NCBI GenBank assembly: GCA_017937095.1
Contig: JAGBEG010000017.1
Span: 124,001 to 188,000, forward strand
Direction of reading: 5' to 3'
DNA: 64,000 bases
Source: Roseburia sp.
Lineage (GTDB): Bacteria > Bacillota > Clostridia > Lachnospirales > Lachnospiraceae
The notes beneath the pieces were generated by a model. It saw only the letters and a program-made list of their open reading frames with translations. It searched no databases and was not told the origin of the DNA. Positions 1 to 64,000 of the stretch are shown here, in pieces (position 1 is the stretch's first letter; each line of letters opens with the position of its first letter). The translations under genes were made by a program, and so were the position numbers.

Positions 1-177
1 GAACTTGAGGTGGTTCGGGCAGTCGCGGAGGGGCTTTCCAACAAAGAAATTGCGGAAAAGCTTTTTATCAGCGAGGGAACGGTGAAAAATTATATCACAA
101 CGATTCTGGCGAAGGAAAATCTGTCCCACCGGACGGCGCTCGCGGTGTATTATCTGACAGGGAAGAAGCAGGGGTGA
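1..177 (+). CDS. LuxR/NarL-type response regulator, C-terminal fragment (5' end outside window)
   Basis: The first 58 codons read as a LuxR-type helix-turn-helix: LSNKEIAEKLFISEGTVKNY is the characteristic recognition segment, followed by a short C-terminal tail ending LTGKKQG. The rest of the gene, presumably a receiver domain, lies upstream of the window. A DNA-binding transcriptional regulator of the NarL/FixJ family is the likely product; its partner kinase and targets cannot be seen. Frame 1 is open from base 1 to a TGA. Confidence 0.85.
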   Translation, partial: ELEVVRAVAEGLSNKEIAEKLFISEGTVKNYITTILAKENLSHRTALAVYYLTGKKQG

Positions 178-305
178 CGGAAAGCGCACGGTTCAAGGAT
201 TGGGAAGAAGAAATCCGGGTGATATATAGTAAGCGATACATATTATATAAGAAATGCTAATAAAATTAAGTAAATAAATTCATAACACTAATAATAGGGG
301 ATTTA

Positions 306-334
306 TTGTAAAAAAAATCCCTGCATGGTATATT
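306..334 (+). promoter_or_regulatory. Putative sigma-A promoter for the IMP-synthesis genes
   Basis: TTGTAA (306-311) and TATATT (329-334) are separated by 17 bp, about 50 bp upstream of the ATG at 385. The surrounding 178-384 stretch is AT-rich and otherwise empty. No purine riboswitch was recognised. Confidence 0.5.
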
Positions 335-384
335 GTAAGCAATGAGCAGTGTCAAGACGAAACGATACAAAAAGGAGGATTATC

Positions 385-1098
385 ATGGAAATGATGTCAT
401 TAAAGAATGAACTTGCGACCAACGCATATCCTGGCAGAGGAATCGTCATCGGAAAATCCAAAGACGGAAAATATGCCGTAACCGCTTACTTTATTATGGG
501 AAGAAGCGAGAACAGCCGCAACCGTGTATTCGTAGAGGACGGCGAGGGTATCCGCACGCAGGCATTCGATCCTTCGAAGTTGACAGATCCGAGTCTGATC
601 ATTTACGCGCCGGTGCGTGTGCTCGGCAATAAGACGATCGTGACGAACGGCGATCAGACCGATACCATCTATGAGCTGATGGACAAGCAGCAGACCTTTG
701 AGCAGGCGCTCCGCACGAGAGAGTTCGAGCCGGATGCTCCGAACTATACACCTAGAATTTCCGGTATCATGCACATCGAGAACGGAAGCTTCAACTATGC
801 AATGTCTATCTTAAAGAGCAACAACGGCAATCCGGATGCATGTAACCGTTACACCTTTGCATATGAGAATCCTGTCGCTGGCGAGGGACATTTCATCCAC
901 ACCTATATGGGCGACGGCAACCCACTTCCAAGCTTTGAGGGAGAACCGACCTGGGTTGGCATCGACGGCGATATCGATACCTTCACGAACATGGTATGGG
1001 AGAACTTGAATGCAGATAATAAAGTTTCCCTGTTCGTGCGTTACATAGAGATTGAGACAGGAAAATACGAGACGAGAATCATCAATAAAAATGTGTAA
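385..1098 (+). CDS. purO: IMP cyclohydrolase, PurO-like family
   Basis: A 237-residue soluble protein that resembles the PurO-like IMP cyclohydrolase family, which closes FAICAR to IMP in the last step of purine synthesis. Recognition rests on the N-terminal AYPGRGIVIG segment, the AYFIMGRSENSRNR stretch, and its position directly before a stand-alone AICAR transformylase that lacks a cyclohydrolase domain. The frame is open from 349, but the ATG at 385 follows AAAGGAGG at a good distance and is the better start. The two genes are 47 bp apart and probably cotranscribed from the promoter at 306-334. The function is a family inference supported by the neighbour. Confidence 0.85.
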   Translation: MEMMSLKNELATNAYPGRGIVIGKSKDGKYAVTAYFIMGRSENSRNRVFVEDGEGIRTQAFDPSKLTDPSLIIYAPVRVLGNKTIVTNGDQTDTIYELMDKQQTFEQALRTREFEPDAPNYTPRISGIMHIENGSFNYAMSILKSNNGNPDACNRYTFAYENPVAGEGHFIHTYMGDGNPLPSFEGEPTWVGIDGDIDTFTNMVWENLNADNKVSLFVRYIEIETGKYETRIINKNV

Positions 1099-1145
1099 AA
1101 CAACGAGGAACGCAGGTAAATATAATTAAGAGAGGATAAGATACG

Positions 1146-2324
1146 ATGAAAGAATTAGAATTAAAATATGGCTGTAACCCGAATCAGAAACCATCCCGCA
1201 TCTACATGGAGAACGGCGAGCTGCCGATCAAGGTGCTTTGCGGCAAGCCGGGTTACATCAATTTTCTGGACGCTTTTAACGGCTGGCAGCTTGTTTCCGA
1301 GTTAAAGAAAGCGACCGGACTTCCGGCTGCAACTTCCTTTAAACACGTATCTCCGGCAGGCGCGGCAGTCGGACTTCCGCTGTCTGAGGTAGAAAGAAAG
1401 ATTTACTGGGTAGATGATATGGACGTGGAGTTCACCCCGCTTGCAAACGCTTATATCCGCGCGCGCGGCGCTGATCGTATGTCCTCCTTCGGCGATTTCA
1501 TTTCCCTGTCCGATGTCTGCGACAAGGAGACGGCGCTTGTTATTAAAAGAGAGGTTTCCGACGGCGTGATCGCTCCGGGTTATACCGACGAGGCGCTTGA
1601 AATCTTAAAGGCGAAGAAGAACGGCAATTACAACGTGATCGAGATCGATCCTTCCTACGTTCCGGCTCCGATCGAGCATAAGGAAGTATTTGGAATCACC
1701 TTTGAGCAGGGCAGAAATGAGCTTGTGATCGACGAGCATTTCTTTGACAATATTGTGACAGAGAACAAGGAAATCCCGGAGTCTGCAAAGAGAGATCTTG
1801 CAATCGCAATGATTACTTTAAAATACACGCAGTCCAATTCCGTATGCTATGTCAAGGACGGACAGGCAATCGGTATCGGCGCAGGACAGCAGTCGAGAAT
1901 CCACTGTACGCGTCTTGCAGGCTCTAAGGCAGACAACTGGTGGCTGCGTCAGTCTCCGCAGGTCTTGAATCTGCCGTTTAAGGAGGGCATCAAGCGTGCC
2001 GACAGAGACAACGCCATCGACTTATACATGGGCGAGGACTACATGGACGTCCTTGCAGACGGCGCATGGGAGAACATCTTCACCGAGAAGCCGACAGTAT
2101 TTACCGCGGAGGAGAAGAGGGCATGGCTCGACCAGAATACAAATGTAGCACTTGGTTCTGACGCATTCTTCCCATTTGGCGATAACATTGAGCGCGCGCA
2201 CAGAAGCGGCGTGCAGTATGTGGCGCAGCCGGGCGGATCCATCCGTGACGACCATGTCATTGAGACGTGCAACAAATATAATATGGCGATGGCGTTTACA
2301 GGCATCCGTCTGTTCCATCACTAA
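1146..2324 (+). CDS. purH: AICAR transformylase (stand-alone formyltransferase domain of PurH)
   Basis: 392 residues corresponding to the AICAR transformylase half of PurH, which formylates AICAR with 10-formyl-THF to give FAICAR. The SFKHVSPAGAAVG motif carries the Lys-His pair used in catalysis, and the C-terminal block (FFPFGDNIERA, QPGGSIRD) is typical of the family. Bifunctional PurH is about 500-530 residues; the missing N-terminal cyclohydrolase domain is supplied by the preceding gene. A ribosome-binding site (AGAGGA) precedes the ATG, and a strong terminator follows at 2351. Confidence 0.93.
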   Translation: MKELELKYGCNPNQKPSRIYMENGELPIKVLCGKPGYINFLDAFNGWQLVSELKKATGLPAATSFKHVSPAGAAVGLPLSEVERKIYWVDDMDVEFTPLANAYIRARGADRMSSFGDFISLSDVCDKETALVIKREVSDGVIAPGYTDEALEILKAKKNGNYNVIEIDPSYVPAPIEHKEVFGITFEQGRNELVIDEHFFDNIVTENKEIPESAKRDLAIAMITLKYTQSNSVCYVKDGQAIGIGAGQQSRIHCTRLAGSKADNWWLRQSPQVLNLPFKEGIKRADRDNAIDLYMGEDYMDVLADGAWENIFTEKPTVFTAEEKRAWLDQNTNVALGSDAFFPFGDNIERAHRSGVQYVAQPGGSIRDDHVIETCNKYNMAMAFTGIRLFHH

Positions 2325-2350
2325 GAGAAAAGAAGAAAGCAATATATGAG

Positions 2351-2385
2351 AATCCCCGGATTTCGTGAGAAGTCCGGGGATTTTT
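2351..2385 (+). terminator. Rho-independent terminator after the AICAR transformylase gene
   Basis: A perfect 10-bp stem, AATCCCCGGA (2351-2360) with TCCGGGGATT (2373-2382), runs into a T-tract. Confidence 0.9.
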
Positions 2386-2410
2386 GTGCGCTTTAGCTTA
2401 TTGAAAATAT

Positions 2411-2439
2411 TTGACAACCACGGATGTATATACTAAGAT
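2411..2439 (+). promoter_or_regulatory. Putative promoter for the orphan gene at 2534
   Basis: TTGACA (2411-2416), 17-bp spacer, TAAGAT (2434-2439). A second -10-like hexamer, TATACT, overlaps at a shorter spacing. The transcript would have a leader of about 85 nt. Confidence 0.5.
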
Positions 2440-2533
2440 ATATTAGTAAAAATCTTTGCTTGCAGTGCGTTCGCACATTCATGTAGGCATGAATCAGGCA
2501 TATCGCCGTATTTTCGAATAAATTAGGGGTTTT

Positions 2534-3061
2534 ATGGGTATTAGAAAAAACGAGAAAATTCGTATTGAAGTTGATTCCCAAGGGAATAAAATGGTGGTAT
2601 TGTCACAGATACTTTTTCAAGGAAAGCGCAGTATTTCATGGAATGCAGTAGAGGAGTATTTGAGACAGTATGTAGGGAGGATGGTTGAGATTGCAGAGAC
2701 CGGAGACATCGTGTATATAGGGAATGATTTCGCGAATGAATTTGCGGGCTCAGTGTATACGCATAGTTTGCGGGGCGGCTTGGCGAAAGCAAAGGCAAAT
2801 ATGGCACAGGGGATTCCTGAACTAATTGAAATTGCCACGCAGAAGAGATGGAACGAAGATTTTGAAAGAAAGCATGGCAAAAAGGCACAAAAGGGATGGT
2901 ATCGCTATAATACAAGATTTGCATTGCCAGTTATGGGGGAAGATGGAATTACAAAATATAACAAGTATCAGGCAGTTTTGATTATAAGATATGCATCAGA
3001 TGATAAATTGTATTTGTATGATATACAGAATATAAAAAAAGAAACGAGCAACCCGCCTTAG
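2534..3061 (+). CDS. Hypothetical protein, possible BECR-fold nuclease-like
   Basis: A 175-residue protein with no signal peptide or membrane segment. Its lower GC content than the flanking genes suggests acquisition. I do not recognise a specific family. The C-terminal third (WYRYNTRFALPV, then ending LYLYDIQNIKKETSNPP) resembles the ending of barnase/EndoU/ColicinE5-RelE-like (BECR) domains found in phage-linked polyvalent proteins and toxins; this is a low-confidence resemblance from memory. The gene stands alone between two terminators with its own promoter. The preceding GGGGTTTT is a poor ribosome-binding site, so the ATG at 2534 is only the most upstream choice. Confidence 0.6.
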   Translation: MGIRKNEKIRIEVDSQGNKMVVLSQILFQGKRSISWNAVEEYLRQYVGRMVEIAETGDIVYIGNDFANEFAGSVYTHSLRGGLAKAKANMAQGIPELIEIATQKRWNEDFERKHGKKAQKGWYRYNTRFALPVMGEDGITKYNKYQAVLIIRYASDDKLYLYDIQNIKKETSNPP

Positions 3062-3139
3062 ACATAAGCCGGACGGTCAGAAACCCATTTCTTTTTCGTT
3101 ATTATAATAGAGAATTAAAAAAAATGCAATAGTTATGTC

Positions 3140-3161
3140 AAGCAAATTAGGTTGCTTTTTT
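3140..3161 (+). terminator. Weak Rho-independent terminator
   Basis: AAGCAA (3140-3145) pairs with TTGCTT (3152-3157) and is followed by a run of T. It closes the orphan gene at 2534. Confidence 0.45.
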
Positions 3162-3253
3162 CATTTCAACCGAAGTCCCTTACGATTTTCCCATCAGATA
3201 GACAATTGATCACTGTATGCCTAAAATTGATACATTTGGGGTTGCTTTGTCCA

Positions 3254-3282
3254 TTGAGGAGAGCGGAAGCCGTGTGTAAAAT
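3254..3282 (+). promoter_or_regulatory. Putative promoter of the DUF308/radical SAM cluster
   Basis: TTGAGG (3254-3259), 17-bp spacer, TAAAAT (3277-3282), roughly 34 bp before the CTG start at 3316. This assignment is tentative because the -35 box is weak. Confidence 0.35.
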
Positions 3283-3315
3283 AAGGTCAAAATAAATTGA
3301 AAGAAGGAGAGAAAA

Positions 3316-3882
3316 CTGAAAAAAATCAAAGCGGCACGGGACGGATACATCATGATGTCCATCATCCTTTATCTGTCAGGCATTGCCTATATGTTCATGC
3401 CGGAGATTCCCGAAATGGCACTATGTATATTTAGCGGAATCCTATTGATGATCTATGGAATCATAAAGATTATCGGCTATCTTTCCAATGATCTGTATTG
3501 TCTTGCATTTCAATATGATTTGGCGTGCGGTCTGCTGCTGATCGTGCTGGGAGGAATCGTTCTTGGCTGCAATGACAGGATTTCGGGATATATGTCCACA
3601 GGTCTTGGAGTTCTGGTTCTGTTTGACAGTCTGCTTACCATACAGACTGCTCATGAGGCAAAAAAATTTGGGTTGGAGACATGGAATACGATACTGGCTT
3701 TTTCCGTCATGGCAGGGATATTCGGGGCGCTTATTATCATAAAGCCCTATAATGCGGTAAGAACCGCCCATATACTGGCGGGAGTCGCACTGCTGACGGA
3801 GGGAGCTATGAAGCATTGTGTTGTACACTGTACAGTCAAAATTATGAATACGCTTCCCAAAGAGGAAGAAAATGAAGAGTAA
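3316..3882 (+). CDS. DUF308 (HdeD-like) membrane protein, probable CTG start
   Basis: 188 residues of short hydrophobic hairpin-like repeats, about six membrane segments, typical of DUF308/HdeD-like proteins of unknown biochemical role. The first ATG in frame is 3352, but it has no ribosome-binding site. A CTG at 3316 lies 5 bp after AAGGAGA and adds MKKIKAARDGYI, matching how I remember family members beginning (MKKIKAARDGYI-like), so I prefer the CTG start. It overlaps the alternative start of the radical SAM gene and is the first gene of a tight four-gene cluster with radical SAM, DegV and PAP2-like genes. Confidence 0.75.
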   Translation: MKKIKAARDGYIMMSIILYLSGIAYMFMPEIPEMALCIFSGILLMIYGIIKIIGYLSNDLYCLAFQYDLACGLLLIVLGGIVLGCNDRISGYMSTGLGVLVLFDSLLTIQTAHEAKKFGLETWNTILAFSVMAGIFGALIIIKPYNAVRTAHILAGVALLTEGAMKHCVVHCTVKIMNTLPKEEENEE

Positions 3883-3898
3883 AGGAGAAAATCATAGT

Positions 3899-5251
3899 AT
3901 GAATGTTTCGGCAACAATAAAAAAATTTGGATTGGAACAGGCGTTTAATTATCTGTATAAGGATCCGGAAAAGAATCTGTTAAAACTGATGGACTGGGCG
4001 GACAAATTTGCAGGGAAGGAATTTGTAAGCCAGCGCAGAGTAGTAAGGGAGGCTATGACGAATCCCAAGCATCCGTATTACAGCTATATCAGACGGCTCA
4101 TACAGGAAATCGACCCGCATGTAATGCAGACAACGGCGGTAAATTTCTTTATCAATGCAGTATTGGTTGGATGGCCAAAGCAGGAGGAAATGCGTAAAAA
4201 ATACGGATGCAATATTCCGTGGACGATTTTATTAGACCCGACAAGCGCCTGCAATCTGCACTGTACGGGATGTTGGGCGGCGGAATATGGAAATAAGCTG
4301 AACCTGAGCTTTGATGAGATAGATTCCATCATCACACAGGGAAAAGAGCTGGGGGTATACTTTTACATATATACAGGAGGAGAACCGCTTGTCCGGAAAA
4401 ATGACCTGATCCGTATCTGTGAAAAGCATTCGGATTGCGTTTTCCTCTGCTTTACCAATGGAACACTGATAGATGAGGCGTTTGCAGATGAAATGCTGCG
4501 CGTTGGAAATTTTGTTCCGGCGATTTCACTTGAAGGCTTTGAAACAGCGACTGACGGAAGACGTGGTGACGGAGTTTATCAGAAAGTCATTCAGGCAATG
4601 GAGCTTTTGCGTAGAAAAAGATTATTTTATGGTATTTCATCCTGTTACACCAGCGCGAATTTTGAGTCGATTACTTCGGAGGAATATTTTGACAGCCTGA
4701 TTCAGTTGGGAGCATATTTTGTATGGTATTTTCATTATATGCCAGTGGGAAATGACGCGTCGCCGATACTCTTGCCAACACCGGAACAGAGAACAGAGAC
4801 GTATCGCAGAATACGCAAGTACCGCGCAGAAAAGCCATTGTTTGCAATGGATTTTCAGAATGATGCCGAGTATGTGGGAGGATGTATTGCAGGAGGACGC
4901 CGCTATTTTCATATCAATGCAAATGGAGATATCGACCCGTGTGTATTCATTCATTATTCGGATTCAAATATTCGGGAAAGGACCCTGTTAGAAGCACTGC
5001 AGTCGCCGATGATGATGGCGTACCATGACAGACAGCCGTTCAACGAAAATATGCTGCGGCCGTGTCCAATGCTGGAAAATCCGGAAAAACTAAGGGAGAT
5101 GGTAGAACAGTCAGGGGCACATTCTACGGATCTGCAGTCACCGGAAACAGCGGATCATTTATGTTCAAAATGCGATAAATATGCAGAATGCTGGACACCG
5201 GTAGCGGATGAGCTGTGGAAGGAGCATATAGAAAAAAATGTAAACAGATAA
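3899..5251 (+). CDS. Radical SAM/SPASM enzyme
   Basis: 450 residues. The radical SAM cluster motif CNLHCTGC supplies C118, C122 and C125, and YTGGEPL is the SAM-binding GGEP motif. A C-terminal SPASM-like segment has further cysteines (DPCVFIHYSD, then CSKCDKYAECW). An N-terminal helical region of about 100 residues precedes the catalytic domain. The substrate is unknown. Neighbours are a DUF308 membrane protein, a DegV fatty-acid-binding protein and a PAP2-like membrane protein, so a lipid substrate is a reasonable inference. The ATG at 3899 follows AAAGGAGAA; an in-frame ATG at 3872 is an alternative start. The DegV gene follows after 14 bp. Confidence 0.85.
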   Translation: MNVSATIKKFGLEQAFNYLYKDPEKNLLKLMDWADKFAGKEFVSQRRVVREAMTNPKHPYYSYIRRLIQEIDPHVMQTTAVNFFINAVLVGWPKQEEMRKKYGCNIPWTILLDPTSACNLHCTGCWAAEYGNKLNLSFDEIDSIITQGKELGVYFYIYTGGEPLVRKNDLIRICEKHSDCVFLCFTNGTLIDEAFADEMLRVGNFVPAISLEGFETATDGRRGDGVYQKVIQAMELLRRKRLFYGISSCYTSANFESITSEEYFDSLIQLGAYFVWYFHYMPVGNDASPILLPTPEQRTETYRRIRKYRAEKPLFAMDFQNDAEYVGGCIAGGRRYFHINANGDIDPCVFIHYSDSNIRERTLLEALQSPMMMAYHDRQPFNENMLRPCPMLENPEKLREMVEQSGAHSTDLQSPETADHLCSKCDKYAECWTPVADELWKEHIEKNVNR

Positions 5252-5265
5252 CAGGAGGGTGAAAT

Positions 5266-6138
5266 ATGGCAACAGCGGTTGTTACAGACAGCAACAGCGG
5301 GATTTTTGCGAAGGAAGGAAAAGGGATGGGAATCCATATTGTTCCGATGCCCGTGATCATCAACGACAAGACCTATTATGAGGGAGTAGACTTAATGCAC
5401 GAGGAATTTTATCAGTGCCTTGTGGAATGCAAAAAGGTTTCTACCTCACAGCCGTCCATAGCAGAAATAATGGATGTGTGGGATACCGTTTTTTCTAAGG
5501 GATATGACGAACTTGTATATATTCCTATGTCCAGTGGATTGAGCAATTCCTGCCAGACGGCTAAGATATTTGCCGATGAGTATGACGGGAAGGTTCATGT
5601 GGTAGACAATCACCGCATTTCTGTCACACAGAGACAGTCGGTAGAAGATGCCGTCCGATTAGCACAGAAGGGGTATAAAGCGCAGAAAATCAAAGACATT
5701 CTTGAAAAGACGGCATACGATTCTATAATCTATGTGGGAGTAGAAACTTTGAAATATTTAAAAAGAGGCGGCAGGATCACGCCCGCAGCGGCAGCCATGG
5801 GCGAGCTGCTGAATATAAAGCCGATACTCATTATCGCAGGTGAGAAGCTGGATGCGTTCGCGAAAGCAAGGGGAACGAAAAGCGCGAAAAAACGTCTGAT
5901 AGATGCAATGTTAAAAAGTGCGGAAGAAATGAAAAAAGACGGCGCCCAGATAAGAGTCGGGGTTGCCGGAAGCTTCCTGACAAAAGAAGAGGATATGGAA
6001 TGGCTTGCGATGGTGCAGGAAGCATTTGCGGGTGAAGAAATACATTATGACCCATTGACATTTAGTGTCGGATGTCACGTTGGACCGGGAGCGTTTGGAA
6101 TGGGAATCAGCAAAAAAATACAGGAAGGAATCTATTAG
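5266..6138 (+). CDS. DegV family fatty-acid-binding protein
   Basis: 290 residues in the usual DegV size range. VTDSNSG at the N-terminus, SSGLSNSCQTA in the lipid-binding loop and LKYLKRGGRI in the middle are family hallmarks. DegV/FakB proteins bind a fatty acid and present it to FakA kinase; no fakA is present in this window. The ATG follows AGGAGGG at good spacing. The gene sits 14 bp after the radical SAM gene and 6 bp before a membrane protein gene, so cotranscription is very likely. It may deliver or hold an acyl substrate for this cluster (inference). Confidence 0.9.
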   Translation: MATAVVTDSNSGIFAKEGKGMGIHIVPMPVIINDKTYYEGVDLMHEEFYQCLVECKKVSTSQPSIAEIMDVWDTVFSKGYDELVYIPMSSGLSNSCQTAKIFADEYDGKVHVVDNHRISVTQRQSVEDAVRLAQKGYKAQKIKDILEKTAYDSIIYVGVETLKYLKRGGRITPAAAAMGELLNIKPILIIAGEKLDAFAKARGTKSAKKRLIDAMLKSAEEMKKDGAQIRVGVAGSFLTKEEDMEWLAMVQEAFAGEEIHYDPLTFSVGCHVGPGAFGMGISKKIQEGIY

Positions 6139-6144
6139 AGCGAT

Positions 6145-6726
6145 ATGAAAGAAAAAATAGCAAAATTTGTTCGTGTCATTACGGTACCGCCGGTTTTGGC
6201 AAGTGCTATGCTGGTAATTTTGTACTGTTCTTTCGGGAAAGAATTTGCGTCTCTGGCGGAAGTGCTGATGGGAATATTGTGCCTTAGCATTGTACCGGTC
6301 TGTGCATACCCGATTGCAGGCTTAGAAAAGAATCGTCCGGATACAAGGGAAAATCAGAGAAGAATCGCATTTATTTTAAATCTTGCCGGATATCTTATAG
6401 CGTTAATTATTGGAATCACTATGAAATACCCCAAAATGCTGGTCAGTATCTTTTGGGCATATCTGATAGCTGTTCTTATATTGACATTTGTAAATAAGGA
6501 AACACATTTAAGAGCAAGCGGTCACGCAGCAAGCTGTGTGCTGCCGTATCTGGTATTGAGCTATTGGATGGGCGGATGGAGTGTATTGCTGTGTATTTGT
6601 CTGTACGGAATTGAATTTTGGGCGTCAGTGGAATTGAAACGGCATACCATACAGGAATTTCTGATTGGCAGTCTGGCAGCAGTTGGCGCTTTTGGGTGTG
6701 TATGGATGGCATTCGGATTTTTCTAG
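6145..6726 (+). CDS. PAP2-superfamily-like integral membrane protein
   Basis: 193 residues with about six hydrophobic segments. Three short motifs in order resemble the PAP2 phosphatase signature: LEKNRPDTRENQR, then RASGHAAS, then VELKRHTIQEFLIGS. These match the K-x-RP, SGH and R-x-H parts of lipid phosphatases in a divergent form, so a role in lipid phosphate hydrolysis is possible but not certain. It begins 6 bp after degV with a weak ribosome-binding site. It converges on the tetR gene; the two stop codons overlap within the palindrome CTAG at 6723-6726. Confidence 0.7.
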   Translation: MKEKIAKFVRVITVPPVLASAMLVILYCSFGKEFASLAEVLMGILCLSIVPVCAYPIAGLEKNRPDTRENQRRIAFILNLAGYLIALIIGITMKYPKMLVSIFWAYLIAVLILTFVNKETHLRASGHAASCVLPYLVLSYWMGGWSVLLCICLYGIEFWASVELKRHTIQEFLIGSLAAVGAFGCVWMAFGFF

Positions 6727-7279
6727 GGCTGAATGGCATTCTTTAAGAAGGCGCGTTTTCCGGACCCCTCCAGCAAATCGCATAGATGGCTGGCGGCGCC
6801 GGATAAATCATAGTTCATTTCATGATTCAACCAATCCAGAGTGACGCCCACAAGGGCGCACTTATAAAAACGGGTCAGCAGAAGCCGGTCCGTATCAGGA
6901 ATGGAAAATCTGCGGTCACAGTTGAGACATAATCTGTCACGATATAGTCCGCGATCTTTTCCAGATCCGTCAGAAAAAATTCTCTTTGCAAGGAATTGTA
7001 GATATGCAGAATCGCTTTTTTATGTTCGGTAAAGTCTTGGACAATCGGAGCAATACATTCGATGGGAGAACCGAATTTGCTGTAGGTCTGTATGATAAAG
7101 TCGGAACGCTCTTTGATGATACATTCTAAAAGCGTAGGAATATCATGAAAATGATAGTAAAAAGTATTTCTGTTTACCTGACAGCGTTCTACGATGTCTT
7201 TTACAGTGATTTTATTATATGGCTTTTCTTCAAGGAGCTGCCAGAATGCATCCTTAATGGCGTTTTCCGTGTAATTCAT
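6723..7279 (-). pseudogene. TetR/AcrR-type regulator disrupted by a one-base frameshift
   Basis: From the ATG at 7279 (AAGGAG ribosome-binding site) the protein reads MNYTENAIKDAFWQLLEEKP with a normal TetR helix-turn-helix (ITVKDIVERCQVNRNTFYYHF). At 6905-6908 a homopolymer of four bases (TTTT on the coding strand) shifts the frame and gives a stop at 6875. One extra T restores IPDTDRLLLTRFYKCALVGV and a further 40 residues ending KNAIQP at a TAG at 6723, giving a standard 185-residue TetR protein. So the C-terminal ligand domain is present but out of frame. A sequencing or assembly error in the homopolymer is an equal possibility. Confidence 0.8.
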
Positions 7280-7354
7280 ATGCGTGCTCCTTTCTTTCGA
7301 CATGTGATAAGAATACCATACATCTGAAAATTTTACAAATTTCAGCATTTTTTG

Positions 7355-7383
7355 TTGACATATGTACGAAATCGTACTATACT
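7355..7383 (+). promoter_or_regulatory. Promoter of the MarR-kinase-MATE operon
   Basis: TTGACA (7355-7360), 17-bp spacer, TATACT (7378-7383): a near-consensus sigma-A promoter. Its spacer contains the first palindromic operator. Confidence 0.85.
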
Positions 7384-7403
7384 GTGCAAGTACGAAATCA
7401 TAC
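7364..7403 (+). promoter_or_regulatory. Two palindromic operators, probably for the MarR regulator
   Basis: GTACGAAATCGTAC (7364-7377) is a perfect palindrome with 6-bp arms (GTACGA/TCGTAC). GTACGAAATCATAC (7390-7403) is a second copy with one mismatch. The first lies between -35 and -10, the second just downstream of the start point, 26 bp apart centre to centre. This is a classic autorepression layout; the MarR gene begins 15 bp later. Confidence 0.75.
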
Positions 7404-7417
7404 AAAGGAGGATGGCG

Positions 7418-7849
7418 ATGGAACATATTCTTAACAAACAAATGAAGAGATTTAATCTGTTGTTATCAGAAATCGACGTAGCCTACCACGACGCCGCGCT
7501 CAGGTTGGGACTGTCCGACAGTGCAATGCTAATTCTTTATACAATTTGTTCCTGTGACGGGGAATGCCTGCTTGGTGATATTACATCGGGAGCGAGTAAG
7601 CAGACGATCAATTCTGCATTGCGCAAACTGGAAGCCGATCATATTGTCTATCTGGAAGCGTTCGAGGGGAGAAAGAAGAAAGTGTGTCTTACCGACAAAG
7701 GACGGCAGTTCGCAAAAGATACGGTTCTCCGCCTGATCGAGATCGAAAATGCAATATTTGACGCATGGTCTGACGAAGAGAAGGATACCTATTTGGAACT
7801 GACGCAGCGATATCTGACAACTATCAAGGAAAAAACAAAGGAGCTATGA
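7418..7849 (+). CDS. MarR family transcriptional regulator
   Basis: 143 residues with a winged helix-turn-helix: LLGDITSGASKQTINSALRK is the recognition helix region and GRKKKVCLTDKGRQ the wing. The ATG at 7418 has AAAGGAGG 6 bp upstream; ATG at 7412 abuts that site and is too close. It is first in an operon with a cytidylate-kinase-like gene (4-bp overlap) and a MATE exporter, so it probably represses them through the two GTACGA palindromes. MarR proteins respond to phenolic or drug-like ligands; the ligand here is unknown. Confidence 0.9.
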   Translation: MEHILNKQMKRFNLLLSEIDVAYHDAALRLGLSDSAMLILYTICSCDGECLLGDITSGASKQTINSALRKLEADHIVYLEAFEGRKKKVCLTDKGRQFAKDTVLRLIEIENAIFDAWSDEEKDTYLELTQRYLTTIKEKTKEL

Positions 7850-8466
7850 GGATGAATATTATTACGATCAGCCGTGAATTTGGCAGCGGCGGCAGAGAAT
7901 TAGGAAAACGCATTGCCGATCTGCTGGAATATGACTATTATGACCGTGAAATCATTACCGCGATTGCAAAGCAAAAAGGACTTGATGAAGGCTATGTGGA
8001 AAAGGCTTTGGAAAATCGTACATGGCAGACGATGCCGCTGACATATCGTCAGTCTTTTGCCGGCATGAACAGGATGCAGTCGACACAGATGAACCTTTTG
8101 GTCGCGCAGAAGCAGGTGATTGAGGGGATTGCAAAAGCCGGGAGAGATTGCGTGATTGTCGGGCGGAATGCCGATGCGCTGCTTGCGGACAGGAAGCCTT
8201 TTAGCATTTTCGTATGTGCCGGGATGGATGCAAAAATCCGCCGCTGCATGGAAAGAGCCGGGAATGGAGAAGGATTGTCCCGCAGGGAAATTGAAAATAA
8301 TATCCGCAGCATTGACAGAAGCCGGGCAAAGACCCGTGAAATGATTTCCGGCGGCAAATGGGGAGATTGCGGCACATATCATCTTACAATCAATACTACG
8401 GATTGGAATATCAGAGAATTAGCGCCGGCGGTTGCAGAATTTGCTTCCCGCTGGTTCGGGAGGTAA
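7846..8466 (+). CDS. Cytidylate kinase-like family protein
   Basis: 206 residues. The N-terminus ITISREFGSGGRELGKRI is the P-loop of the cytidylate-kinase-like family, and RSRAKTREMISGGKWGD near the C-terminus is the nucleotide-binding lid typical of these Clostridial proteins. It is shorter and divergent from true Cmk, so its substrate is uncertain. The start overlaps the MarR stop (ATGA) with AAAGGAG upstream; an ATG at 7852 is an alternative. The MATE gene follows directly after 2 bp. Confidence 0.85.
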   Translation: MRMNIITISREFGSGGRELGKRIADLLEYDYYDREIITAIAKQKGLDEGYVEKALENRTWQTMPLTYRQSFAGMNRMQSTQMNLLVAQKQVIEGIAKAGRDCVIVGRNADALLADRKPFSIFVCAGMDAKIRRCMERAGNGEGLSRREIENNIRSIDRSRAKTREMISGGKWGDCGTYHLTINTTDWNIRELAPAVAEFASRWFGR

Positions 8467-8468
8467 TT

Positions 8469-9797
8469 ATGCATATCCAGCTTTCAGATCATTTCAATTA
8501 TAGAAAACTATTGCGATTTGCTTTTCCGTCGATCCTTATGATGGTATTTACATCGTTGTACAGTATCGTGGACGGTTTCTTTGTTTCAAATTTCGTGGGG
8601 AAAACTCCGTTTGCTGCGGTCAATCTGATTATGCCTGTCATAATGATTCTGGCGTCTGTCGGCTTTATGTTCGGTGCGGGAGGAAGCGCTCTGGTTTCAA
8701 AGATTATGGGAGAGGGCGACAATGACAGGGCGCAGCGTCTGTTTTCCCTGTTCGTATATTGCACCGCAGTCAGCGGCATTGTGATCGCGGTAATCGTGTT
8801 TTTCCTTCTGCGCCCGATTGCTGCGGCGCTTGGAGCGGAGGGCGCGCTGTTAGATAACAGTGTGACCTACGGGCGGATTCTGCTGCTGTCGCTTCCCTTT
8901 TATATGCTTCAGTATGAATTTCAAAGCTTTTACATAACGGCGGAGAAACCGCAGCTTGGTCTTGGCGTTACGCTGATCTGCGGCGTCGCGAACATGGTGC
9001 TGGATGCGCTGTTCATAGCGGGCTTCTCATGGGGGCTTGCCGGCGCCGCAGCAGCGACTGCAATCAGTCAGGTATTAGGCGGAATCATTCCCATTATTTA
9101 TTTTAGCAGACAAAATTCCAGCCTGCTGCGTTTGACAAAAACGAAATTTGACGGAGGCGCTTTGGTGAAAGCCTGCACAAACGGTTCTTCGGAATTAATG
9201 AGCAATATTTCAACTTCGATTGTAAGTATGCTGTACAATATTCAGTTAATGAAATATGCAGGGGAGAACGGTATTGCCGCATATGGTGTACTGATGTATG
9301 TAAATATGATCTTCCTTGGGGTATTTATTGGCTATTCCACGGGAACGGCGCCGATTGTCAGCTATCATTACGGCGCGAAAAATTACAGTGAAATGAAAGG
9401 TCTGTTAAAAAAGAGCCTTGCCATTATAGGATTTTTTGCGGTAGCGATGTTTGTTCTGGCGGAACTTCTGGCAAAGCCTCTGGCAGGAATTTTTGTAAGT
9501 TATGACGCAGAGCTTCTGGCGATGACGGTGAGGGCCTTCCGCATTTATTCTTTTTCGTTCCTGTTCTCAAGCGTTGCCGTATACGGTTCCTCATTCTTTA
9601 CGGCATTGAACGACGGTCTGACCTCGGCGTTGATCTCCTTTTTGCGAACCCTGCTGTTTCAGGTCGGAGCGGTGCTGATTCTGCCTGTAATTTTCGGAAT
9701 CGACGGCGTATGGGCTTCGGTCGTGGCGGCGGAACTGGCGGCGGCTGTCATGACGGTGTTGTTCATTGTTTTTAAGAAAAAGAAATACCATTATTGA
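8469..9797 (+). CDS. MATE family efflux transporter
   Basis: 442 residues, about 12 membrane segments. The opening FNYRKLLRFAFPSILMMVFT, followed by the segment around YSIVDGFFVSNFVG, is typical of NorM/DinF-like multidrug exporters. These export cationic or drug-like compounds using ion gradients. Start is the ATG after GGGAGG at 8458-8463, at the end of the kinase gene; the frame is open further upstream but the upstream part overlaps that gene. It is the last gene of the MarR operon and is followed by a terminator. Confidence 0.93.
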   Translation: MHIQLSDHFNYRKLLRFAFPSILMMVFTSLYSIVDGFFVSNFVGKTPFAAVNLIMPVIMILASVGFMFGAGGSALVSKIMGEGDNDRAQRLFSLFVYCTAVSGIVIAVIVFFLLRPIAAALGAEGALLDNSVTYGRILLLSLPFYMLQYEFQSFYITAEKPQLGLGVTLICGVANMVLDALFIAGFSWGLAGAAAATAISQVLGGIIPIIYFSRQNSSLLRLTKTKFDGGALVKACTNGSSELMSNISTSIVSMLYNIQLMKYAGENGIAAYGVLMYVNMIFLGVFIGYSTGTAPIVSYHYGAKNYSEMKGLLKKSLAIIGFFAVAMFVLAELLAKPLAGIFVSYDAELLAMTVRAFRIYSFSFLFSSVAVYGSSFFTALNDGLTSALISFLRTLLFQVGAVLILPVIFGIDGVWASVVAAELAAAVMTVLFIVFKKKKYHY

Positions 9798-9840
9798 ATG
9801 TAAGAAAATGTAATTATTTTATCAAGTGAATGAAGTTTAG

Positions 9841-9876
9841 AGCAACCTTTAGGAAATCTTTAGGTTGCTTTTATTT
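9841..9876 (+). terminator. Rho-independent terminator after the MATE gene
   Basis: AGCAACCT (9841-9848) pairs with AGGTTGCT (9862-9869), followed by TTTATTTTGTT. Confidence 0.8.
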
Positions 9877-9932
9877 TGTTTTTAAGCGCCCGCGCTAAGA
9901 TAGAATCATAAAAAAGCAAAGGAGAAGTCGTT

Positions 9933-10640
9933 ATGATAAAGATAAACGGACTTACGAAGAGCTATCGGAACAAGCGGGTCGTAGACGGGCTTTCTTTTGA
10001 AATCGAAGAAGGCGGGCTGTTCGCGCTGCTCGGAAGCAACGGGGCGGGGAAGAGCACGACGATCAAAATGATTCTGGGGCTGGTGAAAAAGGATGCGGGG
10101 GAAATAGTGCTTCCCGAGGGAAAGAAAATCGGATATTCGCCGGAGACGCCTCATTTTCCGCCGTTTCTGACCGGGGAAGAGGTGCTGCGGTATTACGGCG
10201 AACTACAGGGTATTGCAAAGAAAGAATTAAAGGCGACATGCGAAAGACTGCTGGAGGTGGTCGGACTGGACAGCGACGGCACGAAGGTGCGCCATTACTC
10301 CAAGGGAATGCTGCAGCGGCTCGCGCTGGCGCAGGCGCTTTTGGGCGCCCCGGAAATACTGATTCTGGACGAGCCGTGCGCGGGCTTAGACGCGATGGGA
10401 AGACTGGAAATGCTTGAGCTGATCCGTGGATTTAAGGAGCAGGGCAGGACGATTATCATGAACTCCCACATCCTAAGCGACATTGAGAAGGTCTGTGACG
10501 GCGGCATTATCATGAAAACAGGAAAAAAGGTAAAGGCATTTAAAAAGAGCGACCTGACGGAAGAGAGGACGCTTGAGGAACTGTTCGTTCAGTCCGTGGG
10601 CGGCGCTTTAGGAGAGAGAGGAGAAGCGGTATGTGGGTGA
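9933..10640 (+). CDS. ABC transporter ATP-binding protein (ABC-2 exporter type)
   Basis: 235 residues with Walker A LLGSNGAGKSTTIKM, signature HYSKGMLQRLALAQAL and Walker B ILILDEPCAGLD. The short length and the downstream ABC-2 permease indicate an exporter ATPase. It starts at an ATG after AAAGGAG and overlaps the permease gene by 10 bp. The cluster continues with a zincin and a two-component system. Substrate unknown; peptide or antimicrobial export is one possibility. Confidence 0.92.
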   Translation: MIKINGLTKSYRNKRVVDGLSFEIEEGGLFALLGSNGAGKSTTIKMILGLVKKDAGEIVLPEGKKIGYSPETPHFPPFLTGEEVLRYYGELQGIAKKELKATCERLLEVVGLDSDGTKVRHYSKGMLQRLALAQALLGAPEILILDEPCAGLDAMGRLEMLELIRGFKEQGRTIIMNSHILSDIEKVCDGGIIMKTGKKVKAFKKSDLTEERTLEELFVQSVGGALGERGEAVCG

Positions 10641-11389
10641 TTACGAAAAATGCATTGCGGGAACGCATAAGGAGAAAAGAGTTTTTTATTGTGGTGGCAG
10701 TCGGAATCCTGATTCTTCTGCTGTGCAGCAGCGGTACGGCGACGATCACGATGAACGGAGAGCCGATTACAGGCTTTGATCATATGATCGTGGTGATGCA
10801 CACGATAGTCGCAGCGGTGGGCTGTCTGCTTGCTGCCGTTCTTGGCATCCGGACAATTCCAAATGAATACGAGAGAAAAGACAGTCATTTGATCTGGGTC
10901 AGGGGAATCAGTCAGCCGGTCTATCACGGCGGGCTGACGCTTGCCAATATGCTTAGCGCCATGCTTGCGACAGGGATTCTTTATCTCGCGCTGGCGGTCT
11001 ACGTTGCGGCAAACGGCAGAGTGGATTATCTTGTGCGGATGCTGCCTGCGTTTTTGATCGTATGTATTGCCGTGGCGGCGGCAAGCCTGTTTACAAGTGT
11101 CTTAAGCATCGTGCTGCCGACGGCGCTGGTGGGCGTTCTTGGAATTTTGTTCGCACTGGGAGGCATTTTGCACGGAATCTTAAGTCTCTATAAAAATATC
11201 GCAGGCGGCGTCGCGGGAACTTTGCTGAAAGGTCTGCTCTTTGTACTGCCGGACATGAACGGAATACAGCAGCAGGCGAGAAGGCTGATGGCGCAGGAGG
11301 GCGTGGATATGCATCTGATCCTGACGGGACTTCTGGCAGTCTATGTGCTGTCGCTTGGCATTCTGGTGTTCCGGCGCAGGGAAGCTTAG
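10631..11389 (+). CDS. ABC-2 type permease
   Basis: 252 residues with about six hydrophobic segments and a basic N-terminus (MWVITKNALRERIRRKEF) typical of NosY-like ABC-2 permeases. It overlaps the ATPase gene and is preceded by GAGAGAGGAGAAG. Its last codons lie inside a 48-bp tandem duplication (11378-11473) that repeats the end of the gene including the stop codon. It presumably pairs with the ATPase to move an unidentified substrate. Confidence 0.9.
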   Translation: MWVITKNALRERIRRKEFFIVVAVGILILLLCSSGTATITMNGEPITGFDHMIVVMHTIVAAVGCLLAAVLGIRTIPNEYERKDSHLIWVRGISQPVYHGGLTLANMLSAMLATGILYLALAVYVAANGRVDYLVRMLPAFLIVCIAVAAASLFTSVLSIVLPTALVGVLGILFALGGILHGILSLYKNIAGGVAGTLLKGLLFVLPDMNGIQQQARRLMAQEGVDMHLILTGLLAVYVLSLGILVFRRREA

Positions 11390-11473
11390 GAGCGGATGCT
11401 GCATCATGTGGGAAAGCCGCGCAAAAGGGAAGCTTAGGAGCGGATGCTGCATCATGTCAGAAAGCCGCGAAAA
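11378..11473 (+). repeat. 48-bp tandem duplication at the 3' end of the permease gene
   Basis: Copy one spans 11378-11425 and copy two 11426-11473. Both contain GGGAAGCTTAGGAGCGGATG and then CTGCATCATGT, with a few mismatches near the end. The TAG stop of the permease is in copy one, so copy two is untranslated. Confidence 0.9.
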
Positions 11474-11508
11474 GCGGAGAAGAAAACATAAAAAGGAGAG
11501 GACAGGCA

Positions 11509-12468
11509 ATGAAAGCATTTCATATTTTATACGGGGCGGCAGGCGTACTTCTTGCGGCAGCCACCGTGCTTACCGGAGATTACGGACTTTCCAAAACGGA
11601 TATGGAAATCTATGACCGCGCAGTCGGTCTGGAGAATGATATGTCCGAAAACGGATTTTTGGATTTTTCTCCGTCAGACTATAAGATTCGCTTTTTTAAC
11701 GGAGATTGTGATTATGTTGTGGCGGACGGTGAGGTGACAAAGGAGGACGCGGCGTTTGATACATTTGTGGGAACGGCATACGAAATCGACGGAGCGTATC
11801 AGGTCATCCTGCCGACCTATGAGAACTTTTCCGAATTGTTTTCCATGCTGGATTCCGCGCAGCGCATTTCGGACGGGGAGCTGCAATTTGGCGAGGCGGA
11901 TTACAGTGAGGATGCGCATGCGGCTACCCTGTGGCATGAGGCATTTCACGCATGGCAGCTCACAAATTGGGCGGATGAGGTGACTGCCCGCGGTGAGGCG
12001 GCAGATATTTCCGAAGAGGGCGGTTATGAGCAGATCGTGGTAAATGAGGTTGATTCCGATCCGGAATATGTGCTATCCTTTTCACAGGAAATGGAGCTTT
12101 TGCAGAAGGCGTATGAGTCGGACGACGCCGAAGAAAAATGCAGACTGATCCGGGAAGCGCTTGCGCTCTCCGCCGAAATGGAGCAGGGGATGAGCGCGCA
12201 GGCGGCTTATGCGGCGCGGTATTTTGAGACACTTGAGGGCAGTGCACGCTACGTAGAGGCGCAGGCGTACAGGCTGCTCGCCGGTGAGGCGGCATGGAGT
12301 GAGACTTACATGGGAGAGTTTACTTACAGCAACGGCGCGGGAAAATATTATGCGATGGGAATGTTAAAGTGTCTCCTCTTAGACCAGCTTGCGCCGGACT
12401 GGAAGGATGACTTTACGGCGCTGGCAGATCTGGACGAATTTCTGCAGGCGGCAGTCGAAGGGAGATAG
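11509..12468 (+). CDS. Membrane-anchored zincin-like metalloprotease (HEAFH), uncharacterised
   Basis: 319 residues beginning with a signal-anchor (about residues 4-23), so most of the protein lies outside the membrane. H143-E144-x-x-H147 in LWHEAFHAWQ is a zincin HExxH motif, and E243 or E250 in LEGSARYVEAQ is a plausible third zinc ligand (gluzincin-like). No specific family was recognised. It follows the ABC-2 exporter and precedes a two-component system by 11 bp, which suggests a role in processing an exported peptide or sensing envelope stress. It is preceded by AAAAGGAGAGG. Confidence 0.75.
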   Translation: MKAFHILYGAAGVLLAAATVLTGDYGLSKTDMEIYDRAVGLENDMSENGFLDFSPSDYKIRFFNGDCDYVVADGEVTKEDAAFDTFVGTAYEIDGAYQVILPTYENFSELFSMLDSAQRISDGELQFGEADYSEDAHAATLWHEAFHAWQLTNWADEVTARGEAADISEEGGYEQIVVNEVDSDPEYVLSFSQEMELLQKAYESDDAEEKCRLIREALALSAEMEQGMSAQAAYAARYFETLEGSARYVEAQAYRLLAGEAAWSETYMGEFTYSNGAGKYYAMGMLKCLLLDQLAPDWKDDFTALADLDEFLQAAVEGR

Positions 12469-12479
12469 GGAGCAGAGGG

Positions 12480-13184
12480 ATGAAGGAACAGAAATACGTC
12501 GTCCTGGCGGCGGATGACGAGCGGGAGCTTTTGGACACATTAGAGTTATTTTTACAGCGGGAAAATATACTTCTTGTCAAGGCGGCGGACGGCAGGGAGG
12601 CGCTTACGCTCTTTGCGGAAGAACAGCCGGATCTGGTACTGCTTGATATTATGATGCCGCAGGTGGATGGGTTTTCCGTGCTTCGCAAGATCAGGGAGAC
12701 AAGCCATGTCCCGGCGATCATGATGACGGCGCGCGGCGAGGATTATGACAAGATTCTGGGACTCGAACTTGGCGCAGACGATTATGTGACGAAGCCTTAC
12801 AATCCGATGGAGGTCGTGGCGCGCATTAAGGCGCAGCTCAGGCGCACTTACAGCTATGCGGCGCCGCTCGGGGAAAAGGGCGTGTACGAAGCGTTCGGGC
12901 TTGTGGTAGATACAAGAGAATGCTCTGTCAAAAAGTATGGCATGGACATCCTTCTGACCAGAACGGAATACCGGATTTTAGAGCTTTTGATGAAGACGCC
13001 GGGGCGAATCTACACAAAGCAGCAGATTTTCGACTATGCGTGGGAACAGGCGTACATGGGAGATGACGCTACGCTCATGGTCCACATCAGCAATCTGCGC
13101 AATAAGATCGAGGATGATCCAAAGCATCCCATCATGATTAAAACGGTAAAAGGATTGGGGTATCGGTTTGAAAAGGAAAAATAA
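12480..13184 (+). CDS. OmpR/PhoB family response regulator
   Basis: 234 residues: a receiver domain with phospho-acceptor D56 (LVLLDIMMPQVDGF) and the acidic pair DD near residue 14, then a winged-helix DNA-binding domain (LLTRTEYRILELLMK, and the C-terminal VKGLGYRFEKEK). It overlaps the histidine kinase gene by 17 bp and follows the zincin gene by 11 bp, so it probably controls the exporter/zincin cluster. Confidence 0.95.
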   Translation: MKEQKYVVLAADDERELLDTLELFLQRENILLVKAADGREALTLFAEEQPDLVLLDIMMPQVDGFSVLRKIRETSHVPAIMMTARGEDYDKILGLELGADDYVTKPYNPMEVVARIKAQLRRTYSYAAPLGEKGVYEAFGLVVDTRECSVKKYGMDILLTRTEYRILELLMKTPGRIYTKQQIFDYAWEQAYMGDDATLMVHISNLRNKIEDDPKHPIMIKTVKGLGYRFEKEK

Positions 13185-14550
13185 GCGGGGCAGCATTTTC
13201 GGAAAACTGATTGGAAGTTATTTCCTGTTCGCGGCGGTTGCAGTCATCACAGTACTGGTATATGGAGTTGTGCAGCTTTTGGCATTTTCCGGGGGCGATA
13301 TCGACCAGATGAATCCGGGCGCGCTTGTGGCGGAGGATGGGACGCTTGGATCGCTCGACGTTGTTTACCGGTGCGGCGGCTGGGTGGAGTGCCTCGATGA
13401 ACAGTACCGGGTGACCCGTGTATTCGGTGAGAAGCAGACACCGCAGCAAGGCTATACGGAGCGGGAACTTCTGGAGGCGACGGCTTTGAAGAATGAAGGG
13501 AACGACTACTGGGTATTCTGGGAAAGCTATGACAAAGGAAGCTATCTGTTCGTCTTCCCGACAGAGGCCATGAAGCTTACGTTTACTTTTGAACTGGAAG
13601 CATCGGATATGGAGGGAGCGGGAAATGCAATGCTTGCCGCAATGGTGCTGATGCTTATCGCGGAGGGCGTTCTGGTCAGCCTCTATATTTACTGGAAAAT
13701 CAAAAAGCCGTTAAAGCAGACGGTGGAGGGAATGCAGAAAGTGACGCTCGGCAAGCAGCGGGTGCATCTTTCTTTCCGGGCAGAGGGAGAGTTTACGGAA
13801 ATACAGGACGCATTCAATCTTATGATTGACCGTCTGGAAGCGGAGCAGTCGGAGAAGGAGAAGCTGCAGAAGGATCGTCAGCAGATGCTTCTTGAACTGT
13901 CGCATGATTTAAAGACGCCGCTTGCCACGATTAAGAGCAGTGCGGCTGCGCTTATGGAGGGGGTCGTAGCGGAGGAGGAGAAAGCGCGCTATTATCAGAC
14001 GATTGCAGCGAAGAGCGATCGGGTCAACACGATGGCGGATGATATGTTTACCATGCTTAAGATGGAGAGCAGCGATTATAAGCCGACGCTTATCAGGATG
14101 GATTTCTGCGAACTTGTGCGTCAGATCTGCGTGGAACATTATGAGGAGATGGAGCAGGCGGACTTTTCGGTGCAGATTGAGATACCGGAAGAGCCGATAT
14201 GGGTTTTGGCAGATGAGAAGCTGCTGGCGCGTGTTGCGGCAAATTTCATCACAAATGCAGTGAAGTACAATAAGACAGGAAAAGAGATTTCTGTCACCGT
14301 GAAGCGGGAGCGGGATGAGGCAGTGCTTGTTGTAGCAGACGACGGAACGAGGATTGAGGAAAGTGTGCAGCAGAGTATGTTCTTGGCGTTCGTGCGGGGC
14401 GATGCGTCGCGGAGCACAAGCGGCGGTACAGGACTTGGGCTTGCCATCGCAGGGGGCATCGCCCGAAAGCACGGCGGGGAGGTCGGTTACCTCTATGAGC
14501 AGGGGGAAAATAAGTTTTTCCTGCGGCTCCCATGTGCAGAGAATACTTAA
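13168..14550 (+). CDS. Sensor histidine kinase, TTG start
   Basis: 460 residues. The first membrane segment is about residues 12-35, an extracellular region of about 120 residues follows, then a second segment (around 153-175), a HAMP-like region and the kinase core. The phospho-acceptor is H246 in LSHDLKTPLATI; the N box FITNAVKYN and G boxes GTGLGLAIAGGIA are intact. Initiation is at TTG within the end of the response regulator gene. The partner regulator is directly upstream. Confidence 0.93.
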   Translation: MKRKNKRGSIFGKLIGSYFLFAAVAVITVLVYGVVQLLAFSGGDIDQMNPGALVAEDGTLGSLDVVYRCGGWVECLDEQYRVTRVFGEKQTPQQGYTERELLEATALKNEGNDYWVFWESYDKGSYLFVFPTEAMKLTFTFELEASDMEGAGNAMLAAMVLMLIAEGVLVSLYIYWKIKKPLKQTVEGMQKVTLGKQRVHLSFRAEGEFTEIQDAFNLMIDRLEAEQSEKEKLQKDRQQMLLELSHDLKTPLATIKSSAAALMEGVVAEEEKARYYQTIAAKSDRVNTMADDMFTMLKMESSDYKPTLIRMDFCELVRQICVEHYEEMEQADFSVQIEIPEEPIWVLADEKLLARVAANFITNAVKYNKTGKEISVTVKRERDEAVLVVADDGTRIEESVQQSMFLAFVRGDASRSTSGGTGLGLAIAGGIARKHGGEVGYLYEQGENKFFLRLPCAENT

Positions 14551-14626
14551 AAAATCGCATATCATCACCTTGTCAATATAAGTTTATGTTCTCTTTAGAA
14601 AGTTTATGAAAAGTTTACTGAAAATA

Positions 14627-14653
14627 TTAGCACTCGCTATTGACGAGTGCTAA
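14627..14653 (+). promoter_or_regulatory. CIRCE element (HrcA operator)
   Basis: The sequence is TTAGCACTC, nine bases, GAGTGCTAA: a perfect match to the CIRCE consensus bound by the HrcA repressor. It overlaps the -35 box of the promoter at 14640-14668, so heat-shock derepression of the hsp20 gene is expected. Confidence 0.97.
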
Positions 14654-14668
14654 TAATAGTGGTATAAC
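14640..14668 (+). promoter_or_regulatory. Promoter of hsp20
   Basis: TTGACG (14640-14645), 17-bp spacer, TATAAC (14663-14668). The right arm of CIRCE occupies the -35 region. Confidence 0.75.
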
Positions 14669-14759
14669 ATAATCAGAACGAAGGAGATGAGTTCCCAAGT
14701 TCCGGAAATGACAAAGTAAACTGTTTTGATACAACACATATTTTAAGGAGGAATGACCT

Positions 14760-15191
14760 ATGTTGATGCCTAGTATTTTTGGAGAAAGCTTATTTGATGA
14801 TTTGTTTGACGATTTTGCACGTCCGGTTAAGAGCGCGGCAGCGGCGCCTGTTGTGATGCGGACGGATATCAGGGAGAATGAAAACGGTTATGAACTGGAT
14901 ATCGATCTTCCGGGCTATAAGAAGGAGGATGTACAGGCACAACTGCAGAACGGATACCTGACCATCACGGCGGCGACCAATACGAGCAATGAGACAAAGG
15001 ATGACAACGGCAAGTATATCCGCAGAGAGAGATACTACGGAACCTGCAGCAGGAATTTCTACGTCGGCGAGGACGTAAAACAGGAGGATATCAAGGCGAA
15101 GTTCGAGGATGGAATTCTAAAGATTGCTATTCCGAAGAAAGAGGAGAAGCCGGCAGTGGATGAGAACAAGTACATCACGATTGAAGGCTGA
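14760..15191 (+). CDS. Hsp20/alpha-crystallin small heat-shock protein
   Basis: 143 residues with an alpha-crystallin domain: ELDIDLPGYKKEDVQAQLQNGYLTI in the middle, and the C-terminal FEDGILKIAIPKK is the conserved beta-strand and IxI-like segment. It acts as an ATP-independent holdase in the cytoplasm. AAGGAGGAATGACCT precedes the ATG. CIRCE and the promoter lie upstream; a terminator at 15196 separates it from the J-domain gene. Confidence 0.95.
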   Translation: MLMPSIFGESLFDDLFDDFARPVKSAAAAPVVMRTDIRENENGYELDIDLPGYKKEDVQAQLQNGYLTITAATNTSNETKDDNGKYIRRERYYGTCSRNFYVGEDVKQEDIKAKFEDGILKIAIPKKEEKPAVDENKYITIEG

Positions 15192-15195
15192 CGAT

Positions 15196-15239
15196 AAAGG
15201 GGGGATACCGGTTGGGATACTGTGTATCCCCCTTTTTTT
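15196..15239 (+). terminator. Rho-independent terminator after hsp20
   Basis: AAAGGGGGGATAC pairs with GTATCCCCC and is followed by seven T residues. Confidence 0.9.
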
Positions 15240-15292
15240 GTGTTTGCAGATGCACAGCCTTTGTGTTCTTTTTTTGCGGGAGGTGAGGATTA

Positions 15293-16282
15293 ATGGAAAA
15301 AAGAGATTACTATGAAGTGCTTGGCATTAGCCGAAATGCAGACGAGGCGGAAATCAAGCGGGCGTACCGGAAGCTCGCCAAGAAATATCATCCCGATACA
15401 AATCCCGGAGATAAGCAGGCGGAGCAGAAGTTCAAGGAAGCAACAGAGGCGTACGGCGTCTTAAGTGATTCCGAGAAGAAGAAGCTGTATGACCGGTATG
15501 GTTTTGCTGCATTTGAAGAGGGCTTTGCGGAGAATCAGAGCGGATTCGGCGGGGAAAGCGATTTTTCCGGCAGTTTTGGAAACGGCGGAACCTATCGGAG
15601 CTTTCATTTCTCCGGTCAGGATATGGGAGATATTTTCGATGATCTTTTTGGAAATATATTTCACGGACAGGACAAAGACGGATTTCATCGCCGGACGGGA
15701 GGCGATTTCGGCGGCGGGAATTTCAGCGAAAAGGGGGCGAATGCCCGCGCAGAAATGGAAATCAGCTTTGACGAGGCTGTCTTTGGCTGTGATAAAATCC
15801 TGCGGCTGCAGGATGGAAACGGAAAAAACAGCTCGCTTAAGGTGCATATCCCAGCAGGCATTGATGAAGGACAGAGCATCCGGTTAAAAGGCAAAGGCGC
15901 GCCCGGCACGGGAGGGGGAAGCGCCGGAGATCTTATGATTAAGGTGCATATCCTGCCGAAGCCCGGGTACGAGCGGAAGGGAAACGACGTTTATGTGACG
16001 GTGAATATTCCTTACACGACGGCGGTGCTTGGCGGGGAGGCGGTCGTTCCGACCCTGACAGGGAAGGTGTCCTGCAAAATTGCTGCCGGAACGCAGTGCG
16101 GAAGTAAGATCCGTCTGAAAGGAAAAGGAATCCCGTCGATGAAGAATCCGGCAAATAAGGGGGATGAATACATTGTCGTGGGGATAGAAGTACCGCGGGA
16201 GCTGACGCCGGATGAGCAGCAGAAGCTAAAGGAGTACGACAGGGCACGTAAGAGGCATGGACATGGAGGCTCTGCGGCGTAA
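15293..16282 (+). CDS. DnaJ-like co-chaperone without zinc finger (CbpA/type II J-protein)
   Basis: 329 residues: J domain at 1-70 with the HPD motif in [10 protein letters not shown], a Gly/Phe-rich stretch (about 85-150), then the DnaJ C-terminal substrate-binding domains. The four CxxCxGxG repeats of DnaJ are absent, which makes it a CbpA-like type II protein that stimulates DnaK ATPase. No dnaK or grpE is present here. GGGAGGTGAGG precedes the ATG. Coregulation with hsp20 by readthrough past the terminator is possible. Confidence 0.93.
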
Positions 16283-16310
16283 TTCTGACATTTCATAAAG
16301 GAGTACAGAT

Positions 16311-17726
16311 TCAGATACGGACGATTTCGCGCGTATATTCACTGCGCGGAGTCGTCCCTTTTTTCTGCGATGCAATCTGCTCATAGAGATCTGCCGCAAA
16401 AATATCCAGATCAAGAAGCGACGCGGCATCCTCGACCAGCATTTTTTTTGCGTCGGCAAGCTTGGAAATCACGGGAACAGCCGCCCGGCGTTTTAATTCG
16501 CCAAGCAGTGCGGAGGAATCCATGCAAAAACCGAGGATTCTAAGGTAAGGAATATAGCCCTGTGCTTTTCCTGCGGCATAATCGGTATTCCGGATGCGAA
16601 GCAGCAGATGGAGCAGAATCCGGCTCATACGGGTGTAGGTGATGTCGCGGCTCTTGTTTTGCTCACAGAACTGTGAGACGGAGCGGTAGGAAAAGCGGTT
16701 CTTAAAAAGGCGGTTTGCGATATCCGTATTGCAGTCGCCGCAGAGAGCAAGCTCCTCCGGCGTCACGGACAGCAGGAGATAGCCCAGAATCGGGGAAAAG
16801 TCGTCGCTCCATACCGCGGGCGTTTCCGAGAGATAATCCGTGAGCACAGAGAGCGCGGGCGCAGGCATGGCGGCTGCAAGCTTTGCGGACAGAGAAGCGG
16901 ATGTTGCGGCTGAAAGAGCCCCGCGGATTGCAGTTGCCGAGGCAGCAGGCGCAGATACGGGAATAAGAGCCGGAGACGGAACTGCCACTGGTATACCTAT
17001 ATTCGTAGGATGATGGCAGGCATCTGTATTGTCCTGAAAAATATAGCTGTCATCATGAATTTCCGCATCATGATAACCCGCTCCTTCCCGTTTGATAAGA
17101 TACGGCGTGAGGGAAGAATCCTGCCGCCGGATTGCCTTTAAATATTCGATGGCAAGGATGTTGTTCGGAGAGCCGAGGATCTCTGTAAGCTCAGAATGCG
17201 TGAGAGAAGCAGGTTGTGTCAAAGCATCTTCTGAAGCGGAGATGTTTTCCTGTGAGGTTTGACCGGAATTTGCCAGCACCTCTGTGAGCGCCCTTGCCCT
17301 TGCCTGTGGAAACGTCAGCCCTTCCTTTATATAGGAAGAGAGCGCGGCGCGGTAAGCGGACGGCTCTTCTGCCAGAATATCAGCAATTTCAGAGAGCAGA
17401 GAAAGGTTATCACACTCCGCGCCGAAGCAGATGCCATCCACGCAGCCCATTTTTTCAAAAAGGGCCACGCCTGCCGCCGCAAAGCTCTCAGCGGAAGCGG
17501 TCGCCCAGAGCACCGGGAGCTCAAGCACGAGGTCTGCGCCGCAGGAGAGCGCCATTCTGGCGCGGGCGTATTTGTCCACGACGGCGGGAGCGCCGCGCTG
17601 TACGAAATCGCCGCTCATTGCGGCAACGATGTAGTCTGCGCCTGTGCGTCGGCGGATCTCTTCTATCTGATAGGCGTGCCCGTTGTGAAACGGATTGTAT
17701 TCTGCGATAATGCCGATAATTTTCAT
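16311..17726 (-). CDS. tmcAL: tRNA(Met) cytidine acetate ligase
   Basis: 471 residues. The N-terminus MKIIGIIAEYNPFHNGHAYQ carries the nucleotidyltransferase HxGH-like motif, and MSGDFVQRG is characteristic of TmcAL (formerly YlbM). The enzyme makes N4-acetylcytidine at the wobble position of elongator tRNA(Met) from acetate and ATP, and ackA lies nearby, though the link may be incidental. A Ser/Ala-rich stretch around residues 155-180 and 235-290 is an unusual low-complexity insert. It converges on the J-protein gene, 28 bp away, with no obvious terminator. Confidence 0.9.
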   Translation of the reverse strand: MKIIGIIAEYNPFHNGHAYQIEEIRRRTGADYIVAAMSGDFVQRGAPAVVDKYARARMALSCGADLVLELPVLWATASAESFAAAGVALFEKMGCVDGICFGAECDNLSLLSEIADILAEEPSAYRAALSSYIKEGLTFPQARARALTEVLANSGQTSQENISASEDALTQPASLTHSELTEILGSPNNILAIEYLKAIRRQDSSLTPYLIKREGAGYHDAEIHDDSYIFQDNTDACHHPTNIGIPVAVPSPALIPVSAPAASATAIRGALSAATSASLSAKLAAAMPAPALSVLTDYLSETPAVWSDDFSPILGYLLLSVTPEELALCGDCNTDIANRLFKNRFSYRSVSQFCEQNKSRDITYTRMSRILLHLLLRIRNTDYAAGKAQGYIPYLRILGFCMDSSALLGELKRRAAVPVISKLADAKKMLVEDAASLLDLDIFAADLYEQIASQKKGTTPRSEYTREIVRI

Positions 17727-17797
17727 AAATGATCTCTCCGGTACATAATTTTTCTGGGACTATCTTAACATATCCTATGGAGAAACGCCAGATTTAG

Positions 17798-18307
17798 ACG
17801 GAGGAAGAGAAAGTTCACTGGCTGGATGGGAGAAGGGCAAAAAAAGAATATACTTTCACAGAGCAATGCGAGGAGGTTGCCGGACTGCATCTTGGAGATG
17901 GAACGAAGAAAATTTTTTTGAATATGACGAGCAAAAACGGTTCCAAGGAACTCGTCAGTCTGTTACAATATATGAAGAATACATCTTTGAATAATCCGGA
18001 GATAGAAAGTAAGGATGAGAGGATTATCAGACTGGATGAGATTGTGACGGAGGTCAAAGAATCAGAAGAATGGGAGGCGGTACAGATGAACATTCTGGAG
18101 ATTGGAATTAGCCATGGCATGGAGCAGGGGATTGCACAGGGAAAGGCAGAAGACATATTGGAACTGTTAGAAGAATGTGGTGAAGTACCAAAGGATTTGA
18201 GAAAAGCTGTTTTAGAAGAAACAAATCTGGAACGCTTAAGAGCATGGCTGAAGCTCTCTGCCAAAGCGGGCAGTATAGAGGAATTTCGCAGTCAGGCAGG
18301 GCTATAA
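17798..18307 (+). pseudogene. 5'-truncated Rpn/PD-(D/E)XK nuclease-transposase-like gene
   Basis: The open frame has no start or nuclease domain. From 17798 (just after an in-frame TAG) it reads EYTFTEQCEEVAGL, then GTKKIFLNMTSKNGSKELVS and a C-terminal GMEQGIAQGKAEDILELL, the region typical of the C-terminal half of Rpn-type recombination-promoting nucleases. The first ATG (17918) lies inside the conserved block. It is therefore the remnant of a decayed mobile gene. A full-length relative of the same broad type lies at 59369-60334. Confidence 0.75.
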
Positions 18308-18367
18308 TACGTTAATTTTTTGACGAGCTGTTTCTCATTTTATACAAGAAAACTGTTCGAAAGTGAC

Positions 18368-18396
18368 TTGTTTTGGGCGTCGGGCAGGCGTATACT
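18368..18396 (+). promoter_or_regulatory. Putative ackA promoter
   Basis: TTGTTT (18368-18373), 17-bp spacer, TATACT (18391-18396). It would give ackA a leader of about 125 nt; nothing recognisable is seen in that leader. Confidence 0.5.
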
Positions 18397-18528
18397 GGAA
18401 TCATATGCGGTTCACATGGCGAGGCCTGCTTCCAGGAGACAGGTACATACGCGTTGGACCGCTTCCTGCGGTATTTTTGCAGAAGTACCGGAGGGGATAT
18501 GCGCAAGGCAGAAGAATGGAGGAAAATC

Positions 18529-19719
18529 ATGAACGTATTAGTAATTAACTGTGGCAGCTCTTCTTTAAAGTATCAGTTGATTGATTCTGAGAGCGAAGCC
18601 GTATTAGCAAAAGGTCTGTGTGAGAGAATCGGTATCGACGGAAGACTGGTTTATCAGAAAACAGGGCTCGATAAGGAGATTACGGAGGCTGCAATGCCTA
18701 CCCATAAGCAGGCAATCCAGATGGTACTGGATGCGCTGGTGAATCCAAAGACAGGTGCGCTGGAAAGCCTTTCTGAAATCGATGCTGTCGGACACCGTGT
18801 CGTACACGGCGGTGAGAAGTTCGCATCCTCTACCGTTCTGACACCGGAGGTCTTAAAGGCAATCGAGGAGTGCAACGATCTCGCTCCGCTTCACAACCCG
18901 GCGAACTTAATCGGTATCGATGCCTGCAGGGAACTGATGCCGGACGTTCCGATGGTCGGCGTATTTGATACAGCATTCCATCAGACAATGCCGAAGAAGG
19001 CATATCTTTACGGACTTCCGTATGAGTACTATGAGAAATATAAGGTAAGACGCTACGGATTCCACGGAACCAGCCACAGCTTCGTGTCCAAGCGCACAGC
19101 GGAGTTCCTTGGCATGGATTTAAACAACTCCAAGATTATCGTAGCGCATCTTGGAAACGGCGCATCCATCAGCGCGGTATTAAACGGCGCATGTGTGGAC
19201 ACTTCGATGGGACTGACTCCGCTTGAGGGACTTGTGATGGGAACGCGTTCCGGTGACATCGATCCGGCAATCATGGAGTTCATCGCAAAGAAGGAGAACC
19301 TCGATATCGAGGGTGTTATGAACGTCTTAAATAAGAAATCCGGCGTGCAGGGACTTTCCCGTCTCTCCTCCGATTTCCGTGACCTTGAGGCTGGCTACAA
19401 CGAGGGCAACGAGCTTGCCATCAATGCGATTGAGGTATTCAGCTACCGTGTGGCAAAATACATCGGTTCTTATGTGGCAGCGATGAACGGCGTAGATGCA
19501 ATCGCATTTACCGCAGGTATCGGTGAGAACACATCCCTTGTACGTGATAAGGTGCTTGCTTACCTCGGTTATCTCGGCATTACCGTGGATGAGGAGGCAA
19601 ATCAGGTGCGCGGCGAGGATAAGGTGATTTCTACAGCGGACTCTAAGGTGAAGGTATGCGTCATTCCGACAAACGAGGAGCTTGCGATTGCAAGAGAGAC
19701 CGTAGCGCTTGTAAAATAG
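18529..19719 (+). CDS. ackA: Acetate kinase
   Basis: 396 residues, standard length. MNVLVINCGSSSLKYQLID is the N-terminal phosphate-binding signature, and GVFDTAFHQTMP, YRFGFHGTSH-like RRYGFHGTSH and GNGASI are active-site motifs. The enzyme converts acetyl phosphate and ADP to acetate and ATP in fermentation. The frame is open to 18373, but the ATG at 18529 has AATGGAGGAAA upstream and matches the family start. Its usual partner pta is not upstream here; ackA seems to be transcribed alone from 18368-18396. Confidence 0.97.
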   Translation: MNVLVINCGSSSLKYQLIDSESEAVLAKGLCERIGIDGRLVYQKTGLDKEITEAAMPTHKQAIQMVLDALVNPKTGALESLSEIDAVGHRVVHGGEKFASSTVLTPEVLKAIEECNDLAPLHNPANLIGIDACRELMPDVPMVGVFDTAFHQTMPKKAYLYGLPYEYYEKYKVRRYGFHGTSHSFVSKRTAEFLGMDLNNSKIIVAHLGNGASISAVLNGACVDTSMGLTPLEGLVMGTRSGDIDPAIMEFIAKKENLDIEGVMNVLNKKSGVQGLSRLSSDFRDLEAGYNEGNELAINAIEVFSYRVAKYIGSYVAAMNGVDAIAFTAGIGENTSLVRDKVLAYLGYLGITVDEEANQVRGEDKVISTADSKVKVCVIPTNEELAIARETVALVK

Positions 19720-19773
19720 AATCGCATCCTGAACTGTCAAGGGGAAATACTTGACAAAAAGTCAAAAAAATGA

Positions 19774-19802
19774 TTGACAAAAGATACATGCCTATGTATA
19801 AT
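19774..19802 (+). promoter_or_regulatory. Consensus sigma-A promoter of the DUF177-rpmF operon
   Basis: TTGACA (19774-19779), 17-bp spacer, TATAAT (19797-19802): both hexamers are exact consensus matches. A second TTGACA lies at 19751. Strong expression of the ribosomal protein gene is expected. Confidence 0.9.
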
Positions 19803-19858
19803 TGTCTAGGTGTGAAAACCTCATGCTATAGATTTTGGATGGGGCGAAGGAGTAAGCC

Positions 19859-20383
19859 ATGCTGATTGATATTTCAGAGATTGTATCTTGTGAGAACAAG
19901 GAGATTACCAAAGAGGTCCGGATCGAGCAGGAAGCATTCGTATCGAAGCTTGGCGAGTTCCCGATCACGAAGAAGGAACCGTTCGAGATACGGATCGCGA
20001 ACCGGGAGAATGAGCGGCTGCTTATCCAGGGGGAGACGGATCTGACAGTATCGATACCGTGCGGCAGATGCCTTGCGGAAGTTCCGACGGACATCCATAT
20101 CGTCATCGACAAGGAGCTTATGATGAATGGTCAGGAGCTGACCGATGAAGAGATGGAAGAAACAGACTACCTGATTGGATTAAATCTGGATATAGATAAG
20201 CTTATCTATGGAGAGATTTTGGTGAACTGGCCGGTGAAAGTTCTGTGCAGAGAAGACTGCAAAGGAATTTGCAGGGTGTGCGGAATGAACCTGAATGAGG
20301 GGAACTGCGACTGCCAGAGAACAGAACTGGATCCAAGAATGGCAGCAATCCAGGATATCTTTAACAAATTTAAGGAGGTGTAA
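19859..20383 (+). CDS. YceD family protein (DUF177)
   Basis: 174 residues, with the paired CGRC and CxxxCxGxCxxCGxxL cysteine segments (VLCREDCKGICRVCGMNLNEG) that mark YceD/DUF177 proteins. The family is linked to 23S rRNA accumulation and almost always precedes rpmF, as here (4 bp apart). GAAGGAG precedes the ATG. Confidence 0.92.
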   Translation: MLIDISEIVSCENKEITKEVRIEQEAFVSKLGEFPITKKEPFEIRIANRENERLLIQGETDLTVSIPCGRCLAEVPTDIHIVIDKELMMNGQELTDEEMEETDYLIGLNLDIDKLIYGEILVNWPVKVLCREDCKGICRVCGMNLNEGNCDCQRTELDPRMAAIQDIFNKFKEV

Positions 20384-20387
20384 GTAA

Positions 20388-20567
20388 ATGTCTATTTGTC
20401 CGAAGAATAAATCTTCCAAGGGAAGAAGAGATAAAAGAAGAGCAAACTGGAAAATGACTGCTCCTGCATTAGTAAAGTGCAGCAAATGCGGCGAATTGAT
20501 GATGCCGCACAGAGTATGCAAGAACTGTGGCTCTTATAATAAGAAAGAAATCATTGCTCAGGACTAA
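20388..20567 (+). CDS. rpmF: 50S ribosomal protein L32
   Basis: 59 residues, too short for the usual ORF cut-off. MSICPKNKSSKGRRDKRRA is the L32 N-terminus, and CSKCGELMMPHRVCKNCG is a zinc-ribbon (CxxC...CxxC). TAAGGAGGTG precedes the ATG. A terminator follows immediately. Confidence 0.97.
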   Translation: MSICPKNKSSKGRRDKRRANWKMTAPALVKCSKCGELMMPHRVCKNCGSYNKKEIIAQD

Positions 20568-20579
20568 GCAGAGACAGGG

Positions 20580-20605
20580 GAGCCCGCGAAAGCGGGCTCT
20601 CTTTT
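20580..20605 (+). terminator. Rho-independent terminator after rpmF
   Basis: GAGCCCGC (20580-20587), loop GAAA, GCGGGCTC (20592-20599), then TCTTTT. Confidence 0.92.
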
Positions 20606-20678
20606 GCACTATCAGAAAACAGACGTTGTAATCAGACAATGTGTAATTTATGCAGATGAGAAAGGAAAAGGAGTATCT

Positions 20679-21401
20679 ATGGGTGAATTTTTTAATCTCA
20701 ACAACAAGTTTTTTCAGGGACTGAGCAAGCTGATCGATTGTATTATCATCAGCGCCTTGTGGCTGTTCTGCTGTATTCCGGTCATAACCACATTTTATGT
20801 GGCATGGCAGAGCGTGGCTGTGCCGGGCTGGATCATCTGCTGGGCGACGTCGTTTCTGGCGGGTCCGGCGACGACTGCGCTTTACTATACGGTCAACAAA
20901 GTCATACGTCACGGCAGAAGCTATATGTGGAGGGAATACTGGCATGGATTTCGTTCGAATTTCAAACAGTCGGCAGCGGCGATGCTGATTCTGTTCGGTG
21001 TCTGTGTCTTCATGGGAATCGACTGCTACATTATGTATCAGATGGCGGTGGCAGGAGAGAAGAGCGGTACGCTCTATATCGTCTTTCTGGTGTTTATCGC
21101 GCTTCTGGTTGTGTTGGGAATTTATCTGTTTCCTTATATGGCGCGTTTCGAGAACAGCTTAAAGCAGTCGTTTAAGAATGCGGCGCTGATTGCGGTTGCC
21201 AATCTGCCGTGGTCGCTGCTCTTGCTTGTCATTCTTCTGGCAGCGGTGCTTTTAACGTGGATCATGCCGCCGCTTGCGGTCATTCTTCCGGCAGGCTATA
21301 TGCTTGCGGCGAATCTGATTCTGGAGAAAATCTTCCGCAAATATATGTCCGAGGAGGATATCGCGGCAGAAGAGGAGCGGAATCAGGAATTTTATAACTA
21401 G
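20679..21401 (+). CDS. DUF624 (YesL-like) membrane protein
   Basis: 240 residues with about five hydrophobic segments. The opening FFNLNNKFFQGLSKLIDCI and LWLFCCIPVITT are typical of DUF624 proteins, which are common near carbohydrate importers and have no established biochemistry. AAAAGGAG precedes the ATG at 20679; the frame is open to 20604 but that part lies over the terminator. Here it separates rpmF from plsX, genes that are usually adjacent. Confidence 0.85.
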   Translation: MGEFFNLNNKFFQGLSKLIDCIIISALWLFCCIPVITTFYVAWQSVAVPGWIICWATSFLAGPATTALYYTVNKVIRHGRSYMWREYWHGFRSNFKQSAAAMLILFGVCVFMGIDCYIMYQMAVAGEKSGTLYIVFLVFIALLVVLGIYLFPYMARFENSLKQSFKNAALIAVANLPWSLLLLVILLAAVLLTWIMPPLAVILPAGYMLAANLILEKIFRKYMSEEDIAAEEERNQEFYN

Positions 21402-21502
21402 AAAAACTGGATTTTTTCATATTGATTTATACAGGGACTTATAGTATATTTTTTTATAGACGCAGAGGGAGAACCTAAAGCGGCATGGATTGGAGATGGA
21501 AT

Positions 21503-22543
21503 ATGCAGCAGAATAGTGGAACGGACAGGACGAGAGTTGTTCTGGACGCGATGGGCGGCGACTATGCGCCGGCGGAACCGGTCAAGGGAGCGGTCGATGC
21601 GGTGAATGCGCGGTCAGATATTCAGGTGTTTCTGGTAGGACAGGAGGATGTTGTCCGGGAGGAACTTAAGAAGTACACGTATCCGAAGGAACAGATTCAG
21701 GTCGTACATGCGGAGGAGGTCATTGAGACGGCAGAACCGCCGGTCAATGCGATCCGCAGGAAGAAGCAGTCATCCATTGTGCTCGGAATGAATATGGTAA
21801 AGCAGAAGGAGGCGGATGCCTTTGTATCGGCAGGCAGCTCCGGGGCGATTCTGGTCGGAGGACAGGTGCTTGTCGGCAGGATCAAAGGAATCGAGAGACC
21901 GCCTTTAGCTCCGCTTATCCCGACCGAGAAGGGCGTATCGCTTTTGATTGACTGTGGGGCGAATGTGGATGCGAGAGCATCGCATCTGGTGCAGTTTGCC
22001 AGAATGGGTTCGATTTATATGGAGAATGTTCTTGGCATTCAGAAGCCGAGGGTTGCAATCGTCAACATTGGCGCGGAGGAAGAGAAGGGAAATGCCCTTG
22101 TCAAGGAGACTTTCCCGCTGCTGAAAGAGTGCAGTGACATCAATTTTGTCGGAAGTATCGAAGCGCGGGAGATTCCGCACGGAGAGGCGGACGTCATCGT
22201 CTGTGAAGCGTTTGTCGGCAACGTCATTCTAAAGCTGTACGAAGGACTTAGCAGCACGTTGATCGGAGCGATCAAGACAGGCATGATGAGCACATTAAAG
22301 AGCAAGATCGGCGCAGCGCTTGCACTGCCGGCGCTTAAGTCCACGCTCAAGGCGTTCGACGCCACACAGTATGGCGGCGCACCGCTTTTGGGGCTGAACG
22401 GTCTTGTCGTAAAGACGCACGGAAGCGCCAAAGCCAAAGAAATCACTAATTCCATTTTTCAGTGTGTGACTTTCAAAGAACAGGATATTAATGGAAAGAT
22501 CAGGAAAAATATTATAAGTTCAACGGAACAGGAAGGAATGTAG
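21503..22543 (+). CDS. plsX: Phosphate acyltransferase PlsX
   Basis: 346 residues. RVVLDAMGGDYAPAEPVKGA is the PlsX N-terminus. The enzyme makes acyl-phosphate from acyl-ACP for the PlsY pathway of phosphatidic acid synthesis; plsY lies at 56933. ATG at 21503 has TGGAGATGG upstream and is the preferred start; 21485 would add six residues and has a more distant site. acpP follows 3 bp later, and both genes probably form one operon. Confidence 0.95.
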   Translation: MQQNSGTDRTRVVLDAMGGDYAPAEPVKGAVDAVNARSDIQVFLVGQEDVVREELKKYTYPKEQIQVVHAEEVIETAEPPVNAIRRKKQSSIVLGMNMVKQKEADAFVSAGSSGAILVGGQVLVGRIKGIERPPLAPLIPTEKGVSLLIDCGANVDARASHLVQFARMGSIYMENVLGIQKPRVAIVNIGAEEEKGNALVKETFPLLKECSDINFVGSIEAREIPHGEADVIVCEAFVGNVILKLYEGLSSTLIGAIKTGMMSTLKSKIGAALALPALKSTLKAFDATQYGGAPLLGLNGLVVKTHGSAKAKEITNSIFQCVTFKEQDINGKIRKNIISSTEQEGM

Positions 22544-22546
22544 GGT

Positions 22547-22780
22547 ATGGAATTTGAGAAGCTGAAAAAAATCATTGCAGAGGTTTTGAATGTGGATGAA
22601 GAGGAAATTGCGATGGAGACCACGTTTGTAGATGATCTCGGAGCGGATTCCCTTGATATTTTTCAGATTATTATGGGGATTGAAGAGGAATTTGACATTG
22701 AGATTGCAAATGAAGACGCAGAACATATCGTGACCGTATCAGATGCAGTAGAAGAGATCAAGAATGCTTTAAACTCATAA
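22547..22780 (+). CDS. acpP: Acyl carrier protein
   Basis: 77 residues, strongly acidic. S35 in GADSLDIF is the serine that receives 4'-phosphopantetheine. It carries acyl chains for fatty-acid synthesis and for PlsX, which is encoded just upstream. A terminator at 22805 ends the operon. Confidence 0.95.
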
Positions 22781-22804
22781 TAGACAATTTGATGATGTGA
22801 CGTG

Positions 22805-22835
22805 AAGCCCTTGTTTCTGCGACAAGGGCTTTTCT
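22805..22835 (+). terminator. Rho-independent terminator after acpP
   Basis: AAGCCCTTGT (22805-22814) and ACAAGGGCTT (22822-22831) form a 10-bp stem followed by TTCTTT. Confidence 0.9.
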
Positions 22836-22950
22836 TTAGCGAGACTTTTTCTTATCCTATACAGCGGATGTAGGGCAAGAAAAGATCTCGGGGAAAATCT
22901 GTGGGCTGCGGCGCAGAAACGCTGTCTTACAGGAAGGTATAGGGATTGCT

Positions 22951-23649
22951 ATGTCTAAATTGACAGAATTGGAAGAAAAAATCGGATATCGGTTCAGGGA
23001 ACAGGGGCTGCTCCGCCAGGCGGTGACACACAGCTCCTTTGCGAATGAAAAGCATATGAAGAAGCTCTCGGATAATGAGCGGCTGGAATTTTTGGGGGAT
23101 GCGGTCTTAGAAGTCGTCTCAAGCGAATTTCTGTACAAGAAGTACCGCGATCTGCCGGAGGGGGATCTCACGAAGCTTCGCGCGAGTATCGTCTGCGAGC
23201 CGACGTTAGCGCTCTGCACGAGGGACATTGAACTGGGAAAGTATCTCTATCTCGGCAAGGGCGAGGATCAGACAGGCGGGAGAGGACGCAAGTCGGTGCT
23301 CTCGGACGCGCTTGAGGCGGTGATCGGAGCGATTTATCTGGATGGCGGCTTTGAGCCCGCACGGGATTTTATCCACCGTTTTATTCTGACGGACATTGAG
23401 CACAAGAAACTCTTCTACGACAGTAAGACGATCCTGCAGGAGGTCGTGCAGGGCAATTATGAAGAGAGTCTGCACTACGAGCTGATCGGCGAGGAGGGAC
23501 CGGATCACGACAAGCGTTTTCTCGTGGAGGCGGTAATCGGTGATCAGGCAATCGGCAGGGGAAGCGGACACACTAAGAAAGCGGCGGAGCAGGAAGCGGC
23601 ATATCAGGCGCTGCTCTGGCTGAAAGAGAGAGGTTTATATGTATCTTAA
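22951..23649 (+). CDS. rnc: Ribonuclease III
   Basis: 232 residues: an RNase III domain with the signature NERLEFLGDAVLE (catalytic Glu/Asp), a second acidic site in SDALEAVIGAIYLDGG, and a C-terminal double-stranded-RNA-binding domain. It processes rRNA and cleaves structured mRNAs. The coding sequence overlaps smc by 11 bp, indicating translational coupling. Confidence 0.97.
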   Translation: MSKLTELEEKIGYRFREQGLLRQAVTHSSFANEKHMKKLSDNERLEFLGDAVLEVVSSEFLYKKYRDLPEGDLTKLRASIVCEPTLALCTRDIELGKYLYLGKGEDQTGGRGRKSVLSDALEAVIGAIYLDGGFEPARDFIHRFILTDIEHKKLFYDSKTILQEVVQGNYEESLHYELIGEEGPDHDKRFLVEAVIGDQAIGRGSGHTKKAAEQEAAYQALLWLKERGLYVS

Positions 23650-26600
23650 GAGCATCGAAGTGCAGGGATTTAAGTCATTTGCGAACAAGATCGTATTTGA
23701 TTTTCACAACGGAATCACGGGAATCGTCGGACCGAACGGCAGCGGTAAGAGCAACGTTGCAGACGCGGTGCGCTGGGTGCTCGGAGAGCAGAGCGCAAAG
23801 CAGCTCCGCGGAGCCAGTATGCAGGACGTCATTTTTGCGGGAACGGAGAACCGCAAGCCGTTAAGTTATGCCTATGTGGCGATTACGATGGACAATTCCG
23901 ACCATCAGCTTGCCGTTGACTTTGAGGAGGTGACGGTCGCAAGACGCGTCTACCGTTCCGGTGAGAGTGAATACCTCATTAATGGCAATCCGTGCCGCCT
24001 TAAGGACGTGACAGAGCTCTTTTATGATACGGGTATCGGAAAAGAGGGCTATTCCATTATCGGTCAGGGTCAGATCGAGCGTATCTTAAGCGGAAAGCCG
24101 GAGGAACGCCGCGAGCTTTTTGATGAGGCTGCGGGTATTGTGAAATACAAGAAACGCAAGGCAACGGCACAGAAGAAGCTTGAGAACGAGAGGGAGAACC
24201 TCGTCCGTGTCAACGATATTTTAGCTGAGCTGGAGCGTCAGGTGGGACCTCTGGAGCGTCAGGCGGAGAAAGCGCGTATTTACCTCAAGAAAAAAGAAGA
24301 ATTAAAGACTTATGATGTGAATATGTTCCTTCTGGAAGTAGAGCGCATCGAGGGCGCACTAAAGGAAGTACAGGAGAAGTACAACATTGCAGATCAGGAA
24401 ATGCAGGAAGCCAAAGAATCCTACGAGAGCGTGAAGACGGAGTATGAGCGTATGGAGCAGGATATGGCTGCGATGGATGAGAAGCTTAATTCTCTCCGTG
24501 AAGGACTGAATCACTCCACCGTAATGAAGGGAAAGCTTGAGGGGCAGATCAACGTCTTAAATGAGCAGATTCACACGGCGGAGATGACGGATGAACACTT
24601 AAAGAGCCGTCTGGATTCCATTGACCGTGAGAAAGAGGAGCGCATCAGATCCCGCGAGACCTACGAGAAAGAAAAGGCGGAGCTGGATGTGGAGCTTGCA
24701 GCGGCAGAGCAGGAAAAGGAAGCGGCAGCGGAGCGGCTTCGCGTGCTGCAGGAGGAGATCGCGCGCTGCACGGAGGGCATCGAGAAGGGCAAGAACGAGA
24801 TCATCGAGCTTCTGAATAAGAAAGCTTCGATCAAAGCGCGTCAGCAGCGTTTCGACACGATGGCGGAGCAGGTGAATATCCGGAAGGCGCAACTGACGCA
24901 GAGACTTCTCGCGCGAAAGACCGAGGAGGCGGATCTTGTGTCCGTCTTAGAAGAATACCAGAAGGAACTGGATGAGGTGACGGCTTCCATTCAGGCGAAT
25001 AAGAAGGAAGCCGCCGGAATGGAGGAGAAGAGCCGCGAGTGGAAGCGGAAGTCTGCCGAGACGAACCAGAAGCTGGAGCAGGCGATTGCGAAATATCACA
25101 AGGAGCAGTCCAGACTGGAATCCCTTAAGAATATCGCGGAGCGCTACGACGGTTACGGCAACAGCATCCGCCGCGTTATGGAACAGAAATCGCAGCACAA
25201 AGGAATCCTCGGCGTTGTTTCCGACCTGATTCAGGTCGAGAAGAAGTACGAGGTCGCAATCGAGACTGCGCTCGGGGGCAACATTCAGAATATTGTTACC
25301 GAGGATGAGGACACTGCGAAGAAGATGATTTCCTATCTGAAGCAGAACCGCTACGGACGCGCGACCTTCCTTCCGCTCACCAGTGTGGACGGCAAGGGCA
25401 ATTTCAAGAATATGGATGCCTTAAAGGAGCCGGGAGTCATCGGACTTGCCAACACGCTTGTCACAACGGAGACAAGATATGAGGGCGTGACGGCGTATCT
25501 GCTCGGCAGGGTCATCGTGACGGAGAACATCGACTATGCGATTGCTCTCGCGAAGAAGAACCGCTATTCCCTGCACATCGTAACGTTAGAGGGCGAGTAT
25601 TTAAGCCCGGGCGGATCGATGACAGGAGGCGCCTTTAAGAACAGCAGCAACCTGCTCGCGAGAAAGCGTGAGATAGAAGAACTGGAGAAGACGGTATCTG
25701 ATCTGGAAAAAGAGATTTCCGACCACAGAAACCGCCTCGAGGACATTCAGACGGCGCAGAGCCTTCTTGCCGAGGATATCGAGAAGACAAAGACAACGCT
25801 GCAGGAACAGTATATTTTGCAGAATACGGCAAAGCTCAATGTAGAGCGCGCGACGGAGCAGAAGAACGAGAGCGAAAGCGTTTTTGCAGGTCTTAAGCTT
25901 GAGAGTCAGGAGCTTGAGAACCAGCTTCGTGAGATTTCGGATAACAAGACGAGAATCACGGAGGAGATTGAAACTGCGAAGGAACGCGAGAAGCAGATCG
26001 AGGAAGAAAATACACAGTTCCAGAAGAGCCTGGATGAGAACGCCGTCAGAGAGGAAGCGGCGCAGAAGGCAGTATCGGAGGTACAGCTTAAGGAAGCGGC
26101 CGTCCGCCAGAAGGTGGAGTTCGTGCTTGTCAACTTAGACCGAATCAACGGGGAAATCAAGCGTTACGAGGACGAGCGGGAAGGCTTTGTGAGGGACGCG
26201 AAGGATGCGAAGGCGGACGCCGAGAAGAAGCGCCATGACATCGAGGAAATCCGAAAGACGATTCTTGCATCTGACGACAACTATGAGAAGCTTGAGGCAG
26301 AACTTAAGGAGAATACAGCCAGACGCGAGGAAATGTCCGCAGAGTACAAGGGATTTTTCCAGAAGCGCGAGGATATTTCAAATAAGATTACAGACTTAGA
26401 TAAGGAAATTTTCCGTCTGAACAGCCAGAGAGAAAAATTAGAAGAAGCGCACGAGTATCAGAACAATTACATGTGGGAGGAGTACGAGCTGACTCTGCAT
26501 GCGGCGATGGAGCTTCGCAATGAGGAATACACAGATCTTGCGGCGATGAAGAAGCTGATTGCAGCCATCAAGGATGATATCCGAAAGCTCGGCGACGTCA

Positions 26601-27199
26601 ATGTCAACGCGATCGAGGACTACAAGGAGATTTCTGAGCGCTACGAGTTCTTAAAGACGCAGCATGACGATCTCGTGGAGGCGGAACAGACATTGATCGG
26701 CATTATCGAGGAACTGGATACCGGAATGCGCAAGCAGTTTCTGGAGAAGTTCGCCGAGATACAGCGTGAGTTCGATAAGGTGTTCAAGGAACTGTTCGGC
26801 GGCGGAAAGGGAACGCTGGAACTGGTCGAGGATGAGGATATCTTAGAGTGCGGCATCCGCATTATCGCGCAGCCGCCGGGAAAGAAGCTTCAGAATATGA
26901 TGCAGATGTCCGGCGGGGAGAAATCCCTGACGGCGATTTCACTGCTTTTTGCGATTCAGAACTTAAAGCCGTCCCCGTTCTGTCTGCTGGACGAGATCGA
27001 GGCGGCACTTGATGATTCGAATGTCGCACGTTTTGCAAAATATTTACATAAGCTGACAAAGAGCACGCAGTTCATCGTCATCACGCACAGGCGCGGTACG
27101 ATGGCGGCGGCGGACCGCCTGTATGGTATCACGATGCAGGAGAAAGGCGTATCTACACTTGTCTCGGTGAACCTGATCGAGGATGATCTGGACAAGTAG
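23639..27199 (+). CDS. smc: Chromosome segregation protein SMC
   Basis: 1186 residues, full length. The N-terminal ATPase half has Walker [18 protein letters not shown]; two long coiled coils flank a hinge at about residues 500-660; the C-terminal half has the signature [10 protein letters not shown] and Walker [13 protein letters not shown]. It condenses and segregates the nucleoid with ScpAB. It begins inside the end of rnc and is followed, after a 106-bp gap with a short direct repeat, by ftsY. Confidence 0.98.
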
Positions 27200-27209
27200 C
27201 GTGTGTGAC

Positions 27210-27255
27210 AAAACGGAAGGATGCGGTTGCAAATAAAACGGAAGGATGCGGTTGC
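27210..27255 (+). repeat. Two 21-bp direct repeats between smc and ftsY
   Basis: AAAACGGAAGGATGCGGTTG plus C occurs at 27210-27230 and 27235-27255, separated by AAAT. No function is apparent. Confidence 0.85.
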
Positions 27256-27304
27256 TGGAACAGCCATAGGGTGTGAGCAGTAACCCGGAATGTGAGGGCA
27301 TGAA

Positions 27305-28231
27305 ATGAGCGAGGAAAAGAAAGGCTTCTGGGGACGTTTAGTCGCGGGATTAGGCAAGACAAGAGATAATATTGTCGCCGGTATTGATTCGATTTTCAGC
27401 GGATTTTCCAGTATTGACGATGAGTTCTATGAGGAGATTGAAGAGATTCTCATCATGGGAGATATCGGCGTGAATGCGACGGAGGCGATTATCGAAAGCC
27501 TGAAAGAAAAGGTGAAGGAGAACCACATCAAGGACCCGGCAGAGTGCAAAGAACTGCTGATTCACAGCATCAAAGAGCAGATGGACGTCGGCGAGACGGC
27601 GTACCGCTTTGAAAATGAGAAATCCGTCGTGCTTGTGATCGGTGTCAACGGCGTCGGCAAGACGACGTCCGTCGGCAAACTGGCGGGCAAGCTGAAGGAT
27701 CAGAATAAAAAGGTAGTCCTCGCGGCGGCGGATACGTTCCGTGCGGCGGCGGGAAATCAGCTTCAGGAGTGGGCGAACCGCGCAGGCGTTGATATGATCG
27801 GCGGACAGGAGGGCGCGGACCCGGCGGCGGTCGTCTATGATGCGGTGGCGGCGGCAAAGGCGCGAAATGCGGACGTACTCCTCTGCGATACGGCGGGGCG
27901 CCTCCACAACAAGAAGAATCTGATGGAAGAGCTTAAGAAGATCAACCGCATTCTGGAAAAGGAATATCCGGATGCATACCGCGAGACACTTGTAGTGCTC
28001 GACGCGACAACGGGGCAGAACGCCTTAAGTCAGGCGAGGGAGTTCTCAGAGGTGGCGGATATCACAGGGATTATCTTAACGAAGATGGACGGAACGGCAA
28101 AGGGCGGAATTGCGGTAGCAATCCATTCTGAGCTTGGCATTCCGGTGAAGTACATCGGCGTCGGCGAGACAATCGAGGATCTGCAGAAGTTTGATTCCAA
28201 CCAGTTCGTAGACGCACTCTTTGAAGCGTGA
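27305..28231 (+). CDS. ftsY: Signal recognition particle receptor FtsY
   Basis: 308 residues with the SRP GTPase NG domains: G1 GVNGVGKTTSVGKLAGKL, DTAGRLHNKKNLMEEL, TKMDGTAKGG. There is no long acidic A domain, as in many Firmicutes. It docks SRP-ribosome complexes at the membrane; its partner Ffh is at 33498. The smc-ftsY order is conserved in Firmicutes. Confidence 0.97.
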   Translation: MSEEKKGFWGRLVAGLGKTRDNIVAGIDSIFSGFSSIDDEFYEEIEEILIMGDIGVNATEAIIESLKEKVKENHIKDPAECKELLIHSIKEQMDVGETAYRFENEKSVVLVIGVNGVGKTTSVGKLAGKLKDQNKKVVLAAADTFRAAAGNQLQEWANRAGVDMIGGQEGADPAAVVYDAVAAAKARNADVLLCDTAGRLHNKKNLMEELKKINRILEKEYPDAYRETLVVLDATTGQNALSQAREFSEVADITGIILTKMDGTAKGGIAVAIHSELGIPVKYIGVGETIEDLQKFDSNQFVDALFEA

Positions 28232-28353
28232 GCAAGAGAGGAAAGAACAAATGCTCATGCTAGCATGAAAGCATTTGTTCTTGACGAACGCACGCTTCAT
28301 GAGCATGGAGCTGTGCGGAATGCGAATGGAGCGAGCCCGGAACGGGCGTGCTC
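28222..28353 (+). repeat. Nested inverted repeats between ftsY and ilvA
   Basis: An inner perfect 13-bp stem AAGAACAAATGCT (28243-28255) / AGCATTTGTTCTT (28270-28282) encloses the 12-bp palindrome CATGCTAGCATG. An outer 9-bp pair TGAAGCGTG (28222-28230) / CACGCTTCA (28291-28299) encloses both and includes the ftsY stop codon. A third hairpin with GAGC and GCCCG stems lies at 28329-28353. There is no T-tract, so these are not ordinary terminators. The purine-rich AAGAGAGGAAAGA repeats around them. Confidence 0.75.
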
Positions 28354-28419
28354 ACGCGAAGATGAAAAAGCAAGAGAGGAAAGAGCAAGAGAGCAAAATT
28401 GATAGAAGGAGGAGAAATA

Positions 28420-29631
28420 ATGTTGACATTGGACAAATTTGAAGAGGCGAGCGAGAAGGTCAAAGAGGTAACGCTCGAGACGAAGCTGATCTACAGTGAT
28501 TTTCTCAGTGAGCAGACAGGCAACAAGGTCTACTTAAAGCCGGAGAACATGCAGTTCACCGGGGCGTACAAGGTCAGAGGCGCGTACTATAAGATCAGCA
28601 CGTTAAGTGAGGAAGAGCGCGCGAAGGGGCTGATCACCGCGTCGGCGGGCAACCATGCGCAGGGAGTTGCCTATGCGGCAAAATGCTATGGATGTAAGGC
28701 GGTCATCGTGATGCCGACGACGACGCCGTTAATTAAGGTAAACCGCACAAAGAGCTACGGCGCAGAGGTCGTGCTCTACGGAGACGTCTATGACGAGGCG
28801 TGCCAGAAGGCGTATGAGCTTGCCGAGAAGGAAGGCTACACGTTCATTCACCCGTTCGACGACCTTGCGGTCGCCACTGGGCAGGGAACGATCGCCATGG
28901 AAATCTTTAAGGAGCTTCCGCTGGTGGAATACATACTGGTGCCAATCGGCGGCGGCGGACTGGCGACAGGCGTTTCGACCTTGGCGAAGCTGTTAAATCC
29001 AAAGATCAAGGTCATCGGCGTGGAGCCTGCGGGTGCGAACTGTATGCAGGCATCGTTTGCGGCGGGCAAGGTCACAACGCTTCCGCATGTGAATACGATT
29101 GCGGACGGCACGGCGGTAAAGACGCCGGGAAGCAACATTTTCCCGTACATCCAGAAGAATCTGGACGATATCATCACAGTCGAGGACGACGAACTTGTGG
29201 TCGCATTCTTAGATATGGTGGAGAATCACAAGATGGTCGTGGAAAATTCCGGGCTGCTTACCGTAGCGGCGCTAAAGCATCTGGATGTTTCCGACAAGCG
29301 CGTTGTCTCAATCTTAAGCGGCGGAAATATGGATGTCATCACAATGTCATCTGTCGTGCAGCAGGGATTGATTTTCCGCGACCGTATTTTTACCGTATCG
29401 GTGCTGCTGCCGGATAAGCCGGGCGAGCTTACCAAGGTGTCGGCGACGATCGCAGCGGAGCAGGGTAATGTCATCAAGCTCGAGCATAACCAGTTCGTAT
29501 CGACGAACCGGAACGCGGCAGTGGAGCTTCGCATCACGCTGGAGTGCTTTGGAACCGATCACAAGAAGCAGATTATGAAAGCGCTTGAGAAGAGCGGATA
29601 TAAGCCGAAGCTTGTGCGTGCAAGTCTGTAG
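28420..29631 (+). CDS. ilvA: Threonine ammonia-lyase (threonine dehydratase)
   Basis: 403 residues. The fold-type II PLP lysine lies in QFTGAYKVRGA and the phosphate loop is IGGGGLATG. A C-terminal ACT-like regulatory domain begins after FTVSVLLPDKPGELTKV. It deaminates threonine to 2-oxobutyrate for isoleucine or propionate formation. ATG at 28420 follows AGAAGGAGGAGAAATA; an upstream TTG in frame is not needed. A purine permease gene follows after 26 bp. Confidence 0.95.
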   Translation: MLTLDKFEEASEKVKEVTLETKLIYSDFLSEQTGNKVYLKPENMQFTGAYKVRGAYYKISTLSEEERAKGLITASAGNHAQGVAYAAKCYGCKAVIVMPTTTPLIKVNRTKSYGAEVVLYGDVYDEACQKAYELAEKEGYTFIHPFDDLAVATGQGTIAMEIFKELPLVEYILVPIGGGGLATGVSTLAKLLNPKIKVIGVEPAGANCMQASFAAGKVTTLPHVNTIADGTAVKTPGSNIFPYIQKNLDDIITVEDDELVVAFLDMVENHKMVVENSGLLTVAALKHLDVSDKRVVSILSGGNMDVITMSSVVQQGLIFRDRIFTVSVLLPDKPGELTKVSATIAAEQGNVIKLEHNQFVSTNRNAAVELRITLECFGTDHKKQIMKALEKSGYKPKLVRASL

Positions 29632-29657
29632 GAACAGACAAAAGAGAGGAGAACGAA

Positions 29658-31016
29658 ATGTTAGAAAAGATGTTCAAATTAAAGGAAAACAATACGACGG
29701 CAAGAACCGAGGTCATGGCGGGAATTACGACGTTTATGACGATGGCGTATATTCTTGCAGTCAACCCGTCCATGCTGGCAGAGGCGGGCATGGATAAGAC
29801 GGCTGTTTTGATTGCAACAGCAATCGCGGCATTTATAGGAACAATGGCAATGGCGCTTCTTGCCAATTACCCGTTTGCATTAGCGCCGGGCATGGGCTTA
29901 AATGCTTATTTTACATATACCGTATGCGGTGCGATGGGCTATTCCTGGCAGGTCGCTTTGATGGCGGTATTTGCAGAGGGACTAATTTTTATCGTGCTTT
30001 CTTTGACGAATGTGCGTGAGGCGATTTTCAACGCGATTCCGACGAACCTGAAAAAGGGTGTGAGCGTCGGCATCGGCCTGTTCATTGCATTTATCGGTTT
30101 ACAGAACGGCGGAATTGTGGTAGCGAACAGCTCTACGCTTGTCTCCTATGTCAATTTCACCGGAAACTTTAAGACGGAGGGAATCTGTGCGCTGCTCGCA
30201 TTGATCGGTCTTTTTATTACGATCATTCTTTACATCAAGCGCGTAAAGGGAGCAATCCTTTTAGGCATTATTCTTACATGGATTCTTGGCATTATCTGTC
30301 AGGCAGTTGGAATCTATGTGCCGGATGTGGAGGCAGGCTTTTATTCGCTATATCCTGCATGGGGCTTTACGGATCTGACGGCAATCGGTGAGACTTTTGG
30401 TCAGTGTTTTAAGGCGGATTTCGGCAGTGTGCGTGTCTTTGATTTTATTGTTGTACTCTTATCCTTCCTGTTCGTCGATATGTTCGACACGCTCGGCACA
30501 TTGATCGGCGTTGCGAATAAGGCGGATATGCTGGATAAGGACGGAAAACTGCCGCGCATCAAGCAGGCGCTTCTTGCGGATGCGATTGCGACCTCTGCAG
30601 GCGCAGTGCTCGGTACTTCGACGACGACGACCTTTGTTGAGAGCTCTTCCGGTGTTGCGGAGGGAGCAAGAACCGGACTGGCGTCGGTCGTGACGGGCTT
30701 CCTGTTTTTGATTTCTGTTGTGCTCTCCCCGATTTTCTGCTCCATTCCGAGCTTCGCGACGGCTCCGGCACTGATTTTCGTCGGTTTTCTGATGGTATCG
30801 ACAGTGACGAGCATTGAGTTTACGGATATGACGGAGGCGGTTCCGGCATACTTATGTCTGCTTGCAATGCCGCTTATGTACAGTATTTCCGAGGGTATTG
30901 CTATCGGCGTTATCTCCTATGTCATCATCAACGTGGTCTGCGGTAAGGCGAAGAAGATTACACCGCTTATGTATGTGCTGGCAGTACTCTTTGTCTGCAA
31001 ATACATCTTCCTGTAA
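29658..31016 (+). CDS. NCS2 family nucleobase permease (AzgA/PbuG type)
   Basis: 452 residues, about 12-14 membrane segments. NTTARTEVMAGITTFMTMAY and ALAPGMGLNAYF are hallmarks of the AzgA-like branch of NCS2 transporters, which import adenine, guanine or hypoxanthine. The TLGTLIGVANKADMLDKDG region is also conserved. It is preceded by GAGAGGAGAACGAA. No purine riboswitch is present in the 26-bp gap from ilvA. Confidence 0.93.
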   Translation: MLEKMFKLKENNTTARTEVMAGITTFMTMAYILAVNPSMLAEAGMDKTAVLIATAIAAFIGTMAMALLANYPFALAPGMGLNAYFTYTVCGAMGYSWQVALMAVFAEGLIFIVLSLTNVREAIFNAIPTNLKKGVSVGIGLFIAFIGLQNGGIVVANSSTLVSYVNFTGNFKTEGICALLALIGLFITIILYIKRVKGAILLGIILTWILGIICQAVGIYVPDVEAGFYSLYPAWGFTDLTAIGETFGQCFKADFGSVRVFDFIVVLLSFLFVDMFDTLGTLIGVANKADMLDKDGKLPRIKQALLADAIATSAGAVLGTSTTTTFVESSSGVAEGARTGLASVVTGFLFLISVVLSPIFCSIPSFATAPALIFVGFLMVSTVTSIEFTDMTEAVPAYLCLLAMPLMYSISEGIAIGVISYVIINVVCGKAKKITPLMYVLAVLFVCKYIFL

Positions 31017-31064
31017 GGGGAGACGTGATACGATTGTCGGAGCGAGCGGCGGAAATGAGGGAAT

Positions 31065-31319
31065 ATGTTGGATAGAATAAAAAAGAGCCTTATTTTTGCC
31101 GCTGTTTTTGGCAGCGGCTTTGCGGCAGCGCTTGTTCTTTGTGCTGCAAGCGGCAGACCGTTCGGAAGAAGTCTGCTGCCGTTCGCGGGCTGTGTGGACG
31201 GCTTTGTGCTTGCGGCGGTCGGATTCTTCCAGACGGAAGGCAAAAGTGAAGTGCTCTACGGCATCTGCTGCGCGGCATGTCTCTTTTGTGCGATCGTACA
31301 GGCCGCGATGGTGCTTTGA
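31065..31319 (+). CDS. Small hypothetical membrane protein
   Basis: 84 residues with two or three hydrophobic segments and a basic N-terminus (MLDRIKKSLIF). The ATG has a GAGGGAAT-like ribosome-binding site. No family is recognised. It follows the permease gene and precedes a convergent tetR gene by 16 bp. Confidence 0.55.
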   Translation: MLDRIKKSLIFAAVFGSGFAAALVLCAASGRPFGRSLLPFAGCVDGFVLAAVGFFQTEGKSEVLYGICCAACLFCAIVQAAMVL

Positions 31320-31335
31320 AGGTGAAGGCATAGCC

Positions 31336-31902
31336 TTACTTTCTGTTCCAAATCGAGGGCACACAATTTTGTATGATCCGGGCAATATCTTCCTCGCTTT
31401 CCTGACAGCCGGTATCGATCCAGCGTTTCAGGGCGAAGGTAAACCCTGCCTGAAAATAGACGAAGTAATACATCATTTCCGCCTCGGACGAGATTCCGGC
31501 GGCTGTACAGTAGGGTTTTATGATTTGATTCCACATCGGATCGCGCCCCTGTTTCAGAGGGAAATTCTTTCGTTCCTTTAAAGCGATTTTATAAAAATCA
31601 CGATGCTTTCTGATATGTCTGAGAAATGGAATGAAGGGCCAGGCAGGGAAGATATCATTCTCTGCCGGCGCCTGATTTTTATAACTTTCCAACAATTCTT
31701 CATTCAAATGCTCTTCCATCTGTTCCATGATTTCATAAATGTCCGTGTAATGCGCATAGAAAGTAGAGCGGTTGACATTCGCTTTTTCGCATATCATTTT
31801 CACAGTAATTTTTTCAAAATCCATGTCTTTGAGCAGGGCAAGCATTGCATCTTTCAGTTTTTTATCCATATCACGAAAACGTTGATTATTCCGGGTGTTC
31901 AT
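31336..31902 (-). CDS. TetR/AcrR family regulator
   Basis: 188 residues. N-terminal helix-turn-helix ITVKMICEKANVNRSTFYAHY is typical of TetR. The ATG at 31902 has AGGAG upstream; 31920 is an alternative start. It is divergent from the alcohol dehydrogenase gene with 131 bp between, so it likely regulates that gene; the ligand is unknown. Confidence 0.9.
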   Translation of the reverse strand: MNTRNNQRFRDMDKKLKDAMLALLKDMDFEKITVKMICEKANVNRSTFYAHYTDIYEIMEQMEEHLNEELLESYKNQAPAENDIFPAWPFIPFLRHIRKHRDFYKIALKERKNFPLKQGRDPMWNQIIKPYCTAAGISSEAEMMYYFVYFQAGFTFALKRWIDTGCQESEEDIARIIQNCVPSIWNRK

Positions 31903-31953
31903 GTAAGATTCTCCTATCATTTATTATTCCAACACGAATTGCGATATTGATGA

Positions 31954-31982
31954 TTGAAGAAACCGGCTCGTGTCTCTATAAT
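31954..31982 (+). promoter_or_regulatory. Putative promoter of the alcohol dehydrogenase gene
   Basis: TTGAAG (31954-31959), 17-bp spacer, TATAAT (31977-31982). An inverted repeat ACACGA (31932-31937) / TCGTGT (31969-31974) flanks the -35 region and could be a TetR site, but the arms are far apart. Confidence 0.65.
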
Positions 31983-32033
31983 TATAATATGTTTTTTTAA
32001 TAAATCAACGCATGTCGGAAAAATAGAAAGGCA

Positions 32034-33053
32034 ATGGAAGAGATGAAAGCAGCAATTTATAAAGGAAAAGAAGATGTTGAAATTCAGGAATTGCCTCTGC
32101 CGGAGTGTGGGGATGACGATGTCCTGATCCAAAATATCTATTCCAGCATCTGCGGAACGGATGTTGCGGTTTATAAATACGGACCGGAGACCGGACACCG
32201 GATTACGGTGGGAAGTGAATTTGGTCATGAGACAATTTCCAGAGTCGCTGCGGTGGGGAAAAATGTAAAAGAGTTTTCCGTGGGAGAGCGCGTCTACCCA
32301 TATCCACGTTATGCAAAGAATGATACAAAGCGGGCGGGGACAATCGGCGGATTTTCGGAGTATATTCTTGTGCCGCAGGCGAAAAAGAATCATTCGTTAT
32401 ATGAAGTGCCGGAAACAATACCGGACCGCCTTGCGTGCCTGATTGAACCGTTTACGGTAGGATGCCGTGCAGCAAGACGGGGACAGCCCAAGGCGGGAGA
32501 AAATGCGATTGTGTTTGGCTGTGGTACGATCGGTCTTGCCGCAGCCATAGCGCTCAAATTCTTTGGCGCAGCTAAGGTCATGATCTGCGATTTGTCAGAT
32601 CTGCGGTTAAATATTGCAAAGGAAATCGGATTTGCCGTCTGCAATACGGCAAAAGAAAATTTCGAGGAAAAGGCTGTAAGCTATTTTGGGGAAGCACCGT
32701 CCCTGTCAGGGCAGACCATGGATGCGGATATCTTCTTAGATGCTGCCGGCGACGAAAGCATTTTGGAAACATTTATGAAGCATGGAAAAATCGGCAGCCG
32801 TTTTGTATCTGTAGCGGTCAGCAAATCAAAACGCAGTCTGGATCTGCTGCATCTGACTTATGCGCAGAAAAGTATTATCGGTTCCGGCGGATATTTCCCG
32901 GAGGACGTCCGGGATGTGATGACGATCATGCAAAGCGGCAGATGGGATCTGGAAAAGATGATTACCCATGAATTTTCGATTGATGAAATTGACCGGGCAA
33001 TTCAGACAGCGGCAGATTCCGACAGAGCTTTGAATGTGACAATTAAATTTTAA
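32034..33053 (+). CDS. Zinc-dependent alcohol dehydrogenase, MDR superfamily
   Basis: 339 residues. The N-terminal GroES-like domain has SSICGTDVAVY (catalytic zinc ligand Cys) and GSEFGHETIS (GHE motif); the Rossmann fold motif is FGCGTIGLAAA. The structural-zinc four-cysteine loop is absent, as in sorbitol-dehydrogenase-like subgroups. The substrate is unknown. Start at 32034 is provisional; ATG at 32043 (MKAAIYKG) is equally plausible and resembles the family start. It is probably controlled by the divergent TetR gene. Confidence 0.9.
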   Translation: MEEMKAAIYKGKEDVEIQELPLPECGDDDVLIQNIYSSICGTDVAVYKYGPETGHRITVGSEFGHETISRVAAVGKNVKEFSVGERVYPYPRYAKNDTKRAGTIGGFSEYILVPQAKKNHSLYEVPETIPDRLACLIEPFTVGCRAARRGQPKAGENAIVFGCGTIGLAAAIALKFFGAAKVMICDLSDLRLNIAKEIGFAVCNTAKENFEEKAVSYFGEAPSLSGQTMDADIFLDAAGDESILETFMKHGKIGSRFVSVAVSKSKRSLDLLHLTYAQKSIIGSGGYFPEDVRDVMTIMQSGRWDLEKMITHEFSIDEIDRAIQTAADSDRALNVTIKF

Positions 33054-33080
33054 CTCGGGAGAGCCTGCAGACGAATAAAT

Positions 33081-33125
33081 AAGGAACGAGTGTCAAGAAA
33101 AAATACTTGACACCCGTTCCTTTTT
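33081..33125 (+). terminator. Strong bidirectional-type hairpin terminator after the alcohol dehydrogenase gene
   Basis: AAGGAACGAGTGTCAAG (33081-33097) pairs with CTTGACACCCGTTCCTT (33106-33122) with one mismatch, followed by T residues. The right arm contains TTGACA of the next promoter. Confidence 0.85.
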
Positions 33126-33135
33126 ATGATAATCT
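33107..33135 (+). promoter_or_regulatory. Putative promoter of the ylxM-ffh operon
   Basis: TTGACA (33107-33112), 17-bp spacer, TAATCT (33130-33135). The -35 box lies inside the terminator's right arm. The -10 match is moderate. Confidence 0.5.
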
Positions 33136-33152
33136 ACCCAAGGTGAGCATGA

Positions 33153-33497
33153 ATGGAAGAGAAGATAGAACAGGCGTATCTCTATGATTTCTACGGAGAA
33201 CTCCTAAACGAGCATCAGAGAAGAATATACGAGGATTTCATTTTCAATGATCTCTCGCTCGGAGAGATTGCGGATGAGGAGGGAATCAGCAGGCAGGGCG
33301 TTCACGATATGGTGAAGCGGTGCACGCGGATGCTCGAGGGCTACGAGGAGAAGCTTCATCTGGTGGAGAAGTTCTTATCCGCCAAGAGGCGGGTGGAGGA
33401 GATACATCAGCTTACGGAGCGCTTCCATGAGAGCCATGACGAGACGATGATACAGGAAATCGAACGGATTTCCAATCAGCTATTAGAGGAGTTATAG
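33153..33497 (+). CDS. ylxM: YlxM family helix-turn-helix protein
   Basis: 114 residues with a sigma-region-4-like helix-turn-helix: [23 protein letters not shown]. In Firmicutes YlxM directly precedes ffh and has been linked to SRP function. The stop codon abuts the ffh start. Confidence 0.92.
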
Positions 33498-34853
33498 ATG
33501 GCATTTGACAGCTTATCTGAAAAACTTCAAAACGTATTCAAGAATCTGCGGAGCAAGGGAAAGCTGACCGAGGCGGACGTTAAGACGGCGCTTAAGGAAG
33601 TCAAGCTTGCACTGCTCGAGGCGGATGTCAACTTCAAGGTCGTGAAGCAGTTCGTAAAGGATGTCGAGGAGCGTGCGGTTGGACAGGACGTGATGAACGG
33701 ACTGAATCCGGGACAGATGGTCATCAAGATTGTAAATGAAGAGATGGTCAGGCTGATGGGTTCTGAGACGTCGGAGATTGAGCTGCAGCCCGGAAAGGCA
33801 CTCACGGTTATTATGATGACAGGTCTTCAGGGTGCAGGTAAGACGACGACCGCGGCAAAGCTTGCCGGGAAGTTCAAGCAGAAGGGCAAGAAGGTACTGT
33901 TGGTCGCGGGTGACGTTTATCGTCCGGCAGCGATTGAGCAGTTGCAGATCAACGGTGAGAAGCAGGGCGTGGAAGTATTCTCCATGGGGGATAAGAACAG
34001 CCCGGTCAACATCGCAAAGGCGGCAATCGAGCACGCCAGAAAGAACGAATTTAATATTGCAATCATCGATACCGCCGGGCGTCTTCATATCGACGAGGAC
34101 ATGATGGCGGAGTTAATTCAGATAAAAGAGAACGTCACAGTGCATCAGACGGTGCTGGTCGTGGATTCCATGACAGGACAGGATGCGGTAAATGTGGCGA
34201 AGACCTTTAACGAGAACATCGGTATCGACGGAGTCATCTTAACAAAGCTGGACGGCGATACGAGAGGCGGTGCGGCGCTTTCAATTCGTGCCGTGACCGG
34301 AAAGCCGATTTTCTACGCGGGAATGGGTGAGAAGCTGTCCGATCTCGAGCAGTTCTATCCCGACCGCATGGCGTCGAGAATCCTCGGTATGGGCGATGTG
34401 CTGACTCTGATTGAGAAGGCGCAGGAAGACTTCGACGAGGAGAAGGCGAAAAAGCTTGAGCAGAAGATGCGCAAGAACGAGTTTGACTTTGAGATGTATT
34501 TAGAGTCGATGAGCCAGATGAAGAAGATGGGCGGTCTTTCCAGCATCCTTGGCATGATGCCGGGACTTGGAATGGGCGGCGGCAAGATGCCTGATATCGA
34601 CGAGGCGGCCGCAGAGAAGAGCCTTTCCCGCACAGAGGCGATTATCTATTCGATGACGCCCGAGGAGCGGCAGAATCCGGCGCTCCTGAATCCGAGCAGA
34701 AAGCGCAGAATCGCGCAGGGGGCGGGGGTTGATATTGCGGAGGTCAACCGTCTGGTGAAGCAGTTTGAACAGATGAAGAAGATGATGAAGCAGATGCCCG
34801 GTATGATGAAGAAGGGCAGACGCGGAGGAATGTTCGGAAAGCTTCCGTTTTAA
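33498..34853 (+). CDS. ffh: Signal recognition particle protein Ffh
   Basis: 451 residues. NG domain with G1 [31 protein letters not shown] and [10 protein letters not shown]; methionine-rich M domain at the C-terminus ([19 protein letters not shown]) that binds SRP RNA and signal peptides. ATG begins immediately after the ylxM stop. The SRP RNA gene was not found in this window. Confidence 0.97.
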
Positions 34854-34963
34854 GTGTTAAGAATTGCGTATTACGCATTCTAAAGCGACTGCGACGTGGC
34901 TGCGAAGAAAGCCGCAGAGTAGTTACTATATATATGGTCAGCAAATTCAAGGAGGTGAAAGTA

Positions 34964-35209
34964 ATGGCAGTAAAGATCAGATTAAGAAGAATGGGACAGA
35001 AGAAAGCTCCTTTCTATAGAATCGTAGTTGCAGATTCCAGATCCCCGAGAGATGGAAAGTGCATCGAGGAGATTGGAACTTATGATCCGACGAAAGATCC
35101 AAGCGAGTATCATGTAAATGAGGAGTTAGCTAAGAAGTGGTTAGCAAACGGAGCTCAGCCAACCGATACTGTTGCACGTATTTTCAAGAGCGCAGGCATC
35201 GAGAAATAG
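34964..35209 (+). CDS. rpsP: 30S ribosomal protein S16
   Basis: 81 residues; [20 protein letters not shown] is the S16 signature. ATG at 34964 follows AAGGAGGTGAAAGT; the frame is open to 34934 but without a better site. It begins the conserved rpsP-khpA-rimM-trmD-rplS order. Confidence 0.98.
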
Positions 35210-35228
35210 GATTCGTGAGGTGGACCTA

Positions 35229-35459
35229 ATGAAAGAATTAGTTGAAGTAATTGCTAAATCACTCGTCGATTCCCCGGATGAGGTCGTTGTGACCCAGACT
35301 GAGAATGAGAAAGCCATCGTTATTGAACTGCGCGTCGCACAGTCCGATATGGGCAAGGTAATCGGCAAGCAGGGGCGAATTGCCAAGGCAATCCGTTCCG
35401 TTGTGAAGGCTGCTGCCTCAAAGGAAGAAAAGAAAGTTATTGTAGAGATTGTACAGTAA
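35229..35459 (+). CDS. khpA: KH-domain RNA-binding protein KhpA
   Basis: 76 residues with a single KH domain; the GxxG loop is IGKQGRIAKAIR. KhpA works with KhpB in RNA binding and cell elongation. ATG at 35229 follows GTGAGGTGG; the upstream part of the open frame overlaps rpsP. A terminator follows. Confidence 0.93.
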   Translation: MKELVEVIAKSLVDSPDEVVVTQTENEKAIVIELRVAQSDMGKVIGKQGRIAKAIRSVVKAAASKEEKKVIVEIVQ

Positions 35460-35464
35460 CAGCG

Positions 35465-35495
35465 AAAGGCTACCCCTGTCCGGGATAGCCTTTTT
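35465..35495 (+). terminator. Rho-independent terminator after khpA
   Basis: AAAGGCTA (35465-35472) pairs with TAGCCTTT (35486-35493), then TTTTT. The motif CTCTATAGGAA follows at 35496. Confidence 0.88.
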
Positions 35496-35560
35496 CTCTA
35501 TAGGAAAAGAAAGAATGTGCCGCGAGGTATTTCAGATAACAGCGGGATTCGGAGGAAGGA

Positions 35561-36082
35561 ATGGAAGATTTATTACAGGTGGGAATCATCACAACGACGC
35601 ACGGGGTGCGCGGGGAGGTCAAGGTATTTCCGACGACGGATGATCCTGCACGTTTTAAGAAGTTAAAGCATGTAATTTTAGATACAGGAAAAGAAAAGCT
35701 GGAGCTTGAAATCGCAGGAGTCAAGTTTTTCAAAAATATGGTCATCTTAAAGTTCAGGGGAATCGACAATATAAACGACGTCGAGAAATACCGCAAATGC
35801 GGGCTCTATGTCACGCGGGAGAACGCTGTGGAACTGGAAGAGGACGAGTATTTTATTGCGGATTTGATCGATATGGAGGTCGTGACAGACGAAGACGAGC
35901 GGCTTGGGACGCTTGTCGACGTTATGCAGACGGGAGCGAACGACGTCTATGTTGTTAAAACAGAGAGCGGCGAAGAACTGTTGCTTCCGGCAATCCATGA
36001 CTGCATCCGTTCGGTGGATGTGAAGGCGGGACAGATGCTTGTACATCTGCTGCCGGGGCTTCGGGATATCAATAAGAAGTAA
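35561..36082 (+). CDS. rimM: 16S rRNA processing protein RimM
   Basis: 173 residues: N-terminal RimM domain ([21 protein letters not shown]) and C-terminal PRC-barrel ([14 protein letters not shown]). It assists 30S maturation. GGAGGAAGG precedes the ATG; trmD follows 51 bp later. Confidence 0.95.
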
Positions 36083-36133
36083 CGAGGTCTGTCTGGGACA
36101 GAGGGAGAACAGCAACGGAGGGAGGAAACGAAC

Positions 36134-37699
36134 TTGCATTTTCATATATTGACGCTTTTCCCGGACATGGTCATGCAGGGGCTTTCCCAGAGCATCATCG
36201 GACGTGCCGCAGAGCGGGGGCTGCTCTCCATAGAGACGGTCAATATCCGCGACTATACGAAGGACAGGCACAGGAAGGTGGACGATTATCCTTACGGCGG
36301 CGGCGCGGGAATGCTGATGCAGGCACAGCCCGTTTACGATGCGTGGAAAGCGGTGAAGGAGCGCATTGCAGACAGGGCACAGGCGGTATCACCGCAGCAT
36401 GTCCCGTGCGGGTACGCGACGCCGCAGAAAGGGCAGGCGCAGGATGCGAGGGAGCAGACGAAACAGGCGGCATCGCAGCGCGTCCGCACGGTGTATGTGA
36501 CGCCGCAGGGCGCGACGTTCACCCAGCAGATGGCAAAGGAACTGGCGAAGGAGGAGGACGTGATTTTCCTCTGCGGGCACTATGAGGGAATCGATGAGCG
36601 CGTGCTCGAGGAGATCGTCACGGACTATATTTCGATTGGCGACTACGTTCTGACCGGAGGGGAACTCCCGGCGATGGTCATGATCGATGCGATTTCGCGG
36701 ATGGTGCCGGGCGTATTGACGAACGGTGAGTCCGGCGACACAGAATCCTTTGAGGGGAATCTGTTGGAATATCCGCAGTACAGCCGCCCGGAGGAATGGC
36801 ATGGAAAAAGTGTGCCAAAGGTTCTTCTTTCCGGCAATCAGCGGATGATCGATGCGTGGCGAAGGGAAGCGGCGGTAGCGCGCACGAGGGAGCGCAGACC
36901 GGATCTTTACCGGAAATATGAACAGGGGCAGGAATGCATTGCCTCATTGAAGAAACAGAAGCTGCTTCATATGGATATGATAGAGCTGATCGCGAGAGGA
37001 CAGGCGCAGATCATTTTCGCAGAGGGGGCAAATATCTGCCTTAGGGATATGGCAAGCGGAATTTATTTCCATACGGCGGAGAATGAGAACATGGGCAAGC
37101 GGATGCTTAAGGAGCTTGCGAAGCAGGCAGATGCGGCGTCCGGCGTGGGGCTTCTGGTGCTGCATCAGGAGTTTATGGTGGAGCAGGCAAAGCGGCAGAT
37201 TGGTCTTTCCGATATTATGGCGTGCAGTCAGGTCGTGTATACAAAGCGCGAGAAGCTCCCGGTTACCGGGCTTTACAGCGTGGACGGCGAGGAACACGCG
37301 GGGCAGCCAGGAATCCGGCCGCTTGGGATGGAGCATATAGATGCGGTAGTCCGTCACTACGGTGAGATCGTCGACCGGGAATATATCGCAGACCGCATTG
37401 CGAAGCAGGCGATGTTCGGCGCTTTCTTAGGCGGGGAACTGGCAGGCTTTGTGGGGATGCACGCGGAGGGGAGCATCGGGATGCTTCATGTCCTGCCGGA
37501 ATACCGGGGCAGGAAGTTTGGCAAGGCGCTTGAGACGTACATGATCAATCGCTGTCTGGAACGCGGGTACACGCCGTATGGACAGGTCGCGGTCGGAAAT
37601 GGGATTTCAAAGCAGTTACAGGAGTCGCTTGGCTTGTGTTTTTCCAGATCATGCGTGTACTGGCTGGAGAAAGCACAGGAAGAGGAGAAGGAGAGGTAG
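36134..37699 (+). CDS. trmD: tRNA (guanine37-N1)-methyltransferase TrmD fused to a C-terminal GNAT domain
   Basis: 521 residues, twice the usual TrmD length (about 240-250). Residues 1-260 are TrmD: trefoil-knot SAM-binding motifs GDYVLTGGELPAMVMID and LLSGNQRMIDAWRR. A 25-residue Gln/Ala-rich insertion follows AWKAVKER near residue 75. Residues 260-390 are a linker domain of unknown type; about 394-515 form a GNAT acetyltransferase (RPLGMEHIDAVV, then HVLPEYRGRKFGKALE). The initiation codon is TTG at 36134 with GGAGGGAGGAAACG upstream. TrmD methylates G37 of tRNAs; the acetyl acceptor of the GNAT part is unknown. Confidence 0.92.
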   Translation: MHFHILTLFPDMVMQGLSQSIIGRAAERGLLSIETVNIRDYTKDRHRKVDDYPYGGGAGMLMQAQPVYDAWKAVKERIADRAQAVSPQHVPCGYATPQKGQAQDAREQTKQAASQRVRTVYVTPQGATFTQQMAKELAKEEDVIFLCGHYEGIDERVLEEIVTDYISIGDYVLTGGELPAMVMIDAISRMVPGVLTNGESGDTESFEGNLLEYPQYSRPEEWHGKSVPKVLLSGNQRMIDAWRREAAVARTRERRPDLYRKYEQGQECIASLKKQKLLHMDMIELIARGQAQIIFAEGANICLRDMASGIYFHTAENENMGKRMLKELAKQADAASGVGLLVLHQEFMVEQAKRQIGLSDIMACSQVVYTKREKLPVTGLYSVDGEEHAGQPGIRPLGMEHIDAVVRHYGEIVDREYIADRIAKQAMFGAFLGGELAGFVGMHAEGSIGMLHVLPEYRGRKFGKALETYMINRCLERGYTPYGQVAVGNGISKQLQESLGLCFSRSCVYWLEKAQEEEKER

Positions 37700-37707
37700 A
37701 GGAGAAG

Positions 37708-38496
37708 ATGAAAGCGTTTGTGTCGTGCCTTAGCACGGATAATTATTTAAACGGGATTCTGGTGTTGTATCAGAGTCTTCTGGACACAAATACAACATAT
37801 CCGTTCTATTGTCTGGTGTCCAGTCAGGTGAGCGAGGAGACAAGGAGCAGTCTGGAAAAAGTGGGAATCCATGTCATTGTGCGTGACGCGGTGTCCGTGT
37901 CTGAGATTACCAACCGCCCGATGGAGGGATGGGATTACACCTATTTCAAGTTCCGTCTGTTCGAGCTGACGGAGTTCGAAAAGCTGGTATATCTCGATGC
38001 GGATATGATCGTGATGCAGAATATTGATGCGCTGTTCGGCGAGAAGGCAATCGCGATCTGTCAGGACGGCTACCAGTTTACCGGAATCAAGGAGAAGGAG
38101 AACTGCGGCTGCAACTCGGGGCTGATGGTGATAGAACCGGATGTGGAATTGTTCCACAAGCTCGTTGCAGAACTTCCGTCAGCCATGGAGCGCGGTCTTT
38201 CCGGGGATCAGGAGGTCTTAAATCTCTTTTTGGATGGAAATACATGGCTTCCTGCGTACTACAACATGACGCCGAACATGATCGATAAGGCGTGCTACCG
38301 CGAGAAATATTTTGATTTCCGCTATAAGGATATCCGGGTCGTTCATTTTATCTGGAAGATGAAGCCGTTTTTTACAACGAAAATCGGTTTGAAGCGCTTT
38401 TTCTCCATGCTGACGCGCCTGCATTTTTACGAGATCAGGGCGAACCGGTATTATTATAAGGAAATGAAGAAAATCATGAGCAGGCTTGCGGCGTGA
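37708..38496 (+). CDS. GT8-family glycosyltransferase (glycogenin-like)
   Basis: 262 residues. AFVSCLSTDNYLNGILVLYQSL and the metal-binding DxD in YLDADMIVMQNIDALF place it in family GT8, with the conserved NSGLMVIEPD later. Such enzymes add glucose or galactose to glycogenin-like or surface acceptors. ATG at 37708 follows GGAGA; upstream codons overlap trmD. It sits between trmD and rplS, where it is not usually found. Confidence 0.85.
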   Translation: MKAFVSCLSTDNYLNGILVLYQSLLDTNTTYPFYCLVSSQVSEETRSSLEKVGIHVIVRDAVSVSEITNRPMEGWDYTYFKFRLFELTEFEKLVYLDADMIVMQNIDALFGEKAIAICQDGYQFTGIKEKENCGCNSGLMVIEPDVELFHKLVAELPSAMERGLSGDQEVLNLFLDGNTWLPAYYNMTPNMIDKACYREKYFDFRYKDIRVVHFIWKMKPFFTTKIGLKRFFSMLTRLHFYEIRANRYYYKEMKKIMSRLAA

Positions 38497-38506
38497 CCAC
38501 AAGGAG

Positions 38507-38675
38507 AACTGTTACGGTGTTTCGCAACAGTTTGACCCAGGACTTTGCACTTGCTGCAAAGTCCGTGAGGATATGCAAATTTAGCTAGGAGGGAATCTGC
38601 CCTTCGCCGCAGGCGATTTTAAATGGGCAGATTCCGTAACAGTTCCGCCGGAAGGCGGAACTGTTACGAAACACC
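38507..38675 (+). other. Highly structured intergenic element (nested hairpins) between the GT8 gene and rplS
   Basis: Three local stems: GGACTTTGCA/TGCAAAGTCC (38540-38549 with 38555-38564), GGAATCTGCCC/GGGCAGATTCC (38592-38602 with 38625-38635), and the 14-bp GTAACAGTTCCGCC/GGCGGAACTGTTAC (38636-38649 with 38654-38667, GGAA loop). An outer 9-bp pair GGTGTTTCG (38516-38524) with CGAAACACC (38667-38675) encloses them. AACTGTTAC at 38507-38515 can also pair with GTAACAGTT (38636-38644) or AACTGTT locally with AACAGTT (38526-38532), so alternative folds exist. No T-tract follows. Function unknown. Confidence 0.7.
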
Positions 38676-38696
38676 CGGAAAAGTTGTAAAAATCGC

Positions 38697-38725
38697 TTTA
38701 CATTTGAAACAAGTTATGGTAAGAT
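38697..38725 (+). promoter_or_regulatory. Putative rplS promoter
   Basis: TTTACA (38697-38702), 17-bp spacer, TAAGAT (38720-38725), giving a leader of about 70 nt before the ATG at 38804. Confidence 0.6.
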
Positions 38726-38803
38726 ACAAAAGTTGTGAGTAAATAGATGGTCCTCTGTTACGGGAAGCGTATTAAGAACATCCAAATATCAGGAGGTCAC
38801 AAA

Positions 38804-39157
38804 ATGAACGCAAGTGAGATTATTAAGAGCATTGAAGCAGAGCAGTTAAAGGCTGAGGTTCCGGAGTTCCGCGTTGGCGATACCGTTAAGGTTTACGGTA
38901 AGATCAAAGAGGGAAACCGTGAGAGAATCCAGGTATTCGAGGGAACTGTCATCAAGAGACAGGGCGGAAGCAACCGCGAGACCTTCACCGTAAGAAAGAT
39001 TTCCAACGGTGTCGGCGTAGAGAAGACCTGGCCGTTACATTCTCCGAACGTTGAGAAGGTAGAGGTTGTTCGTCAGGGTAAGGTAAGACGTGCAAAGTTG
39101 TTCTACTTAAGAGACCGTGTCGGCAAGAAGGCAAAGGTAAAAGAGCTTGTAAAATAA
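38804..39157 (+). CDS. rplS: 50S ribosomal protein L19
   Basis: 117 residues, standard length. [19 protein letters not shown], then [21 protein letters not shown], are typical. AGGAGGTCACAAA precedes the ATG at 38804. It is separated from trmD by the GT8 gene and the structured element, with its own promoter and terminator. Confidence 0.98.
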
Positions 39158-39170
39158 TTGCAGCGCAGGG

Positions 39171-39215
39171 AGAGCCTGACAGCATTTCAAAGAGATGCTG
39201 CCGGGCTCTTTTTTG
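39171..39215 (+). terminator. Rho-independent terminator after rplS
   Basis: AGAGCC and AGCAT on the left pair with ATGCT and GGCTCT on the right around a TTCAAAG-like loop, followed by TTTTTT. CTCTATAGGAA follows at 39216. Confidence 0.85.
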
Positions 39216-39281
39216 CTCTATAGGAAATATCATATTGCTGCAAATCGTGAAAGTGCGGATTCCATTTTTACTCTATAGGAA
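39216..39281 (+). repeat. Two copies of CTCTATAGGAA in the rplS downstream region
   Basis: The 11-mer CTCTATAGGAA occurs at 39216-39226 and 39271-39281, and a third copy at 35496-35506 follows the khpA terminator. Each copy follows a T-rich stretch. Exact function unknown. Confidence 0.75.
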
Positions 39282-39342
39282 CTTGCAAAAACATGCACAA
39301 AAATTTTGTGAAAATAACTGTAAATATATACAATATATGGTA

Positions 39343-39374
39343 TTGACAAAATTTTTGAGGGGGGGGGGTAAAAT
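39343..39374 (+). promoter_or_regulatory. Promoter with a ten-G spacer tract, candidate phase-variable switch
   Basis: TTGACA (39343-39348) and TAAAAT (39369-39374) are separated by 20 bp, of which 39359-39368 are ten consecutive G residues. The optimum spacing is about 17 bp, so loss of two or three G would create a near-ideal promoter; the present length should be weak. It lies 72 bp before the surface protein gene at 39447. Slipped-strand changes are expected in long G tracts. Confidence 0.7.
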
Positions 39375-39446
39375 AGTATATAGATTTTTGAGAAAAAGCT
39401 CGAAAATACAGAAAAATCAATTCCATAAAATGGAGGTACAAAAGTT

Positions 39447-40190
39447 ATGAAGAAGAAACTATTGACAGCCGTATTGAGTGTGGTATTGTGTCTTGGGTCA
39501 GCAATGACTGTTATGGCAGCGCCCAGCCCGACATCCCAGAATACCTATCAGGCACAGACGGGATCTGTAGACACGTATGTTGCAGCAGCGCCGAGTGAGG
39601 TGAAAGCGGCGTATGAAAGCTATCAGGCAGCGACAGCAGCCGGTGACGAGCAGGCTTACAAGTCATTTATTAAGGCACAGACCGGCGCGGATGTGGATAA
39701 GGTAGTAACATCCGGCATTGTTGATGTAGTAAGACCGAACGTTTCCGATGCACAGCTTGCAAAAGGTATCGTTGTTACATTTCCTGCGGCGGGAATCCGG
39801 GCAAACAGTCAGGTTATCGTACTTCACTTAAACAATCAGGGAGTATGGGAACAGCTTCCGGTTTCTGCGGTAGGTGACGGAACGATTTCAGCTACATTTA
39901 CATCTTTCTCACTTGTATTTTATGCAGAAGTAGAGACAAGCGTTTCCGAACATTATCATCAGTATAGTGAGTTCACAACAGCGCCTACGGCTGAAACATG
40001 GGGATACACCACACATTACTGCGAGTGTGGTGACATCTACTATGACAACTATGTTGCTCCGACAAGCCAGAGCGCAGCGGCAGTTACTTCTCCGAAGACC
40101 GGAGAGAGCAATATGCCGATGGTAGTTCTTTTCGCAGCAGCGGCAGCAGCCGGTGCGGCAGTATGTGTAAGACGCAAGGTAAATGCGTAA
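39447..40190 (+). CDS. Secreted surface protein with SPKTG sortase signal
   Basis: 247 residues. A signal peptide ends near residue 24-25 (SAMTVMAA). The middle is Ala/Ser/Thr-rich; a segment EHYHQYSEF, then HYCECGDIYYDN, has His/Cys residues and resembles repeats in Lachnospiraceae wall proteins. The C-terminus has SPKTG at residues 215-219, then a hydrophobic segment and RRK, a sortase-sorting signal of the (S/P)PxTG type recognised by Clostridial class B sortases. A class B sortase gene is two genes downstream. GGAGG precedes the ATG by 10 bp. Expression may switch through the G tract in the promoter. Confidence 0.85.
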   Translation: MKKKLLTAVLSVVLCLGSAMTVMAAPSPTSQNTYQAQTGSVDTYVAAAPSEVKAAYESYQAATAAGDEQAYKSFIKAQTGADVDKVVTSGIVDVVRPNVSDAQLAKGIVVTFPAAGIRANSQVIVLHLNNQGVWEQLPVSAVGDGTISATFTSFSLVFYAEVETSVSEHYHQYSEFTTAPTAETWGYTTHYCECGDIYYDNYVAPTSQSAAAVTSPKTGESNMPMVVLFAAAAAAGAAVCVRRKVNA

Positions 40191-40213
40191 AAGAGTGTTT
40201 TAGGACAGAATCT

Positions 40214-40250
40214 GGATCGCCGGACTTTTAAAGCCCGGCGATTCCTTTTT
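40214..40250 (+). terminator. Rho-independent terminator after the surface protein gene
   Basis: GGATCGCCGG pairs with CCGGCGATTCC (40216-40223 with 40235-40242 as perfect core), followed by TTTTT. Confidence 0.88.
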
Positions 40251-40310
40251 GAATAAGGAAAGGCGATGCCCCGGGAAAGCAGGGCGCCTGTGTGTTTGGG
40301 AGAGACAAAC

Positions 40311-41360
40311 GTGAGTAAAAGAGTATGCGCGGACGGTTTAAAGTATGGAAAGGGCAGGCGTGCGGTTCTTAAAATGATAACAGTCGTATTGCTTCTGGTT
40401 GCAATTTTGGCGGGAACGGTATATAGTATTTGGTGGTCTGGCAGGAGCAGTCTGCTCAAAGATAGCAGCAATCCGTGGTCCGGAAGCATCAATTCGGATG
40501 CGGATGAGATCGTGGCGGAGAAAATTGACGGTGTGACATATTATTATCAGCCTGATATCCTGAATATTCTCTGTGTCGGAATCGACAAGGAAGGGGAACT
40601 GACAGGGGTCGATTACAGCGGAAACAGCAGAGGACAGTCCGATGCGATTTTCCTCGTGTCGCTTGATTTGAAAAAGAAAGACATCCGGGTGATTACGGTG
40701 CCCCGGGATACGGTTGTGAATCTGGAAATGTATGATGTGCTGGGGAATTACATGGGAAAGACTGAGGGACAGATTGCGCTCCAGTACGCTTACGGGGATG
40801 GTATGCAGCAGAGTGCAGAGTTGGTATCAAAGCGCGTGTCGGAGATTTTCGGAACGATACTGATCAGCGGTTATGCTGTTTTGGATCTGGAGTGTATCCA
40901 GATTTTGAATGACATGATCGGCGGGGTGGATGTGACGATGGATCAGGATTATACGATGCTGGATGAGGCTTTTGTAGAAGGGGAGACGGTGCATCTGACG
41001 GGCGAACAGACGATGCATTTTGTGCGGAACCGTGATACGGAGATTCCGGCGAGCGCGTATACCAGACTTAACAGGCAAAAGCTTTATCTGGAAGCATTTG
41101 CCAGACAGGCAAAGCACGCGGTGAAAGAGAATATCGGATTGCCCGTGAAGATATTGGAAGAAATCAAAAACTACATGGTGACGGATATGAGCGCGTCACA
41201 GATACTTTATCTGGCGACCGAAGTGGTGAATTATGATTTTTCGGGCGACGGTATGTATATACTGCAGGGCGATATTGTAGATAACGACGGATACGAATGG
41301 TTTTATCCGAATCAGGATGCGCTGAATGCGTTGAAAATTCAGTTGTTTTATACGAAATAA
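40311..41360 (+). CDS. LytR-CpsA-Psr (LCP) family protein
   Basis: 349 residues from a GTG at 40311. A cytoplasmic basic stretch and a signal-anchor (about residues 23-43) precede the LCP domain: ILCVGIDKE, SDAIFLVSLDLKKKDIRVITVPRDT and FVRNRDTEIPASAYTRLNRQ. LCP proteins transfer undecaprenyl-linked polymers to peptidoglycan. ATG at 40266 also has a ribosome-binding site (AAGGAAAGG), so the start is uncertain. Neighbours are a sorted protein and a sortase. Confidence 0.9.
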   Translation: MSKRVCADGLKYGKGRRAVLKMITVVLLLVAILAGTVYSIWWSGRSSLLKDSSNPWSGSINSDADEIVAEKIDGVTYYYQPDILNILCVGIDKEGELTGVDYSGNSRGQSDAIFLVSLDLKKKDIRVITVPRDTVVNLEMYDVLGNYMGKTEGQIALQYAYGDGMQQSAELVSKRVSEIFGTILISGYAVLDLECIQILNDMIGGVDVTMDQDYTMLDEAFVEGETVHLTGEQTMHFVRNRDTEIPASAYTRLNRQKLYLEAFARQAKHAVKENIGLPVKILEEIKNYMVTDMSASQILYLATEVVNYDFSGDGMYILQGDIVDNDGYEWFYPNQDALNALKIQLFYTK

Positions 41361-41380
41361 GAGAAAATAAGAGGATGCAT

Positions 41381-42256
41381 ATGAAATCAAATAACAGGTG
41401 GAGAACCTTTGTGGAGAAAGTAAAGACGGACGCAGCGTGCAAAAAACGTTTTTTACAGATTGTGATTGCCGTACTTCTCGTGATCGCCGTCTGCTGCATT
41501 GGCTATGCGGTGCATTATTATCGTGCATTGGACACGCAGGAAGCGCTGTATGAGGAACTGCGCGTGACGGAAGCACAGGAGGTCGTGATCGAGGCAGATG
41601 TGACGGAACAGGAGGAAACGGAGCAGGAGACCTGTGAAGCCGTCTATGATTTTGACGCGCTCCGGGAAGAAAATGCAGACATTTACGCGTGGATTACGGT
41701 TCCGGGAACGCAGGTCGATTATCCGGTACTCCAGAGCGAGACGGACAATTATTATCTGGAACACAATCTGGACGGCTCTTCGGGATATCCGGGATGCCTT
41801 TATACAAACGAGTGCAATCTCAAGGACTTTTCGGATTACAATACGGTCATTTATGGACATAATATGAAGGACGGCAGTATGTTCGGCTGTCTGCATTCCT
41901 ATGAGGATGGGGAATTTTTTGAGGAGAACCGCCACATTATCGTTTATACGGAAGAAAAATGTCTGACCTATGAAATCTATGCGGCGGTGAAGTTCACGGA
42001 TGTTTATATTCCGGCTTATTATGATTCTGCGACTGCTTCCGGCAGGGATGCGTTTCTTGCGGCTGTGAGGGAAGAGAGCGCCGGGAGCGAGGTCTCGCAT
42101 ATTGCAGAGGATATCGAAATCCAGCCGGAGGATAAGATTATCACGCTCTCTACCTGTGTGAACGGCGAGCGGGCAAAGCGCTGGCTGATTGTCGGCAGGC
42201 TGGTGAGTGAGATGCCGTATTCGGATTCTGACGGCACCACTGGTAAGGAAAATTAA
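41381..42256 (+). CDS. srtB: Class B sortase
   Basis: 291 residues: N-terminal membrane anchor (about residues 24-44), then the sortase barrel. NTVIYGHNMKDGSMFG has the catalytic His, TLSTCVNG the catalytic Cys, and RAKRWLIVGR the Arg; the class B sequence TLSTC is intact. It likely anchors proteins with (S/P)PxTG signals, such as the upstream SPKTG protein. ATG at 41381 follows AAGAGG; an ATG two codons upstream is an alternative. Confidence 0.93.
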   Translation: MKSNNRWRTFVEKVKTDAACKKRFLQIVIAVLLVIAVCCIGYAVHYYRALDTQEALYEELRVTEAQEVVIEADVTEQEETEQETCEAVYDFDALREENADIYAWITVPGTQVDYPVLQSETDNYYLEHNLDGSSGYPGCLYTNECNLKDFSDYNTVIYGHNMKDGSMFGCLHSYEDGEFFEENRHIIVYTEEKCLTYEIYAAVKFTDVYIPAYYDSATASGRDAFLAAVREESAGSEVSHIAEDIEIQPEDKIITLSTCVNGERAKRWLIVGRLVSEMPYSDSDGTTGKEN

Positions 42257-42262
42257 ATTGCG

Positions 42263-42312
42263 AAGCCACATGGTTTGTGTTAAAGTAGAACAGGAATCAT
42301 GTGGCTTTTTTT
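42263..42312 (+). terminator. Rho-independent terminator after the sortase gene
   Basis: AAGCCACATG (42263-42272) pairs with CATGTGGCTT (42298-42307), then TTTTT. The T-tract ends just before the signal peptidase ribosome-binding site. Confidence 0.8.
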
Positions 42313-42324
42313 CGGAGAGATAAA

Positions 42325-42906
42325 ATGCGTAGACGTAGAAGCGGATTGAATTTTGGAAGACAGAAGAAGAAAGTAAATATGGCAATTGTGCGGGAAGTGT
42401 GCGTCTGGGCAGTTGAGATTCTGATTACACTTCTTGTTGCGTTTACACTGGTATATTTTATTGGATTACGTACAAGTGTAGTTGGACAGTCCATGGCGGA
42501 GACTTTGCAGAGCGGGGATGAGATTCTGGTCAACCGCTTTATCTATAAGGTGACAAACCCTAAGCCGAATGATATTATCGTATTTTTGCCGAACGGAAAT
42601 GAGAAATCGCACTATTATGTCAAACGGGTCATCGGCGTCCCCGGGGATACGATCCAGATTAAGAATGGGGATGTCTACGTGAACGGTGAGCTGTTCGAGG
42701 AAGAAGTCAGCGTGGCGTCGATTGAGGATGCCGGACTTGCCGGGGAGGAGATCACATTAGCGCAGGACGAGTTCTTTGTGCTCGGCGATAACCGCAACAA
42801 CAGCGAGGACAGCCGCTATGCAAATATCGGCAACATCAGGAAGGAATATATTATAGGAAAAGCGTGGTTTATCGTGGCTCCGTGGGGAGATTTCGGTTTT
42901 TTGTAA
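42325..42906 (+). CDS. lepB: Signal peptidase I
   Basis: 193 residues with one N-terminal membrane segment. S56 in VVGQSMAETL is the catalytic serine and the lysine in YVKRVIGVPGD completes the dyad; GDNRNNSEDSR is the conserved Box E. It removes signal peptides of exported proteins, such as the SPKTG surface protein. GGAGAGATAAA precedes ATG at 42325. Confidence 0.95.
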   Translation: MRRRRSGLNFGRQKKKVNMAIVREVCVWAVEILITLLVAFTLVYFIGLRTSVVGQSMAETLQSGDEILVNRFIYKVTNPKPNDIIVFLPNGNEKSHYYVKRVIGVPGDTIQIKNGDVYVNGELFEEEVSVASIEDAGLAGEEITLAQDEFFVLGDNRNNSEDSRYANIGNIRKEYIIGKAWFIVAPWGDFGFL

Positions 42907-42932
42907 GACACGTTTGGGCATAGGAGGTAAGG

Positions 42933-43793
42933 ATGCAATTTCAATGGTACCCCGGGCATATGACGAAAGCAAAGCGTCAGATGCAGGAAGATATGAAACT
43001 GATCGATCTGGTCATCGAACTGGTGGACGCGAGGATTCCGCTTAGCAGCCGGAATCCGGATATCGACGAGCTTGGCAGGAATAAGGCAAGGCTGATTCTT
43101 TTGAATAAGTCGGATCTCGCGGACGAAGCGGCGGGCAGGGCATGGTCGGATTACTTTAAAGCGAAGGGCTGCTTTGTGGTAGCCCTGGATTCGCGTAATA
43201 AGACGGGCATGAAGGAAGTGACCGCGGTTGTCATGGAAGCCTGCAGGGAGAAGATTGAGCGCGACAGAAAACGGGGGATTGTAAACCGTCCGGTGCGTGC
43301 GATGGTGGTTGGGATTCCGAACGTCGGGAAATCGACCTTCATCAATTCCTATGCGGGGCGCGCATGTGCCAAGACCGGGAATAAGCCCGGCGTCACAAAG
43401 GGCAAGCAGTGGATCAGGCTCAATAAGAATGTAGAGCTTTTAGATACGCCGGGAATCCTCTGGCCGAAGTTCGAGGATCAGAGCGTGGGGCTAAAACTGG
43501 CGTTGATCGGTGCGATTAAGGACGAGATATTAAATATCGACGAACTGTCCTTAGAGCTGATTAAGATTTTGACCGCATATTATCCGGGAGCGCTAAACGC
43601 GCGCTATGGCACGGATGAGCAGCCGGTTGACGAAGCGGCAGAGCCGGCACAGATACTGGGACAGATCGCGGCAAACCGCAAGTGTGTGGCGCGCGGCGAC
43701 GAACTTGATTACAGTAAGGCGGCGGCGCTTCTGATAGATGAATTTCGCAGCGGCAGGCTGGGAAGAATTACACTGGAGCGACCGGAGGGATAG
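42933..43793 (+). CDS. rbgA: Ribosome biogenesis GTPase YlqF/RbgA
   Basis: 286 residues. Circularly permuted GTPase: G4 LNKSDLAD precedes G1 GIPNVGKSTFINSYAGR, then G3-like LLDTPGILWPK. It is needed for 50S assembly. AGGAGGTAAGG precedes the ATG. rnhB follows after 2 bp, the conserved ylqF-rnhB order. Confidence 0.95.
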   Translation: MQFQWYPGHMTKAKRQMQEDMKLIDLVIELVDARIPLSSRNPDIDELGRNKARLILLNKSDLADEAAGRAWSDYFKAKGCFVVALDSRNKTGMKEVTAVVMEACREKIERDRKRGIVNRPVRAMVVGIPNVGKSTFINSYAGRACAKTGNKPGVTKGKQWIRLNKNVELLDTPGILWPKFEDQSVGLKLALIGAIKDEILNIDELSLELIKILTAYYPGALNARYGTDEQPVDEAAEPAQILGQIAANRKCVARGDELDYSKAAALLIDEFRSGRLGRITLERPEG

Positions 43794-43795
43794 CG

Positions 43796-44557
43796 ATGGA
43801 AGCGAAGAAAATCGGAGAGATCAAAGACGAGCTTAAGGCGGCAGAGGATGTGATGCTGCCTTCTTTTATCGAAAAATATCAGGCGGACGAGCGCGCCGGG
43901 GTAAAAAAGCTCTGTGAGCAGGCGGGTACGAGACTGAGAAAGCTTGAGGCGGAGCGGGCGCGCACCGAAGCGCTCTGGAAATACGAGAGAGAATACAGCA
44001 TGTATACACGCATCTGCGGCATTGACGAGGTGGGCAGAGGTCCGCTTGCCGGACCTGTCGTCGCGGGAGCGGTCATTTTGCCGAAGGACTGTGATATTCT
44101 ATACATCAATGATTCCAAGAAGCTGTCGGCGGCAAAGCGGGAGGAGCTTTACGATATCATTATGGAGAAAGCGGTCGTAGTCGGCATCGGGATGGCAAGC
44201 CCGCAGAGGATTGACGAGATCAACATTTTACAGGCAAACTACGAGGCGATGCGCGAGGCTATAAGCAAATTGGGCGAAGCGCCCGATATATTATTAAATG
44301 ATGCGGTGACGATTCCGGGCGTCGCGATCCGGCAGGTGCCGATCATCAAGGGCGATGCGAAGAGCATTTCCATCGGTGCGGCGAGCATCGTGGCGAAGGT
44401 GACGAGGGACCGCCTGATGGTGGAGTACGATAAGATTATGCCGGAATATGGGTTTGCCTCGAACAAGGGCTACGGCTCGGCGGAGCATATCGCGGCGTTA
44501 AAGAAGTATGGACCGTCCCCGATTCACCGCAGAAGCTTTATCGGAAATTTTGTGTGA
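43796..44557 (+). CDS. rnhB: Ribonuclease HII
   Basis: 253 residues. ICGIDEVGRGPLAGPVVAGAVIL has the first catalytic aspartate and glutamate; ASIVAKVTRDRLM and GYGSAEHIAALKKYGPSPIHR are the conserved C-terminal motifs. It removes RNA in DNA-RNA hybrids. An N-terminal extension of about 70 residues is typical of Firmicutes. Confidence 0.96.
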   Translation: MEAKKIGEIKDELKAAEDVMLPSFIEKYQADERAGVKKLCEQAGTRLRKLEAERARTEALWKYEREYSMYTRICGIDEVGRGPLAGPVVAGAVILPKDCDILYINDSKKLSAAKREELYDIIMEKAVVVGIGMASPQRIDEINILQANYEAMREAISKLGEAPDILLNDAVTIPGVAIRQVPIIKGDAKSISIGAASIVAKVTRDRLMVEYDKIMPEYGFASNKGYGSAEHIAALKKYGPSPIHRRSFIGNFV

Positions 44558-44683
44558 GCTGCGGTCTGTGGATTACGGCAGACGCTTTGCGCGAGAGTGC
44601 CGCGACAGGGCAGGGCATTCATAAAACGGCAGACACTGTGTGCGAAGGTGCTGCGACAGGAAGCGGCGCGGAAAAGAGGACAT

Positions 44684-46621
44684 ATGCAGATATCGGATAT
44701 GCTTGGACAGTACAACAGGAATGTGACGAATACAACGGAGGAGCTGCACGGGACGCAGAGCGTCCAGAAGCTTGTATCTTCGGTGGGCGAGCTTGGAGCC
44801 GGAAGTATTTTTGAGGGAACGATCAATCATGTCAAAGGCGGCAGGGTCACGCTTGCACTGGCAAACGGACAGACGGTCACGGCGCGGCTTGAAGGCAAGG
44901 TGGATTTACAGCCGGGTTCGTCGATGTTCTTTCAGGTCAAGGCGAATGACGGTATGACGGTATCGATTCGTCCGTACACAGAACTTGGAAATGTCAGCAA
45001 CCCGATTCTTTTTAGTGCGCTCGCGGCAGCGCAGGTGCCGGCGACGGAGCGGACGCTTCGGATGGTGGATGCAATGATGCAGGAACAGCTTCCGATCGGG
45101 AGACAGAGCGTGCTTGACATGGCAAAGCTTGTGAATGCGAATCCGAACGCAAATGTGCAGACCATTGTACAGATGGCGAAGCTCGGGCTTCCGGTGACAG
45201 AGATGATGGCGTCCCAGTTCGAGGGATATCTGTCAAATCAGCATGCGCTTTTAAATGAGCTTGAACTTGCAACAGGGCAGATGCTCGAAGTGCTCGGGGA
45301 TGAAGCAGTATCGCCCGAGGAAGCTTTTGCGCTGTACGGGAAGCTTCTTTCTATTTTCTCATCGGAGAATGGACAGACTGCGGGAAATTCGGCAGCAACT
45401 GCGGCGGAAGGCGCGGCGGCGCAGGGGCAGAATGCGGGAGATACTGCGGTTCCGGCGGGAGTAGCATCGGGACAGACTGCCGGAGATACGGCGCTTTCTG
45501 CGGGAGCGGCACAAGGACAGACCGCCGGAGCGGCGCAAGCCGGTCTGACAGCGGCGGATGGGTTGTGGATGGATTTGCAGCAGGAGAAAGCTGCGGCAGG
45601 ACAGCAGGGAGCCGCGGGGGAAGCGGCGCAAGGGCAGCTTTCCATGGGGACGGAACAGCTTGTCGCGGAGGGAGGAGCCGCCGCAAAGGGCGAGACGCTT
45701 GGCGGACTGCTCACGGAGGAGCAGCTTCTTAATCTGACAAAGACATTGCAGAATATCCCGACGCTGCTTGGGAACGGGGAGCTTTTTGCGGGAACTGCAT
45801 CCGAAGAAGTCTATGTCGATACGCTTACGGAGGAGCCGCCGGATATGGAAACGCTTATGGCGGCGGAAAACGGGGCAAAGTCCGCGGAGGCGGCGGTGAA
45901 TAAGGACATGACGGCGGAGCAGTTTTTAAAGACGCTGCACCGCGCGCTCTCAGAGAACGGACAGTATGGCTTTGCGGGGCTGAAATGTCTTTTTGCGGGG
46001 AAAGAATTTCAGCAGTTGTTCAAGCATGTGGTCGAAAAGCAATGGCTCATGGAGCCGCGGGAGCTTGCCGGGGAGAAGAAGATTGCCGAACTTTATGAGA
46101 AGATGGAACATCAGATTCGTCAGATGGAGGCGGCGATCAAGGCGACGGGAATCACGCAGGAATCCTTTTTACATACGGCGTCGGATATCCGCGGCAATAT
46201 CGAGTTCATGAATCAGATGAACCACATTTATAATTATGTGCAGATACCGCTTAAAATGTCCGGGCAGAACGCCAACGGCGAGCTGTATGTCTATACAAAT
46301 AAGAAGAATTTCACGGATGCGGACGCGGAGCTGACGGCGTTTTTGCATCTGGATATGGGAAATCTCGGCTCGACCGATGTTTCGGTGCGGATGCAGAACC
46401 GTCAGGTGAAAACAAATTTCTATTTTGAGGACGACGCTTCCTACGCACTTGTGGAAAAGCATCTTCCGATTCTGGAGAAAAGGCTGAAAAACAAGGGCTA
46501 TCACTGTACGATTACCATTACGAACGAGAAGAAGAATATTAACTTCAAGGAGAATTTCTTAAGGAAGGGCAGTGCGCCGGTGGGAAGCCTGCACCGCTAT
46601 TCCTTTGATGTGAGGGCATAG
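44684..46621 (+). CDS. FliK-like hook-length-control family protein (YlqG-like)
   Basis: 645 residues. The C-terminal 130 residues (LYVYTNKKNFTDADAELTAF, then LDMGNLGSTDVSV) resemble the FliK C-terminal domain. The middle (about residues 225-345) is a Gly/Ala/Gln-rich low-complexity stretch with repeats of GQTAGDTA type. It is followed by an FlhB C-terminal-domain-like gene, the same pair as B. subtilis ylqG-ylqH after rnhB. No other flagellar genes are here, so the role is unclear. ATG at 44684 follows AGAGGACAT; the frame is open upstream. Confidence 0.8.
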   Translation: MQISDMLGQYNRNVTNTTEELHGTQSVQKLVSSVGELGAGSIFEGTINHVKGGRVTLALANGQTVTARLEGKVDLQPGSSMFFQVKANDGMTVSIRPYTELGNVSNPILFSALAAAQVPATERTLRMVDAMMQEQLPIGRQSVLDMAKLVNANPNANVQTIVQMAKLGLPVTEMMASQFEGYLSNQHALLNELELATGQMLEVLGDEAVSPEEAFALYGKLLSIFSSENGQTAGNSAATAAEGAAAQGQNAGDTAVPAGVASGQTAGDTALSAGAAQGQTAGAAQAGLTAADGLWMDLQQEKAAAGQQGAAGEAAQGQLSMGTEQLVAEGGAAAKGETLGGLLTEEQLLNLTKTLQNIPTLLGNGELFAGTASEEVYVDTLTEEPPDMETLMAAENGAKSAEAAVNKDMTAEQFLKTLHRALSENGQYGFAGLKCLFAGKEFQQLFKHVVEKQWLMEPRELAGEKKIAELYEKMEHQIRQMEAAIKATGITQESFLHTASDIRGNIEFMNQMNHIYNYVQIPLKMSGQNANGELYVYTNKKNFTDADAELTAFLHLDMGNLGSTDVSVRMQNRQVKTNFYFEDDASYALVEKHLPILEKRLKNKGYHCTITITNEKKNINFKENFLRKGSAPVGSLHRYSFDVRA

Positions 46622-46639
46622 CGGAGAGTGAGGGAGAAG

Positions 46640-46945
46640 ATGGCAGAGCAGAAAGATACAAAACCAAAAGAGCGGACAGCCGTCGCCGTTGCCTACAATC
46701 CGGGCGACGTAGCGCCGAAGATTCTCGCGGCAGGAAAGGGAGCCGTCGCCGAGCGTATCATCGAGACGGCGAAGGAGAATGACGTTCCGTTTTATCAGGA
46801 TAACAAGCTTGCAGAAACGCTCTCCAAGCTTGAAATCGGCGACACGATTCCGCCGGAGCTTTACGAGGTCGTCGCAGAGATTCTTGTATTTGTGGACGAT
46901 ATGGACCGCATGAAAGGAAAGCTTAAGGATTCGGGGCTGATCTAA
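46640..46945 (+). CDS. FlhB C-terminal-domain-like protein (YlqH-like)
   Basis: 101 residues. TAVAVAYNPGDVAPKILAAGKG and ENDVPFYQDNKLAETLSKLEIGDTIPPELYEVVAEIL match the cytoplasmic FlhB/EscU domain after the NPTH cleavage site; here the motif reads YNPGD, so autocleavage is not expected. GGGAGAAG precedes the ATG at 46640. It is the partner of the FliK-like gene 18 bp upstream. Confidence 0.88.
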   Translation: MAEQKDTKPKERTAVAVAYNPGDVAPKILAAGKGAVAERIIETAKENDVPFYQDNKLAETLSKLEIGDTIPPELYEVVAEILVFVDDMDRMKGKLKDSGLI

Positions 46946-47030
46946 AGCGCAGTGACAGGGGAGCATGGAAGGAGCCAAACAGCGCGGCGGCAGGATGTGA
47001 CAGGGAAGCGGGGAAGGAGAGGAGCAGGCG

Positions 47031-47387
47031 ATGAACAAGCGCGCAGTCGGAACGGCGTATGAGAAAGAGGCGGGCGCTTATCTTGAAAAACAGGGTTATC
47101 AGATACTGGAATATAATTTCCGGTGCCGCAGCGGGGAAATTGACATCATCGCGCGCGATGGGGAATACCTTGTCTTTGTGGAAGTAAAATACCGGACAAA
47201 TGCAAAGAGCGGGAATCCGTTTGAAGCAGTGGATTCCTGCAAGCAGCGGACAATCAGCAGGACGGCGCTCTATTACTGCCTGAAACACGGGTACGGCGAG
47301 ACGACGCCCTGCCGCTTTGATGTGGCGGCGGTGCTGGGAGAAGAAATTACGTTGATAAAGAACGCGTTCGAATATCAGGGAAATTAA
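47031..47387 (+). CDS. yraN: YraN family protein (UPF0102, endonuclease-like fold)
   Basis: 118 residues. AYEKEAGAYLEKQGYQILEYNFRCRSGEIDIIARD and VFVEVKYR are the PD-(D/E)XK-like YraN signature; the exact role is unknown. The gene often lies near rnhB in Firmicutes. GGAGAGGAG precedes the ATG. Confidence 0.92.
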   Translation: MNKRAVGTAYEKEAGAYLEKQGYQILEYNFRCRSGEIDIIARDGEYLVFVEVKYRTNAKSGNPFEAVDSCKQRTISRTALYYCLKHGYGETTPCRFDVAAVLGEEITLIKNAFEYQGN

Positions 47388-47468
47388 GAACAGAAGTCGG
47401 GGAGCAGGAAAGGTATCGAAAAAAACAGGAAGGGCATCGAGAAAAGTATCGAGAGAAACGGGAACGGA

Positions 47469-48488
47469 ATGGAGCAGGGCGGCAGGATGGAGCAAAATGA
47501 CAGAATGACATGTAAGATAATAAGGAAAAGCGGCAGAGAAGAGACACTCCGGGAAGAGTGGCACGACATGGAGGACGGGAGCAGAATGCTGCTTTTAAAA
47601 TATCCGCTTCTGGAGCAGACCGGACTGGTGAAGCATTGCTTTACGACCAGATCCGGCGGCGTGAGCGAGGGTATTTTTTCGTCGATGAACCTAAGCTTTA
47701 CAAGAGGCGACGACAGGAAAGCCGTGGAGACGAATTTCAGGCGGCTGGCGGGAGCACTTGACGTGGACTATGAGAAGTTTGTCTTTACCGACCAGACGCA
47801 TACGGTAAATGTGCGCAGGGTGACGGCGGAGGACGCGGGATGCGGACTGACGCGGGAACGCGGCTATGCGGATGTGGACGGACTGATTACGGATGTGCCG
47901 GGAATCGTCCTGTCAACGTTTTATGCGGACTGTGTACCGCTCTATTTCGTCGATCCCGTGCATCGCGCCATCGGCATGAGCCATTCGGGCTGGCGCGGAA
48001 CAGCGGCGCGCATGGGGCAAGTGACACTTCAGGCGATGGAACGGGAGTACGGCACGAAGCCGGAGGATGTGCTCTGTGCGATCGGACCTTCCATCTGTCA
48101 GGACTGCTATGAGATCAGTGAGGATGTGGCGGAGGCGTTTCGTGAGGCATTCCCGGGGCATGAGGAAGAAATCCTCAAAGAATCTCCCCAAAGGGCAGAG
48201 AATGCCGCAGGCATCGGCAAGGAGCAGCAGGAGAAGAGAAGGCAGCGGGAAGAGAGCGGACAGCAGCAAGAAAGAGGGCAGCAGGAAGAGAGCGGGCAGC
48301 AGGAGGGGCAGAAATACCAGCTCGATCTCTGGAAGGCAAATGAGATTGTTCTTCTTGAGGCGGGCGTTCTGCCGGAGCATCTTGTGGTGACGGATATCTG
48401 TACCTGCTGTAACCCGGAGGTTCTCTTTTCGCACCGGGCGAGCCACGGGAAGCGGGGGAATCTGGGCGGGTTTTTGTGCCTGAAATAA
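47469..48488 (+). CDS. pgeF: Peptidoglycan editing factor PgeF (YfiH/LACC1 family) with a Gln/Glu-rich insertion
   Basis: 339 residues, longer than the usual 240-280. HCFTTRSGGVSEGIFSSMNLS, FTDQTHTVNV, ADCVPLYFVDPVHRAIGMSHSGWRGTAARM and the C-terminal DICTCCNPEVLFSHRASHGKRGN are signature segments with the metal-binding His/Cys residues. The protein removes non-canonical amino acids from peptidoglycan precursors. About 35 residues rich in Gln, Glu, Arg and Gly (GKEQQEKRRQREESGQQQ and on) are inserted after residue 235. Start at 47469 is provisional; 47487 is an alternative. Confidence 0.88.
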   Translation: MEQGGRMEQNDRMTCKIIRKSGREETLREEWHDMEDGSRMLLLKYPLLEQTGLVKHCFTTRSGGVSEGIFSSMNLSFTRGDDRKAVETNFRRLAGALDVDYEKFVFTDQTHTVNVRRVTAEDAGCGLTRERGYADVDGLITDVPGIVLSTFYADCVPLYFVDPVHRAIGMSHSGWRGTAARMGQVTLQAMEREYGTKPEDVLCAIGPSICQDCYEISEDVAEAFREAFPGHEEEILKESPQRAENAAGIGKEQQEKRRQREESGQQQERGQQEESGQQEGQKYQLDLWKANEIVLLEAGVLPEHLVVTDICTCCNPEVLFSHRASHGKRGNLGGFLCLK

Positions 48489-48581
48489 GTGTGTTTGGTT
48501 TGCACTTGGTCTGGAATACGAGGATTTCTGATAATTTGAAAAAGAAAATGTACACAACAACGATAGACGACAGGACAGAAT

Positions 48582-48590
48582 TGATATAAT
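48582..48590 (+). promoter_or_regulatory. Extended -10 promoter of the MNT-HEPN pair
   Basis: TGATATAAT: a consensus TATAAT (48585-48590) with the TGn extension (48582-48584). A weak -35-like TAGACG lies 15 bp upstream at 48564. Confidence 0.55.
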
Positions 48591-48642
48591 ATGGTTATAG
48601 AAATAAATAAAATGTGAGAAATATATAGAAAGGGGAATAGAC

Positions 48643-49026
48643 ATGTGCAAGCTGGTAGATTTTAATACGAACTTTGGAACGGTATGTAAGGTGGCAGATA
48701 TAAAAAAGGATTACATCAGCAATATATTGAAAAATGCATCTGTCTGCTCTGATATAGATAAGATCATATTATTTGGTTCAACGCTGGAGGAGAGATGCGA
48801 AGATATATCTGATATCGACATTGCGATATTTGGGGATAAAACAGAAAACCGTTTTTTGAAGTCAAAGCAATTCGAGCAATTCGAAAGGGAATTGTATGGT
48901 TTTGGAGAGTTTCAGGATTATGATATACTGTATTTTCAAAATGGAAGGAAGAAAGAGGCTAAGGTGCTGGAAGATATCAGGTCAGGAGAGGTGATTTATC
49001 AAAAAGAGGAGACGGCATTATGCTAG
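48643..49026 (+). CDS. MNT-type nucleotidyltransferase, probable antitoxin
   Basis: 127 residues. IILFGSTLEE and SDIDIAIFGD form the GSx10DxD active-site pattern of minimal nucleotidyltransferases. In HEPN-MNT modules the MNT protein neutralises the HEPN toxin, by adenylylating it in the studied cases. It overlaps the HEPN gene by 7 bp. Lower GC than the neighbouring genes, suggesting transfer. GAAAGGGGAATAGAC precedes the ATG. Confidence 0.85.
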   Translation: MCKLVDFNTNFGTVCKVADIKKDYISNILKNASVCSDIDKIILFGSTLEERCEDISDIDIAIFGDKTENRFLKSKQFEQFERELYGFGEFQDYDILYFQNGRKKEAKVLEDIRSGEVIYQKEETALC

Positions 49027-49433
49027 AATTGTCTACGGGGATTATTGAGGCAGATATTATTATGGCACGACAAGCACTTAATGTATATAAAAGCAACACG
49101 AGACTCAAAGATGTTAAAAACATGTGTGCGTACCATCTGCAGCAGGCAGTTGAAAAACTAATAAAAATACAGATATACAAGTCTGGAGTAGATTATGATA
49201 ATAAGTCTATGTATTCGCATAATATCCGGGCATTGTTAGTATATGCTGAAAGAAAAAATATAAACATAATCATACCCGGATTTATTAAAGAGAATGCGTC
49301 TGTGATTACAAAATGGGAAGCTGGCAGCAGATATGATTTGCATTTTTCGATTAGAAGCGATACATTAGAAAAATATTTAAAAGAAATAGAAGCATGGTAT
49401 CAGCAGATTATACGACGCTTAGGCAAGAAATGA
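49020..49433 (+). CDS. HEPN-domain protein, probable partner toxin
   Basis: 137 residues, mostly helical: AYHLQQAVEKLIKIQIYK is the typical HEPN helix with the His/Gln-Gln pattern, and MYSHNIRALLVYAER follows. The canonical Rx4-6H RNase motif is not visible; the nearest is RYDLH, with three residues between Arg and His. So toxicity is uncertain. It forms a pair with the upstream MNT gene. Confidence 0.8.
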   Translation: MLELSTGIIEADIIMARQALNVYKSNTRLKDVKNMCAYHLQQAVEKLIKIQIYKSGVDYDNKSMYSHNIRALLVYAERKNINIIIPGFIKENASVITKWEAGSRYDLHFSIRSDTLEKYLKEIEAWYQQIIRRLGKK

Positions 49434-49533
49434 GAATGCGAATGTCTTGTGGGTAGAAGAAATCGTTGCCGACCTTAACAGGTAATATATGAGAGAAATA
49501 TAGCTTTATTATGACTATGAAAGGAAATAAAAA

Positions 49534-50574
49534 ATGAAAACAAAAAAGTATGTAGAGTACATCATGGAAGAAACAAAGAAAATTCTCGCCATTGACAGCC
49601 CCAGCGGCTTCACAAAGGACGTGGCGGAGTATGTGATGAACGCCTATAAGGAGCTTGGCTATGAGCCAAAGCAGACCGTAAAGGGCGGTGTGCTTGTCGC
49701 GCTTGGCGGTAAGAATGAGAAAGACGCCGTGATGCTTGAGGCGCATATTGATACGCTCGGCGCAATGGTATCTGAGATCAAGGCAAACGGCAGATTGAAG
49801 GTGACGCCGATCGGCGGCATGAATGCGAACAATGCGGAGGCGGAGAATTGCAGAATCCATACGCGCTTCGGTGAAAATGTGTATGAGGGAACCTTGCAGC
49901 TTGTGGATGCGTCCATCCATGTCAACGGCGATTACGACGACAAGAAGCGCACTTTTGACGGAACGGAGATCGTATTGGATGAGAAGGTGCACACGAAGGA
50001 GGACGTGGAGAAGCTTGGCATCATGACAGGCGATTTCGTGTGCTTTGATCCGCGCACGACCGTGACAAAGAGCGGCTATATCAAGAGCCGTTTTCTGGAC
50101 GATAAGTTAAGCGTCGGCATTCTGCTCGGCTATGCGCGCTATCTGAAGGAGGAGAAAATCACACCGGAGCGCATGGTCTATCAGCATATCACAGTCTATG
50201 AGGAGGTCGGACACGGCGGTGCGGCTTCGATTCCCAAGGGCGTGACGGAGGTGATTTCCGTGGATATGGGCTGCATTGGAGACGGACTGACCTGTGAGGA
50301 GACACAGGTGTCCATCTGCGCGAAGGACAGCAGAGGACCGTATGATTACGATGTCGTGACGGGGCTGATCGCGGCGGCAAAGAAGGAGGAACTTGATTTT
50401 GCGGTCGATGTGTACCCGCATTACGGCTCGGATGCGGACGCGGCGCTGACCGCAGGCTACGATGTGCGCCACGGTCTGATCGGCGCGGGCGTGTATGCGT
50501 CGCACGGCTATGAGAGAAGCCATGTGGACGGCGTGAAGAATACCTTTAAGCTTTTGTGTGCGTATCTTGGATAG
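49534..50574 (+). CDS. M42 family metallopeptidase (glutamyl aminopeptidase-like)
   Basis: 346 residues. DSPSGFTKDVAEYV, the metal ligands in LEAHIDTLGAMVSEI, RFLDDKLSVGILLGY, YEEVGHGGAA and SVDMGCIGDG are conserved in M42 aminopeptidases, which are cobalt- or zinc-dependent. Substrate is a peptide N-terminus in the cytoplasm. AAAGGAAATAAAAA precedes the ATG. Confidence 0.93.
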   Translation: MKTKKYVEYIMEETKKILAIDSPSGFTKDVAEYVMNAYKELGYEPKQTVKGGVLVALGGKNEKDAVMLEAHIDTLGAMVSEIKANGRLKVTPIGGMNANNAEAENCRIHTRFGENVYEGTLQLVDASIHVNGDYDDKKRTFDGTEIVLDEKVHTKEDVEKLGIMTGDFVCFDPRTTVTKSGYIKSRFLDDKLSVGILLGYARYLKEEKITPERMVYQHITVYEEVGHGGAASIPKGVTEVISVDMGCIGDGLTCEETQVSICAKDSRGPYDYDVVTGLIAAAKKEELDFAVDVYPHYGSDADAALTAGYDVRHGLIGAGVYASHGYERSHVDGVKNTFKLLCAYLG

Positions 50575-50680
50575 TAGCAGTGCGCCTGATTCCGCTGCGC
50601 TGCATTTCGCTTCGGGCGTTCCTGGTCCGGCGCTGCGCATCGCTTAAGAAATACTTAATAATTTCATAGGATTATCTTTA

Positions 50681-50709
50681 TTGTATGTGATGACCTCCCA
50701 TGCTATAGT
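50681..50709 (+). promoter_or_regulatory. Promoter of the GntR-ABC operon
   Basis: TTGTAT (50681-50686), 17-bp spacer, TATAGT (50704-50709). Confidence 0.7.
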
Positions 50710-50710
50710 G

Positions 50711-50735
50711 ACTGTATGAAAAGAAATAGTACAGT
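50711..50735 (+). promoter_or_regulatory. YtrA-type operator, inverted repeat ACTGTA-N13-TACAGT
   Basis: ACTGTA (50711-50716) and TACAGT (50730-50735) are separated by 13 bp, directly downstream of the -10 box. B. subtilis YtrA binds AGTGTA-N13-TACACT, the same architecture. The regulator gene starts at 50759, so this is a likely autorepression site. Confidence 0.75.
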
Positions 50736-50758
50736 TGGTACAGATGGGAGGTTATGAT

Positions 50759-51133
50759 TTGATTCAGTTAAATTACCGGGATTCCAAACCGATTTATGAA
50801 CAGATCAAGGATGGTTTTCGGAAGCTGATTATCTCAAATTCTCTTTCTGCAAATGAGAAACTGCCATCCGTCCGCGAGCTGGCATCCGGTCTTGCAATCA
50901 ACCCGAACACGATCCAGAAGGCATACCGTGAGCTGGAGAGCGACGGGTATATCTATACGGTTGCCGGAAAAGGGACGTTTGTGGCGGAGCACAGAGAAGT
51001 CTTTGACACGAGACAGCAGGAGTTATTGGCGGAATTTGACGAAGTGGTAGAAGAATTATATTTTCTGTCCGTACAGAAGAAGGAACTGATTGAGCGGATG
51101 GAACATCTCGCAGAAGGAGGAAGAGGGGCATGA
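50759..51133 (+). CDS. GntR/YtrA-type repressor, TTG start
   Basis: 124 residues from TTG at 50759, following GGGAGG. QLNYRDSKPIYEQIKDGFRKLI and LPSVRELASGLAINPNTIQKAYREL are the GntR winged helix; the C-terminal segment is short, as in YtrA. Such proteins repress ABC exporters. Neighbouring genes are the exporter ATPase (overlapping by 4 bp) and a large permease. TTG at 50735 is less likely because it lies before the ribosome-binding site. Confidence 0.9.
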   Translation: MIQLNYRDSKPIYEQIKDGFRKLIISNSLSANEKLPSVRELASGLAINPNTIQKAYRELESDGYIYTVAGKGTFVAEHREVFDTRQQELLAEFDEVVEELYFLSVQKKELIERMEHLAEGGRGA

Positions 51134-52029
51134 TTCAGGTGAATGGGTTAGAAAAGTCATTTGACGGCTTTGCGGCGCTTCGCGGTGTGGATATGCATGT
51201 CAAGAAGGGGGCAATTTACGGTCTGGTAGGTCCGAACGGAGCGGGCAAGTCTACGCTGATGCGCCATATTACGGGCGTTTACCGCGCGGATGCGGGAGAG
51301 GTGCGCGTCGACGGACAGGTGGTTTATGAAAACAGAGAGGTAAAGGCGAGGATGGCGTACATACCGGACGATCTGTTCTATTTTATGCAGGCAGATACAA
51401 TGGAAATGAAACGCTTTTACGAAGGGATTTATCCGGATTTTGACGGAAAGCTCTTTTACCGGATGCAGGAATTTTTCCCAAATATCGACGTGAAGCGCAA
51501 TATCAGGCGGTTGTCGAAAGGAATGCAGAAGCAGGTCGCATTCTGGCTTGCCATCTGTGCAAAGCCCAGTGTACTCATTTTAGACGAGCCGGTGGATGGA
51601 TTGGACCCTGTGATGCGTCGTCAGATCTGGAGTATCATCATGTCCGAGGTTGCGGAAAATGAGATGACAGTACTGGTGTCCTCCCACAATCTGCGTGAAC
51701 TGGAGGACGTCTGTGACCATGTCGGCATCATGCATCACGGAAAAGTAATCATCGAGCGGTCCTTAAGCGATCTGCAGGGAAGCGTTTCCAAGATTCAGAT
51801 CGCATGTCCAAACGGTATACCGAAGCTTCCGGAGAATTTTGAGGTACTTCATATGTCCAATACCGGACGTGTGTACACCATGATCGTAAAGGGCGATCCG
51901 AAGGAAGCGGAAGCGGCGCTTGCCGTGTGCACGCCGACGATTGTGGATGTATTACCGCTGACACTGGAAGAAATATTTATTTACGAGATGGGAGGTGCGG
52001 ACTATGAAGTCAAAGACATCCTGTTTTAA
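51130..52029 (+). CDS. ABC transporter ATP-binding protein (YtrB-like)
   Basis: 299 residues. Walker A VGPNGAGKSTLMRHI, signature RLSKGMQKQVAFWLAICA, Walker B VLILDEPVDGLD, then the H-loop SSHNLREL. It energises the next-door permease. The start overlaps the repressor gene (ATGA), and its end overlaps the permease by 26 bp. Confidence 0.93.
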   Translation: MIQVNGLEKSFDGFAALRGVDMHVKKGAIYGLVGPNGAGKSTLMRHITGVYRADAGEVRVDGQVVYENREVKARMAYIPDDLFYFMQADTMEMKRFYEGIYPDFDGKLFYRMQEFFPNIDVKRNIRRLSKGMQKQVAFWLAICAKPSVLILDEPVDGLDPVMRRQIWSIIMSEVAENEMTVLVSSHNLRELEDVCDHVGIMHHGKVIIERSLSDLQGSVSKIQIACPNGIPKLPENFEVLHMSNTGRVYTMIVKGDPKEAEAALAVCTPTIVDVLPLTLEEIFIYEMGGADYEVKDILF

Positions 52030-53917
52030 CTGGACGATCTTTAAGAAAAATGTCACGCATTACTGGCCGATCTGGATGCTGTACCTGGCATATCTGCTGA
52101 TGACGATGCCTGTGACGGTGTGGCAGATGTCAACGGTTGAGTATTCCAAAGAAATCGATAAGCTGTCCAGAATGTATAATGTTATGCAAACAGTGGTGAG
52201 AGGCGAAATCTTCCCGTACCCGACATTTATAATTTCTGCGGTCGCAGCGCTTGCGGTGTTTTCGTATCTGTATTCCGCCAAGAGCGCCAATATGATTCAT
52301 GCATTGCCGGTAAACAGGCTGGAACTGTACATAACGAATTATCTGTCCGGACTGGCATTCCTTATCATCCCGCAGATAATCGCGTTCTTAGCGACGGTGA
52401 TCGTGTGCCTGATGAATGAGATTACCTGCATCCAGTACCTGTTTTATGGCACGCTTGCCCAGATGGGGACAGCGTTTTTCGCTTATTCGCTGGCGGTGTT
52501 CGTCGCAATGTTCACAGGACAGACATTTGCCATGCCGTTTTACTTTGTCATTGTGAATTACCTGTATGTCGGCTGTATGTATCTGGTGAGTGAAATCATC
52601 GTTCTGCTGACCTATGGAGTGGTAAATGCGTGGAATCCGGGAAAATCCTGCATTCTGTCCCCACTCTATTATCTGGGAAATAATCTGCGCTGTGAGACGG
52701 TGTACGACGAAGCGACCAATACCGTTACGGGTGTTCAGATACATGGAATGTACCTTGTGGGAATCTATGCAGTGGCAGCGGCGGTCCTGATCGCGGCGGC
52801 ATACCAGCTCTATAAGAGACGGCAGATCGAGACTGCGGGCGACTGGGTCAGCATCAGCATCGTAAAGCCTGTGTTCCGTTGGGGAGCGGCGCTTTGCGGT
52901 GGTGTTCTTCTTGCAATCGCCTTTACTTCGCTGGTAAGTTCCGCGTGCAGCGTAAGCATTTATCCCTGTGTCCTGTTTTTTATGGCAGTTATGGGCTTTC
53001 TCTGTTTTTTTGCAGCGGAGATGCTGCTCGAGAAGAATTTCCGTGTATTTAAGAAGCGCCGTCTGCTCGAATGGGTAGGATTTACCGCGGCGGCAATGTG
53101 TTTTATCACGATGTTTGAACTGGATGTGTTCGGAATCGAGAAGCGTATTCCGGCGGAGGATGAGATTGAGGCGGCATTCGTGAATATGGATTATCCGCTT
53201 CAGGTCGCACCGGAGGATATTCCCACACTGCTTGCCATGCATGAGCAGACGGTGGAGCATAAGAAGGAGTATCAGCAGAGTGAGAAGCAGGGAGAAGGTT
53301 TCTATTATACGACGTTCCGCTATTATCTGAAGGACGGTACGATGTTAGAGCGGCGCTATCCGCTGCCTGTCGCGGAACAGTATATCACGGATGAGACGAC
53401 GCCGACCGGATGGATTCTTACACTCGAGTGCCGGCCGGAGAATCTGATGCAGAACATGTTCGGTGTTGACTACGGGGAGAATGATTATGTTTCAGGTCAG
53501 ATCGACCTTTATAACGAGCAGGGAGATGTGAACAATTATGGGCTGGATAAAGAAGAACTCTCCCGGATATTGTCAGCGCTGGAACAGGATGTCAGGGAGG
53601 GACATTTTGAATCAGGCTTCTACAGCGTTCATCAGGGCAATACGGTGGAGTATTATAATTCCATCAGTTTGGATTACTATAGTCCGATAGGCGATAATGA
53701 TAACTGGACTTATTATTATATGTACAGAAGCTTCATGAAGGATGAGGATGTTTACATGGGCAGAGCGTACAGAAACAACACCTATCTGTCCTTTGGACCG
53801 GAGTGTACGAATCTGATCCGGACGCTGGAGGAGCTTGGAATTACGGATGACACATGGCATCTGTACACATATGATGAATACGAGACGCTGAATCAGGAAA
53901 TCATGGTGAGTCAGTAA
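52004..53917 (+). CDS. Large ABC-2 type permease with extracytoplasmic domain
   Basis: 637 residues. About seven membrane segments at the N-terminal half (to about residue 370), then a large soluble region (about 390-637) rich in Tyr and acidic residues, which faces outside by topology inference. ATG at 52004 follows GGGAGGTGCGGACT; the frame is open from 51995. Partner of the YtrB-like ATPase; substrate unknown. A terminator follows. Confidence 0.85.
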   Translation: MKSKTSCFNWTIFKKNVTHYWPIWMLYLAYLLMTMPVTVWQMSTVEYSKEIDKLSRMYNVMQTVVRGEIFPYPTFIISAVAALAVFSYLYSAKSANMIHALPVNRLELYITNYLSGLAFLIIPQIIAFLATVIVCLMNEITCIQYLFYGTLAQMGTAFFAYSLAVFVAMFTGQTFAMPFYFVIVNYLYVGCMYLVSEIIVLLTYGVVNAWNPGKSCILSPLYYLGNNLRCETVYDEATNTVTGVQIHGMYLVGIYAVAAAVLIAAAYQLYKRRQIETAGDWVSISIVKPVFRWGAALCGGVLLAIAFTSLVSSACSVSIYPCVLFFMAVMGFLCFFAAEMLLEKNFRVFKKRRLLEWVGFTAAAMCFITMFELDVFGIEKRIPAEDEIEAAFVNMDYPLQVAPEDIPTLLAMHEQTVEHKKEYQQSEKQGEGFYYTTFRYYLKDGTMLERRYPLPVAEQYITDETTPTGWILTLECRPENLMQNMFGVDYGENDYVSGQIDLYNEQGDVNNYGLDKEELSRILSALEQDVREGHFESGFYSVHQGNTVEYYNSISLDYYSPIGDNDNWTYYYMYRSFMKDEDVYMGRAYRNNTYLSFGPECTNLIRTLEELGITDDTWHLYTYDEYETLNQEIMVSQ

Positions 53918-53935
53918 ATTCTTTTTGAAGGAAAA

Positions 53936-53967
53936 GAGGGCGGAATAGTTGTTATTCCGTCCTTTTT
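53936..53967 (+). terminator. Rho-independent terminator after the large permease gene
   Basis: CGGAATA (53941-53947) pairs with TATTCCG (53953-53959), extended by GGG/TCC, followed by TTTTT. Confidence 0.85.
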
Positions 53968-54020
53968 AGTGTAGACTAAACAATATGCGGGTTCGCACGA
54001 GGAATGGATGGGAGCATTAC

Positions 54021-55397
54021 ATGAGTGAAAAGAAGCATATTATATATAAAATAGAACCGGGCAGTATCGCGGAGGAGATGGAGCTTGCGCCGGGCGACGC
54101 GCTGCTTGAGATCAACGGTAAGACAATTGGCGATGTGTTCGATTATCATTATCTGATTCACGACGAATACCTTACGGTATTGATTGAAAAGGCGGACGGC
54201 GAGCCGTGGGAGCTTGAAATCGAGAAGGATTATGACGAGGATCTGGGCATAGAGTTTGAAAATGGTCTGATGGACGACTATAAGTCCTGCCATAATAAGT
54301 GTATTTTCTGCTTTATCGACCAGATGCCGAAGGGGATGCGCGAGACGCTTTATTTTAAAGACGACGATTCCAGACTCTCCTTTTTGCAGGGAAATTATGT
54401 GACGCTGACAAATATGAAGGACGCGGATCTGGAGCGCATTATTGCGTACAAGCTTGCGCCGATCAACATATCCGTGCAGACGACAAACCCAGAACTTCGG
54501 TGCATGATGCTTCACAACCGCTTCGCGGGGGAGGCGTTAAAGAAGATCGACCGGTTGTATGAGGCGGGGATTGAGATGAACGGACAGATCGTGCTCTGCA
54601 AGGGAGTCAATGACGGGGTGGAGCTGGAGCGCTCCATCCGGGATCTGACGAAATACCTTCCCTATATGGAAAGCGTGTCCGTCGTTCCGGTCGGACTCTC
54701 GAAGTACAGGGAGGGACTTTATCCGTTAGAGCCGTTTACAAAGGAGGATGCGAAGGAAGTGCTCGCCACGATCCATAAGTGGCAGAAGGTCTGTATGGAG
54801 AGCCACGGCACGCATTTCATCCATGCGAGCGACGAGTGGTATCTTCTGGCGGAGGAGGAGCTTCCGGGTGAGGACAATTACGACGGCTATATCCAGTTGG
54901 AGAACGGCGTGGGGATGATACGCCTTCTGCTGGATGAGTTCCATGCGGCGCTGGAGGAGCTGCGGGCTGCCGAAGCGGATGCCGCCGCATCGAAAGAGCA
55001 GGCTGATTTTTTCGGACGGCTGCCGGACAGGGAGGAGACGCATGTAGTATCTCTCGCGACGGGCTATCTCGCCGCACCGTTTCTTTCGGAACTTGCCGCA
55101 GACTGTATGCGCGAGTTCCCGAATTATGAGATTCATGTGTATGCGATCCGCAACGACTTCTTCGGGGAGCGCATCACGGTATCGGGGCTTTTGACAGGGC
55201 AGGATCTAAAGGCGCAGCTTACCGGGAAGATACTCGGAGAACGGCTGCTGTTGCCGTGCAATCTTCTGCGCAGCGGGGAGGAAGTATTCCTGGACGACAT
55301 GACGCTTTTGGAGCTGAAAACTGCTTTACAAGTGGAAATAGATATTGTAAAATCAAGCGGTCAGGATCTGCTGTTTTCCATGCTTGGAATCGGCTGA
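54021..55397 (+). CDS. DUF512 / TIGR03279-type radical SAM-like protein with PDZ domain
   Basis: 458 residues. N-terminal PDZ-like domain (IYKIEPGSIAEEMELAPGDALLEING), then CHNKCIFCFIDQMPKGMRE, a CxxxCxxC radical-SAM-type motif, and a DUF512 C-terminal part (LATGYLAAPF, then ERLLLPCNLLR). The family is found next to der in Firmicutes and has unknown chemistry. ATG at 54021 follows GGGAGCATTAC; the frame is open to 53985. The stop is followed by a 9-bp minisatellite. Confidence 0.9.
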   Translation: MSEKKHIIYKIEPGSIAEEMELAPGDALLEINGKTIGDVFDYHYLIHDEYLTVLIEKADGEPWELEIEKDYDEDLGIEFENGLMDDYKSCHNKCIFCFIDQMPKGMRETLYFKDDDSRLSFLQGNYVTLTNMKDADLERIIAYKLAPINISVQTTNPELRCMMLHNRFAGEALKKIDRLYEAGIEMNGQIVLCKGVNDGVELERSIRDLTKYLPYMESVSVVPVGLSKYREGLYPLEPFTKEDAKEVLATIHKWQKVCMESHGTHFIHASDEWYLLAEEELPGEDNYDGYIQLENGVGMIRLLLDEFHAALEELRAAEADAAASKEQADFFGRLPDREETHVVSLATGYLAAPFLSELAADCMREFPNYEIHVYAIRNDFFGERITVSGLLTGQDLKAQLTGKILGERLLLPCNLLRSGEEVFLDDMTLLELKTALQVEIDIVKSSGQDLLFSMLGIG

Positions 55398-55422
55398 GAC
55401 TGCATGTGGAGAGAACGGAAGC

Positions 55423-55566
55423 GCAGACAGTACAGATGGCGCAGATAGTGAAGATAGCGCAGATGGCGCAGATAGTGAAGATAGCGCAGATGACGCAGAT
55501 AGTGAAGATAGCGCAGATAGTGAAGATAGCGCAGATGGCGCAGATAGTGAAGATAGCGCAGACAGC
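55423..55566 (+). repeat. 9-bp minisatellite, 16 units, upstream of der
   Basis: Sixteen degenerate copies of a 9-bp unit in three main forms (GCAGATAGT, GAAGATAGC, GCAGATGGC), repeating mostly as 27-bp and 18-bp blocks. Because the unit is a multiple of three and lacks stops, several frames stay open: one reads acidic ADS/EDS repeats, another IVKIAQ repeats. No initiation site fits either, so I regard it as non-coding. Confidence 0.9.
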
Positions 55567-55607
55567 GTAGTTTGCTGCATGATAATAAGAAAGGACAGGT
55601 CAGACAG

Positions 55608-56930
55608 ATGAGTAAACCCGTAGTAGCGGTTGTGGGGCGTCCGAACGTGGGGAAATCCACATTGTTCAACGCGCTTGCAGGCGAACGAATTTCAATCGTT
55701 AAGGACACGCCGGGCGTGACAAGAGATCGTATTTATGCGGACGTGACATGGCTGGATTATCAGTTTACGATGATAGATACCGGAGGAATCGAGCCGGACA
55801 GCAAGGATATTATTCTCTCGCAGATGCGCGAGCAGGCGGAGATCGCGATTGCGACGGCGGATGTGATTATTTTTCTGACGGACGTCAGACAGGGATTGCA
55901 GGATTCCGATTCCAAGGTGGCGGATATGTTAAGGCGTTCGGGAAAGCCCGTCGTGCTGGTTGTCAATAAGGTGGACAGCTTCGAAAAGTATATGCCGGAT
56001 GTCTATGAATTTTATAATCTCGGCATCGGCGATCCGTTTCCGATTTCGGCGGCTTCCATGCTGGGGCTTGGCGATATGCTGGACGAGGTCGTTTCCCATT
56101 TCCCGGATTATAATAAGGAGGAAGAGGAGGATGAGCGCCCGAAGGTGGCGATCATCGGTAAGCCGAACGTCGGTAAGTCCTCTTTGATCAACAAGCTGGC
56201 GAATGAGGAGCGCGTCATCGTCTCGGACATTGCGGGCACGACGAGAGACGCGATCGACACGGACATCAGATACAACGGCAGGGAATATGTCTTTATCGAT
56301 ACCGCAGGACTCAGACGCAAGAATAAGATCAAGGAAGAAATCGAGCGCTACAGTATCATCCGCGCAGTGACGGCAGTGGAGCGCGCAGACGTCTGCATTA
56401 TCGTCATTGACGCGACGGAGGGCGTGACCGAACAGGATGCGAAGATTGCGGGTATCGCACACGAGCGCGGCAAGGGTATCATCATTGCAGTGAACAAGTG
56501 GGATGCGATTGAGAAGGACGATAAGACCATCTACCGGCACACGGAGAAAATCCGTCAGATTTTAAGCTTTATGCCGTATGCGGAGATTCTGTTTATCTCT
56601 GCGAAGTCGGGGCAGCGGCTGAACAAGATTTTTGAGATGATTGATGTGGTCATTGCGAACAACAGTATGCGCGTTGCGACGGGTGTCTTAAATGAAATTG
56701 TTGCCGAGGCAGTCGCGATGCAGCAGCCGCCGTCGGATAAGGGCAAGCGTTTAAAGATTTACTATACGACACAGGTTGCAGTGAAGCCGCCGACGTTCGT
56801 TATTTTTGTCAATGACAAGGAATTAATGCATTTTTCTTATACAAGGTATCTGGAGAACCGGATCCGTGAGACGTTCGGTTTCCGGGGAACCGCATTAAAG
56901 TTCATTATTCGAGAGAGAAAGGAAGAGTGA
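55608..56930 (+). CDS. der: Ribosome biogenesis GTPase Der (EngA)
   Basis: 440 residues with two tandem GTPase domains: [20 protein letters not shown] near the start and [20 protein letters not shown] at about residue 180, then a KH-like domain. It assembles the 50S subunit. ATG at 55608 follows AGGACAGG; in-frame TTG at 55572 is possible but lies in the repeat edge. plsY follows with its ATG 3 bp later. Confidence 0.97.
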
Positions 56931-56932
56931 CA

Positions 56933-57583
56933 ATGATAGGAGCAAGGTTGATAGCGCTGGGGATCGGATATGTATTCGGACTGTTTCAGACGGGGTATTT
57001 CTATGGAAAGAGCAAGGGGATCGATATCAGAAATGAGGGCAGCGGCAATGCCGGAACGACAAATTCCCTGCGTGTGTTAGGCGTCAAGGCGGGGCTTATC
57101 ACATTTCTGGGGGATCTGTTCAAGGCGATTTTTGCGGTATTGCTTGTGATGGTGCTTTTCCGTGGTAAATACCCGGATGCTGTCCGGATTCTGGAGCTTT
57201 ACGCCGGATTCGGCGCGGTGCTTGGACACAATTTCCCGTTCTACCTTAAGTTCAAGGGCGGCAAGGGGATCGCCTGCACCTCGGGTATGATTCTTGCGGT
57301 CTGTCCGCTTGCAGCGCCGATCTGTCTTGTGCTTTTTATCGGCGCAATCGCCATCACAAGGTATGTGTCGCTCGGTTCGATTCTTGTCGTGATAAGCTAC
57401 CTTGTGCAGGTCATCATATTCGGTCAGCTTGGATATCTGCACATTGACGAAGCGCTTCTGCCGGAGTTCTATGTGGTGAGCGCCTGCTTTACGCTGATGG
57501 CGCTGTGGCGTCACAGAAGCAACATCAAACGCCTCTTAAGCGGTACGGAGAATCGTTTCTCTATGGGAAAGAAGAAAGAATAG
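56933..57583 (+). CDS. plsY: Glycerol-3-phosphate acyltransferase PlsY
   Basis: 216 residues, about five membrane segments. YVFGLFQTGYFYGKSKGIDIR and GNAGTTNSLRVLG are PlsY signatures, and GHNFPFYLKFKGGKGIACTSG is the catalytic loop. It transfers acyl from acyl-phosphate (made by PlsX, 21503) to glycerol-3-phosphate; gpsA next door makes that substrate. GTG at 56927 overlapping the der stop is an alternative start. Confidence 0.95.
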   Translation: MIGARLIALGIGYVFGLFQTGYFYGKSKGIDIRNEGSGNAGTTNSLRVLGVKAGLITFLGDLFKAIFAVLLVMVLFRGKYPDAVRILELYAGFGAVLGHNFPFYLKFKGGKGIACTSGMILAVCPLAAPICLVLFIGAIAITRYVSLGSILVVISYLVQVIIFGQLGYLHIDEALLPEFYVVSACFTLMALWRHRSNIKRLLSGTENRFSMGKKKE

Positions 57584-57637
57584 TGAATTGGTGCCCGCGG
57601 TCAGAAACGCGGATATCGGAAAGGCAGGGTTATTGGA

Positions 57638-58651
57638 ATGGCAAAAGTTGCTGTGATCGGTGCGGGAAGCTGGGGAATCGCCCTTGCGAACGTGCTGCAT
57701 ACCAATGGAAATGATGTGACGGTGTGGTCGATCGTGGAAGCGGAGATTGCGATGCTTCGTGAAAAGCATGAGCATGTCGAGAAGCTTCCGGGTGTGAAGC
57801 TTCCGGAAGACATGGAGTTCACAACGGATTTAGAGGGAGCGGTAAGCGGTAAGGAATATCTGATTCTTGCAGTGCCGTCGGTCTTTACCAGAAGCACGGC
57901 AAAGAGTATGGCTCCCTTTGTGAAAGAGGGGCAGGTCATTGTCTGCGTTGCCAAGGGTATCGAGGAAGAGACGCTGATGACGCTCTCTGAAATTGTTGAG
58001 CAGGAGATTCCGGCGGCGGAGGTCGCGGTGATGTGCGGGCCGAGCCATGCGGAGGAGGTCGGCATCGGGCTGCCGACAACTGTAGTTGCAGGAGCCGCGA
58101 AGAAGATGATTGCCGAGGGAGTGCAGGACATTTTCATGAACGGGGTGTTCCGCGTCTACACGAGCCCGGATGTGCTTGGTATGGAGCTCGGCGGTTCGCT
58201 CAAGAATGTTATTGCGCTTGCTGCGGGCATGGCGGACGGACTCGGATACGGCGATAATACCAAGGCGGCGCTGATCACCCGCGGTATTTCAGAGATTGGG
58301 CGTCTTGCGATCAAGATGGGCGCAAAGTACGAGACGTTAAGCGGGCTGACCGGGATCGGCGATCTGATCGTGACCTGCGAGAGCCGCCACAGCAGAAACC
58401 GCAAGGCGGGTATGCTCATCGGACAGGGCTACACGATGCAGCAGGCAATGGATGAGGTCAAGATGGTCGTTGAGGGCGTGTATTCCGCGAAGGCGGCGAT
58501 TGCCCTCGCAGAGAAATACGGGGTCGACATGCCGATTATCGAAGCGGTGAATAAAGTGCTGTTTGAGGATAAGCCGGCTAAGGAAGCAGTGACGGAGCTG
58601 ATGCAGCGGGATAAGCGCGCAGAAAACAGCAAGCTCGAGTGGAACGAATAA
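57638..58651 (+). CDS. gpsA: Glycerol-3-phosphate dehydrogenase [NAD(P)+]
   Basis: 337 residues. N-terminal Rossmann VIGAGSWGIALANVL, then ELGGSLKNVIALAAGMADGLGYGDN with the catalytic Lys. It makes sn-glycerol-3-phosphate from DHAP for PlsY. The der-plsY-gpsA run is a conserved order in Firmicutes. Confidence 0.97.
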   Translation: MAKVAVIGAGSWGIALANVLHTNGNDVTVWSIVEAEIAMLREKHEHVEKLPGVKLPEDMEFTTDLEGAVSGKEYLILAVPSVFTRSTAKSMAPFVKEGQVIVCVAKGIEEETLMTLSEIVEQEIPAAEVAVMCGPSHAEEVGIGLPTTVVAGAAKKMIAEGVQDIFMNGVFRVYTSPDVLGMELGGSLKNVIALAAGMADGLGYGDNTKAALITRGISEIGRLAIKMGAKYETLSGLTGIGDLIVTCESRHSRNRKAGMLIGQGYTMQQAMDEVKMVVEGVYSAKAAIALAEKYGVDMPIIEAVNKVLFEDKPAKEAVTELMQRDKRAENSKLEWNE

Positions 58652-58666
58652 GGATATAGTGAGGGT

Positions 58667-59107
58667 ATGGAAAAAGAGACAATTCGCATCAAATATCATT
58701 CGGATGAGATAACAAGGCTTCAATACATTGACGGAAAAAGCGACTGGATCGATCTGCGAAGCGCAGAGCATGTGGAATTAAAAAAGGGCGAATTTAAGCT
58801 GATTAGTCTTGGTGTGTCCATGCAGCTCCCAAAAGGCTATGAGGCGGTAATTGTGCCAAGAAGCTCTACCTACAAGAATTTCGGAATCATCCAGACGAAC
58901 CATATGGGAGTGATCGACGAGACTTATTGCGGGGATGGCGACGTGTGGATGATGCCCGCGCTGGCGGTGCGGGATACGGAAATCAATGTGAACGACCGTA
59001 TCTGCCAGTTCCGGATTCAGAAGCACCAGCCGGCGATTACATTTGAAGAGGCGGAGAGCCTTGGAAATGAGGACAGAGGCGGTATCGGAAGTACCGGGGT
59101 TCAATAA
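58667..59107 (+). CDS. dut: dUTP diphosphatase-like protein
   Basis: 146 residues. [12 protein letters not shown] and [17 protein letters not shown] are dUTPase motifs 2 and 3; [12 protein letters not shown] near the C-terminus is motif 5. It hydrolyses dUTP to dUMP. Length and motif spacing fit the trimeric family. It follows gpsA by 15 bp, preceded by GAGGGT. Confidence 0.9.
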
Positions 59108-59110
59108 AAG

Positions 59111-59143
59111 CTGCTTTGGCAACAAGGCTTGTTGCCAAAGCAG
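59111..59143 (+). repeat. 15-bp perfect inverted repeat after dut, overlapping a promoter -35
   Basis: CTGCTTTGGCAACAA (59111-59125) pairs with TTGTTGCCAAAGCAG (59129-59143), loop GGC. There is no T-tract. The right arm holds the TTGCCA -35 hexamer of the next promoter, so it may be both terminator-like structure and operator. Confidence 0.8.
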
Positions 59144-59160
59144 GCCGGAAGTGCTATACT
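59132..59160 (+). promoter_or_regulatory. Putative promoter of the Rpn-like gene
   Basis: TTGCCA (59132-59137), 17-bp spacer, TATACT (59155-59160). The leader to 59369 is about 200 nt with no recognised feature. Confidence 0.5.
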
Positions 59161-59368
59161 TATATCTAGGAAAGCATATTTTTCATATCTGTCCTATCAG
59201 AGACAGATACACATCATTTGTGTCTGAAATTTGTGTGCGTGATGAAATCGCAGGCATACAAGATTGTCTTAAACACTTCAGAAAATTCATGCTTTTAAAA
59301 TCCAAATCAAAAGAGCAGGAGTTTTCTGCAGGAAGCCTCCTGTGAACAATTGCATAGGAGGAAAATGG

Positions 59369-60334
59369 ATGGAAAATGATAACAGTACAATTTATGATGA
59401 TGTGCTCCGTACCATTCAGGAGCGTCATCCGGAACTTTTGATTCCGCTGGTGAATGAGGTGTTCCATACCTCATATCCTGTGAATGAGAAGGTGACACGT
59501 CTGCCGGAGGAGTATCAGAAGCTTGTGTCCAAGGTAGTGGCGGACAGTTGCAGCGTGATAGGAAACAGGGTATACCATGTGGAATGTCAGAGCACAAAGG
59601 ACGGGAGAATGATGTTGCGCATGGCGGAATATGATTTTATGATTGCCCTGGCGAATGTCGGAAAGTACAGCGGGCATTACCGGCTGCAAATGCCGAAGTC
59701 GTGTATTCTGTATCTGCGGGGTGAAGCCGGTATTCCGGAGGAAGATGAACTGGAGATAGAACTGGCAGACGGGCAGGTGGTCACATATCATGTGCCGAGT
59801 GTGAAGCTTGAGAAATATACGTTGAATGAGATATTTGAGAAAAATCTTCTGATATTTCTTCCCTATTATATCATGCGATACGAGAAAAAATTTAATGAAA
59901 TCGCACAGGATGAGGGAAAGTCAGAGAAGCTTGTACAGGAATATGAAAATATCTTAAAACAACTGGACAGGTCAGACAGGGCAGAGAGAGAAGGGCTGTT
60001 CTGGGATATGATGCGCTTGATAAAGCGTATCCTTGATTATCAGTTGCGCAGGGAAGATGCACTGCGGGAAAGGATGGATGGAGTTATGGGTGGAAAAGTG
60101 TTGGATTTGCCGTCAGATAAGCTGAGAGAGGAAAGAGAGAAAGGGATAGAGCAGGGAATAGAGAAAGGGATAGAACAAGGAATAGAACAGGGAATAGAGA
60201 AAGTAATCGGAACTTTGATAGAAACGTACAGGGAGTTTGGCGCGTCTAAAGAGGATACACAGACAAAATTGCAGGCGAAATTTGAACTGGCGCCGGAACA
60301 GATTGGCAAGTATATGGGGAAATACTGGGAATAA
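59369..60334 (+). CDS. Rpn-family recombination-promoting nuclease / PD-(D/E)XK transposase-like protein
   Basis: 321 residues. FHTSYPVNEKVTRLPEEYQK, then VYHVECQSTKDGRMMLRMAEYDF has the E-x-Q core of the nuclease fold. The C-terminus carries a run of EQGIEKG repeats (about 258-278) typical of this transposase-like family. ATG at 59369 follows AGGAGG; the GTG at 59342 is further away. Such genes are widely spread and often multi-copy; a broken relative is at 17798. Confidence 0.85.
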   Translation: MENDNSTIYDDVLRTIQERHPELLIPLVNEVFHTSYPVNEKVTRLPEEYQKLVSKVVADSCSVIGNRVYHVECQSTKDGRMMLRMAEYDFMIALANVGKYSGHYRLQMPKSCILYLRGEAGIPEEDELEIELADGQVVTYHVPSVKLEKYTLNEIFEKNLLIFLPYYIMRYEKKFNEIAQDEGKSEKLVQEYENILKQLDRSDRAEREGLFWDMMRLIKRILDYQLRREDALRERMDGVMGGKVLDLPSDKLREEREKGIEQGIEKGIEQGIEQGIEKVIGTLIETYREFGASKEDTQTKLQAKFELAPEQIGKYMGKYWE

Positions 60335-60495
60335 AGGTAATACGGGGAAGTACCGGAACAAATTAGACTTCGTCAATCCGCACAGTTTTTTTGCAAAAAC
60401 CCGTCAGTTTGACGAAATAGCACAAAAACTGTCTGAAATGCTGTGATTTCCTACAAGAAAAGCAAAAATTCTTTGTGTAGGCGGTCTATGGTATT

Positions 60496-60523
60496 TTGGG
60501 CAGTTTTTTTGTATAGTTAATAT
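60496..60523 (+). promoter_or_regulatory. Putative msmX promoter
   Basis: TTGGGC (60496-60501), 16-bp spacer, TAATAT (60518-60523). The intergenic stretch 60335-60562 is AT-rich with no other clear signal. Confidence 0.4.
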
Positions 60524-60562
60524 ATCAAAAACGTATTCAATTTTTTAGGAGGTATTAGTCCA

Positions 60563-61675
60563 ATGGCAAGTTTATCTTTAAAGAACATTTGCAAAGTATA
60601 TCCGAACGGCTTTGAGGCTGTTAAGGATTTCAACCTTGAGGTAGAGGATCAGGAGTTCATCATCTTCGTAGGTCCTTCCGGATGTGGTAAGTCCACAACC
60701 CTTCGTATGATCGCAGGTCTTGAGGAGATTTCCTCCGGTGAGTTCTACATCGACGGTAAGCTCATGAACGATGTAGAGCCGAAGGATCGTGATATCGCGA
60801 TGGTATTCCAGAACTACGCTCTGTATCCGCATATGACCGTATTCGACAATATGGCATTCGGACTGAAGTTAAGAAAGGTTCCGAAGGACGAGATCAAGAG
60901 AAAAGTTGAGGAGGCTGCTAAGATCCTTGACCTTGAGAAGTTATTAGACCGTAAGCCGAAGGCTCTTTCCGGTGGTCAGAGACAGCGTGTTGCTATGGGT
61001 CGTGCAATCGTCCGTAATCCTAAGGTATTCCTGATGGATGAGCCGCTGTCCAACCTGGATGCAAAGCTTCGTGTACAGATGCGTTCCGAGATCGCTTCTC
61101 TGCACAACAGATTAAAGGCAACCATCATCTACGTTACACATGATCAGACCGAGGCTATGACCTTAGGTACCAGAATCGTCGTATTAAAGGACGGCGTTAT
61201 CATGCAGGTAGATTCTCCGCAGAAGTTATACAACGAGCCGAACAACTTATTCGTTGCTGGTTTCATCGGATCTCCGCAGATGAACTTCGTAGATGCTGTA
61301 TGCAAGGTTGAGGGAGAAAAGGTAAGCCTTTCCTTCGAGAACACCACAGTTGTTCTTCCTCCTGCAAAGGCTAAGAAGTTAGCAGACGGCAATTACAACG
61401 GCAAGACAGTTGTTATGGGTATCAGACCGGAGGATATCGGAGATTCCGAGATCGAGATCGAGGCTCACAAGGATGCAACCTTCGAGACAGACGTAACAGG
61501 TTATGAGTTATTAGGTTCTGAGGTATTGTTATACTTCAACGTAGCCGGAACAAGCATGACAGCTAAGGTTGATTCCAGAACAACCGCTCGTATGGGCGAT
61601 CATATCAGATTGGCAATCGATCCGGAGAAGATTCACGTATTCGACAAGGAAACAGAATTGACAATCACCAACTAA
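60563..61675 (+). CDS. msmX: Carbohydrate ABC importer ATPase, MsmX/UgpC type
   Basis: 370 residues: Walker A VGPSGCGKSTTLRMIAG, signature LSGGQRQRVAMGRAIV, Walker B VFLMDEPLSNLDAKL, then a C-terminal TOBE-type regulatory domain. It stands alone without permease or binding-protein genes, as expected for a shared ATPase serving several sugar importers. Strongly biased codons suggest high expression. AGGAGGTATTAGTCC precedes the ATG. A terminator follows. Confidence 0.96.
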   Translation: MASLSLKNICKVYPNGFEAVKDFNLEVEDQEFIIFVGPSGCGKSTTLRMIAGLEEISSGEFYIDGKLMNDVEPKDRDIAMVFQNYALYPHMTVFDNMAFGLKLRKVPKDEIKRKVEEAAKILDLEKLLDRKPKALSGGQRQRVAMGRAIVRNPKVFLMDEPLSNLDAKLRVQMRSEIASLHNRLKATIIYVTHDQTEAMTLGTRIVVLKDGVIMQVDSPQKLYNEPNNLFVAGFIGSPQMNFVDAVCKVEGEKVSLSFENTTVVLPPAKAKKLADGNYNGKTVVMGIRPEDIGDSEIEIEAHKDATFETDVTGYELLGSEVLLYFNVAGTSMTAKVDSRTTARMGDHIRLAIDPEKIHVFDKETELTITN

Positions 61676-61702
61676 TTCGTTAGAATTGAATAAAGAATAT
61701 TT

Positions 61703-61734
61703 AAAACTGGGTGCATATTCTGTACCCAGTTTTT
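61703..61734 (+). terminator. Rho-independent terminator after msmX
   Basis: AAAACTGGGT (61703-61712) pairs with ACCCAGTTTT (61724-61733), ending in TTTT. Confidence 0.92.
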
Positions 61735-61761
61735 GCTAGTTAGAAGAGAAAGGCGAATTAC

Positions 61762-62856
61762 ATGATTTCAAACCATAAGATTCAAACAGCGTTGGAGGAG
61801 ATTAAGGAAATTTCCAGAATTGATCTGGCACTCTATACAGAGAAGGGAAAGCCGGTGGCGGCTACCTTTGAACCGGAGGGGGATATGGAGTATGCGGTGA
61901 CTTCTTTCGCAGAGTCCATGGCGGAAAGCCAGATGCTTTCCGGCTGCCATTTCTTTAAGGTGTTCGTGGATGAGGAGCTTCAATATATCCTTTTGACAAG
62001 TTCTGCCGTGGAGGACGCCTACATGGTCGGCAGACTGGCGGTCTGCCAGATCAGAACGCTCGTGTCCGCTTACATGGAGCAGTTCGACCGCAATAATTTC
62101 ATGCAGAATATACTGCTTGGCAATATGCTTGTCGTGGACATGTACAACAAGGCGCAGAAGCTTCATATCGAGCAGGCGGAGCGCGTCGTGTATGTGATTG
62201 AACTCGACGGGAAGAAGGATGCGGCGGCGATCGAGCTTGTGAAGAATCTGTTTGTCACAAAGGCAAAAGACTTTGTCACGGAGCTGGACGAGCAGAGCAT
62301 CATTCTGATCAAGGATACGAGGGATCTTTCGAAAGAGGAGGAGCTGGACGCGCTTGCATCCATGATTGTAGACAATATGCATACAGAGGCGATGGTGCGC
62401 GTGCGCGTCGGCTATGGAAATCGTGTGAACAACCTTCAGGATATCGCGCGTTCTTATCAGGAAGCGAAGATGGCGCTTGAGGTCGGAAAGATTTTCTATG
62501 CAGAGAGGGAGACAATCGCATACCGCTGCCTCGGAATCGGACGTCTCATTTATCAGCTCCCGATGTCTCTTTGCGAGATGTTCATTCATGAGGTGTTCGG
62601 GGAGAAGGTGCCGGACGTCTTTAGCGAGGAGATAACGACGACGATCCAGAAGTTTTTCGAGAACAATCTGAATATCTCGGAAACTGCCAGACAGCTCTAT
62701 GTGCACAGAAATACACTGGTATACCGCCTGGAGCGTCTGGAGAAGGTGATCGGACTGGATATCCGCAAGTTTGACGATGCCATGACGTTTAAAATCGCCA
62801 TGATGGTCATTTCCCATATGCAGTACGTGAAGGACAGCGACAATATTCTGGAATAA
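61762..62856 (+). CDS. PucR/CdaR-type transcriptional regulator
   Basis: 364 residues. The C-terminal helix-turn-helix ETARQLYVHRNTLVYRLERLEKV is the PucR/CdaR type (HTH_30). The N-terminal part is of unknown sensing type and contains a GGDEF-like degenerate region around SMIVDNMHTEAMVRVRVGYGN. Located after msmX, so it may control sugar import; effector unknown. GAGAAAGGCGAAT precedes the ATG. Confidence 0.88.
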   Translation: MISNHKIQTALEEIKEISRIDLALYTEKGKPVAATFEPEGDMEYAVTSFAESMAESQMLSGCHFFKVFVDEELQYILLTSSAVEDAYMVGRLAVCQIRTLVSAYMEQFDRNNFMQNILLGNMLVVDMYNKAQKLHIEQAERVVYVIELDGKKDAAAIELVKNLFVTKAKDFVTELDEQSIILIKDTRDLSKEEELDALASMIVDNMHTEAMVRVRVGYGNRVNNLQDIARSYQEAKMALEVGKIFYAERETIAYRCLGIGRLIYQLPMSLCEMFIHEVFGEKVPDVFSEEITTTIQKFFENNLNISETARQLYVHRNTLVYRLERLEKVIGLDIRKFDDAMTFKIAMMVISHMQYVKDSDNILE

Positions 62857-62900
62857 GGTGCAGCGGCTGGTAAGAGTATTTGCAGGGTGAAACAATTCGT

Positions 62901-62968
62901 AAGATGCAAATATTGGCAAGATGCAGGTGTTGGCAAAATACAGGTATTGGCAAGATGTAAATATTTTC
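62901..62968 (+). repeat. Four 17-bp tandem repeats upstream of the hydrogenase-like gene
   Basis: Units AAGATGCAAATATTGGC, AAGATGCAGGTGTTGGC, AAAATACAGGTATTGGC and AAGATGTAAATATTTTC occupy 62901-62968, directly upstream of the promoter at 62976. They may be regulator-binding sites or a mutational expansion. Confidence 0.85.
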
Positions 62969-62975
62969 GAATAAA

Positions 62976-63004
62976 TTGAAAAAATATATATAATGTGGTA
63001 AAAT
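62976..63004 (+). promoter_or_regulatory. Promoter of the hydrogenase-like gene
   Basis: TTGAAA (62976-62981), 17-bp spacer, TAAAAT (62999-63004) with a TGG extended -10 at 62996-62998. Confidence 0.8.
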
Positions 63005-63060
63005 TATACAAATACAATATATAGTATTAAGGTACGGTAAGAAAAGGGGAAATGGGAACT

Positions 63061-64000
63061 ATGGCAGGATTTGTTTTTACCAATGACAAGTGCATTGGAT
63101 GTAACAGATGTATTTCGGTTTGTCCTGTTCTGACGGCGAACAAGGCAGTGGTCGTGGATGGTAAGGCGCGCATAGAGGTGAACTCTGAACAGTGCATTAA
63201 CTGCGGCGCCTGCTTTGATGCATGTGAGCATGGAGCGAGAGAGTTCCGTGATGACACCGAGCGGTTTTTTGAGGATCTTAAGAAGGGGGAGAAGATTTCC
63301 CTGCTTTTGGCGCCGGCGTTTCTGGCGAATTATCCGAGAGAATACGAGAGCGTGCTCGGCGGATTAAAGGAACTGGGCGTCAACCGCATTATCAGTGTCA
63401 GCTTTGGTGCGGATATCACAACATGGGCGTACATCAATTATATTACGAAGAACAAGTTTTACGGCGGTATTTCACAGCCATGTCCTGCGGTGGTGAATTA
63501 CATAGAGACTTATATCCCGGAATTGCTTCCGAAGCTGATGCCGGTACACAGTCCGATGATGTGTGCGGCAATCTACGCGAAGAAGTATGCGAACATTACG
63601 GACAAGCTGGCATTTATCAGCCCCTGTATTGCAAAGAAGAATGAGATCGACGACCCGAACAATGGTGGATATATTTCCTATAATGTGACCTTCGATCACC
63701 TGATGAAGTATGTCAGGGAGCACGGAATCAGCGGAAGAAGCGCGAAGGATGAGATTGAGTACGGACTCGGTTCCATTTACCCGATGCCGGGGGGACTTAA
63801 GGAGAATGTCTACTGGTTCTGCGGCAATGACATGTTTATCCGTCAGATTGAGGGAGAGCGTCATACATATGAGTTCTTAGAGGATTATAAGGAGAGAGTA
63901 AAGGGCGGTAAGGAACTTCCGTTTATGGTAGATGCGTTAAACTGTGCGCAGGGATGTCTTTACGGAACAGGCGTCGAGGAGGAGAAGACAAAGAACGACG
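63061..64000 (+). CDS. [FeFe]-hydrogenase-like protein, sensory type, 3' end outside window
   Basis: 313 codons are present. N-terminal two [4Fe-4S] ferredoxin motifs (C11, C14, C17, C21 and C45, C48, C51, C55) precede an iron-hydrogenase large-subunit domain. The H-cluster loops are present in reduced form: SQPCP in place of TSCCP, SPCIAKK, and LNCAQGCLYGTG. This matches sensory or regulatory group D-like proteins more than catalytic hydrogenases; a downstream PAS or SpoIIE-type domain is likely but beyond the window. AAAAGGGGAAAT precedes the ATG. Confidence 0.9.
   Translation, partial: MAGFVFTNDKCIGCNRCISVCPVLTANKAVVVDGKARIEVNSEQCINCGACFDACEHGAREFRDDTERFFEDLKKGEKISLLLAPAFLANYPREYESVLGGLKELGVNRIISVSFGADITTWAYINYITKNKFYGGISQPCPAVVNYIETYIPELLPKLMPVHSPMMCAAIYAKKYANITDKLAFISPCIAKKNEIDDPNNGGYISYNVTFDHLMKYVREHGISGRSAKDEIEYGLGSIYPMPGGLKENVYWFCGNDMFIRQIEGERHTYEFLEDYKERVKGGKELPFMVDALNCAQGCLYGTGVEEEKTKND

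Follow-up and report, generated by a model that had tools for sequence, protein, structure and literature searches.

The window (the whole stretch of 64,000 nucleotides that was analysed) contains, downstream of rplS, a gene for a predicted surface protein followed on the same strand by the genes of an LCP family glycopolymer transferase, a class B sortase and a signal peptidase I. The coordinates of these genes and of the elements which precede the surface-protein gene are presented in Table 1. A sequence-only reading of this DNA had placed TTGACA and TAAAAT 20 bp apart with a spacer ending in ten G, an arrangement which we confirmed at 39343-39374. It had also taken the gene at 39447 for that of a secreted SPKTG protein, in agreement with the signal peptide recognised by eye and with the match of the anchor to NCBIfam TIGR01167 (20.3 bits vs a cut-off of 15.9). 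The curated family models for a class B sortase and for an LPXTG-like substrate are both reached. The sortase gene is given from its ATG at 41381; a longer open reading frame from 41297 also matches Sortase. The host, described in that reading as a gut Clostridium, belongs to the Lachnospiraceae and not to Clostridium in the strict sense.

Table 1. Features of the surface-protein locus, in window coordinates
Feature	Position	Strand	Basis or remark
Terminator hairpin of rplS	39170..39215	+	Fold of 39150-39225, z-score -5.1; bounds by eye
A+T-rich stretch 5' of the -35 element	39297..39342	+	Strongly conserved with G004 (alignment)
Weaker candidate promoter, TTGTGA-17-TACAAT	39306-39334	+	Within the A+T-rich stretch; promoter scan
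-35 element, TTGACA	39343..39348	+	Sequence; TTGAC invariant across the aligned six homologous modules
Promoter spacer, 20 bp	39349..39368	+	Sequence; ends in ten G
Ten-G tract adjoining the -10 element, proposed slippage site	39359..39368	+	
-10 element, TAAAAT	39369..39374	+	Sequence; commonest -10 among 52 family matches (14/52)
Ribosome binding site, GGAGG	39432..39436	+	
Surface-protein gene, 247 aa	39447..40190	+	ATG 39447; signal peptide, SPKTG anchor, hydrophobic stretch, basic tail
SPKTG anchor motif of the surface protein	40089-40103	+	
Terminator-like hairpin 3' of the surface-protein gene	40214..40250	+	Fold of 40185-40260, z-score -2.5; bounds by eye
LCP (LytR-CpsA-Psr) family glycopolymer transferase	40266..41360	+	PF03816, 73.3 bits; TIGR00350
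Class B sortase	41381..42256	+	TIGR03064, 170 bits (cut-off 153.75); PF04203
Signal peptidase I	42301..42906	+	TIGR02227; PF10502

The surface-protein gene is probably a transcription unit of its own, because hairpins stand both after rplS and after the gene itself, although a simple terminator scan listed neither of them. Read-through from rplS is unlikely given the strong terminator hairpin in between, which would isolate the surface-protein gene from upstream transcription. Riboswitch control of the kind known from Clostridioides difficile was considered and rejected, as an Rfam search of 38500-42400 returned no match up to E = 1. Further upstream, the intergenic stretch between a glycosyltransferase gene and rplS (38495-38690) has an apparent inverted repeat (aactgttacg... 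and ...cggaactgttacgaaacacc) and may be a repetitive element.

Apart from the ten-G tract, no G/C run of the window exceeds six: there are 173 runs of length 4, 29 of 5, two of 6, none of 7-9 and the single one of 10. Runs of at least ten were found in 8 of 60 simulated windows under an order-1 model and in 2 of 60 under an order-3 model (8/60 and 1/60 in a repeat). A plain eight-G run is not unusual, as 44 of 100 dinucleotide shuffles had as many eight-G matches. The joint motif (TTGACA, 3-15 bases, eight or more G, TANNNT; both strands) was absent from all 60 simulated windows under either model and is present once in the window. The whole genome (3.89 Mb) contains five G runs of at least eight and four of at least nine; among the latter only that of the window follows TTGACA at promoter distance, and the other three lie inside predicted coding genes for sugar- or polysaccharide-type enzymes.

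Of the remaining runs, one of 11 G is in frame within a hexapeptide acetyltransferase gene, at codons 14-17 (L047:753-1556, minus strand; G000 contig C10:195620), and is a candidate coding-frame contingency locus of the same genome. A nine-G tract is found near the 3' end of a WbbJ-like acetyltransferase gene (L053:1493-2446, minus strand; C15:13911), a position as in C-terminal phase variation, and another within a DegT/DnrJ aminotransferase gene (L059:1261-2427, minus strand; C24:13809). An eight-G run (L040:1510-1517, minus strand; C4:74248) is found in a short repeat that separates an ABC ATPase gene from a membrane-protein gene (apparent permease) downstream of it.

Recurrence of the promoter architecture and its downstream genes

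The distribution of the architecture was determined with the pattern TTGACA, 3-15 bases, eight G and TANNNT in 397 genomes of the family, drawn evenly from 334 genera and including the genome of the window. There are 52 matches in 37 of these genomes, compared with none for the pattern read backwards and two with C in place of G. In a sample of the phylum, 4 of 299 genomes match, the genome of the window among them. Most spacers of the family matches (45/52) are 16-21 bp long and the remaining seven 11-14 bp, within an allowed range of 11-23 bp; the peak lies at 19 bp (17/52), with an uncertain lower side, as the minimum of eight G also excludes short spacers. The sequence-only reading had expected an optimal 17-bp spacer after removal of three G, which is doubtful in view of the clustering of the relatives' spacers at 18-20 bp. 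The -10 element is TAAAAT, TATAAT or TAGAAT in 33 of the 52.

The search was repeated for shorter tracts (five or more G, followed by TADAAT) in 200 genomes, where tracts of 5 to 11 G occur 11, 0, 4, 6, 2, 7 and 2 times, respectively, with one backwards match. Based on the gap at six G and the excess of long tracts, the long tracts are a separate population and not the tail of a decay.

A similar pattern is found in at least 118 stretches of a species-representative collection, 80 of them among the matches listed; these matches come from Clostridia, Bacilli, spirochaetes, Saccharibacteria and other groups. The spacers of 125 promoters among the matches listed are mostly 15-20 bp long, with peaks at 16 and 18-19 bp. 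Five loci of this collection (L151, L160, L180, L191 and L228) have near-identical promoters of the form TTGACAAAAATGC-G8 to G10-TARAAT; those of L160 and L180 precede similar secreted proteins, and the other three have no open reading frame by our rule.

Within the genus (62 genomes), a relaxed pattern gave 21 rows, or 20 distinct tracts, in 15 genomes, and three backwards matches. Thirteen of the 20 tracts have spacers of 15-21 bp and seven have spacers of 10-14 bp, which are outside the promoter range. Most of the 32 sampled genus runs of at least nine G lie outside such promoters, since only four fit the promoter at up to three mismatches (none in the opposite orientation) and six at up to four (vs one in the opposite orientation).

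Concerning the genes which follow these promoters, 32 of 47 first downstream genes of the family set encode a signal peptide, against 2 of 24 that follow ordinary TTGACA-17-TATAAT promoters (Fisher p 1e-6), according to a crude rule of our own making that was identical for all sets. Of the 52 matches, 50 were retrieved (one of the other two lies at a contig edge), and three of these 50 had no open reading frame by the rule, which gives the 47 genes. The ordinary promoters are from 31 of the 37 genomes with matches; 32 promoters were found and 24 first genes scored, including one (L324) taken from the genus search, without which the count is 2/23. Among the other open reading frames of the fetched loci, which may include spurious ones, 117 of 429 have a signal peptide. 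In the wider set from the species collection, 72 of 100 first genes among the matches listed encode secreted proteins or lipoproteins.

The Pfam families of the 47 first genes comprise BspA-type leucine-rich repeats (five), ABC ATPases (three), Big_2 (three) and solute-binding proteins (two), and the remaining matches belong to many single families. Two species of one genus (G093 and G410) have similar ABC transporter ATPase genes after poly-G promoters with 11 and 9 G (L122 and L123).

Homologous modules and tract length

We inspected nine modules of surface-protein, LCP and sortase genes in the genus, including that of the window, and the LCP and sortase genes are confirmed by Pfam in all nine. 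A poly-G promoter with 8 to 13 G is present in six and missing in three (G007, G027 and G059); this is not an unbiased rate, because the modules were picked by homology and two of them (G003 and G032) also for a nearby G run that was already known. The closest relative (G004; surface protein 79% identical) has TTGACA-9-G11-TAAAAT. Its sequence is nearly identical to that of the window over 39297-39374, and the stretch between the promoter region and the conserved rplS terminator has diverged; the two tracts differ by substitutions and both spacers are 20 bp long. The modules of G006 and G058, with surface proteins 35% and 44% identical, both have G8 and a spacer of 18 bp. In G003 the promoter (G13, spacer 21 bp) precedes the sortase, LCP and surface-protein genes in this order, and in G032 (TTGACG, G11, spacer 20 bp) the LCP, surface-protein and sortase genes. 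The poly-G promoter thus heads the module whichever gene stands first.

In 22 of 25 loci with weaker homologues of the surface protein, the 260 bp that precede the gene contain no G/C run of at least six; in two of these 22 (G003 and G032) the promoter lies at a greater distance and heads the module. The tract length differs among the homologous loci (8, 8, 10, 11, 11 and 13 G), a comparison across six different species with partly different gene orders and not across isolates.

Among 210 matches compared pairwise, there is no clean difference in length alone with well-conserved flanks in a promoter. The nearest such pair (L317 and L325) has G8 vs G7 in spacers of 10-11 bp, which are too short for a promoter. 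A scan of viral contigs (IMG/VR) found 11 stretches with promoters consisting of TTGACA, a G tract and TADAAT, and flank patterns were used for five of these viral loci (four patterns), one of which found a further near-identical copy. Contigs with such promoters are L274, L277, L278, L271, L275 and L338. The tract is G12 in L271 and L275; in L338 it is 15 bp long and interrupted by two T. The L338 contig is 99.7% identical to L271 over 7.3 kb with the tract changed, which is weak support for switching. The window's own flanks have no match in the viral contigs.

Proposed mechanism and competing explanations

In our preferred reading, to which we assign a probability of roughly 0.7, the hexamers form a sigma-A promoter with a slippage-variable spacer, which would make the expression of a class B sortase substrate phase variable at the level of transcription. 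The ten G would be part of the spacer, and transcription would start about 65-70 bp upstream of the start codon of the surface protein. Slippage during replication would add or remove G in the tract, and the changed count would alter how far apart the -35 and -10 elements lie, as well as their relative helical phase, and hence the rate of initiation. Promoter strength would then differ from cell to cell in a heritable and reversible way, and the outcome would be a bet-hedged display of the sortase-anchored surface protein. We infer from the sequence that the promoter is active, that its tract slips within populations and that the effect is ON/OFF or graded. What favours the phase-variable promoter proposed in the sequence-only reading is the recurrence of a G- and orientation-specific architecture in the family, its enrichment before genes of secreted and surface proteins, and the variation in the number of G among the promoters that head homologous modules in six species of the genus; the part of that proposal which did not hold up well is the 17-bp optimum. 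Since 19 bp is the commonest spacer length among the relatives, the optimum for a G-rich spacer may lie near 18-19 bp, with 18-20 bp functional, and the 20-bp state of the window may be active or intermediate. Such longer working spacers could perhaps be explained by the A-like form of poly(dG).poly(dC), which takes up less length per base pair.

The promoter could also be real and its tract effectively stable, with the G-rich spacer setting a constitutive strength. The 20-bp spacer shared with the closest relative despite different G counts, the single main peak of the family spacers at 18-20 bp and the lack of a clean pure-length pair among the 210 compared matches are consistent with this explanation. 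We nevertheless consider it unlikely: G runs of such length are unstable in many bacteria, the length spectrum has its gap at six G and its excess of long runs, and the homologous modules differ in their G counts. Such runs are also unstable in the gut bacterium Bifidobacterium breve (PMC9187656).

A further alternative is a fixed function of the G run as the operator of a CsoR/RcnR-like or MerR-like regulator, without a slippage switch. MerR-type promoters have long spacers, which those of 19-20 bp resemble, CsoR/RcnR operators contain G tracts, and a binding protein would be equally compatible with the strict bias towards G in the non-template strand (52 vs 2). Against such an operator, the tract varies from 7 to 13 G across loci, its left flank is unconserved, and no dyad is seen by eye; the downstream genes are diverse and mostly encode secreted proteins, not one evident regulon. 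As the main reading it was rejected, since neither a conserved length nor symmetric flanks (symmetry judged by eye) were found, and we regard it as quite improbable.

Transcription might instead start from the TTGTGA-17-TACAAT promoter upstream, which would place the G tract in the leader, where it would act through the RNA or be neutral. This candidate has the optimal 17-bp spacer, matches at 9 of 12 positions and is kept in the closest relative as TTGCCA-17-TACAAT, but neither the G006 nor the G058 locus, both of which retain the poly-G promoter, shows it on inspection by eye, and the TTGACA/TANNNT frame around G tracts recurs throughout the family, so that we judge a start there very unlikely. 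Chance or an assembly artefact can hardly account for the locus: homopolymer lengths in databases call for caution (PMC9187656), and the exact number of G may be one or two more or fewer than ten, but the same promoter is found in several independent genomes of the genus, and both the reversed pattern in the 397 genomes and the joint motif in the simulated windows gave no match.

If the slippage-variable promoter of the preferred reading is extended to the Lachnospiraceae, and to a less known extent to other gut bacteria, promoters with poly-G spacers would be widespread, would confer phase variation on secreted proteins, lipoproteins and sortase-anchored proteins, and may have a spacing optimum of their own at about 18-19 bp; we give this wider proposal about an even chance. 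It would amount to a slippage 'phasome' acting on transcription, as a counterpart of the invertible promoters of gut bacteria. Should poly-G spacers switch surface proteins across this major gut family, homopolymer lengths, which short-read assemblies smooth over, could underlie differences between strains in adhesion, immune recognition and phage sensitivity.

Comparison with known phase-variable systems

Slippage of a homopolymer in the spacer between the -35 and -10 elements is the accepted mechanism of phase variation for porA and fetA of Neisseria (PMC5320596, PMC3899988). Like these promoters, that of the window precedes a surface gene, has a G or C homopolymer between the two elements and has the spacer length as its variable (PMC5320596, PMC3899988). 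The features of a porA-type switch which are found at the locus are a homopolymer of slippage-prone length between recognisable elements (G10, TTGACA/TAAAAT), a product with the traits of a surface structure (signal peptide by eye, SPKTG anchor) and a tract length that differs among homologous loci. The likeness is known at the level of sequence, from which length variation inside a species and its effect would follow by inference. In contrast to Neisseria, the host is a Gram-positive member of the Lachnospiraceae, the targets are sortase-anchored or secreted, the tract adjoins the -10 element and the spacers peak at 19 bp.

In Treponema pallidum, poly-G tracts in the promoters of tpr genes, which encode outer-membrane proteins, are linked to phase variation (PMC7864442). 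The likeness concerns this link of poly-G, promoter and phase variation and not the placement relative to the -35 and -10 elements, and the host is a spirochaete.

SrtB of C. difficile is a class B sortase. Its substrates resemble the surface protein of the window, which has an SPKTG anchor and a class B sortase encoded nearby. The PPKTG and SPKTG proteins CD2831 and CD3246 of C. difficile have switched expression; CD2831 is anchored by SrtB, of which CD3246 is a further reported substrate (PMC4591827). Unlike the locus studied here, both are controlled by c-di-GMP riboswitches.

In the papers found, among them PMC11868660, phase variation in gut bacteria is mostly described as inversion of DNA. 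Among the best-ranked open-licence literature, we found no description of G tracts in promoter spacers of Lachnospiraceae or other Clostridia. The B. breve authors mention in passing other G tracts in promoter spacers (PMC9187656). Their main subject of interest here is the G-tract switching of sortase-dependent pili, which resembles the present locus in its gut Gram-positive host, its G tract and its sortase-dependent surface structure (PMC9187656). The B. breve switch studied differs in being a frameshift within the coding sequence and not a change in a promoter spacer. Switches by spacer homopolymers are already known from Neisseria, and it is the family-wide recurrence of such promoters before secreted proteins that would be new.
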